In this document: in pieces, positions 1 through 38,935 of the stretch
How positions within the stretch are numbered: position 1 is the stretch's first letter
Layout of the letters: the number at the start of each line of letters is the position of its first letter
Notes under the pieces: generated by a model
What the model saw: only the letters and a program-made list of their open reading frames with translations
What the model was told of the DNA's origin: nothing
The model's database searches: none
Program-made: the position numbers and the translations under genes
Assembly: GCA_024277115.1 (NCBI GenBank)
Contig: JAJRVW010000038.1
Location: forward strand, 1 to 38,935
Length of the DNA: 38,935 nt
Direction of reading: 5' to 3'
Source of the DNA: Calditrichota bacterium
GTDB lineage: Bacteria > Calditrichota > Calditrichia > Calditrichales > J004

Positions 1-37
1 ACTTAATTCTTCGAGGTTTTAAAAGAAAACGCCCCTT

Positions 38-102
38 AATGTCATGCTGTAAGCATCTTTTCTTATGGTTTTCCAGAAAAAAGATTCTTTCAGAATGACA
101 TT
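38..102. repeat. Imperfect inverted repeat, REP-like
   Basis: Positions 38-49 (AATGTCATGCTG) and 91-102 (CAGAATGACATT) are inverted copies with one mismatch, and the arms continue loosely inward (CATCTTTT against AGATTCTTT). The same AATGTCATTCTG core occurs at 17973. This looks like a dispersed intergenic hairpin repeat. No gene is visible in 1-173. Confidence 0.5.
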
Positions 103-121
103 TTCTAAAACTTTCTGTTAC

Positions 122-141
122 ATCGAACTCAGGTTAATTAG
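122..141. repeat. 20-nt dispersed repeat, copy 1
   Basis: ATCGAACTCAGGTT followed by A and ATTAG. It recurs at 19402-19421 with a single A/T difference. Both copies are intergenic and on the same strand. Function unknown. Confidence 0.5.
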
Positions 142-173
142 CTTATTTATAAACATTTCTAAATAAAAAAACA

Positions 174-881
174 ATGCTAAATAAATTACAATTACTGATT
201 ACAATTATCCGTGTAAACCTGAAAATAATTTTTGCCAATAAGTTTATCTATTTTGTTTTGGTGGGGGTTGGATTTTATCTGCTGGTGGCCATAATCGGCC
301 TATTTGATGTTGATTATTATCCTGATCCTGAAGATGTATACACGACCATCCTTTTTCCCGGCTTATTGCTTATTTTTTATCCCACAGCTTTTGGTATTCA
401 AAACGACATGGATGCACGCACCCTGGAAATGTTGTTTGGTGTGCCAAATTATCGTTATAAAGTTTGGTTTGTCCGCCTGCTGATTACTCTGTTCACGGTA
501 TATTTTATTTTGGTTCTTCTTTCTTGGCTAAGTGTTTATTTAATTGTCTCTGTTCCTGTTTTTGAGATGGCAGCCCATCTGATGTTTCCGGTGTTTTTTA
601 TTGGCAGTATCAGTTTTATGGTTTCGACGCTTATAAAAAATGGCAACGGTACAGCCGCTGTGATGGTTTTAATTGGCCTGGTATTTTGGATCAGCGCCGG
701 TTTTTTTGACCAGAGTAAATGGAATATTTTCTTAAATCCCTTCGATCCGCCTTCGGATGTATATCTAACCATTTGGGATGAAACGGTGTTTTATAACCGG
801 TTATATTTATTGATTGGTTCACTTCTTACCATCCTGGCCGGGCTTTTTCGTTTGCAGAAACGTGAGAAATTTATCCAGTAA
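174..881 (+). CDS. Probable ABC-2 type transporter permease
   Basis: A 235-residue, strongly hydrophobic protein with about six predicted membrane spans. It has a short amphipathic N-terminus, a first span near residues 24-45, a loop with acidic residues near 47-56, then spans near 58-75, 98-125, 130-150, 158-178 and 208-226, ending in a basic tail. The layout and the cytoplasmic QNDMDARTLEMLFG segment fit ABC-2 export permeases, which usually pair with a separate ATPase. No ATPase is in view, and it could lie left of the window edge. The upstream 170 bases contain only repeats, and no clear ribosome site precedes the ATG. The specific substrate cannot be inferred. An unrelated integral membrane protein remains possible. 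Confidence 0.55.
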   Translation: MLNKLQLLITIIRVNLKIIFANKFIYFVLVGVGFYLLVAIIGLFDVDYYPDPEDVYTTILFPGLLLIFYPTAFGIQNDMDARTLEMLFGVPNYRYKVWFVRLLITLFTVYFILVLLSWLSVYLIVSVPVFEMAAHLMFPVFFIGSISFMVSTLIKNGNGTAAVMVLIGLVFWISAGFFDQSKWNIFLNPFDPPSDVYLTIWDETVFYNRLYLLIGSLLTILAGLFRLQKREKFIQ

Positions 882-1031
882 ATATTATCATGTCATTTAG
901 ATTTTAACTTTTTGTGAAAAATGAACATTAGATTGTTTCCTTACACGCGTTAATCTTTTTAAGCCTCTTTATATTGGCTGAACTTTTTAAAACCCATTGC
1001 GCGTTATACGTTTAAACAACGGAGAAAAAAC

Positions 1032-1985
1032 ATGCTGATAAAAAATAATCCTGATATTAAAAGCTCGGAAATAACAACAGAAGAAGATTATCTTAATCGT
1101 CGGAAGTTTATAAAATTTTCACTGGCCACAGTTGGGGGAATGGCCTTAAAAAGTACAGCCCTTTTTGCCGGGGAAAATGGTTCTGATCTGGCTGAATTAA
1201 AAAATATAAAAAAGAGTAAATTCAGCACGACAGAAGAAAAAAATTCCTGGGAGAATGTAACGACCTATAATAATTTTTATGAATTTGGAACCGGTAAAGA
1301 AGAACCTGCGGAAAACGCCCACACTTTAAAACCCAAGCCCTGGAAAGTCCAAATTTCAGGTCATTGCAATAAACCGGGCAATTATGATGCGGATGAGCTA
1401 ATCAAAAACAATCAGCTGGAAGAACGTATTTATCGCTTGCGTTGTGTAGAGGCATGGAGTATGGTTATCCCCTGGATAGGGATTCCTTTAAAAACTATCA
1501 TCGATAAAGCCGCGCCGACATCAAAAGCGAAATTTATTGAATTCACCACCCTGGATGATCCAAAACAAATGCCGGGCCTAAGCAGTTATGTTTTACAGTG
1601 GCCTTATATCGAAGGCTTGCGCATGGATGAGGCGATGAACCCTTTGACGATCCTTGCGGTGGGTTTGTATGGACGGGTTTTACCGAACCAAAATGGCGCA
1701 CCGATTCGTTTGGTTGTACCGTGGAAGTATGGGTTCAAAAGTATTAAGTCTATTGTAAAAATCCGCTTTGTGGAAAAAAGGCCTATAAACACATGGAATA
1801 TTGCGGCACCGCGTTAATATGGTTTTTTTGCCAACGTAAACCCAAATGTAGACCATCCCCGCTGGACCCAAAAACGGGAGAGGCGCCTGGGTAATTTTTT
1901 TAAACAGGATACTGAAATGTTTAATGGTTATGGCGAGCAGGTTGCCCACATGTATTCTAATCTCGATCTAAGAAAATGGTTTTAG
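1032..1985 (+). pseudogene. msrP: MsrP molybdopterin sulfoxide reductase with in-frame stop
   Basis: The catalytic subunit of the periplasmic MsrPQ system, which reduces methionine sulfoxide in oxidised envelope proteins. The start at 1032 has a GGAG site. A Tat signal is visible (NRRKFIKFS, R23 R24), and C138 in RLRCVEAWSM matches the molybdenum-ligand cysteine of the YedY/MsrP family. The reading frame stops at TAA 1815-1817 after 261 residues (AAPR). The same frame then continues for 55 codons to TAG 1983-1985 with the family's normal C-terminus, including [19 protein letters not shown] and LRKWF. Homologs carry AAPSEYGF here, so a GAA-to-TAA change explains the break. The full product would be about 317 residues, close to E. 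coli MsrP. This may be a recent nonsense mutation, an assembly error, or readthrough. The intact part is CDS 1032-1817. Confidence 0.85.
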
Positions 1986-1991
1986 GGTGAC

Positions 1992-2020
1992 TTGTTTTAA
2001 GTCTTAATTAAGACTATATT
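1992..2020 (+). promoter_or_regulatory. Promoter and palindromic operator of the toxin-antitoxin pair
   Basis: A -35-like TTGTTT (1992-1997) and a -10-like TATATT (2015-2020) are 17 bases apart. A perfect 16-base palindrome, AGTCTTAATTAAGACT (2000-2015), fills the spacer and touches the -10 box. The antitoxin ATG is at 2043. Phd/YefM antitoxins typically repress their own promoter through such palindromes, so this is a likely autoregulatory operator. Confidence 0.65.
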
Positions 2021-2042
2021 GAATCCTAAAAAAGGACTTAAA

Positions 2043-2333
2043 ATGAAGCTAAAGAATATCAAACCCATAAGTTATTTTAAAGCGCATGCTTCCGAGATTT
2101 TAAAAAAGGTTTCCGATAATCAGGAAATGTATGTGATAACCCAAAATGGGGAAGCAAAAGCCGTGGTGCAAAGTGTGGAAGAATTTGAGAAAACACAAAA
2201 TACCATGGATTTGTTAAAACTATTAAATCAAAGAGAAAAGGAAATAGAAGAAGGAAAGGTCCAACCCATCGAGGATGCATTCAGGGATATCCGGAAGCAT
2301 ATAGCTGATTTTAAGGATCAGAACCAAAAGTGA
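2043..2333 (+). CDS. Phd/YefM-family antitoxin
   Basis: A 96-residue protein. Residues 1-50 match the Phd/YefM fold: ISYFKAHASEILKKVSDNQEMYVITQNGEAKAV is the typical DNA-binding and dimerisation half. A charged C-terminal helix (REKEIEEGKVQPIEDAFRDI) would wrap the toxin. The ATG at 2043 is preferred over a TTG at 2019, because AAAGGA lies at 2031-2036 and the TTG overlaps the -10 box. Its stop overlaps the toxin start (GTGA, 2330-2333), so the two are translationally coupled. It would neutralise the toxin and repress the operon. Confidence 0.85.
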   Translation: MKLKNIKPISYFKAHASEILKKVSDNQEMYVITQNGEAKAVVQSVEEFEKTQNTMDLLKLLNQREKEIEEGKVQPIEDAFRDIRKHIADFKDQNQK

Positions 2334-2647
2334 AATTTAACATAATTATTGCCAATGTTGCCAAAGCAGATGTCAAAGAAATCTATAATTATGTATTTTT
2401 TAATGACTCACCCGAGAGGGCTGAGAAGTTAGTTCATAAAATTGAAGAATGCATTTTTAGTTTAAATGAGTTCCCATTTCGGGGACATTATATTTCAGAT
2501 TTGAATAATTTAACAAAAAAGAATTATCGGGAAATCCACTACAAACCATATCGGATAATTTATAGGATTGACAGCGCCTCGGTCATCATCTTGGCTGTTT
2601 TAGATGGCCGGAGAAATATACGCGACTTGCTCTTAGAAAGAATTTAA
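2330..2647 (+). CDS. ParE/RelE-superfamily toxin
   Basis: A 105-residue protein starting at GTG 2330, overlapping the antitoxin stop. It has a typical ParE/RelE layout: N-terminal strand and helices (ADVKEIYNYVFFNDSPERAEKLVHKI), the family turn LNEFPFRGHY, then YREIHYKPYRIIYRI and a final strand with a basic turn (VIILAVLDGRRNIRDLL). The RRNI ending is common in ParE-type gyrase toxins, but from sequence I cannot separate ParE from ribosome-acting RelE. Only five bases separate it from msrQ, so the TA promoter may also transcribe msrQ. Confidence 0.85.
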   Translation: MKFNIIIANVAKADVKEIYNYVFFNDSPERAEKLVHKIEECIFSLNEFPFRGHYISDLNNLTKKNYREIHYKPYRIIYRIDSASVIILAVLDGRRNIRDLLLERI

Positions 2648-2652
2648 AACGA

Positions 2653-3222
2653 ATGCACAAAAAGTTAAAACCACTTGTTTTTATACTCGTACTTATTCCC
2701 GCATTTTATTTAACCTATGCCGCATTTACAGATAATCTCGGTGCAAATCCAATCGAAGAATTATTGCACGCTACGGGATTCTGGACTCTAGTTTTTTTAT
2801 TTTTAACGCTGTCCATTACCCCGCTGCGAAAACTAACCGGGTGGAATAAAGTAATTCAATTTAGGCGGATGATTGGCCTTTTTTCATTTTTTTATGCCTT
2901 TCTGCATTTTGGTGTTTATCTTGGGTTGGACAGCTTTTTTGAATGGGCAGAAATTGCCGAAGACTTAACGAAAAGGCCATATATCACGATTGGTTTTTCA
3001 GCATTTGTTTTACTTATCCCCTTAACGGTTACATCCACAAAAGGCTGGATTAGAAGGCTGGGCAAGAGATGGCAAAAACTACACAAATTAATTTATCCGA
3101 TTGCTGTTTTGGGCGTAATACATTTTTGGTGGCTGGTAAAAAAAGACATTACCGAGCCATTGATTTTTGGTATTATTCTCATCATTCTTTTTGCCATACG
3201 TTATTTTAAACTAAAAAAATAA
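2653..3222 (+). CDS. msrQ: MsrQ heme membrane subunit of the methionine sulfoxide reductase
   Basis: A 189-residue member of the ferric-reductase-like transmembrane family (YedZ/MsrQ). MsrQ is a b-type heme protein that passes electrons from the inner membrane to MsrP. About six spans are visible. Candidate heme-ligand histidines lie in FYAFLHFGVYL and in KLHKLIYPIAVLGVIHFWWL. The FRRMIGLFSFFYAFLH and GKRWQKLHKLIYP segments are typical of MsrQ. In most genomes it directly follows msrP. Here a toxin-antitoxin pair lies between, and there is no strong ribosome site, so translation may depend on coupling to the toxin gene. With msrP broken, its partner may be absent. Confidence 0.85.
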   Translation: MHKKLKPLVFILVLIPAFYLTYAAFTDNLGANPIEELLHATGFWTLVFLFLTLSITPLRKLTGWNKVIQFRRMIGLFSFFYAFLHFGVYLGLDSFFEWAEIAEDLTKRPYITIGFSAFVLLIPLTVTSTKGWIRRLGKRWQKLHKLIYPIAVLGVIHFWWLVKKDITEPLIFGIILIILFAIRYFKLKK

Positions 3223-3231
3223 AAAACATGT

Positions 3232-3732
3232 ATGCGACCAAATGAACCTGTAACTGTATATATTTCAGATAATCAAACAGACCATCTCCTCGCTCAATCT
3301 GTTTTAGAAGGCGAAAAAATAAAGTTTTTTACAAAAAATGAAAACGTCCAAAATCTGTTTGGGATGGGGCAGTTTGGTACAGGTTATAATCCCGTCACCG
3401 GCCCGATGGAGATTCAGGTTATGCAACGGGACTATGAACAAGCGCAGCTGGTAATCAAAGAATTTTTTGGAGACAAGCGTTCAAAAGCTGGATTGAGTTA
3501 TTCTGATACGATGGAGGAACGCGAACAAAAGCTTATAAAAGAGTATAATTTTTGTTTAAATACGGCAATCATTATTGGGCTGGTCCTTCCGCCGCTAAAC
3601 CTCTATCATCTTTTAAAAGCGCTGGTTATAAAAAATTATTCGGGCCTTAGGCTTAAAGGCGGATTTAAAATTGCTTTAGCAGCGACCTTATCCCTTTTTG
3701 GATTTGTTCTTTTATCTGGATTGGTTTTGTAG
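3232..3732 (+). CDS. DUF2007-domain membrane protein
   Basis: A 166-residue protein. Residues 1-80 resemble the DUF2007 (putative signal-transducing) domain: a short strand (VTVYISDNQTDHLLAQSVLEGEKI), a glycine-rich middle (GMGQFGTGYNPVTGP), and EIQVMQRDYEQAQLVIKEFF. A charged linker (EEREQKLIKEYN) follows. Two hydrophobic segments near residues 105-125 and 145-165 probably anchor it in the inner membrane. It follows msrQ by nine bases and may share its transcript. An ATG at 3228 is out of frame and stops at once, so 3232 is the start. Function unknown. Confidence 0.6.
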   Translation: MRPNEPVTVYISDNQTDHLLAQSVLEGEKIKFFTKNENVQNLFGMGQFGTGYNPVTGPMEIQVMQRDYEQAQLVIKEFFGDKRSKAGLSYSDTMEEREQKLIKEYNFCLNTAIIIGLVLPPLNLYHLLKALVIKNYSGLRLKGGFKIALAATLSLFGFVLLSGLVL

Positions 3733-3919
3733 CCCCCAAAAAAAATTTAGTCTGCAAAAAAACACATTGATTCTATAACCACGCTTTTTGTACCTCTTAG
3801 TTTAAACCCCAAAATCCAAATAAATCTCAAAAAAACAATAACTTAAATATAAGTCCACAATTCACTTTTGGATGAATGTTTAAAAATAAATTTTTGGGAT
3901 TTCACCTGCTTTTATGTTG

Positions 3920-6900
3920 TCATTTTTTCTTTAATAAAATCTGGAGGTCATCGTTCTTGATCACTTTATTATAAAATTCTTTAAATTCCGGAAACTCCTG
4001 CGGGGAGACCAGCCCTTTTTTATTTCGTAAAGTACGTACAGCTTTTAGTTGACCCTCTGCATAGGAATACTCAACGGAATAATCCGCCGCAGGGCAAGAA
4101 TAGCTCACATTTTTAGGTACTTCCACGGGGGTAAAACCTTCGGGTAGGGCAACTATTAAAGTTTCTGCGTATACATCAACGCCCGAATAATAATTAAACG
4201 GGAAGGTGCGTTTTTCCTGCGAGAACGCCTGTGATGGTTTTACGGCATCCGTCCAGGGTAATTTGAGAAATTTAAAACCACCTGCGTCGCTAATATAGCC
4301 CTTAACAACAAAATCATAATTATACGACAGGTTATCAGAGAGCTGGGTAAGGTCTTCCAATTCAAAGTTGCCAAGGACAACATTATTATAGTCATCATTC
4401 AAAATACCACTCATGATTTTGTTGCGTTCCTGTGTGTCTTTATTTCTGTAATAATCACGCGTACCCGCTGTTGTGGCGCCTGTCCGTAGTGTATTTATTT
4501 TTATATGGACTGAATTGTCCGGCTCTAAAGTAACGTTATTTGTCCGGATTAAAGTGCTTTTTAGTGAGAAGTTTTTCAGGTAAAAAGGTTGGGTTTCGCC
4601 TTCTTTAATCAGTAAGGCAAACGCATTCTGGTCGGCCAGAGGTAAGCTTTTAAATGGATAATTATGAGCTGTTAAATCCATATAAATCAAACTGTCGCCA
4701 ACCTCGGCAGCAACAATGGCATGGTTAAACGAAATAGAGGGCAGGGCGTTTCGGTTTAATCCATGGTCCCAGGTATTTACCAAAACATAATAGGATTTAA
4801 TATCAAGTTCGCTGAGCATGGCAATGCAAATGGTGGCCATATCCTTGCAATCGCCGATTTTATTTACAAGCACGTCGCGCGCTTTTTGGGGTGTAAGCGC
4901 CGATTGCCGAAAAGGAACGCTGCTATATTGGATATTTTCTGTGATATAATCATAAACCTTGCGGACTTTTTCCAGATCATCCAAAGTCCCTTCATTTTTA
5001 AATAATTTCTGAACCGTGTCTTCTATCTCGAAGGTGGTACGGCATTTTGCCTTGGAAATATCAAGGTACCAATTTACAAGATATTCCCACGAATCGATGC
5101 TGGAGACAAACAGAATTTTGCCAACATCGTCCAATACAGGCATACCATACTCGTACTGTAATGCTTCTTGATTTTTGAGCTGCCACTTATAAATTTTCCG
5201 GCCGTTATCTTCAGTGATTTCAGGCTCTATGTCACTGTTTTGCATTTTATAGTGTATCGGAAAATCATGCGGGGCGATGAGGGCGTATTGTGCATTTAGC
5301 GTTGGGTAAAAACTGTTAAAATAATACTGGTCCCAAATTTGGTTTGAGAGTTTCCCGGATTGGTAGGAACGAATGTGCCATTTTATATGAACAAAATTTC
5401 CAGGTTCAATAGATTTAAAAACAAGCTGACTCGTATTAATATCGGCAGGGATTTGAGAACCGTCTTTTTTTATTACAACCGCTTTATCCACGGTCAATTC
5501 TTCACTATTGTTATTAAAAGCAATCCAGTATTCGGTAAAGTCCGAAACGCCATCGTTGTTAAAAATTTTTACTAATATTTCCTGGGAATATTCTGAGGCG
5601 CCGCGTTCGTATACGACCCGCTTAAAATAATCAACAAGGTAAACACCGCCCTGGTTTGGGTAAGCGTCACGTGTTGGTGCCGTGCTTATCAGGGCATCAA
5701 TATCCGGTTCGCCAAGTAATTGGAACGGACTTTTTTCTCCGTTTAATGAAGTTAGTTTGTCGCGTGTTTTATAGCTGGTTGGGTTAAACAAAAGGGCAGT
5801 CTCATAAGCTTCCCGTGCCTTTTCTATTTCCCCGGTAGCCCGTTTTATATCGCCCAGTAACCCCCAATAGAGCGATGAATTGGGGCAAATCTCTAAAGTT
5901 TGGTTTGTGTAATCTTCGGCCTTTTCATAACGCTGCATACTAAAAAATGTGTTGGCCATGCTGTAATAAAAGCCCACGGCTGCCGGATTGTATTCAATCA
6001 TTTTTTCAAAGGTTTCCTCCCATTCATCAGTTTTGGAGGCCTTTAAATAAAAGGAGGCCAATTGGTTGAGTACATTTTTGGTCGTATGTTTTTTGGCAAA
6101 TTCACCCACAATTTCAATGCTTTCATCAAAGTTGCGTGTAAGATAATTTGAAATCAAGGCTTTCATATTTACAAATTCCCATTGTTCAGGAAATTTTTCA
6201 TAAGCTTCGTTTGATGCTTCAATTATCTTTTCTGGTATGGCTTTAATGGCATAGAGGCTGGCCCGGTTCGCGTAATATGTAAGGCTTCCGGGTAGTTGCT
6301 CTTCTATCTTTTTTAGATATTCTTCGGCCTTATCAATATTTTTATTCTGAACATATTCAGACATTTTATTTGTTAATACTACAGGGAGGTTTGGTGTGAG
6401 CTGGTTAAGGCGCTCAATTGTTGTGTTTATTTCATCACCTTTGTTATCACGGGTATAGGCCTCAAGGAGATGGTTTAAAAAGACCGTATTATTGGGGGCG
6501 ATTTTCAATGCTTTTATTAATGTTTCTTCAGCTAAACCGGCCTTATCATTTTTAAGATAGGCGTCGGCCAGCAATAAATAGTTTTCTAATTGTTGCGGCT
6601 GATTATTTACCTGCTTTTCAAAATAAGCTTCAAAATAAACTGGAACTGGTTTGGGGGTTACATTTGGCTTAACAGGGTAGTCGTGCATTTCTGTCGATAT
6701 TTTTAAATTGGATATGGGGAAACCTTTTGGATCAGTTATACGGGTTAAAAAATTGCAATTGTTTAACTCGGAAAAACCAACTTTTATCAACACTCTGTTC
6801 CAGCCTTTTTGCAATTTTGTTTCGGCTATATAGGTATCAAGATCATTATTGTTCTCATCAAAATAGGCAATCATCAGCTCATCATTTAAGAAGGCCTTTA

Positions 6901-7663
6901 ATGAACCGGACGTACCGACCCGTAAATGTACAACTTGTTCGATGGGCGAATAGACAAAGGTGTTGGCATAAAAAACAGAATTACGAAAAGCAAAATAACG
7001 CTCAAAATCTACCCAGCGGTCAGGGCGGATTTTTGTAATTTCAAACCATTTTGCCGGAACGCCATTTTTGCCTTCATAAGTTATGCCCTCTTCAAACTTT
7101 GCTTCAGGTGGAAAAACTTTATCAAAACCGGAGGCCGATGTATTGTCGAAAGGGCCCATAACTTTCCATTGGTCGATGGAGCCCATTTTGTCAAACTCTT
7201 CAATGGCCAAATCAAGCTGGGCGTGATCTTTATAATGTGCCCCTAACCTCTCGTGCACCACGGCCTTAATAAAACCATTTTCTTTTTCATTTTTGCCAAT
7301 ATCTTTTAATAAATCTATTATTCCGGAATTTTCATTTTCCAAACTTGAGACCCACTTGTAAGTAAAGAAGGCAACGTGTAAATATGCCGAACGGTTGGGC
7401 GAAAACTCTAAGCCGTACATATAATAATCCCAGGCTTCCTTGTTTTTTTGCTGAAGCTGATAAAGGTAAGAAAGACCGATATAGGCCCTTAACGGGTCAA
7501 TGTTTTGATCTATGGCTTCTTTAAATTTAAGCTCTACCCGGTCAAAATCGTTTTCGGCCCATGCCGACCATGCGTCATCGATGGGACTCTGTGCAAAGCT
7601 AATATTTATTAGAAGTGTACAAGAAACTAATAACAGGTTAAGGGTAGTTTTAATCAGGGACAT
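3920..7663 (-). CDS. Exported TPR, DUF3857 and transglutaminase-like protein
   Basis: A 1247-residue protein with a signal peptide (MSLIKTTLNLLLVSCTLLINISFAQ) and a GGAGAG site before the ATG. Residues from about 30 to 640 hold tetratricopeptide repeats (for example PNNTVFLNHLLEAY and PNSSLYWGLLGDI). Between repeat blocks, near residues 160-330, is a beta-rich segment (WKVMGPFDN, HLRVGTSGSLKAFLNDE). A DUF3857-like region follows near 690-850. A transglutaminase core follows: C939 in GDCKD, H981 in FNHAIV and D996 in YMDLTA form the expected Cys-His-Asp triad. The C-terminal beta domain covers about 1030-1240. In bacteria these folds are usually periplasmic, as scaffolds or peptidases more than true cross-linkers. 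The substrate is unknown. It is on the same strand as the next gene upstream but 211 bases away. Confidence 0.75.
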   Translation of the reverse strand: MSLIKTTLNLLLVSCTLLINISFAQSPIDDAWSAWAENDFDRVELKFKEAIDQNIDPLRAYIGLSYLYQLQQKNKEAWDYYMYGLEFSPNRSAYLHVAFFTYKWVSSLENENSGIIDLLKDIGKNEKENGFIKAVVHERLGAHYKDHAQLDLAIEEFDKMGSIDQWKVMGPFDNTSASGFDKVFPPEAKFEEGITYEGKNGVPAKWFEITKIRPDRWVDFERYFAFRNSVFYANTFVYSPIEQVVHLRVGTSGSLKAFLNDELMIAYFDENNNDLDTYIAETKLQKGWNRVLIKVGFSELNNCNFLTRITDPKGFPISNLKISTEMHDYPVKPNVTPKPVPVYFEAYFEKQVNNQPQQLENYLLLADAYLKNDKAGLAEETLIKALKIAPNNTVFLNHLLEAYTRDNKGDEINTTIERLNQLTPNLPVVLTNKMSEYVQNKNIDKAEEYLKKIEEQLPGSLTYYANRASLYAIKAIPEKIIEASNEAYEKFPEQWEFVNMKALISNYLTRNFDESIEIVGEFAKKHTTKNVLNQLASFYLKASKTDEWEETFEKMIEYNPAAVGFYYSMANTFFSMQRYEKAEDYTNQTLEICPNSSLYWGLLGDIKRATGEIEKAREAYETALLFNPTSYKTRDKLTSLNGEKSPFQLLGEPDIDALISTAPTRDAYPNQGGVYLVDYFKRVVYERGASEYSQEILVKIFNNDGVSDFTEYWIAFNNNSEELTVDKAVVIKKDGSQIPADINTSQLVFKSIEPGNFVHIKWHIRSYQSGKLSNQIWDQYYFNSFYPTLNAQYALIAPHDFPIHYKMQNSDIEPEITEDNGRKIYKWQLKNQEALQYEYGMPVLDDVGKILFVSSIDSWEYLVNWYLDISKAKCRTTFEIEDTVQKLFKNEGTLDDLEKVRKVYDYITENIQYSSVPFRQSALTPQKARDVLVNKIGDCKDMATICIAMLSELDIKSYYVLVNTWDHGLNRNALPSISFNHAIVAAEVGDSLIYMDLTAHNYPFKSLPLADQNAFALLIKEGETQPFYLKNFSLKSTLIRTNNVTLEPDNSVHIKINTLRTGATTAGTRDYYRNKDTQERNKIMSGILNDDYNNVVLGNFELEDLTQLSDNLSYNYDFVVKGYISDAGGFKFLKLPWTDAVKPSQAFSQEKRTFPFNYYSGVDVYAETLIVALPEGFTPVEVPKNVSYSCPAADYSVEYSYAEGQLKAVRTLRNKKGLVSPQEFPEFKEFYNKVIKNDDLQILLKKK

Positions 7664-7829
7664 AAGTGATCTCTCCGGATTGGTTTAAACAGGTGTGTGT
7701 GTTTCTAACAGTTCAAAAATAGGAAAATAAATAAAATGTTAAAAGAAAATTTTTAGCGTAATGAGTTTTGTGTTTTTGGTGCAGAAAAATATAGACATGA
7801 TTTATGTAAACATCCAGCCATTTGGGATT

Positions 7830-7866
7830 TTTTGGAGTGCATCGACACAGTCAATGCACTCCAAAA
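7830..7866. other. 13-bp stem-loop downstream of the amidase gene
   Basis: TTTTGGAGTGCAT (7830-7842) and ATGCACTCCAAAA (7854-7866) pair perfectly across an 11-base loop. It lies 9 bases past the minus-strand stop at 7875 and probably ends or protects that transcript. On the minus strand the stem is followed by A residues and not a T-tract, so it is not a textbook intrinsic terminator. Confidence 0.6.
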
Positions 7867-7874
7867 GACCTTGG

Positions 7875-10800
7875 TTATTGTGGTTTGTCGTGCAGGAAAG
7901 TGAGAATCTCATACATTATTTGTTTTTGGCTGGATTTACCCAGAATCGTTTCGAAGGGAAAACCGAATGCTACGATTTTATAATCACCTGTGTACGCAAT
8001 GCCTGCGCTAAAACCATTTTCACCATAACGGATTATTGTTTGTGAGCCATTAATACCACGGATCGCATCGGGTGATTCTACCCGGTAAATATCCGCGTTG
8101 TATTCGGTGTTAAAACGAAATGTTTGTGGCAGCTTTAAGATAGAATTGTGGACGGTGAACACATTTCCTGTTTTAACTGCATGATCGGTAACCCAGTTAA
8201 ATTTTAATGATTCCCTCGCAAAAATTTTATCCGGGTATGTATGGCTCTCATTAAACAAATCTGTGCCAAGATAAGCGCCGGAAACAAAAAGGGAATGGCC
8301 TTTAGAAAGATAGCTACGCAGCTGTTGTTTTAATTTTTCCGGGAAAGTTTTAAAAGAAGTACCGCGTACAGAATCCAACTCGGCACGTTGCCAGTGTGTT
8401 TCTTTTTCTTCGCCTAAGATCAAATCAACAATTTTATAGTTTTGCAGTAGGATTTGTTCGTCCATCACCGCTTCATCGCTGACAGAAACAAATGAATAGC
8501 CCGCTGCTTTAATTGCAGTACCGTGGATAAAAGGAAAATCGAACGTATTCCCGGCAATTACTTTTGTTTCATAATCGCCGTAGCTCGCACCATGGCCCGG
8601 CCTGTCATCGGTAACCCAGGCGCTGTTGCCATCAAAATTAAACTGGTCGCCCACATAATTAAAATCATATTTATCCGGTACGCCATTATCCAGAAAATGG
8701 GCAAACCCCAATAATTTGCCCTCTTCCAGCGACTGTGGCGGGGCAATACGGTCAAATCCATTGATGATCAAGACGGGGGCTTGTTTTGATTCCATTCTGC
8801 AAACGGCTAAAATTTCAGAAGGGAAGCTCTCGCCGCCTTCATTTATCGCGGTCACTTTAAAGCTGTAAATTTGTCCGGCAATGGCGTTCTTTATTATAAA
8901 ACGATTTTGATTAACACGCACACCATTATCAAAGCCACCTTCATTTACACGGGTATAAACCTTGTAGGCCGTTGCTTTTGCGCCGGGTTCAAGCGGGTCG
9001 TTAACAGGCTGCCAATCCAAATTGATATTACCGGCACTGTCAAAAACCGCGCTAAAATGATCGACCGGCAATGGTTGGACTACATAATCCTGCATGTTTT
9101 GCGTGGCAACAAAGCGCAATATGGATTTATAAATGGCGCGTGATGCATGAAATCGGAACCTTGGATCAAGGGCAAATTTCATATCCAGGTAATTTTGATG
9201 GGATAAAAGTTCCAGCAATGTTACAGGCACATTAGGCCGAACCGACTCGCTGTATTGGGCCTCGCGCAGGAAACGTCTTTGCCACTGTGGATCAAATAAC
9301 CAGGAAATATCGCTGACAAGCTGGCTTTGCATAATATCGGAAAAATCCCGGTTGGCGTAGCGTGATACCCCGTTTGGGAAAACGGTTTGTGAATCTGCAC
9401 CAACTATACTGTAAATCTGTAAAGTACCGATTACCGTGTCGTTTCTTGTAGTTCCGGCATCGGTGTGGAAGGCCAGGGAAAGGTCGATCGGGATGCCCAT
9501 GCCTTTAGCTTTGCGGTTTTTATTGGGCCCGGATGGCGCACCGTTTAAATAATTGACCCATTCGCCGCGGCTTTGGTAATCGTCTTTATAATCGCTTGCT
9601 TCATTTAGGTTGTAAACGAGCGTATCGGGGAAACCGGCCGTTTGCAGCCAGTAGCGCGCACCTTCGGTAAATTTTGGCCGATTGCTGGTCCGTTCGCCAC
9701 GTAGTACACTGCCCACGCCGCCGCCAAATTTTACAGCGTCCGCTGAGACAATCCTGCCCAAGTATGCGCTTTTATTGGAAAGGGTTACCTGGCCATTTTG
9801 CGGGCGATAGCCCCGGTTAAATTTAAACGTACCGAGGTAAATCCAGGTCCCGCCGCCGATTTGCTGGTTTACTAAAAACGCTGTTTTTCCGCCGGCATGA
9901 TGGACCGTATATAGGGCATCGTCAACACTTTCCGGGCTGCTGTTATAGGAAATATAAACGGCGTAAAATCCGCTGTCCGGGAATGATGGCGCCCAGTTTA
10001 TATGCGCGGTGGCAGCTGTGTCTGAGCGGGTAAAACGGTAGGTGCCGTCCTGAAAGGGATTAAAATTTACGGGATAAGGCGGACTGCCAATGGCAAAACC
10101 CTTTTCGTTTCCGGTAAACCAGGCTTTCTGATCCGCGCTGCGGTTTTCGGAATAGGTTGTTTGGTTATTCAATGTAATCAGCGAGTCATTATCCACAATG
10201 ATTTCACTGGTTTGCAGATCGCGTTCGCGGGGCAAAAATACATTGGCGCCGGCATTTTCCAGCATAGGCACCAAATAAGGGATTGTAAACGATGCGGGCA
10301 ATAAATCTTCCACGGTGCTAAATGTGCGGGTGCGCTGCCATAACCAGCGGTCTAATTCCTGGTTGTAATACCAGCCGTGGCTGTGCCATAAGGCGATGTT
10401 ACTGCCATATAATCCTAAGTTAAAATCCTTGCTCCCATCCTTTCTGCGCACGATTGGTTTTAACGGCCCCTCTTCCGTTTTGGCCAAGCGGGTTGTGTCC
10501 CAATCCTGTGGGTTAGAACGGTAATAGTTTGGGATCAGGTTTTCGATGGGCTGGTTTAATGTGACGAGTTGAAGTTTGTAGTCGCGATAATCCGGGCCAA
10601 TGGTTTTTCGGAGTTCGTCATAAAGCAGGCCAACATTTTCTTCGCGGAAGGGTACATAAGAGAATATTTTTGAGAGCTCGATCGTTATCTCTTTTTTCGA
10701 TTTGTTCAGGATGATGTTTTGGATGCGTGTTGCCGGGTGGATTTTTACGGGATAGCCTGAAACACCCACAAGATAAAGAAAATCCTCTGCTTTTTTATGG

Positions 10801-10925
10801 AGTTCTTTTGTCTCGGAATTCATTTGGGAATAATCATATTTCGGCCCTTTGCGAATCAGTTCCGGTTGGCAGGCAAGCGCTAAAAGAAAAACGGATAAAA
10901 CGAGTACAAGATTTTTTCTGGTCAT
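7875..10925 (-). CDS. Lipoprotein amidase with golvesin-like and fibronectin III domains
   Basis: A 1016-residue protein. The lipobox LALAC (C19) predicts a lipoprotein. The hydrolase part resembles zinc N-acetylmuramoyl-L-alanine amidases (Amidase_3) but is split. The first half is near residues 170-240 (LWHSHG with H181 and H183; LPRERD with E234). The second half is near 475-605 (H487 in FHTDAG; E572 in TLLELLSHQN). Between them, near 295-405, is a beta domain like the golvesin C-terminal or xanthan-lyase-associated domain (FPDSGFYAVYISY, GGGTWIYLGTFKF). A fibronectin III domain follows at about 615-715, then a Rossmann-like C-terminal region from about 720 (APVLIINGFDR). Similar proteins occur in Bacteroidota and relatives. 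A role in cell-wall or surface glycan cleavage is inferred. AAGAAGG precedes the ATG. Confidence 0.75.
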   Translation of the reverse strand: MTRKNLVLVLSVFLLALACQPELIRKGPKYDYSQMNSETKELHKKAEDFLYLVGVSGYPVKIHPATRIQNIILNKSKKEITIELSKIFSYVPFREENVGLLYDELRKTIGPDYRDYKLQLVTLNQPIENLIPNYYRSNPQDWDTTRLAKTEEGPLKPIVRRKDGSKDFNLGLYGSNIALWHSHGWYYNQELDRWLWQRTRTFSTVEDLLPASFTIPYLVPMLENAGANVFLPRERDLQTSEIIVDNDSLITLNNQTTYSENRSADQKAWFTGNEKGFAIGSPPYPVNFNPFQDGTYRFTRSDTAATAHINWAPSFPDSGFYAVYISYNSSPESVDDALYTVHHAGGKTAFLVNQQIGGGTWIYLGTFKFNRGYRPQNGQVTLSNKSAYLGRIVSADAVKFGGGVGSVLRGERTSNRPKFTEGARYWLQTAGFPDTLVYNLNEASDYKDDYQSRGEWVNYLNGAPSGPNKNRKAKGMGIPIDLSLAFHTDAGTTRNDTVIGTLQIYSIVGADSQTVFPNGVSRYANRDFSDIMQSQLVSDISWLFDPQWQRRFLREAQYSESVRPNVPVTLLELLSHQNYLDMKFALDPRFRFHASRAIYKSILRFVATQNMQDYVVQPLPVDHFSAVFDSAGNINLDWQPVNDPLEPGAKATAYKVYTRVNEGGFDNGVRVNQNRFIIKNAIAGQIYSFKVTAINEGGESFPSEILAVCRMESKQAPVLIINGFDRIAPPQSLEEGKLLGFAHFLDNGVPDKYDFNYVGDQFNFDGNSAWVTDDRPGHGASYGDYETKVIAGNTFDFPFIHGTAIKAAGYSFVSVSDEAVMDEQILLQNYKIVDLILGEEKETHWQRAELDSVRGTSFKTFPEKLKQQLRSYLSKGHSLFVSGAYLGTDLFNESHTYPDKIFARESLKFNWVTDHAVKTGNVFTVHNSILKLPQTFRFNTEYNADIYRVESPDAIRGINGSQTIIRYGENGFSAGIAYTGDYKIVAFGFPFETILGKSSQKQIMYEILTFLHDKPQ

Positions 10926-11510
10926 GGTGAACCTTCTTTTTCAATAATGTTGATACGGTTGATGCTTTTCGATAAGCACAGGGTGACAAAAGGCGTTTTG
11001 TTTGGCCGTTGGATAAATATACAAAAAATGAGTTTGTGTGGTTATGAAATTTTTTGGGTTCTTTGTAGGACTTGTGTACGGTTTGAGGTTGTTGAGATGG
11101 TTCAAAGAGGAAAATGGTTTGGCCAACTATTCTTACAAGTTTGTATTATTGGTGCGATAATGATCATGATTGAGATTAGGACCCGGAGAGTTGGCCAGCA
11201 TCTTCAATGTAAATAAATTTTTTAGAATAATGTGATCCGACTATTTATATCGTGCTCATAAAACAGTAAATTAAAACCTTGAAAAAAATATCGAACTTAA
11301 AAATGCGTTTCCTCTAAAAAGAATGTCTTGAAGAGACCTTTCTATTATTTAAATCTGGGAGGTTTAAGCAATGGGCATTGGAGATTTTATTGGAAAAGTA
11401 TAAAACCGTTATTACTCTTTTGGGCGTGGAGTCTAAACAAACCCATCCTAAAAATAAAAATGTGAATACCAAAATTTAGCGTTGCTAAGTTTTACAAGTT
11501 AAGGATTAGA
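10926..11510. other. 585-base intergenic region between divergent genes
   Basis: It separates the minus-strand amidase from gcvP and should hold both promoters. I see no convincing gene. An 89-codon frame at 10947-11216 has no domain signal and unlikely composition. A strong GGGAGG (11358-11363) precedes ATG 11371, but that frame closes after 10 codons (MGIGDFIGKV). No glycine riboswitch core is recognisable. Confidence 0.5.
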
Positions 11511-14399
11511 ATGAGCGTAGATATCGAAATAAAAGATGATTATCAAAAAAGACATATTGGCTCACGTGGCGCTGATGTGGAAAAAATGTTGCAAACCATT
11601 GGCGTGGATTCAATCGACGAGCTTATTGACAAAACTGTACCCGAGAATATTCGGCTAAAAGAACCTATGGCCGTTGCGCCCGGTAAATCGGAGTTTGCTT
11701 TTTTACGGGAATTAAAACAGGTTGCCCAAAAAAATAAAATCTATAAAACCTATATCGGCATGGGTTTTTATGATACGACTGTGCCGAGCGTCATTTTAAG
11801 AAATATTCTGGAAAATCCCGGTTGGTACACGCAGTACACGCCATACCAGGCCGAAATTGCCCAGGGCCGACTGGAAGCTTTGCTTAATTTCCAGACCATG
11901 GTAATGGACTTAACCGGGATGGATATTGCCAATGCCTCTTTATTGGACGAAGCGACATCGGCGGCCGAAGCGATGACCATGTTGTACCGTTTACGCAAAG
12001 GGCCGCAGGTAAAAGCCGGGGCCAATGTGTTTCTTGTTTCGGATAAAATTTTCCCACAAACCATTGATGTACTTAAAACACGTTCGGTGCCTTTAAATAT
12101 TGAATTAAAAATCTGCCCGCCCGGGGAATTTGAGTTTGATGAAAAAGTTTATGGTGCGATTGTGCAATTTCCCAACGAGGATGGCTCCATAGAAGATAAC
12201 AGCGCATTGATCGGAAAGGCCCATGAAAATAATATAAAAGTAGCGGTGATTGCCGACTTACTTAGCCTGACTTTATTAACGCCGCCGGGCGAGATGGGCG
12301 CGGATGTGGTTGTTGGCTCGACCCAACGTTTTGGCGTACCGCTTGGATATGGCGGGCCGCATGCCGGATATTTCGCCACAAAAGACGCACACAAACGGCA
12401 AATCCCCGGCAGGATAATCGGGGTTTCGATTGACCGCCACGGCAACCCCGGTTATCGCATGTCGTTGCAAACACGCGAGCAGCATATCCGTGGTGAGAAG
12501 GCCACTTCAAATATTTGTACGGCACAGGCTTTGTTGGCGATCATGGCCGGGATGTATGGTGTGTATCATGGGCCGGACGGGTTAAAAACGATCGCGGCGC
12601 GCATACACGGTTATACAAATATTTTGGCAGATGAGCTCCGGACCCTTGGATACACATTATCCGGCAATAATTATTTTGATACAATCGCAATCCGTCATGA
12701 AAACCTTGTAATTGATAAGGTGGAAGAGCTGTTTGAAGCACATCATATAAACGTACGCTTTTTTGCCGATGGGCGTATAGGCATTTCTTTGGATGAGACC
12801 ACCCGTTTTCCGGATGTACATGATTTGCTTAATGTTTTTGCCAAGGCTGCCGGCAAAGAATATCATTCCATTGCCAGCAGTGTATTTAATGTGGCACTGC
12901 TTTCATTTTCCGAAAACTTAATCCGAAAAAGCGCTTTTATGCTGCACCCGGTTTTTAACAGTTTTCACTCGGAAACAGAGATGATGCGCTACATCAAAAA
13001 ACTGGAGAACAAGGATTTGTCGCTCAATACGTCAATGATTCCTTTGGGCTCCTGCACGATGAAACTGAACCCGGCAACATCGATGATGCCGGTGAGCTGG
13101 CCGGAGTTTTCGCAGTTGCATCCCTTTGTCCCCGCGGCACAGGCAGAAGGATATCACGAGTTGATCGAAGATATGAGCCAAATAATTTGCAAGGTGACAG
13201 GATTGAAGGCCGCCTCTCTGCAACCCAACTCCGGCGCGCAGGGCGAATATGCGGGCTTGATGACCATCCGGGCATATTTTGCGGATAAGGGCGAGGCGCA
13301 GCGTAATGTTGTTTTAATTCCTTCTTCCGCGCATGGCACTAATCCGGCAAGCGCAAGTTTGGCGGGCATGAAAGTTGTGATCGTAAAATGTGATGAACGC
13401 GGCAATGTGGACGTGGCCCATCTTCGTGAAAAGGCGGAACTGCATAAAAATGAATTGGCCGCTTTTATGATCACTTATCCGTCCACACACGGCGTTTTTG
13501 AAGAGAGCATCACAGAAATGCTTGAGATTATTCACGAAAACGGCGGACAGGTTTATATGGATGGCGCCAATATGAACGCGCAGGTTGGCCTTACCAGTCC
13601 GGGAACAATTGGGGCGGATGTGTGCCATTTAAACCTGCATAAAACTTTTAGTATCCCGCATGGTGGCGGCGGGCCGGGAATGGGGCCGATTGCCGTGGCC
13701 GGGCACCTTGCACCGTTTTTACCGGGGCACAGCCAGGTTAAAACCGGTGGGGAAAAAGCCATCACCGCGGTTTCTGCAACGCCGTTTGGCAGTAGCAGCG
13801 TTTTGCCGATTTCTTATGCCTATATGAAAATGCTGGGCGGGACGGGAATGAAGGCGGCCAGCGAATTTGCCATCTTAAATGCCAATTATATCCGCGCGCG
13901 TTTAAGCGATTATTATCCTGTACTTTATAAAGGGAAAAATGGTTTTGTAGGCCATGAAATGATCATCGATTTACGCTCGTTTAAGGAGGCCGGTATCGAG
14001 GTGGACGATATTGCCAAGCGCCTGATTGATTATGGCTTTCATGCGCCGACTGTGGCCTGGCCGGTACATGGCACAATGATGATCGAGCCAACCGAAAGCG
14101 AATCGAAGCAGGAATTGGACCGTTTTTGTGATGCGTTGATTGCCATCCATCAGGAAATGGAGGATTTAAAATCAGGTAAACTGGACCGGGAAAACAATGT
14201 TTTAAAAAATGCGCCGCATACTGTGGCCGAAGTAACCGGTGATTCCTGGGAACATCCATACACACGGGAACAAGCGGCTTTTCCTTTGCCTTATGTGCGG
14301 GAAAATAAATTTTGGCCGGCGGTGGCGCGGGTAAATAACACGCATGGCGACCGTAACCTGGTTTGTTCCTGTTTACCTGTTGAGAGTTATGAAGGTTAG
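11511..14399 (+). CDS. gcvP: Glycine dehydrogenase (decarboxylating), P-protein
   Basis: A 962-residue single-chain P-protein of the glycine cleavage system. It is the PLP enzyme that decarboxylates glycine and transfers the aminomethyl group to lipoyl GcvH. Both fused halves are present. The N-terminal half has KTYIGMGFYDT and TPYQAEIAQGRLEALLNFQT. The C-terminal half has IPLGSCTMKLNPA, QPNSGAQGEYAGL and SAHGTNPASA. The PLP lysine is K711 in NLHKTFSIPHGGGGPG. Length is typical of the fused form (950-970). The start at 11511 has AAGGA. No gcvT or gcvH is adjacent. The TAG stop sits at the edge of a hairpin repeat (14399-14418). Confidence 0.97.
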   Translation: MSVDIEIKDDYQKRHIGSRGADVEKMLQTIGVDSIDELIDKTVPENIRLKEPMAVAPGKSEFAFLRELKQVAQKNKIYKTYIGMGFYDTTVPSVILRNILENPGWYTQYTPYQAEIAQGRLEALLNFQTMVMDLTGMDIANASLLDEATSAAEAMTMLYRLRKGPQVKAGANVFLVSDKIFPQTIDVLKTRSVPLNIELKICPPGEFEFDEKVYGAIVQFPNEDGSIEDNSALIGKAHENNIKVAVIADLLSLTLLTPPGEMGADVVVGSTQRFGVPLGYGGPHAGYFATKDAHKRQIPGRIIGVSIDRHGNPGYRMSLQTREQHIRGEKATSNICTAQALLAIMAGMYGVYHGPDGLKTIAARIHGYTNILADELRTLGYTLSGNNYFDTIAIRHENLVIDKVEELFEAHHINVRFFADGRIGISLDETTRFPDVHDLLNVFAKAAGKEYHSIASSVFNVALLSFSENLIRKSAFMLHPVFNSFHSETEMMRYIKKLENKDLSLNTSMIPLGSCTMKLNPATSMMPVSWPEFSQLHPFVPAAQAEGYHELIEDMSQIICKVTGLKAASLQPNSGAQGEYAGLMTIRAYFADKGEAQRNVVLIPSSAHGTNPASASLAGMKVVIVKCDERGNVDVAHLREKAELHKNELAAFMITYPSTHGVFEESITEMLEIIHENGGQVYMDGANMNAQVGLTSPGTIGADVCHLNLHKTFSIPHGGGGPGMGPIAVAGHLAPFLPGHSQVKTGGEKAITAVSATPFGSSSVLPISYAYMKMLGGTGMKAASEFAILNANYIRARLSDYYPVLYKGKNGFVGHEMIIDLRSFKEAGIEVDDIAKRLIDYGFHAPTVAWPVHGTMMIEPTESESKQELDRFCDALIAIHQEMEDLKSGKLDRENNVLKNAPHTVAEVTGDSWEHPYTREQAAFPLPYVRENKFWPAVARVNNTHGDRNLVCSCLPVESYEG

Positions 14400-14418
14400 G
14401 GCGTATGGCAATACGCCC
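14399..14418. repeat. Hairpin repeat at the gcvP stop codon
   Basis: GGGCGTAT (14399-14406) and ATACGCCC (14411-14418) pair perfectly with a GGCA loop. The first G is the last base of the gcvP TAG. The motif resembles GTAGGGGCGTATTG-type palindromes that I recall from many bacterial genomes. With no T-tract after it, it is a repeat that may double as a transcript end. Confidence 0.6.
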
Positions 14419-14516
14419 GTACAAACCTTCAATTGGTCTTTAAATTATTTGAGATTGTTTTTGTTAGAATTTTAATTTAGAAGTAAAAGTGGGTAAAATA
14501 AAACTCAGGAGGGGTT

Positions 14517-14717
14517 ATGTCAGGAAAAGGATCAATGGGAAATGTGATTGCGGCGCTGGCCAGTTTTTTTATTCCGGGTTTAGGGCAGCTTCTGCAAGGA
14601 CGGTTATTGATAGCCATTATTCATTTTGTTTTAGCCGGGGCTTTATGGTTTTTTCTGCTCGGGTGGATTGTTCATCTATGGTCGATTGTTGATGCAGCCC
14701 GCTATAAAGGGGCATGA
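14517..14717 (+). CDS. Small two-span membrane protein (TM2-like)
   Basis: A 66-residue protein with a very strong ribosome site (AGGAGGGG, ending 4 bases before the ATG). A short polar start (MSGKGSMGN) is followed by two hydrophobic stretches, about residues 9-27 and 29-53. FIPGLGQLLQGR between helices and a closing GWIVHLWSIVDAARYKG resemble small TM2-type or DUF-type bacterial membrane proteins with a GLGQ turn and a W-x-x-DA end. Function unknown. The longer frame beginning at 14489 is a shadow in another phase. Confidence 0.7.
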   Translation: MSGKGSMGNVIAALASFFIPGLGQLLQGRLLIAIIHFVLAGALWFFLLGWIVHLWSIVDAARYKGA

Positions 14718-14790
14718 TTTTTTTATACTATTAAAAAAAAGATTGCCGTTTTTTTGATTAGACTGTCCGCTCTAAATTTTTGGAGTAATT

Positions 14791-16356
14791 ATGAAAATAT
14801 TTACATTTTTGTTTGTAGTTTTATTTATCAACTTTCTCCCCGCCCAACATCAAAATATCTTAATTTCATCTTATAACCGGCCTAATGAACCAAGTATAAT
14901 TATTGATCCTGCCAATACGAACAGGATGGTGGCGGCAACAAATCTTAATAATTTTTACTATTCTTCAGATGGCGGGCAAACGTGGGAAAATGGCCTGTTA
15001 AGTTCTGATGCTTACGGTGTTTGGGGCGATCCGGTAATTATTGTGGATACGACCGGGGCATTTTATTTTTTACACCTTTCCAACCCTACGCTTGGAAGTT
15101 GGATTGATCGGATTGTTGTGCAAAAATCCACCGATGGCGGGAAGACCTGGGACGATGGCACAGCTTTTGGTAAAAATGGCTCGAAAGCGCAGGATAAGCA
15201 CTGGGCCATTGTAGACCCGGAGGATAACACGATTTTTGTTACATGGACCCAGTTTGATGATTATGGCAGTTCAAGTAATAAAGATAAGTCGAGTATTCTT
15301 TTCACAAAATCATCGGATGGTGGAAGCACGTGGGCTGAAGTTAAAAAAATAAATGAGATAGACGGGGATTGTATTGATGATGATAACACGGTTGAAGGCG
15401 CTGTACCTGCCATTGGGCCAAATGGAGAAATCTATGTAGCTTGGGCCGGGCCGGAGGGGATCGTATTTGATAAATCTACAAATCGTGGGGAAAGCTGGCT
15501 GGCCAACGATATTTTTATTGATGAAATGCCTGGTGGCTGGGCTTTTGATATTCCGGGAATCGATCGGTGCAACGGCATGCCAATCACAGTATGTGATTTA
15601 AGCGATGGCCCCAACCGTGGAACGATTTACGTGAATTGGTCTGATCAGCGCAATGGTGAATACGATACAGATATTTGGCTTTCTAAATCAACGGATGGTG
15701 GGATAAGCTGGAGCGAAGCAGTTCGTGTAAATGATGATCCTGCCGGTAAGCAACAATTTTTTAGCTGGATGGCAATCGACCAGACGAACGGGAAACTCTA
15801 TTTTGTTTTTTATGACCGTCGTAACTATGAAGACACCCAAACAGATGTGTATATGGCTATGTCGGGCGATGGCGGCCAGACATTCACAAATTTTAAAATC
15901 AGCGATTCACCTTTTACGCCAAATGCGGGTATATTTTTTGGGGATTACACAAATATTTCTGCCCATAATAATATAGTCCGACCGATTTGGACACGCCTGC
16001 ATAATGGCAGTTTAAGTGTTTGGACAGCGCTCGTGGATGTTGATAAAATTACTTCGTTGCAGGATGAAAAGGGCGGCCCGCCCAGTAAAAATTCCCTTGT
16101 CTCCAATTACCCGAATCCATTTGTGGAAAAAACATATCTCTCTTTTAAACTTCACAAAAAGGCACGGATTAGTTTAAAAATTTATAACGTGTTGGGTAAG
16201 GAGGTCGCATCGATAATAGAGGAGCGAGAATATGGCATTGGGAAATATATTGAAAGCTTTAATCCGAATAGTTTAAACCTTTCAACAGGGACATATTTTT
16301 ACATTTTGAATAAAAATGGTGAAATTTTGAAAAACAAGATGCTGTATATAAAGTAA
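14791..16356 (+). CDS. Secreted Asp-box (BNR/sialidase-like) protein with T9SS-like tail
   Basis: A 521-residue protein. It has a signal peptide (MKIFTFLFVVLFINFLPAQ) and six Asp-box motifs: SSDGGQTWENG, STDGGKTWDDG, SSDGGSTWAEV, STNRGESWLAN, STDGGISWSEA and SGDGGQTFTNF. These predict a six-bladed beta-propeller like sialidase or exo-alpha-sialidase folds. From residue 431 the C-terminus (SNYPNPFVEKTYLSFKL ... RISLKIYNVLGKEV ... STGTYFYIL) matches type A T9SS sorting domains, so the protein is probably exported across the outer membrane and attached to the surface or released. Catalytic sialidase residues are not evident, so glycosidase activity is unproven. GGAG precedes the ATG. Confidence 0.8.
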   Translation: MKIFTFLFVVLFINFLPAQHQNILISSYNRPNEPSIIIDPANTNRMVAATNLNNFYYSSDGGQTWENGLLSSDAYGVWGDPVIIVDTTGAFYFLHLSNPTLGSWIDRIVVQKSTDGGKTWDDGTAFGKNGSKAQDKHWAIVDPEDNTIFVTWTQFDDYGSSSNKDKSSILFTKSSDGGSTWAEVKKINEIDGDCIDDDNTVEGAVPAIGPNGEIYVAWAGPEGIVFDKSTNRGESWLANDIFIDEMPGGWAFDIPGIDRCNGMPITVCDLSDGPNRGTIYVNWSDQRNGEYDTDIWLSKSTDGGISWSEAVRVNDDPAGKQQFFSWMAIDQTNGKLYFVFYDRRNYEDTQTDVYMAMSGDGGQTFTNFKISDSPFTPNAGIFFGDYTNISAHNNIVRPIWTRLHNGSLSVWTALVDVDKITSLQDEKGGPPSKNSLVSNYPNPFVEKTYLSFKLHKKARISLKIYNVLGKEVASIIEEREYGIGKYIESFNPNSLNLSTGTYFYILNKNGEILKNKMLYIK

Positions 16357-16386
16357 GCGGAAAAAAGTAATGACTTTATGAAAACT

Positions 16387-16422
16387 AAAAAAGGGGAATG
16401 ATCATTTATCATTCCCCTTTTT
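16387..16422. terminator. Bidirectional intrinsic terminator
   Basis: GGGGAATGAT (16393-16402) pairs perfectly with ATCATTCCCC (16408-16417) around a 5-base loop. The stem is flanked by A6 on the left and T5 on the right, so it works on both strands. It lies between the convergent genes ending at 16356 (plus) and 16460 (minus). Confidence 0.9.
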
Positions 16423-16459
16423 GGCTGTAGTGGTTCAGACCTCCTAAATTGGTTCAGAA

Positions 16460-17317
16460 CTAATCCACTAAAATCACCAAATAACGCATTTTCCAAAACT
16501 CGTCCGGGTCTGTAATTTCCAGGATTGTTTCCTGTGTGCTGTCGGCTACAAGGGTGTACGAGCCCGGCGCATGGGCCGAAATAATTTCAATATCTTCCTT
16601 GTTTCCGGCAATGGTGATGCTCTCGGTTAAGCTGATATCTGTCGTAACAAAGTCATCATTGTTTAATTGTGGCGAAATAACAGTCGTTGTGCCAATCCCG
16701 ATAAACCCGCCCTTCTCGGTGATGATTTGTTTTTTCTCAAGTTCCTCATCTGTACCAATAATATAGTGGGCAATATTCATTTGTTCGGTTTGCTCTTCAA
16801 TTATTAAATCGCGTTCTTTTAGGTCTCCGGCTACCTGCGCTACTTTACTGTTTAGAGAATCAATTTCAGTACGCAACTCTGTGATATAAATTTCTTTGGC
16901 TTCCAGTTCCTTAGTCAGCTTTTCAATCGTCTCTTCAAAAGCTTTACTGGTCAGTTCAGATTCTTTAAATCGGGATTTTAATGACCTGAGTTTTTTCTTG
17001 CTGCGGTTTATGTAGGTGTCGATCGATTCAATATTGCTTAACATTTTTTTCTTAACACCGGCCTGTTCCGCTTTTTCCAGGTTTTTAGAATATTCGGTGA
17101 TCAGTCCTTCCCGCTTACGGATGTTTTCAAGATTATCGTACACTTCGTTCAAGGTTGTGGTGTATTCTTCAATAAACTGGTCTTTGCTGGAAGACTGTTC
17201 ACGAATCAATTCGTTTTGAGATTTTATTTGTTTTAATTCTTGTTCAAGTTGGGATAACTTTTGTTCGTTGCACGAAAAAAGAAATGCGATAGCTGTTAAT
17301 GTGATCAAATATTTCAT
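16460..17317 (-). CDS. Coiled-coil lipoprotein, function unknown
   Basis: A 285-residue protein with a lipoprotein signal (MKYLITLTAIAFLFSC, C16). Residues about 20-190 are almost all charged heptad-type helix (LSQLEQELKQIKSQNELIREQ; RSKKKLRSLKSRFKESEL; AFEETIEKLTKELEAKEIYI), which predicts a long coiled coil. A compact beta-rich C-terminal domain follows, with a conserved-looking YIIGTDEELEKKQIITEKGGFIGIG and ITIAGNKEDIEIISAHAPGSY. Such proteins are common in the FCB group. AAAGGAG precedes the ATG. It starts three bases after the previous gene's stop, so the two form an operon. Likely periplasmic or anchored in a membrane leaflet; role unknown. Confidence 0.8.
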   Translation of the reverse strand: MKYLITLTAIAFLFSCNEQKLSQLEQELKQIKSQNELIREQSSSKDQFIEEYTTTLNEVYDNLENIRKREGLITEYSKNLEKAEQAGVKKKMLSNIESIDTYINRSKKKLRSLKSRFKESELTSKAFEETIEKLTKELEAKEIYITELRTEIDSLNSKVAQVAGDLKERDLIIEEQTEQMNIAHYIIGTDEELEKKQIITEKGGFIGIGTTTVISPQLNNDDFVTTDISLTESITIAGNKEDIEIISAHAPGSYTLVADSTQETILEITDPDEFWKMRYLVILVD

Positions 17318-17320
17318 ATT

Positions 17321-17752
17321 TTATTTCTCCTTTAGTTTCCAATATTTCAGTGAGTCTTGGGTGAGTGATTCAAACACAATCTTGCCGTCTTCCGGGATCG
17401 AGATGCGTCCTTCTTCCATATTCTGGAAGCGAATGATGGATTCATTTGGCCATATATTGCCTGTTCCATCTTCACGGTTATTATGTGTGTTTAATGTATA
17501 CTGAAAAGTAATATTGCTGTCGACTTCGGCGATATCTTTTATATCCAGCGTAATTACTTCGAGCATCTCATCATTGGTTGTGAACCCGATATAAAACTTT
17601 TTAAAATCGTTGAGGTTCACCTCCTTGAGAGGGGCAGGTGCATTTATTTTTTGTGAATCCAATAGAGAATCAGCTCCCGCCGGAATTAGCGTGCTGTCTT
17701 GTGCAAAAGTAAAATAGAATAGCACAAACAGGCTGAAAATTATTTTTTTCAT
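17321..17752 (-). CDS. Small exported protein, function unknown
   Basis: A 143-residue protein counted from ATG 17752. The frame opens three bases earlier with TTG, but the GGAG site fits the ATG. It has a signal peptide (MKKIIFSLFVLFYFTFAQ) and a mature beta-rich domain without recognisable family motifs (LNDFKKFYIGFTTNDEMLEVI, GRISIPEDGKIVFESL). It is the first gene of an operon with the coiled-coil lipoprotein. I do not recognise the family. Confidence 0.7.
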   Translation of the reverse strand: MKKIIFSLFVLFYFTFAQDSTLIPAGADSLLDSQKINAPAPLKEVNLNDFKKFYIGFTTNDEMLEVITLDIKDIAEVDSNITFQYTLNTHNNREDGTGNIWPNESIIRFQNMEEGRISIPEDGKIVFESLTQDSLKYWKLKEK

Positions 17753-17755
17753 CAA

Positions 17756-18246
17756 ATCTCCAGGTTAAGTATTTTAAGAATTATAAAGTGATACTATCTG
17801 GGGATCAAATGTCGTGCCAAATATGAAAGTTATCATCCCTGGCGAAACGGAGTTCCGGGATGACCGACAGTGAGTGAGGGGATGCAACGGTGCAGAGTGC
17901 AACAATTAAAACAGGTTGTTATAATTAACATTCAGCTGGACTCTTTTGTGTCTGTCCATAAAGTCGAGCGGAAATGTCATTCTGAATCGTTTTTTGATGA
18001 AGAATCCCCTGATAAAAGGTGGGATCCTTCTCTACACCCTGAAAAACCTGGGTTTCGTTCAGGTTGAAAATCCTGAGGATCGGGGATGACATCCACAAAG
18101 AATGGGCGCTTTTTTATCTTTTTTTTATTTTAAAGACAGATACTTTTAATCTATTGAAATGTTAAGTTTGCGAAATCTGTGTGCATGATTTGTACAGATA
18201 GTATTTTATAATAATTTATACCATAATTTTTTAAAAGGAGAAAACC
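17756..18246. repeat. Intergenic region with REP-like dispersed repeats
   Basis: About 490 bases without a credible gene. 17828-17865 has TTATCATCCC and CCGGGATGACC as loose inverted arms. 17973-17985 has AATGTCATTCTGA, and GGGATGACATCC at 18083-18094 is its inverted partner; between them are AAGAATCCCC and GGGATCCTTC. The core matches the repeat at 38-102. The 65-codon frame across it lies inside the repeat and is not a gene. AAAAGGAG just before 18247 is the yajQ ribosome site. Confidence 0.5.
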
Positions 18247-18729
18247 ATGCCATCATTTGATATAGTTTCAGAAGTAAATATGCACGAGTTGACCAACGCG
18301 CTGGACCAGGCCAATCGTGAAGTAACTACCCGTTATGATTTTAAAGGGAGTGACTCGAAATATGAATTAAACGATGGTGTGATCACCATGTTTTCGGATT
18401 CGGATTTTCAGTTGCACCAGATGTTGGATATTTTGCAAAGTAAAATGATTAAACGGGGCATCGATATAAAATTTTTAGAACCGGGCAATATTTTGGAATC
18501 GGGCAAAGGATCGCGTCAGGATATAACCGTAAAACAAGGGTTGGCGCAGGATGTAGCCAAGAAGATGGTCAAGATGATCAAAGATACAAAGATGAAAGTA
18601 CAGGCAGCAATCCAGGGTGAGAAGCTGCGGGTTACCGGCAAAAAACGGGATGATTTGCAGGATGTAATCGCCCTGTTTAAAAAATCAGATTTGGATGTGC
18701 CTTTGCAATATGAAAACTTTCGTGAATAG
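18247..18729 (+). CDS. yajQ: YajQ-family nucleotide-binding protein
   Basis: A 160-residue protein, the standard length. It opens with the family signature MPSFDIVSEVNMHELTNALDQANRE, then TTRYDFKGSDSKYEL, and has two ferredoxin-like halves; the second contains GSRQDITVKQGLAQDVAKKMVKMIKD and LRVTGKKRDDLQ. YajQ homologs bind RNA or tRNA and, in Xanthomonas, cyclic di-GMP; which applies here is unknown. Cytoplasmic. The AAAAGGAG site fits ATG 18247. A terminator-like hairpin follows directly. Confidence 0.95.
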   Translation: MPSFDIVSEVNMHELTNALDQANREVTTRYDFKGSDSKYELNDGVITMFSDSDFQLHQMLDILQSKMIKRGIDIKFLEPGNILESGKGSRQDITVKQGLAQDVAKKMVKMIKDTKMKVQAAIQGEKLRVTGKKRDDLQDVIALFKKSDLDVPLQYENFRE

Positions 18730-18733
18730 AGAA

Positions 18734-18772
18734 CGGTTCCATCACTTTAAGTGATGAAACCGATACTTTTTT
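18734..18772 (+). terminator. Intrinsic terminator after yajQ
   Basis: CGGTTCCATCACTT (from 18734) pairs with AAGTGATGAAACCG (to 18762) with one mismatch and a three-base loop. TACTTTTTT follows (to 18772). It sits between yajQ and arfB, so arfB is probably transcribed on its own or by readthrough. Confidence 0.8.
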
Positions 18773-18786
18773 GAAATTTTAGAATT

Positions 18787-19203
18787 ATGTTAAAAATTAA
18801 AAATAATATTTTTATTGATGAAGCACAGTTGAGTTTTCAGGCAACGCGCAGCAGCGGGCCGGGCGGGCAGCATGTTAATAAGGTCAGCAGCAGGGTGATT
18901 TTGTCCTGTCCGCTCCAGGCCATACAGGGGCTTTCCGAGAGACAAGTTGAGTTGGTTAAGCACGGTCTTGCCCGTTTTATTGTTGCCGGGGATATTGTAA
19001 AACTGGACTCGCAAAAACACCGTTCACAATTTGCCAATCAACAGGATTGCACCGCTAAACTTATCTACTACTTGCAAAATGCGTTAAAGGAAGTAAAACC
19101 GCGCAAAAAAACAAAAGTCCCTAAAGCCGTAAAAGAGAAACGGTTGCAAGAAAAAAACAAAAGGGCAAAGCTGAAGCAGGCCCGACGATTTAAGGATGAA
19201 TAA
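18787..19203 (+). CDS. arfB: Alternative ribosome-rescue factor ArfB (peptidyl-tRNA hydrolase)
   Basis: A 138-residue release-factor-like protein. The GGQ loop is in SSGPGGQHVNKVSSRV (G26 G27 Q28), the catalytic motif that hydrolyses peptidyl-tRNA in stalled ribosomes. A basic C-terminal tail (KPRKKTKVPKAVKEKRLQEKNKRAKLKQARR) would enter the empty mRNA channel. Length and the absence of a codon-recognition domain separate it from RF1/RF2. There is no strong ribosome site at ATG 18787. Confidence 0.95.
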   Translation: MLKIKNNIFIDEAQLSFQATRSSGPGGQHVNKVSSRVILSCPLQAIQGLSERQVELVKHGLARFIVAGDIVKLDSQKHRSQFANQQDCTAKLIYYLQNALKEVKPRKKTKVPKAVKEKRLQEKNKRAKLKQARRFKDE

Positions 19204-19281
19204 ATTTTAATTAACGTGAGTTGGATATAAAACGTTTGCATTGAGAAAATTATTTTAACCCTAAGATAGGCATATAAAAAC

Positions 19282-19363
19282 AACTCACCCCTAAGCAGTT
19301 TCTGCTAATTTTTAAGTTTTTCAAGTCCCCTCTCTTGCAAGAGAGGGGATTTAGGGGTGAGTT
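19282..19363. repeat. Nested inverted-repeat element
   Basis: The outer arms AACTCACCCCTAA (19282-19294) and TTAGGGGTGAGTT (19351-19363) are perfect 13-base inverted copies. Inside is a perfect 24-base palindrome, arms TCCCCTCTCTTG and CAAGAGAGGGGA (19326-19349). It resembles dispersed ACTCACCCCTAAATCCCCTCTC repeats that I recall from environmental genomes. No coding capacity. Confidence 0.7.
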
Positions 19364-19401
19364 CCAAAAAAAATTATACTAAAAATAAATATTTTCTTTA
19401 G

Positions 19402-19421
19402 ATCGAACTCAGGTTTATTAG
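19402..19421. repeat. 20-nt dispersed repeat, copy 2
   Basis: The same sequence as 122-141 with one A/T change. It is followed by TTATCATCC, which also begins the repeat near 17830. Confidence 0.5.
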
Positions 19422-19484
19422 TTATCATCCGCGGCCATTCCCCAAAAATATTCCTGCCCAAAAAAAGACCAAAGAATGAACTAA

Positions 19485-19535
19485 CCAGGAGATAGGTAAC
19501 ACTTTAGTGTCAGGACATTGTCCTGTTTATCCTGG
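19485..19535. repeat. Cloverleaf-like structured element
   Basis: The outer arms CCAGGA (19485-19490) and TCCTGG (19530-19535) enclose two hairpins: ACACT/AGTGT (19499-19510) and CAGGACA/TGTCCTG (19511-19525). Together they could fold into a three-way junction. It may be a repeat or a relic of a mobile-element end. No other gene signal in 19204-19611. Confidence 0.45.
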
Positions 19536-19611
19536 GAGTCCTAAAATTTACTATTCGTTTTAATAATGAGTCTGCTAGCCGATGACATGTTTGTGCAATA
19601 AAACAAATCGA

Positions 19612-21897
19612 TTAGAAATGCGCCTTAAATAAATACGACAGTTTCATAAACAGGCCGCGTTGCGATTGGGTGAAACGATTAAAAGTAGGCCAACCCTTTT
19701 GAAAATTTGTCCCGCGCTCATAAAAATCATTATAACCCAGAAAAATAACCGTGCCGGGCGAAGGCGTATAACTGAAAAGAAGGCTTAGGTCTATATTGCC
19801 GGAATTGGCAAAATTATAATAGGGGTCGTCATAATCTAAAATAGTTTGTTCTGCAATATATCGTAATTCCAGATAACGCGTAAGCTGCCAGGTTAAGCGA
19901 ATCCTTTTAATATCCTGGGTAACAGCCTCGTTTATGCCATTTACGCCACCCGTAAAACGATAATATCTCTGGGTAAGGTTTACATTTACATTACTCACCG
20001 GTTTAAAGATAAAAGAGAGTGATGCAAAATTTACATAGCCTAAAAAAGACGGCGCCGTAAAATAAGATATTTCATCACCGGCGAAATAATACAAATCGGC
20101 TTTTAGCCAGGAAAAAGAGGTATTTATTAAATTGATCGAATAATCATATTTATCGAACCCAAGTCCGGCATATATTTCACGGGAATAAAAATAGCTTGCG
20201 GTGATTTCCGTTTTAAAGTCGAATTGTAAAAAAAGTGAACCGGATACATTGTCCTCGATCAGATTGTTTTCATGGTCGATAATCCGGGTTGTGTAGAGTA
20301 TCGGCCTTAAATATTGCAGCGTATTGGCATGCCATTTAAAATCGTACCACAATTGTACGCCACCTTCCCTAAAACCATTGGCAATTATATCCGCCCGCTC
20401 AATAAACCCATTGTCCACACGGAACTCGGGGGCATAATCGTTATAAAAAAGTTGCACGTTCCAGGTGTTGGTACCGTGCCAGTAGTTGCCGTAAAAAGCC
20501 GGGCCTTCCATAAATTTTGAAGAGACCAGGTCTTTGCTCTGAGAATAAAGCCCCTGCGCGGTGAGCACATCATTATCCGAAAAAGCAAAGCGGCCATCGA
20601 GCCCGTAAACCCGGTTGAAGCTCCCTTCAAATTCACGGTCGGTAGCGAGCAGTCCAATCGAGCTATTGCTAAAAATATTTCTTTTTATGCGCAGGACATT
20701 ATTTATGCTTTTCTTTGATCCGTATTTTTGTGTAAGGGTCGAATCCACCAGTTTTGTGTATTCCGGCATCCAGTAAACCAAACCGTTTTCCTCGGCCTTT
20801 TTCTCAAAAAAAGCACGCGTCCCCTGATATTCATCCACGGTGCTTAAAAGACCAATGGAGTATTCCCCAACCCGCCCACTTAGTTTAATTCCTGCCAATG
20901 GATCGACCATCTGCCGGGTATAAACGGCCTGGATCGGTGTTTTAAAAATATCGGTGCCTTCCAGGAAAAAGGGGCGCTTTTCTGAAAAATAAAGCGGGCT
21001 GCGGCGGTTGATGTCGATCTTGTCGGCATCGGCCTCAACCTGGCTAAAATCGGGGTTGTAAGTCAGGTCCAGGTTTAATCCTGATGAAATACCGTATTTT
21101 AAATTTAATCCGGGATCGCCTTTTATCGGGCCATCATGCAACTTACTATCGATGGGTGAAAAGTCATCGATGCGTATGGCGGAAAACTCAGGTAAGATTT
21201 CCAGCCCTTTCCCGGTTTGGATGGAACTGATCCCATTAAGCTTGCCAAACTGCCCGACCCAATCGGTGGAATTAAGTGTAACTTTTGGCCAGACCGTATC
21301 GTGGTTTAAATGCTCGGTATGGCGCAAAATGGCAAAGCGCCAATCCATTTTTTTCTTGTTGGGGAAATTTATACTGCTAAAGGGGATCTGAGCTTCAACA
21401 ATATAACCTTTGCTAAATATCCTGCCTTGCGAATCGAAGAGAAAATCCTGCTTAAAGGATTCGCCCACATGCTCCGTATAAATTCCATCACCTTGTATTC
21501 CATAAGGGTTAAAAGCAAATTGATAGGCTGTCTCACCGGCGTCAAACGTATCGAGATAAAGTAGGATAAAATCGTCTTCAAAAATATCATCCCGCTGTGA
21601 GATTGAGGCGCGTATTACCGAGGGATCATCATAAAAACAAATAAATGCCAGATAGAGGTTCTTCTCATCATAGCCTAACAGGACAGCCGTGCGTTCTTCC
21701 GCCGGTTTGCCCGCCACAGGCTGGATGGTATAAAAATCGGTAATGCGTGTCGCCGTTTTCCAGACATCTTCGTTTAGATAACCATCAAGTTTAATACCGT
21801 TTTTAAATATATTTAATTGGAGTTCGTTGCTGGGGTTTGCCACAAGCTGCAGGTTTGATATACAAAATAAAATGATAACGAGGTACTTCGATACCAT
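19612..21897 (-). CDS. DUF5916 outer-membrane protein with CBM9-like N-terminus
   Basis: A 761-residue protein with signal peptide MVSKYLVIILFCISNLQLVA. Residues about 30-220 form a CBM9-like domain (IKLDGYLNEDVWKTATRITDF, DEKNLYLAFICFYDDP, DDIFEDDFILLYLDTFD). The rest (about 240-761) has the alternating, aromatic-rich pattern of a membrane beta-barrel, with KRPFFLEGTDIF typical of the DUF5916 family and a barrel-type final strand ending in phenylalanine (LSYLFKAHF). It is probably an outer-membrane protein that binds carbohydrate or a related ligand, but the true function is unknown. CGGAG precedes the ATG. Its start lies 23 bases from the lptG stop on the same strand. Confidence 0.8.
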   Translation of the reverse strand: MVSKYLVIILFCISNLQLVANPSNELQLNIFKNGIKLDGYLNEDVWKTATRITDFYTIQPVAGKPAEERTAVLLGYDEKNLYLAFICFYDDPSVIRASISQRDDIFEDDFILLYLDTFDAGETAYQFAFNPYGIQGDGIYTEHVGESFKQDFLFDSQGRIFSKGYIVEAQIPFSSINFPNKKKMDWRFAILRHTEHLNHDTVWPKVTLNSTDWVGQFGKLNGISSIQTGKGLEILPEFSAIRIDDFSPIDSKLHDGPIKGDPGLNLKYGISSGLNLDLTYNPDFSQVEADADKIDINRRSPLYFSEKRPFFLEGTDIFKTPIQAVYTRQMVDPLAGIKLSGRVGEYSIGLLSTVDEYQGTRAFFEKKAEENGLVYWMPEYTKLVDSTLTQKYGSKKSINNVLRIKRNIFSNSSIGLLATDREFEGSFNRVYGLDGRFAFSDNDVLTAQGLYSQSKDLVSSKFMEGPAFYGNYWHGTNTWNVQLFYNDYAPEFRVDNGFIERADIIANGFREGGVQLWYDFKWHANTLQYLRPILYTTRIIDHENNLIEDNVSGSLFLQFDFKTEITASYFYSREIYAGLGFDKYDYSINLINTSFSWLKADLYYFAGDEISYFTAPSFLGYVNFASLSFIFKPVSNVNVNLTQRYYRFTGGVNGINEAVTQDIKRIRLTWQLTRYLELRYIAEQTILDYDDPYYNFANSGNIDLSLLFSYTPSPGTVIFLGYNDFYERGTNFQKGWPTFNRFTQSQRGLFMKLSYLFKAHF

Positions 21898-21920
21898 GAA
21901 AACTCCGGTAATTAAAAAGC

Positions 21921-22997
21921 TTATTTACTTACGGTAAAAAGGGAGTAGAAGCCCAGGGATAAAAAAACTAAATTACCCAGCCAAGCGGCCAAAAGTGGTT
22001 CTAACGTTCCCTGGTGGCCGAGTACCTGGCCAAAGCGGATGAGAATGAAGAATGAGAAGCTAATTAACAGACTTAAGCCAAAGCTCAAGCCCGTACCGCC
22101 GCGTCTTTTCCTTGATGCGAAAGGGGCGCCAATTAAAACCACAATGAAGTTAGCAAATGGGAGAGAGATTTTCAAGTGTCTTTCTACAATCCATTTGCGC
22201 GGGTTAGCGCCAATATCACGCAGTTCATCTATAAAGGTGTTCAATTCGGTAAAACTCATCTCTTCCGGGCTTTTTTTTATGCGGATTAAATTTGATGGTT
22301 TTATATGGCTGTCTAAAATGGTCGTATCCGCGATTTGTCTTACTTTTTCCTGATCGTCTTTAAACGTTCGCAGGCTTGCGTCTTTTAATGCCCAAAGGCT
22401 GTCCTGCCAGATCATCTTTTTCGCATCGATGCGCTCAATCATTGTAGAGCCATCAAATGTTTGCAGGCTTACGTCGGTGGCAATATTTTTTTTACCGTTA
22501 AAATAACGGATGGAAATTTTTCGGTTTTCCGTATCCTGCACATAAATATTATTGCGAAATTTACCTGCATTTTTAGGCTTATTTTCTATATCATAGCGCA
22601 TTAAGTCCAAACGGTTTTGGTTGCTTGGTGGAACGACATATTCGTTAAATACCCCGGCCAAAATACTGATTATAAATGCGGTGATAAAAAGTGGCCCTAA
22701 TATGCGGTACAAGCTAATCCCGGAAGAATATTGCGCAACAAGCTCGTTGGCCTGCGCCAGGTTGCTTACTGCAAAAAGTGCTGCCAGCAGCATGGCAATC
22801 GGCAAAGTAAGGCTGATAATATATGGGATGTAATAAAGATAATAGAAAAAAAATTGTTCGAGGGTCGCGCCATTGTCTATAAATTTTGAAACGGTCTCTA
22901 TCATGTTGATAATGATGAACAAGATGATCCAGCCACTTACCGCTACGACTAGGTTAGTTATAAATTTTTTTAATAAATATTGATCTAATTTTTTCAT
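21921..22997 (-). CDS. lptG: LptG-like permease of the lipopolysaccharide export ABC transporter
   Basis: A 358-residue YjgP/YjgQ-family protein, the usual LptG length. Three N-terminal membrane spans (WIILFIIINMIETV, YYLYYIPYIISLTLPIAMLLAALFAV, ILGPLFITAFIISILAGVF) are followed by a periplasmic beta-jellyroll (NIYVQDTENRKISIRYF) and three C-terminal spans starting at LPFANFIVVLIGAPFASRKRRGGTG. With LptF and the LptB ATPase it extracts LPS or a similar lipid from the inner membrane. It lies downstream of the lptF-like gene on the same strand with a 139-base gap. Confidence 0.85.
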   Translation of the reverse strand: MKKLDQYLLKKFITNLVVAVSGWIILFIIINMIETVSKFIDNGATLEQFFFYYLYYIPYIISLTLPIAMLLAALFAVSNLAQANELVAQYSSGISLYRILGPLFITAFIISILAGVFNEYVVPPSNQNRLDLMRYDIENKPKNAGKFRNNIYVQDTENRKISIRYFNGKKNIATDVSLQTFDGSTMIERIDAKKMIWQDSLWALKDASLRTFKDDQEKVRQIADTTILDSHIKPSNLIRIKKSPEEMSFTELNTFIDELRDIGANPRKWIVERHLKISLPFANFIVVLIGAPFASRKRRGGTGLSFGLSLLISFSFFILIRFGQVLGHQGTLEPLLAAWLGNLVFLSLGFYSLFTVSK

Positions 22998-23136
22998 TAC
23001 TTTAAGTAATTTAGTGTTTCATAAACAGTACTAATTTTATTGGCAATCGAATGTATGGCCAATATTAGTCAATGAACCTGAAAAGCGAATAAGAGCAGGA
23101 CTATGATCATGATTAAGAATCACATTTTCTACAGCC

Positions 23137-24588
23137 TTACAACTCATCTTTCGATTTGAAGATTTGCCTTAACCGTTCCCAATTTATAAAAGATGATTCC
23201 CTTACGGCACGCCAGATCAGGTATAACCCTGAGACAAAAACAATCCCGTTGGGTGCCCACATGGCCCAGAATGGTGATAAAATACGTCGGTCGGCCAGCT
23301 TTTCACCGCCAATTAGAAAGGCCCAATACAGCACAAAAAACCCCAAACTTAACGAGATGGCCACGCCCATGCTGCCTTTACGCGCCATGATTCCCAACGG
23401 TGCGCCGACCAGAACAAACATAATGCTGGCAAAAGGGATCGATAGTTTTTTGTAAATTTCCACATCAAATTTGTTTATCCGGCTTTGATGATTGTGCAGC
23501 AGGTTAATATTTGTTTTCATCTTTTGTGCATATCGTTCGCTGGCACGCAAAGCTTTTTGACGGGCAATTTTTAACTGTGTATCTGTAATAGCTGGCAGTG
23601 TGTCTAATTTTGCAAGGCGGTTTAAAGAATCATTTTGAATGAGTATAAAAAGTTTAAAGATTTTGGAAAAATCTTTTTCAATATCTGCTTTTACTTTTGC
23701 CAGCTGTTTTACAGCTTTCTCGGTACTTTTATCAACTTCGGCCTGCATGGCGGCGATATTCATTTCCCTGTCACTGCGGTAAGAACTGTTCGATTCTTCC
23801 AATTCAAAATTTGTGGCCGGGATGTAGACAATGTGTTTCTCAAATTCTGTGCGCTGATATTCTTCAATCTTTTTAAAATTGAACTCATGGAATTCGCCAT
23901 TAAAAAGCGTAAAGATCAGCACCTGTTTTTCTTTGGAATAGACCATATAGCCTTCTTCGGCATTTATGGTGGTGGTGCTATTGGGCGAGCTTTTATCAAA
24001 AATAGTTACATTTTTTAAACGGTCCAAATGTTCGTTGTATGCGTATTCCGGGCCCAGCATGGCGGAGAGGGAAAGCCACTCCTCCGGCAACGGTTTTTCG
24101 ATTTTATTTACCACGAAGGCAAAATTATCAAGTTCGGTAAATATTTTTTCTTGTAGGGCAAGGGTTGGTTTTTTTCGTTTGATGGATTGCATTATCTTAC
24201 GCGCGGCATGGTTTGTATCGGGCAGAATCTGATCGTTAAAATAAATCATGCCCACCGTAAGCATCAACCCAAAAAATAATGAAGGCCGGATGATGCGGTA
24301 AATACTGATTCCACTCGATTTTAAAATAGTGATTTCATTATCGGCCGAGAATCGTCCAAAAGCCATAAGTACGGCAACCAATGTAGCCATCGGTACGGCC
24401 AATGCGGCCATCCATGCCAGGTTATAAGTAATGAGTTCCAGAATGGTTAAAAAAGAGAGCCCTTTTCCAAAAATCTTGTCCATAAATTTTACGATAAATT
24501 GCATCAATAAAATAAACATAATCACAGAAAGTGAAAAGAGAAATGGGCCGATGTGTTCTTTTAAAATGTAGCGGTTGAGTATTTTCAT
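23137..24588 (-). CDS. lptF: LptF-like permease with extended coiled-coil insert
   Basis: A 483-residue YjgP/YjgQ-family permease, about 115 residues longer than E. coli LptF. N-terminal spans include FLFSLSVIMFILLMQFIVKFMDKIFG and MAALAVPMATLVAVLMAFGRFSADNE. The C-terminal part carries the family motif SIPFASIMFVLVGAPLGIMARKGSMG. The extra length is a charged helical stretch at about residues 260-380 (EMNIAAMQAEVDKSTEKAVKQLAKVKADIEKDF) inserted between the periplasmic beta domain and the last spans. Assignment as LptF and not LptG rests on gene order and length. No strong ribosome site is seen. Confidence 0.8.
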   Translation of the reverse strand: MKILNRYILKEHIGPFLFSLSVIMFILLMQFIVKFMDKIFGKGLSFLTILELITYNLAWMAALAVPMATLVAVLMAFGRFSADNEITILKSSGISIYRIIRPSLFFGLMLTVGMIYFNDQILPDTNHAARKIMQSIKRKKPTLALQEKIFTELDNFAFVVNKIEKPLPEEWLSLSAMLGPEYAYNEHLDRLKNVTIFDKSSPNSTTTINAEEGYMVYSKEKQVLIFTLFNGEFHEFNFKKIEEYQRTEFEKHIVYIPATNFELEESNSSYRSDREMNIAAMQAEVDKSTEKAVKQLAKVKADIEKDFSKIFKLFILIQNDSLNRLAKLDTLPAITDTQLKIARQKALRASERYAQKMKTNINLLHNHQSRINKFDVEIYKKLSIPFASIMFVLVGAPLGIMARKGSMGVAISLSLGFFVLYWAFLIGGEKLADRRILSPFWAMWAPNGIVFVSGLYLIWRAVRESSFINWERLRQIFKSKDEL

Positions 24589-24737
24589 TAATATTCTGTA
24601 TTATAAAGCATTGCCGATTGTAGGCACTCTTACTGGAATAATTCTGATTTGTTTTAAAATTCTGAAAATATAATCAAAAATCATTTTCTGCCCTAATCAT
24701 TTTTTGTATAGATTATTGGAGGCAGGCAATTAAAATC

Positions 24738-24796
24738 GTGCTTAGGAAAGCACCCAGCCAATTTCAACGGTAGGAGCTGACTCCTGTCAGCGAATT
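24738..24796. repeat. Inverted copy of dispersed repeat modules A and C
   Basis: GTGCTTAGGAAAGCAC (24738-24753) is a 6-bp hairpin and reads as the reverse complement of the module at 29484. CGGTAGGAGCTGACTCCTGTCAGCGAATTA (from 24768) is the reverse complement of the 29603 module. It lies in the divergent lptF/addA promoter region (24589-24846). Confidence 0.6.
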
Positions 24797-24846
24797 ACAA
24801 TTTACAAGAGTAAGCAGAAAATCAATTCCATTAAAAGGAACAATAT

Positions 24847-27800
24847 TTGGGCTTAACACAATCACAACAAGCCGCACTGGCACTGGATAAAAATATCAGC
24901 GTGACGGCTGGCGCCGGATCAGGCAAGACGCGTATTCTAGTCGATCGGTTTCTTAAGATCGCCATGGGGCAACCACAGCTTACGCGGCATATTGTGGCCA
25001 TCACTTTTACGGAAAAAGCTGCCGGAGAAATGCAGGAACGTATCGCCCTGGAGGTAAATGCACGTTTAAGTTCTTCCGGGATTGATGCTGGCGAAAGAAA
25101 AAACCTGCAGCACATTCGTGATCAGATTAACTCGGCACATATTTCTACCATTCATGGATTTTGTATGCGTATCTTGCGCGAATTTCCTATCCAGGCCGGG
25201 GTAACGCCGGATTTTGGCATTCTTGATCCCATTCGTTACCAAGTGCTTTTGGCCGGGGCGATAAAAGATATTTTTAAAGAACTGGACAGGGAAGCCCTCG
25301 ATGATAAGGAGAATGACTGGTTTTTATTGTTCACTTCATTATCCCGAAGCCGGGTGCAGGAAATGCTGGAAGCTGCTTTGCGTAAACCCTTTGAATCAAG
25401 TCAACTAATGGCGGATTTTAGCGACAGGTCAAAAGCGGAATACCTTGATTTTTTGAGTGAAAAATGGTTGGCAATAATTGGTACGATAATAAAACACGAA
25501 GACCTGCAAAATGCCGCCATGCGAATCGATGAAGTCTTAAACCATGATACCCTGAGTGTGAAAAATGAAAAAGGGGAGGTGGCGCAAAAAGTCTTACAGG
25601 ATTTTCAAAAAGAATTTTCGGCTAACCCGGATTCCTTAAAATGCCGCGCCACTTTTTTAACCCTTGCCGAAACTTTTACCACCGGAAAAGGCGACGCTTA
25701 TAAAAACCTGTCTCAAATCGGTAAAAATGAAAGTTGGGCGCCGGGCGTACGGTCTTTCCTTTTGGAGTTAAGCCGGTTTCTGGAGCCGCTTCAAAAACAA
25801 ATAATTAGGCTAAAACCGGGGCAGGCGCCGGGCAAAACGGATGCGCTTTGGTACGATTTGTTTAGCCTGTTCATAAAATTATACGAGCGTGTGAGGGCAA
25901 AATTTTGGGAGGTGAAAAGCGAACAGGGCGTTTTGGATTTTGAAGACCTGCAAATTTTTACCCTTAACCTGCTGCGCGATAATGCTGAAATCCGCGAAAA
26001 ATTACATCAGCGCTTTCGTTATATTATGGTGGATGAATTTCAGGATACAAACCCGGTCCAATGGGAAATTGTAGAATTACTTGCCACGGAAAATGACCGG
26101 CTTGCAACCGACCAGGTTTTTGTAGTGGGCGATCCCAAACAGTCTATTTATGGTTTTCGTGAGGCGGATATCCGCATCTTTAAAAATGTGGTGCAGCGTT
26201 TTTCTGATGAGGCGGACAGCCAGTCTGCCGATCTTTATCCCGGCAATATTGTCTTCCGGGAGAGCTTCCGTTTTGTGCCGCAAATAAATGCTTTTATAAA
26301 CCACTTCTTTGGGATGATTTTAAACGACGAGGGTCATAATCCGTTTGAGGTTGGCTACCAAAATCTGGCTGCACAGCGTAATGTGCCGCAGACAGGTGCC
26401 ATTGAACTGGCCGTTTTTGACGAAGCGGACGAGACACTCTCCGAGCCGGAGTATATGGCCCGAAAAATAAAGGATCTAATTGAAAACAATGCCAGTGTTT
26501 ATGAGTGGGATGGAACAGAAGAGAATCCGCGCCCGATGCGGTTTGGTGATGTTGCCATTTTAATTCGTGATCGCTCCAAACTGCAAAATATTGAGCAGGC
26601 CTTCCGAAAAAATAATGTACCTTTTAAAACTGTAGGCGGCGTGGGGTTTTGGAAACGCCAGGAAATTTATGACTTTTACCATATCTTACGTTTTCTGGCC
26701 AATCCGACGGATGATTTTGCTTTTGTGGCGATGCTCCGATCGCGGCTTCTGCTTTTGCCGGATACAACTCTTTTTTTCCTTGGTGAATTAGACGGGGATT
26801 TTTTAGAACGTCTTAAAAAATTGCAGGACGATCCGCGTTTGTCCCAATCGGATCAAAAGGAATGCCGGCGTGTGGCCGCTTTGTTCGATCGCTGGCTGGG
26901 GATGCGCGAGCGTGTTACTTTGGGCGAATTGCTGCACACAATCACAGAAGACACACATCTTTTTGCCCGCTTAAACAGCGAATTTAGTGGCGATCAGCGT
27001 ACGGCCAACCTGAAAAAAATTATTGAGCTCGCCGATAATTTTGATCAATCCGGCCCGGGCGGTCTAAGCGCGTTTTTAGAGATGGTCGATGATTTGATAA
27101 ACCGTGAAGTAAACGAAGGCGATGCGCTCCTTGCGCTGGAAGATACGGGCAGTGTAAAGATTATGACCATTCATGTTTCTAAGGGATTGCAATTTCCCAT
27201 GGTGTTTACACCGTTTCTTAACCGTTCGATGCGTGGCAGCAGTACGGATGTTTTGCTGGACAGGGAACTGGGCATGGGCATTTCGTTTAAGGGGGAAGAG
27301 GAAGATGAAAGTTTGGGCGACAGCACCTTGTTTAACCTTTTACGCATCCGTCAAAAACAAAAAGAACTGGCCGAGCTGAAGCGAATTTTTTATGTTGCTG
27401 TTTCGCGCGCCAGCGATGGATTGTATCTCTCGGCCACTGTTAAAAATGAAAAAAGTAAAAATGACAGCATGTTCCAATGGCTGGAGGAGTGCCTGGTTCG
27501 TGAGGGCAAATCGCCATATCAGCCTTATCTTTATAAATATGACAGCTTTAATTTGGAAATTATTAATTCTTATAGAGGGACGGATGAAGAGACAGAACAT
27601 GCGCCGGGTTTTACAAAAATGATGGATTCGTTACGGGCGTTTAAATCAATGCAGGCTTTGGAAACCCCGCCGATAAAAGTTGCCCGGCCATTAAAAACAT
27701 CAGCCCAACCCCGAATTTTTTCCGCAACGGTATTAATGATTTTTAAACAGGACCCTCAAGAATATTACCGCCGCTATCATCTAGGTTATTTTGAAGGGGA

Positions 27801-28407
27801 TTATAAAAAAATTGTAGTAAAAAAGGATGATCAGAAAATTGATAGCCTCTTGAAAGGGAAAATAGTGCACCGCTATCTTGAACTGCACAATCCGGATGAA
27901 AAAAATCCGCAGGCTCTGATGGATAAAATCTTGTTTGAATATGAAATTTATGATGCAGACACAGCGGCGTTATTGATAAGGGAAATGGAAAATATTCTGG
28001 CCCGAATGCAAAAATCGCCCATTGGGCAACGTATTTTAAACGCGCCGGAAACCCAAAACGAACTTTCCTTAACCATGCAACTGGGCGATGATTTTTTTAC
28101 GGGCACAATCGATCGATTGCAAAAAAACGGGCAGGGCGAATGGGCCGTTTTTGATTATAAGACCAACCGGATCAGCGAAGCACAGCTTGAAGAAGCCGGG
28201 GACGCATACAAAATACAGATTGAGTCGTATGCTTTGCTGCTTTCGCGATTATATCCCGGCCAGACAGAATATAAAGTTTCCCTCTATTTTTTAGTTGTGG
28301 ACCGGTTGTACGAAAAGGTATTTTCTCAAAAAGAGGTCGATGAGATTAATACGCGGTTTGAGGAAATTATCCGGGAAATAAAACAGAAATTTCCCATTGC
28401 GGGGTAG
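24847..28407 (+). CDS. addA: AddA-type UvrD-family helicase-nuclease
   Basis: A 1186-residue protein, close to Bacillus AddA. Start TTG 24847 with AAAAGGA. Superfamily 1 helicase motifs are all present: Walker A GAGSGKT (22-28), motif II VDEFQDT (about 395), GDPKQSIYGF (about 427), TIHVSKGLQFP (about 774) and IFYVAVSRASDGLYL (about 848). A RecB-type nuclease domain closes the protein: TIDR (about 1088), DYKTNRI (about 1101) and QIESYALL. AddA works with AddB to resect double-strand breaks. No addB is adjacent, as both neighbours are other genes. It could pair with a distant AddB or act as a stand-alone relative. Its TAG stop abuts a dispersed repeat. Confidence 0.88.
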   Translation: MGLTQSQQAALALDKNISVTAGAGSGKTRILVDRFLKIAMGQPQLTRHIVAITFTEKAAGEMQERIALEVNARLSSSGIDAGERKNLQHIRDQINSAHISTIHGFCMRILREFPIQAGVTPDFGILDPIRYQVLLAGAIKDIFKELDREALDDKENDWFLLFTSLSRSRVQEMLEAALRKPFESSQLMADFSDRSKAEYLDFLSEKWLAIIGTIIKHEDLQNAAMRIDEVLNHDTLSVKNEKGEVAQKVLQDFQKEFSANPDSLKCRATFLTLAETFTTGKGDAYKNLSQIGKNESWAPGVRSFLLELSRFLEPLQKQIIRLKPGQAPGKTDALWYDLFSLFIKLYERVRAKFWEVKSEQGVLDFEDLQIFTLNLLRDNAEIREKLHQRFRYIMVDEFQDTNPVQWEIVELLATENDRLATDQVFVVGDPKQSIYGFREADIRIFKNVVQRFSDEADSQSADLYPGNIVFRESFRFVPQINAFINHFFGMILNDEGHNPFEVGYQNLAAQRNVPQTGAIELAVFDEADETLSEPEYMARKIKDLIENNASVYEWDGTEENPRPMRFGDVAILIRDRSKLQNIEQAFRKNNVPFKTVGGVGFWKRQEIYDFYHILRFLANPTDDFAFVAMLRSRLLLLPDTTLFFLGELDGDFLERLKKLQDDPRLSQSDQKECRRVAALFDRWLGMRERVTLGELLHTITEDTHLFARLNSEFSGDQRTANLKKIIELADNFDQSGPGGLSAFLEMVDDLINREVNEGDALLALEDTGSVKIMTIHVSKGLQFPMVFTPFLNRSMRGSSTDVLLDRELGMGISFKGEEEDESLGDSTLFNLLRIRQKQKELAELKRIFYVAVSRASDGLYLSATVKNEKSKNDSMFQWLEECLVREGKSPYQPYLYKYDSFNLEIINSYRGTDEETEHAPGFTKMMDSLRAFKSMQALETPPIKVARPLKTSAQPRIFSATVLMIFKQDPQEYYRRYHLGYFEGDYKKIVVKKDDQKIDSLLKGKIVHRYLELHNPDEKNPQALMDKILFEYEIYDADTAALLIREMENILARMQKSPIGQRILNAPETQNELSLTMQLGDDFFTGTIDRLQKNGQGEWAVFDYKTNRISEAQLEEAGDAYKIQIESYALLLSRLYPGQTEYKVSLYFLVVDRLYEKVFSQKEVDEINTRFEEIIREIKQKFPIAG

Positions 28408-28691
28408 GAACACTTTTTTCTTTCACTACGGAGGCGCAGAGTGTACCGAGCAACAGCATTTATTATTTTTACTCTCGTTGCTTTTTGGAATTGAGCGTAT
28501 TTTTTTTGACCTAATCAAGGCGTGTGCACAAAGGAGATAGGAGTGTTTTCGAAGCAGGATAAATTTATTGATCACAAAAATCGAATTCTGAAAGGGCCTG
28601 AAACTTACTAAGAATTAAACTAATTAAAAACTAGTGTATTCTTGTCCTCAGTGGTTAATACTTTAATTGCAAACAGGAGTTGGCTCTTACC
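28404..28691. repeat. Composite dispersed-repeat block 1
   Basis: It fills the gap between addA and the SDR gene. It holds module E (CACTACGGAGGCGCAGAG, from 28424), module A (GTGTTTTCGAAGCAGGATAAAT, near 28544), module B (TAATTAAAAACTAGTGTATT ... GGTTAATA, 28621-28660) and module C (GCAAACAGGAGTTGGCTCTTACC, 28669-28691). The same modules recur at 29480 and 32756. No gene. Confidence 0.65.
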
Positions 28692-28750
28692 ATGTACGCG
28701 AACAACTTCTCAGTACAATGAATCCATGAAATTTAATTATTGGAGGAAAA

Positions 28751-29482
28751 ATGGAAATCAAAAATAAAACCGCCGTGATAACCGGCGGCGCAATTCGCTT
28801 GGGCCGTGCTATTTGTATTGATTTGGCAAAGGCCGGCGCTAATATTTTTTGCCAGTATTTTTCCAGTGATGAAGCGGCTACTTCACTTGTTAATGAAATA
28901 AAATCAATGGGTGGCAAAATTAAAACATTTAAAATTGATTTGACCGGGGAAGGCGCCATTGCTAAAACGACTGAAGAAGCTCAAAACACTTTTGGGCAAA
29001 TTGATATTTTGGTAAATAATTCAGCCTTGTTTTATCCGACACCTGTCGGGAAAGTTACTGAGAAAGATTGGAATACATTTCACGAGTTAAATTTAAAAGC
29101 CGCCTTTTTCCTTTCGCAGGAGGCTGGCATGCTGATGAAAAAGCAAGGCAGCGGCAGGATTATCAGCATCGGTGATATTTCTTTTGAATCGCCCTGGCCC
29201 GATTTTTTGCCCTACACACTTACCAAAGCGGGCATCAATACGATGACCAAAGGATTGGCCAAAGCCCTCGCCCCGCAGGTCCTTGTAAATTGTGTCAATC
29301 CCGGCCCGGTCCTTTTACCTGCGGATTATAATTATGAACAAACCGAAAAAGCGTTGGGACGGACACTGCTTAAAAGGGAAGGCACTCCAGATGATATCGC
29401 CAAAACAGTACGTTTCCTGATTGAATCTGAGTATATTACCGGCGCTTCCATTCCTGTGGATGGTGGCCGGCATATTGGGTAG
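28751..29482 (+). CDS. Pteridine-reductase-like SDR oxidoreductase
   Basis: A 243-residue short-chain dehydrogenase. NADPH-binding TGGAIRLGR (residues 11-19) resembles the TGxxxRxG form of pteridine reductases, and NNSALF follows at 89-94. The catalytic pair is Y155 and K159 (PYTLTKAG). Where classical SDRs carry serine, 13 residues before the tyrosine, this protein has D142 (IGDISF), as in Leishmania PTR1 (Asp181/Tyr194) and FolM. SPWPDFLPYT is also typical. It probably reduces dihydropteridine or dihydrofolate compounds with NADPH; a general carbonyl substrate is possible. GGAGG lies 4 bases before the ATG. The TAG stop lies at the edge of a repeat. Confidence 0.8.
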   Translation: MEIKNKTAVITGGAIRLGRAICIDLAKAGANIFCQYFSSDEAATSLVNEIKSMGGKIKTFKIDLTGEGAIAKTTEEAQNTFGQIDILVNNSALFYPTPVGKVTEKDWNTFHELNLKAAFFLSQEAGMLMKKQGSGRIISIGDISFESPWPDFLPYTLTKAGINTMTKGLAKALAPQVLVNCVNPGPVLLPADYNYEQTEKALGRTLLKREGTPDDIAKTVRFLIESEYITGASIPVDGGRHIG

Positions 29483-29628
29483 AAGCGCTTTCCTAAGCGC
29501 GAAATAATCTTCGAGCACGGGAGTCAATTCCTGCAAGGGCATGAAAATTACTGCGAATTAAAAACTCTGTGTATTCTGTGTTCTCAGTAGTTAAGATTTC
29601 AATCGCAGACAGGAGTCTGCTCCTACCG
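29480..29628. repeat. Composite dispersed-repeat block 2
   Basis: Module A (GTAGAAGCGCTTTCCTAAGC, then GCGAAATAATCTTCGAGCAC) starts in the SDR stop codon. Module B (AATTAAAAACTCTGTGTATT ... AGTAGTTAA) covers 29556-29594. Module C (CGCAGACAGGAGTCTGCTCC, then TACCGG) covers 29603-29628 and contains the TAG stop of the minus-strand gene at 29623. Whole intergenic region 29483-29622 is repeat. Confidence 0.7.
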
Positions 29629-32600
29629 GTTATCCTGCACCACGGCCAGTTTCATAATTTTGTTGCCAATGTGTGGCATATCCAAATGAACGATGTAAAT
29701 GCCGCTGGCCACTGCTTTGCCGTCTATGTTGCGCAAGTCCCAATCCAGCCAGGGCGATGTGTTGTCTTTCTCTATTTTTTGCACCAATTGGCCGGAGATT
29801 GTAAAAATACGTACAACAACATTTTGCGGCAGGGAAGTAAATCGGACAAAATTTTGATTGGGAAAACGTCCAAAGGGATCCACACCAAAATAGGGATTGG
29901 GAAAAACAGAAATCCGGTCCAGCTTTTTCTTCGCCCCGATCATATCTGCGGTGTCCGGCGCGCTGGTGGCAAAAGTGAAAACATCGTCTTTTGTTAAAGA
30001 GCGCCATGTATCAATTTGTATAACCGTCCCTTCTTCGGGTAACTCACCTTTTAATGTAAAACGTCCAAATTTATGCAATCCCCTGGGTTTATTAGAAAAG
30101 CCCGATCTATCCGGTAAAGGTTCCTGGTAGATGCTATCTTTTGGGTAATAGGCAAAAATTTGTTCCCACTCATCAGGATGATAAGGGTCATCTTTCGGGA
30201 AATGCGACCAGGTACTGTCTGGAATAGCTGCATTAGAATCGCTATTATTAAAATCAAGTATTTTTATTATGAGCTGCTGGTCATCATCTTCACTATCAAG
30301 GTCTTCCCCCAACGTCCATATTTCAAATGGGACACGGTCTGCGGCTTTAGGGTCATCTTTTAAGGGCGCAGTGGTAGCGAATCCCGCAGCGTATCCCGTT
30401 AAATAATATTCACTCCCATTTTCGGTAAAACGTATCTCATACTTTTCACGGCCGGGATCATGGTAATTTTCTGTTAAATCAACACGTGTGTCTCCATAAA
30501 ATCCCGGATCTATAATCTCCCACTTGTTTGTAGAGTTCAATCCTTTGATTATATTTACCGGAGTGCTAAGCTTTACCCCGCCAGGCCCGGATGTTTCTAA
30601 AACGGATTTGATACCACTCGATAAACTATTAAGGCTGTCCAGGCCTGTGTTTAAAATCTCAACTGTAAACCCCAAATCATAGAGAAGCGAATCAGAAAAT
30701 TTATTAAATACATCTTTATAATTTGTATTGGAGAAAAGTGTTTCGCCAAAAGCGTTCGTAATAGTTGCATTGGCACCCGCCCAAGAAGAATCTATTTGAA
30801 TGGTAAACGTATCAATTTTAATAATAGAGGGGTCTTCAATTTTTACAATAATTTCGCCATCACCATAACCTTTACTATGCTTGACCAAAACCCTGTTATT
30901 AGCTTCATAAGGCGAAGTAGAGTCGATGCGGTTTTGCCCGGGGATAACTTCGATGATGGCCGGTTTACTTTCCTTAAAACGAGTGGGACTCTTCTTGGAG
31001 TATACGTAACTTGTTAATCCAAAAAAATAAGGTGAGCCGTTACTTAAACCACTTTCAGTGTAACGATCTTTATCGATAGTTATGCTGTGTTGCAGGCCAA
31101 TATTGGGGCTGGTAAATAATGTAACCTCAGAAACATCACCTTTAATAAAAGTGAAATCCCTAATTTTTGAGACATCATTCTTGAGGTCAAAAATATCTAA
31201 TAAAACAGGTTCAGAGCCCCTTTTATCTTTGAATTGCCAGAGACGATAACCTTCAAACAACCAAGCTGAATCTTCTTCGGCCTTGTGTGACAAAATAGGA
31301 TCGGTTTCTGTGTAACTTTCCACATTATTGTCCCAAAAAAGTTTAATTCTCTTATCTTGTGGATGCGCTTTTAAGACAGGTGGTGGTGGGTTTATTTCCC
31401 TGAAACCTTTATCAAAATAGGTTTGGGCATAAACGGCCATATCACGCACAACGCGGATACCATCAACATTGTTTTCTCCCTGGCCGACCATAATCGCATA
31501 GGTGATTTCCTGTGTATCGCCCGGTGCAAAGGTAAATGGGCCGGCATTCATATTAAAACGGCGGTCATCGGGGTATTGTCCCCATGCGCCCGGGCCCAGG
31601 CCTTCAAACCAACCTGTTTGTGTTATGGGGTCACCAGCAATAGGAAATAATGTGGTGTCTCCTTCGGGGTTTACAAATGGATCGCCATCACCTGTAAGAC
31701 CATTCATTTTATTATACTCTCCAATTGTATTTTCGTATGACCTTAGGGGAGGATCAGGTGCAGGCCCACTCCACGGCTTTGGTATATAAACGAAAAATGA
31801 AGTCCATTTTTTCCCATTGGTTAATACAGGGCTTTGTAAAAAAGTATAACCTACCACGGGAGGCGCTTCTCCATAGATATAGTCATTATTTTTGCCATTA
31901 AAACAAAAACCTAAATCGAGTGTTGTATCACAACCAACATAATCATCTCCTACATCCCCTAGGTCAGGATCGCTCCAAATACTGATGTACATGGAATCAA
32001 TTAAGTTTGAACCTTTATTGATCAGCCGTATTTTTTTAAAAATGGTATTTGATAAAATGTTATATCGTTTGTAGCCCCAAACCGTAGTTTGTTGTTCGAT
32101 GCCCAGAGGATAGCTGCCATACAAATTAATTGTTCTTGCTGTATCCAGGTCATTGGAAACAAACCATAACATTTCATCGCCGATAATATCGGGTTTATCA
32201 ACTCCGCGAGTGAAGCGGCCATCACCATTCACATCAATCCAGGGCGCACCGTCTTCAACAGGCCACTCTTCATAATCTTTTTGATAGGCATCGCGGACAG
32301 GGCCCGGGCTGAGATTTTGCCAATCTTTAAAAACTTTATAGACACGATAGCGTGGATTCTCTGAATTGTCGGCTAAGCCATTCTCAAGGATTTTACCAGC
32401 TTGTAAACCATGGTTATATGCACTGCCACCGATCTGGATTTGTATACTATCCGGCAGGGAGCGGTTGACCCCGCCCCAAAGAAAACCATCTTCATAAATG
32501 GCTGTTTTACCGCTGCCGGCAGGCCATTCAAACCCCGCTCCTTGTGTTGTGGGATTGTATGAACCATCACCTGTATTGCTTACCCACATCAAAATATTAT

Positions 32601-32724
32601 TTACGCCTATATAGTCGTATACATCGTTTGTGTTGATCTTTGATAATTGTTTTATGCCTGCAATTTTGAAGGAGAAAATTATAATAGTTGTAAAACTAAT
32701 TAGAAGCATAAATGTTTTTTTCAT
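29623..32724 (-). CDS. Large secreted protein with T9SS-like tail, paralog 1
   Basis: A 1033-residue protein with a signal segment (KKTFMLLISFTTIIIFSFKIAG). The mature N-terminus has NILMWVSNTGDGSYNP and GAGFEWPAGSGKTAIYEDGFLWGG, followed by a calcium-site-like DVNGDGRFT and large beta-rich regions. A fibronectin-like middle (KLFWDNNVESYTETDPIL) precedes a C-terminal domain (RISVFPNPYFGVDPFG ... VVRIFTISGQLVQKI ... SGIYIVHLDM) that matches type A T9SS sorting domains. Proteins with this architecture recur as surface or secreted proteins in Calditrichota and Ignavibacteria, with unknown function. A paralog lies directly upstream; the last 237 residues differ at only 8 positions. The GSGKT string is not a Walker site in context. 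Confidence 0.75.
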   Translation of the reverse strand: MKKTFMLLISFTTIIIFSFKIAGIKQLSKINTNDVYDYIGVNNILMWVSNTGDGSYNPTTQGAGFEWPAGSGKTAIYEDGFLWGGVNRSLPDSIQIQIGGSAYNHGLQAGKILENGLADNSENPRYRVYKVFKDWQNLSPGPVRDAYQKDYEEWPVEDGAPWIDVNGDGRFTRGVDKPDIIGDEMLWFVSNDLDTARTINLYGSYPLGIEQQTTVWGYKRYNILSNTIFKKIRLINKGSNLIDSMYISIWSDPDLGDVGDDYVGCDTTLDLGFCFNGKNNDYIYGEAPPVVGYTFLQSPVLTNGKKWTSFFVYIPKPWSGPAPDPPLRSYENTIGEYNKMNGLTGDGDPFVNPEGDTTLFPIAGDPITQTGWFEGLGPGAWGQYPDDRRFNMNAGPFTFAPGDTQEITYAIMVGQGENNVDGIRVVRDMAVYAQTYFDKGFREINPPPPVLKAHPQDKRIKLFWDNNVESYTETDPILSHKAEEDSAWLFEGYRLWQFKDKRGSEPVLLDIFDLKNDVSKIRDFTFIKGDVSEVTLFTSPNIGLQHSITIDKDRYTESGLSNGSPYFFGLTSYVYSKKSPTRFKESKPAIIEVIPGQNRIDSTSPYEANNRVLVKHSKGYGDGEIIVKIEDPSIIKIDTFTIQIDSSWAGANATITNAFGETLFSNTNYKDVFNKFSDSLLYDLGFTVEILNTGLDSLNSLSSGIKSVLETSGPGGVKLSTPVNIIKGLNSTNKWEIIDPGFYGDTRVDLTENYHDPGREKYEIRFTENGSEYYLTGYAAGFATTAPLKDDPKAADRVPFEIWTLGEDLDSEDDDQQLIIKILDFNNSDSNAAIPDSTWSHFPKDDPYHPDEWEQIFAYYPKDSIYQEPLPDRSGFSNKPRGLHKFGRFTLKGELPEEGTVIQIDTWRSLTKDDVFTFATSAPDTADMIGAKKKLDRISVFPNPYFGVDPFGRFPNQNFVRFTSLPQNVVVRIFTISGQLVQKIEKDNTSPWLDWDLRNIDGKAVASGIYIVHLDMPHIGNKIMKLAVVQDNR

Positions 32725-32755
32725 GATTTTATCTCGCTTTAGAGCTAAAATTTAT

Positions 32756-33009
32756 CGTAAACAGGAGACTGCTTCTACCCAGAAAAGTAGAAGCGTTTTC
32801 GAAGCACGAAATATTCTTCGATCACCGGAATTAATAGAATTAAAAACTCTGTGTATTTTGTGTCCTAAGCAGCTAATAGTGACTGCGCTTGCTAAAAGCA
32901 CTTTTTTTTACCACGGAGGCAAAGAGTACACCGAGGAACATCTTTGTTTTAAACTCTCGGTACATTCAGGTATTGAGTATTTTTTCGCAAACCGGAGTCT
33001 GTTCCTACC
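32756..33009. repeat. Composite dispersed-repeat block 3
   Basis: In order: module C (CGTAAACAGGAGACTGCTTC, 32756-32780), A (GTAGAAGCGTTTTCGAAGCA then CGAAATATTCTTCGATCAC, from 32788), B (AATTAAAAACTCTGTGTATT, near 32836-32876), E (ACCACGGAGGCAAAGAGTAC, from 32910) and a second C (CGCAAACCGGAGTCTGTTCC then TACCGG). The final C holds the stop codon of the gene at 33005. It separates the tandem paralogs. Confidence 0.7.
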
Positions 33010-36000
33010 GGTTATCCTGCACAATGGCCAGTTTCATGATCTTATTGCCGATGTGCGGCATATCCAAATGAACGATGTAAATGCCGCTGGCCACTGCTTT
33101 GCCGTCTATGTTGCGCAGGTCCCAATCCAGCCAGGGCGAGGCGTTGTCTTTCTCTATTTTTTGCACCAATTGGCCGGAGATTGTAAAAATACGTACAACC
33201 ACATTTTGCGGCAGGGAAGTAAATCGGACAAAATTTTGATTGGGAAAACATCCAAAGGGATCCACACCAAAATAGGGATTGGGAAAAACAGAAATTCGGT
33301 CCAGCTTTTTCTTCGCCCCGATCATATCTGCGGTGTCCGGCGCGCTGGTGGCAAAAGTGAAAACATCGTCTTTTGTTAAAGAGCGCCATGTATCAATTTG
33401 TATAACCGTCCCTTCTTCGGGTAACTCACCTCTTAATGTAAAACGTCCAAATTTATGCAATCCCCTGGGTTTATCAGAAAAGCCCGATCTATCCGGTAAA
33501 GGTTCCTTGTAAATGCTATCTTTTGGGTAATAGGCAAAAATTTGTTCCCACTCATCAGGATGATAAGGGTCCTCTTTCGCGAAATGTGACCAGGTACTGT
33601 CTGGAATAGCTGCATTAGAATCGCTATTATTAAAATCAAGTATTTTTATTATGAGCTGTTGATCATCATCTTCACTATCAAGGTCTTCCCCCAAAGTCCA
33701 AATTTCAAATGGGACGCGAGCTGTAGCTTTGGGGGCATCTTTTAATGGCTCCGAATTTATGAAACCTCCACTGTAACCTGACAGGTAGTACTCACTGCCC
33801 TTTTCAGTAAAACGCATCTCATACTTTTCTCTCCCAGGGATTATTCTACTGCTATATTTTAAATAATCACGCGTATCAAAATAAGAGAGTTGGTTATTGT
33901 CCGGATTTATAATCTCCCATTTTTTTGTTGAGTTTACCCCCTTAATAATATTTACCGGACTACTAGGCTTTACCCCGCCAGGACCGGATGTTTCCAAAAT
34001 AGATTTAATACGGCTTGATCGCCCATCGAGGCTGTCCAAACCGGTATTTAAAATCTCAACTGTAAATCCTAATTCATAGAGAAGCGAATCGGAAAACAAA
34101 TTGAATACATCTTTATAATTAGTGTTGGATGAAAGTAGTTCACCAAAATCGTTTGTGATGGATGCGCTAATATCAGCTTGTGTGGAATCTAAGAATATGG
34201 TGAAGGTATCAACTTCTACCAGCGAGGGGTTTTCTATCCGCACAATAATAGCACCATCCCCATAACCCTGGCTATGTTTAACTTCTATTCTGCCATCATC
34301 ACCATAGGCCGGGTTATAATCGATACGGTTTTGGCTGGGGATAACTTCGATAATGGCTGGTTTACTTTCTTTAAAACGGGTGGAACTCTTTTCTGAGTAA
34401 ACGTAACTTGTTATCCCAAAAAAATAAGGTGAGCCATTACTGAGATCATTTTCGGTGTAACTATCTTTATCGATAGTTATACTGTGTTGCAGGCCAATAT
34501 TGGGACTGATAAATAATATAATATCAGAATTTCCACCATTAATAAATGTATAGTCCCTAACTTTATTAATATCATTATCCAAGTCAAAAATACTTAATAA
34601 AACCGGGTCCGATCCGTTAAGATCGCGATATTGCCAAAGGCGGTAACCCTCAAATAACCAGGTTGAATCTTCTTCGTTTCTGTATTGTAAAATGGGATCG
34701 GTTTCAGCATAGCTTTCTGAACTGTTATCCCAAAAGAGTTTGATTTTTTTATCTTGTGCAAGCGCTTTTAAAGTAGGGGAAGGTGGGGTTTTTTCTTTGA
34801 AATCCTTGTCAAAATAAGATTGTGCATTAACAGCCAGGTCCCTTACAACACGTATACCGTCAATATTATTTTCACCCTGGCCAATTACGATGGCATAAAC
34901 GATCTCTTGTGTATAGCCAGGCGCAAAGGTAAATGGCCCGGAGTTTATATAAATGCGCCGATCACCAGGAGGTACGCCCCAACTATTTGGCCCTTCATAC
35001 CAGCCTGTTCCCGTAATCGGATATCCCGATAGTACATAAGTTACAGTATCTCCTTGAGGGTTTACAAACGGGTCTCCATCATCGGTCACACCTCTTAGGT
35101 AATTATAAATTAATTCTGGCACAGGAGGTGGTTCAGCAGGAAATGAGCTCTGTATTAAAGGTCGAAAAGAGGTCATCTTCTTACCGCGATTCTTTCCAGG
35201 TGCTTTAATAAAAGTGTAAGCTATAACCGGTGGGGCCTCACCATAAACATTGTCAAAATTACTGGCATTAAAAGAAAATCCTAAATCAAGAGTTGTATCG
35301 CATCCTACAAAATCATCGCCGGCACCTCCTAAATCCGGGTCGCTCCAAATACTGATGAACATGGAATCAATTAAATTTGACCCCTTGTTGATCAGTCTTA
35401 CTTTTTTATAAACGATATTTGTAAGATCGTTGTTACTGGCAAAACCCCATACGGTAGTTTGTTGCTCGATACCTAATGGCGAGCTGTTAAACAACCTTTT
35501 TGTTCTTGTAGAATCCAGATCATTGGCCACAGACCAGAGCATTTCGTCGCCAAGAATGTCGGGTTTATCAACTCCGCTTGTGAAGAGGCCATCGCCGTTT
35601 ACATCAATCCAGGGCGCACCGTCTTCGACAGGCCACTCTTCATAATCTTTTTGATAGGCATCGCGGACAGGGCCGGGGCTCAGGTTTTGCCAATCTTTAT
35701 TTATTTTATAGACACGGTAGCGCGAATTATTCGGGTCATCCGCATGTCCATTCTCAAGAATTTTACCGGCCTGCAATCCGCGGTTATATTTACTGCCGCC
35801 GGCCTGGATTTGTGTACTGTCCGGAAGTGAACGGTTAAGCCCTGCCCAGATAAATCCGTCTTCAAAGATGGCTGTTTTACCGCTGCCGGCAGGCCATTCA
35901 AACCCCGCTCCTTGTGTTATAGGATTGTACGAACCATCACCTGTATTGCTTACCCACATCAAAATACTATTTATGTTGATATAATCATAAGCATCATTGG

Positions 36001-36097
36001 TTGTCGTTTTACTAAGGCCTGTTTTAGGTTTGCCTTTAAAAGTGAATGAGAAGATAAAAAGAAGAATAAGAATAGAAAGGTAGTAAAATAATTTCAT
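33005..36097 (-). CDS. Large secreted protein with T9SS-like tail, paralog 2
   Basis: A 1030-residue paralog of the gene at 29623. The start is ATG 36097 (AGGAG, seven-base spacing), not the longer frame from 36154, because MKLFYYLSILILLFIFSFTF is a clean signal peptide. It has the same modules: SILMWVSNTGDGSYNP, GFEWPAGSGKTAIFEDG, DVNGDGLFTSG, a fibronectin-like region and a T9SS-like tail (RISVFPNPYFGVDPFG). The middle has diverged from paralog 1 by many substitutions and indels, while the tail and some N-terminal blocks are almost identical even in DNA. Likely secreted or surface-bound; function unknown. In the transcription direction this copy comes first, with 280 bases of repeat between them. 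Confidence 0.75.
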   Translation of the reverse strand: MKLFYYLSILILLFIFSFTFKGKPKTGLSKTTTNDAYDYININSILMWVSNTGDGSYNPITQGAGFEWPAGSGKTAIFEDGFIWAGLNRSLPDSTQIQAGGSKYNRGLQAGKILENGHADDPNNSRYRVYKINKDWQNLSPGPVRDAYQKDYEEWPVEDGAPWIDVNGDGLFTSGVDKPDILGDEMLWSVANDLDSTRTKRLFNSSPLGIEQQTTVWGFASNNDLTNIVYKKVRLINKGSNLIDSMFISIWSDPDLGGAGDDFVGCDTTLDLGFSFNASNFDNVYGEAPPVIAYTFIKAPGKNRGKKMTSFRPLIQSSFPAEPPPVPELIYNYLRGVTDDGDPFVNPQGDTVTYVLSGYPITGTGWYEGPNSWGVPPGDRRIYINSGPFTFAPGYTQEIVYAIVIGQGENNIDGIRVVRDLAVNAQSYFDKDFKEKTPPSPTLKALAQDKKIKLFWDNSSESYAETDPILQYRNEEDSTWLFEGYRLWQYRDLNGSDPVLLSIFDLDNDINKVRDYTFINGGNSDIILFISPNIGLQHSITIDKDSYTENDLSNGSPYFFGITSYVYSEKSSTRFKESKPAIIEVIPSQNRIDYNPAYGDDGRIEVKHSQGYGDGAIIVRIENPSLVEVDTFTIFLDSTQADISASITNDFGELLSSNTNYKDVFNLFSDSLLYELGFTVEILNTGLDSLDGRSSRIKSILETSGPGGVKPSSPVNIIKGVNSTKKWEIINPDNNQLSYFDTRDYLKYSSRIIPGREKYEMRFTEKGSEYYLSGYSGGFINSEPLKDAPKATARVPFEIWTLGEDLDSEDDDQQLIIKILDFNNSDSNAAIPDSTWSHFAKEDPYHPDEWEQIFAYYPKDSIYKEPLPDRSGFSDKPRGLHKFGRFTLRGELPEEGTVIQIDTWRSLTKDDVFTFATSAPDTADMIGAKKKLDRISVFPNPYFGVDPFGCFPNQNFVRFTSLPQNVVVRIFTISGQLVQKIEKDNASPWLDWDLRNIDGKAVASGIYIVHLDMPHIGNKIMKLAIVQDNR

Positions 36098-36323
36098 GTC
36101 AGGTCTCCTATATTTGCCCCGTAAGAAATTCGCAAAAAGAAAACATGAATACAAGATAATTAACGATATTTTACTAAGCTGTCATTTTTTCTTGTTAAAG
36201 GGTACTTTTAAAAAAAGAATAGATTCTTGAATCCGGTTTAGTTTATAATTTGATTGTTTTCCCTACATCGTTAATTTAGTTCTCATATTTTTAGACTTAT
36301 AAAATTCTACCGGAGAAAGCATC

Positions 36324-37427
36324 TTGAAAAAAATTATATTTTCTATTGTTCTGATTATATTTACGACAGCCTGTACCACAACCATCCCGGTTAAAGTGCG
36401 CAAACCGGCGGAGTTAAATATTGGCTCGGCACGAACCATTGCGGTGATGGAATTTGATTTTTTAGGCAGCTGGGATTTTAGCGCGGGCGATAAAAACTCG
36501 GATAACCTGAAACAAGCCATAGTAAACGCCATCGCCAAAAAGAAAGATAGAAAACCGCTTCAGCCAAAGGCGGCTTATCCCGGGATTTATGTAAGCAATG
36601 AACTTGTGGCCAAGCTGGTCCAAAATGGTTATTACACGGTTATAGAGCGCTCAAAAATAAATGATGTGCTGAAAGAGCAATCCCTTACTTTAAGTGGTTT
36701 GGTGGATGAAGAGCAGGCGGTAGAGATAGGCAATATGATTGGTGCGCAGGCTTTAATCACCGGCAGCGGTTCCTATTCCGTAAAAGATGAAGGCGAATGG
36801 GAAACGTACACGGAAAAGAAAAAGAACAAGGACGGCAAAAAAGTCAAAGTCAAAAAGAAACGTTATAATATTACGCGCCATGTAAGCGCCCAAATCACGT
36901 TCAGGATTATTGATGTAAACACAGGTTCGGTGGTTGCTTCGAAAACAAACAAAGCCAGCAATAAATCGAGATTATGGAAATACCGGTCCAGCGGGAAAGA
37001 CGAAACGAGCGCTGCCGCGGGTCTAAAAGACTGGAAGCCGATTGTGGAAGGGCTGGTTTCTAAAATATTGGATAAGACAGTAAAACAAATCGCCCCGCAC
37101 ACGGTCACCCAAAAAAGGGAAATAGAAGAGGGCGAATCCAAAAAAATGAAATCGGCCCTGGAGTATGCCAAGCGTGATTTGTGGGAGGAAGCGAAAGCAA
37201 TTTGGAAAAAAGTTTTGGCGTCAAAAGAATCAGAAAAAGAAGACCGTATTGCCGCCACTTATAATATGGGGCTTTATTTTGAGATTTTTGGTTTTTTTGA
37301 TGATGCGGAAAACTTTTATGAAGAAGCTTATAAACTCTCGGACGATTCAAAATATCTGGATGCGCGGGCACGGGTGAAAAAACGGCGCAAAGAGGTGGAA
37401 AAACTACGGCTGCAAGAAGAGGAATAA
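36324..37427 (+). CDS. CsgG/HfaB-like outer-membrane lipoprotein
   Basis: A 367-residue protein starting at TTG 36324 (GGAG, eight-base spacing). It has a lipoprotein signal (IIFTTAC, C17). The CsgG-like domain covers about 30-255: ARTIAVMEFDFLG, ELVAKLVQNGYYTVIERSKINDVLKEQ, GNMIGAQALITGSGSY and ITFRIIDVNTGSVV. A lysine-rich loop (EKKKNKDGKKVKVKKKR) is inserted after GSGSY. The C-terminus (about 275-367) is a helical TPR-like region (EYAKRDLWEEAKAIWKKVL, AATYNMGLYFEIFGFFDDAENFYEEAYKL). CsgG homologs form secretion pores for curli; here no curli genes are nearby, so the role is open. It is divergent from the secreted paralogs. Confidence 0.75.
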   Translation: MKKIIFSIVLIIFTTACTTTIPVKVRKPAELNIGSARTIAVMEFDFLGSWDFSAGDKNSDNLKQAIVNAIAKKKDRKPLQPKAAYPGIYVSNELVAKLVQNGYYTVIERSKINDVLKEQSLTLSGLVDEEQAVEIGNMIGAQALITGSGSYSVKDEGEWETYTEKKKNKDGKKVKVKKKRYNITRHVSAQITFRIIDVNTGSVVASKTNKASNKSRLWKYRSSGKDETSAAAGLKDWKPIVEGLVSKILDKTVKQIAPHTVTQKREIEEGESKKMKSALEYAKRDLWEEAKAIWKKVLASKESEKEDRIAATYNMGLYFEIFGFFDDAENFYEEAYKLSDDSKYLDARARVKKRRKEVEKLRLQEEE

Positions 37428-37478
37428 ATTTTATATCTTAGCTGACGGACAAGCAAAATTCGTGAATAGTTTTTTTAT

Positions 37479-37529
37479 CGAAACACAGTTTCGTTTCAAT
37501 TCCGTTCCCAATCTGGAGATTGTGAACGG
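37479..37529. repeat. Paired hairpin repeats between convergent genes
   Basis: CGAAAC and GTTTCG (37479-37493) form a small hairpin. CCGTTCCCAATC and GATTGTGAACGG (37502-37529) pair with one mismatch around TGGA. The second resembles the GTTCCCAAGCT...GCTTGGGAAC palindrome that I recall from many genomes. It lies between the stops at 37427 and 37567 and may end both transcripts. Confidence 0.6.
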
Positions 37530-37566
37530 CTGCTAAATATTAGGTTTTCATTCATCATCGTGCTTT

Positions 37567-38607
37567 TCAATTTTCACATACATCTCTAATGGCCGCCAGG
37601 TTTGCGATCAGGTTTCTTTTAAACATAAATTTAAACAATGGTAAAATCAGGCGACCAATTACCGGCAGTGGGATATAATGCAGCTCGATGGTGAGGCGCG
37701 TCCCTTTTTTATCCTTGGCCAGAATATTATAAATCGTAAATTCTTTAACCATCGGCATGTCAGATACACGTTCGCCATATACAAGTTTATTTGCCCCAAA
37801 ATTACTTGTAACCGTTTCAAATTCCAGATTTTTGCCGCTGACCAAACAAGTGTGTTTTGTCCCGAGCCTGTTTACCCGTCCTTTTTTATAATTTATTTTT
37901 TTGATTTTCTTATTCCATAAAAGACGATAATCCAAATTTGAGATAACCTCATAAATTGAGTGCCGGTCACATTTTATCAATCCCGAAACAATGATCGGGT
38001 TTTTTATTCTATTCCTGGTCTCAGGTTCTTTTGGGGCTTCAACCAATTTTAGAAGAGGGGCAAAAGAAAAATAATGGTAATCGATTTTTCCAAAACCTTC
38101 ATACTCCGTTGCCAGGTATTTAGCCTTTGGGCGCTGTTCATCCGTGCCGCTTAATAAAAGATATTCTTTCTCGTTAATTTTATTTTTTAACAAACGGTGT
38201 AAAAGGATAACATCACTACCATGGGGCTTTTTCCGGTCTTTAACGTGAATAAACCCAAAATCCCCAAAAAGGCCAATAAATTTTAGAGAAAGCGATGCCG
38301 CCGTGCTGCAAGCCCCGCATTGGCAAATCCGCTGTGATTCGTATTTTTTAAGATGGGTATGGAAGCCAAGAAACATTTTTTTTGCCTGATCAATTATTTG
38401 GTCAGCGTCCGGGATAGTGGCCTCTTTATAAAATAGAATGGCATCGCCCTCAATTTCCGAAATCTCCAGGCCCAGTTCGTTGCAATCAATAATTATCTCG
38501 AGCAGCTCGGAAATTATATGCTGGCTGTGGCTGATTTCCGTTTGGTTTACAAATTCTGTAAAGCCGGAAATATCGGGCATAAATAAAAGGGATTGTTTTG
38601 TGGCCAT
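37567..38607 (-). CDS. DUF2652 (cyclase-like) and SRPBCC fusion protein
   Basis: A 346-residue protein. Residues about 5-190 belong to DUF2652, which resembles class III nucleotide cyclases: MPDISGFTEF (D12) and EGDAILF (D55) align with the two metal-binding aspartates. FGFIHVKDRKKPHGSDVILLHRLLK resembles a later cyclase segment. The transition-state Asn/Arg pair is not evident, so catalysis is unproven. CQCGAC (C95, C97, C100) adds a possible metal or redox site. Residues about 203-346 form an SRPBCC (START-like) lipid- or ligand-binding domain (IVSGLIKCDRHSIYEVISNLDYRLLWN, LTIELHYIPLPVIGRLILPLFKFMFK). Probably cytoplasmic. Weak ribosome site. Confidence 0.7.
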   Translation of the reverse strand: MATKQSLLFMPDISGFTEFVNQTEISHSQHIISELLEIIIDCNELGLEISEIEGDAILFYKEATIPDADQIIDQAKKMFLGFHTHLKKYESQRICQCGACSTAASLSLKFIGLFGDFGFIHVKDRKKPHGSDVILLHRLLKNKINEKEYLLLSGTDEQRPKAKYLATEYEGFGKIDYHYFSFAPLLKLVEAPKEPETRNRIKNPIIVSGLIKCDRHSIYEVISNLDYRLLWNKKIKKINYKKGRVNRLGTKHTCLVSGKNLEFETVTSNFGANKLVYGERVSDMPMVKEFTIYNILAKDKKGTRLTIELHYIPLPVIGRLILPLFKFMFKRNLIANLAAIRDVCEN

Positions 38608-38891
38608 TTTTGTGTCTTATTAATAAATTTCTTGTTTTTCTTGACAGAAAATTACAAATGACAAAAATCAAAGAACTAATAAAATCCAAATTTAAAATAT
38701 CAATTTCCGAAACTGTTTACCAACGGTTTTGTTCTTGATGTTTGTATTTTTGATATTTAGCATTTGCTTTTTGTGATTTCTGGCTTGTACAGGTCAGATT
38801 GCGTCCTTAAATTTGTGTAAAAAGGCAAATATGTGAAAAATTGCCATGTCCTTCCTAAATTTAGTTTGACCAAAAAAACAAAGGAAAAAAC

Positions 38892-38935
38892 ATGGCAAAA
38901 AGAGAAAATCAAAATATAGGATTAGTGAAAGAAAT
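38892..38935 (+). CDS. Start of an unknown gene, cut by the window edge
   Basis: ATG 38892 with AAAGGA 12-7 bases upstream opens a frame (MAKRENQNIGLVKE) that runs off the right edge. Too short to identify. 38608-38891 between this and the minus-strand gene holds no other gene that I can support. Confidence 0.45.
   Translation, partial: MAKRENQNIGLVKE

Follow-up and report, generated by a model that had tools for sequence, protein, structure and literature searches.

GTAG-tagged REPs often provide, through their termini, the TAG stop codon of flanking ORFs (Di Nocera et al. 2013, PMC3733652). The TnpA-REP of E. coli cleaves at a CT next to the REP, and GTAG acts as a recognition or guide motif (PMC8266576). 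According to other published work, REPs do not terminate transcription but stabilise the ends of RNAs (PMC13289151), and E. coli REPs located up to 15 nt from a stop codon can stall ribosomes (Liang et al. 2015, as recounted in PMC12306157). We analysed a stretch of 38,935 nucleotides (the window), which is contig C229 of the 4.97-Mb draft genome G000 of a Calditrichota bacterium and in which the original prediction had placed the TAG stop codons of five genes within dispersed repeats. We identify these repeats as GTAG-tagged REPs, most of which form head-out pairs (REPINs).

Two REP subtypes, GTAGGAGCWGWCTCCTGWCWGCGA and GTAGRAGCGCTTTCCTAAGCGCGA, were found in the scanned sequence. The consensus of type 1 was GTAGGAGC(T/A)G(T/A)CTCCTG(A/T)C(A/T)GCGA, with the stem GCTGTC/GACAGC and the loop TCCT, and that of type 2 was GTAGRAGCGCTTTCC(TA)AGCGCGA. 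In the 46 clean copies, the stems of which comprised 5-7 pairs, GTAG stood unpaired as the head of a short palindrome; it was preceded by a further G in 44 of them, indicating that the real head is GGTAG. The REPs were dispersed and nearly all intergenic (53 in 24 clusters in 1.15 Mb of G000), and they lay near gene 3' ends with a TAG able to serve as a stop codon. As listed in Table 1, a REPIN was present in the window at 29479-29626; in its predicted fold, both hairpins formed and the GTAG and CTAC ends paired with each other (z -1.7 and -2.6). Further head-out pairs were found on contigs C235, C173, and C202. A search of Rfam gave no match in positions 28000-33500 of the window.

Table 1. 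REPs, associated genes, and the gcvP palindrome in the window.
Feature	Position	Strand	Remarks
gcvP	11511-14399		ends in TAG
Palindrome GGGCGTATGGCAATACGCCC	14399..14418		unrelated to REPs; starts on last base of gcvP stop
Type-1 REP GTAGGAGCTGACTCCTGTCAGCGA	24770..24793	+	divergent intergenic region, away from any stop
addA-like UvrD/PD-(D/E)XK helicase-nuclease gene	24847..28407	+	ends in decayed REP head
Decayed REP pair	28404..28690		GTAGGAAC head at addA stop 28405-28407; GTAAGAGC head at 28690 (-)
Short-chain dehydrogenase (SDR) gene	28751..29482	+	Pfam PF13561; ends in REP TAG
REPIN	29479..29626		head-out pair of GTAG-REPs that occupies the space between convergent genes; the TAG stop of each gene lies in one head
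Type-2 REP GTAGAAGCGCTTTCCTAAGCGCG	29479..29501	+	TAG 29480-29482 is the SDR stop
Type-1 REP GTAGGAGCAGACTCCTGTCTGCG	29604..29626	-	TAG 29625-29623 is the paralog 1 stop
Paralog 1, 1033 aa, secreted-type	29623..32724	-	CHU_C-like C-terminus (weak)
Type-1 REP, degenerate	32756..32778	-	away from any stop
Type-2 REP, degenerate	32787..32809	+	intergenic; the non-coding copy of the original prediction
Type-1 REP copy, partly decayed	32986..33008	-	TAG 33007-33005 is the paralog 2 stop
Paralog 2, tandem copy of paralog 1	33005..36154	-

Two other dispersed repeats were observed. One, ACCACGGAGGCAMAGAG.../CTCTGTGTATTCTGTGTTCTCAGTAGTTAA, lay inside or beside REPINs (28425 and 32910 in the window) and also at gene ends of the same-genus genome G001 (L083, behind the SDR gene; L150); a literature search with its sequence gave nothing. 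For the other, GTCATTCTGA...GAAGAATC, the word GTCATTCTGA was counted 43 times in the 1.15 Mb sampled from G000 and the reversed word 0 times; this repeat was also present in G001 behind addA and PRPP-like genes (L083, L104).

The five stop codons were of unequal standing. The SDR gene ended, as predicted, in the TAG of a GTAG-REP head. The TAGs of both tandem paralogs also lay in such heads, but CCGGTAGGAGCAGACTCC was not the palindrome, which the original prediction had captured only in part; this was GCAGAC-TCCT-GTCTGC, its stem following the unpaired GTAG head, and the copy at paralog 2 was not identical (CCGGTAGGAACAGACTCC, one base different). The addA stop did lie in repeat-like sequence, but in a decayed head that lacked the standard hairpin and had a degenerate partner. 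The TAG of gcvP did abut a palindrome, but a different one, which recurs in the genome as four further copies with at most 2 mismatches and has no GTAG head here, and gcvP was dropped as a REP-stop gene. Three clean REP stops remained, two of them in tandem duplicates. Because the paralogs remain 92% identical across the stop codon and the junction, the simplest reading is that the REP of paralog 2 appears to have been duplicated together with the gene; the two paralogs represent one tandem duplication and were therefore counted as one event. The 6.8-kb block at 29483-36323, which contains these two secreted-type paralogs (1030-1050 aa) between the SDR gene and a CsgG-like gene, was absent from G001 (C3, L083), and REPs lay at its SDR-side edge. 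The low-copy palindrome GGGCGTATTGCAATACGCCC (14399-14418 in the window) also occurred at C20:31335, C15:20135, C46:747, and C164:3077; one of its copies was about 45 bp away from a REP, and another was the one on the gcvP stop.

REP-stop coincidences were counted against chance in 1.15 Mb of G000, which included all exact-pattern match sites and covered most of the repeat set (a near-census of clean, not of decayed, REPs). A simple purpose-written gene caller gave 802 genes in this sample, and gene names, including PPIase-like and MoaE-like, were assigned by eye unless a family search is cited. The heads of 7 of the 53 REPs (24 clusters) formed in-frame TAG stops, namely those of the SDR gene, both paralogs, and the PRPP-synthetase-like (C3), glycosyltransferase (C235), HD-GYP (C65), and allantoinase-like (C166) genes. 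When the REPs were slid by 4-300 bp, the mean number of coincidences was 0.03 and the maximum was 2 (P ~4e-15, the REPs being not fully independent). Fifteen REPs lay on the same strand as a gene and no more than 50 bp from its end, and seven of them were at offset -3 (P 4e-9 under a uniform distribution); the P value was 1e-7 with one paralog dropped. In G001, the TAG of 3 of about 10 REPs was a gene stop, one of them at a site shared with G000. The overlap between REPs and stop codons is thus real and far above chance. TAG ended 22% of the 802 genes (TAA 60%, TGA 18%) and GTAG 5.9%, so that intergenic REPs might meet stop codons by coincidence; this explanation is extremely improbable, and for random placement, which predicts 0.03 coincidences against the 7 seen, it is refuted. 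For GTAG words no more than 50 bp from a gene end, the share that were the stop itself was 34% in the non-REP class and 31% in the REP-like class, which indicates no extra preference of REPs over other 3'-end GTAG sites. However, for this comparison to account for the overlap, REPs would have to require a GTAG-like landing site; if the site must contain GTAG, nothing further is needed to explain the share of REPs at stops.

Comparison of sites with and without a REP suggests that REPs usually lie on an old stop codon and seldom alter the protein. The SDR ended in ..GGRHIG both in G001 (CGGCATATCGGG TAA) and in the window (CGGCATATTGGG TAG). The PRPP-like gene ended in AGG TAG in G000 and AGG TAA in G001 with identical end residues, and the HD-GYP gene ended in GGG TAG and GGA TAG, respectively, at equal length. 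A third paralog at C10 ended in CGG TAA compared with CGG TAG in the window, both proteins ending in ..VVQDNR. The reverse direction was represented by the PPIase-like gene, which had AAG TAG with a REP in G001 and CAG TAA in G000 at the same end residue. One residue distinguished the C-terminus of addA from that of its counterpart, and likewise the MoaE-like proteins of G001 and G000, where a REP lay 40 bp downstream. Two cases speak against an unchanged protein: the allantoinase-like gene stopped about 3 residues short of its best match in G001, and in the GlpA/GlpD-like gene C12:81415 of G001 (L135 5416) the REP was read in another frame, giving the C-terminal tail RVGAVS. The former would fit REPs that insert into coding ends and truncate proteins by premature stops, and any in-frame insertion within a gene would likewise place TAG at offset -3. 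Since the C-terminal lengths were equal at the other sites, or differed by one residue for addA and the MoaE-like gene, truncation is highly unlikely and was rejected as largely refuted. The view that the repeats supply stops holds in that the head now spells the stop; it does not hold for the origin of the stop, as the REP-free relatives already had one there or within about 3 codons. Insertion at gene 3' ends, as the original prediction had proposed, is supported by the enriched overlap, which a second species also shows, and by orthologs that are free of the REP and usually end at the same residue.

The other proposal, that the repeats are stop-plus-terminator units, was not upheld. No T-run followed any REP in the region, and the two terminator-like sites detected there (4.8 expected from the shuffled mean) did not coincide with a REP. 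Lacking a U-tract, the REP hairpins do not qualify as intrinsic terminators. Because the stem starts two bases behind the stop codon, the hairpin may slow translation termination, by analogy with the ribosome stalling that PMC12306157 recounts for E. coli REPs located up to 15 nt from stop codons. Functional stop-plus-terminator or stop-plus-attenuator units maintained by selection at gene ends nevertheless appear quite unlikely, given that terminator-like sites were fewer than the shuffled mean, that REP positions were not conserved (among the stop-overlapping sites compared, only the RAYT-linked copy was common to G000 and G001), and that REP-free orthologs had no replacement hairpin of the REP family.

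The REP pattern matched 45 sites in the whole of G000 and 11 in G001, compared with 8 and 6 for the reversed control; with the stricter GGTAG pattern, the numbers were 33 versus 2 and 8 versus 0. The latter pattern was nearly absent from 38 further relatives, in which only stray matches occurred. The REPs are confined to one genus among the 40 genomes searched, G000 included. Three Y1_Tnp genes were detected in G000, one of which lay inside a REP cluster at C235 (L033 9985-10863). Its product is a Y1/HUH protein of 165 aa (Y1_Tnp, 33 bits) with the RAYT motifs H-x-H and Y...NP (MPNHFHIL; YYDHAIR...YILNNP), and its only PDB match was E. coli TnpA-REP (4er8). REPs of both subtypes and orientations flanked the gene, the downstream one 2 bp after its stop. 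A search of genome contigs with this protein returned only distant Patescibacteria matches. In G001, a Y1 gene occupied the same place behind the same glycosyltransferase gene and the REP stem was CCATC instead of CTGTC, a difference to be expected should RAYT and REP change in step. The REPs were probably moved by the C235 RAYT, as its motifs and flanking repeats suggest. The two further Y1_Tnp genes were at C35:4542-4886 (L034) and C58:4437-4757 (L035), and one of them was a strong match (89 bits).

We consider it highly likely that the GTAG-REPs and REPINs are non-autonomous mobile DNA that is copied by a RAYT and gathers behind genes, where heads in register become stop codons. The RAYT would be a TnpA-REP, a Y1 HUH endonuclease related to IS200/IS605, and would copy REPs that each consist of an invariant unpaired G-GTAG head followed by a 6-bp hairpin. 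Copies would accumulate just behind genes because they do least harm there, and a head in register on an existing stop would make its TAG the new stop and leave the protein hardly changed.

A tentative and rather doubtful extension is that new copies join a pre-existing GTA or GGTA at the stop, as a retained target or by microhomology, converting NGG TAA into NGG TAG plus REP with the protein unchanged. The REP-free counterparts ended in TAA for the SDR, PRPP-like, C10 paralog, and PPIase-like genes and in TAG for the HD-GYP and MoaE-like genes. In three of these six, NGG TAA (GGTA) stood where the REP copy has NGG TAG, and GGTA occurs at 3.5% of gene stops. This suggests a landing preference, although the sample is small and REP loss in the relative, a conceivable alternative to insertion, would look alike. 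GGTA was shared in only three of six cases, and a pre-existing GTAG was not universal. Because four REP-free counterparts end in TAA, a full GTAG was not always present beforehand, and the rule that the target must contain one was abandoned. Moreover, cleavage at CT and the guide role of GTAG in E. coli do not predict a GTA target. If the proposal is true, RAYT-driven REPINs would land preferentially, and without harm, on NGG TAR stops, and the model would account for GTAG REPs supplying stops across bacteria.

A cluster of odd stop codons is thus explained by a known mobile repeat, and a REP/RAYT system is added that one genus has and the sampled relatives in its lineage lack. Paired sites with and without the repeat can reveal where RAYT-driven copies join the chromosome, and annotators should consider that TAG stops inside GGTAGGAGC may be repeat-derived. 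Compared with the GTAG REP superfamily (Di Nocera et al. 2013, PMC3733652), the repeats share the unpaired GTAG head, short GC stem, small loop, inverted pairs, sites behind genes, and TAG stops for flanking ORFs, but differ in their low copy number (about 50) and in having two subtypes with CTCC/TTCC at the loop. As in REPtron/RAYT systems (PMC2817692, PMC8266576), the RAYT is flanked by its REPs, has HUH and catalytic-tyrosine motifs, and matches the TnpA-REP structure in PDB; in contrast, the conserved CT, the E. coli cleavage dinucleotide, is missing just before the head, and the RAYT is known here by its sequence. Two head-out REPs form the likely mobile unit, and clusters also occur, as described for REPINs (Bertels and Rainey 2011, PMC3116915), whereas here the spacing of the pairs varies and the two arms are of different subtypes. 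The position of the hairpin within 15 nt of the stop resembles that of the ribosome-stalling E. coli REPs (Liang et al. 2015, cited by PMC12306157), a likeness at the sequence level. Because it had been stated before that TAG stops are often provided by GTAG REPs (Di Nocera et al. 2013, PMC3733652), the REP-stop overlap is a new instance, in a new lineage, of an ordinary and known mechanism family. The present analysis adds a test against slid positions, a second occurrence in a sister species, and REP-free sites for comparison at which the C-termini are unchanged.
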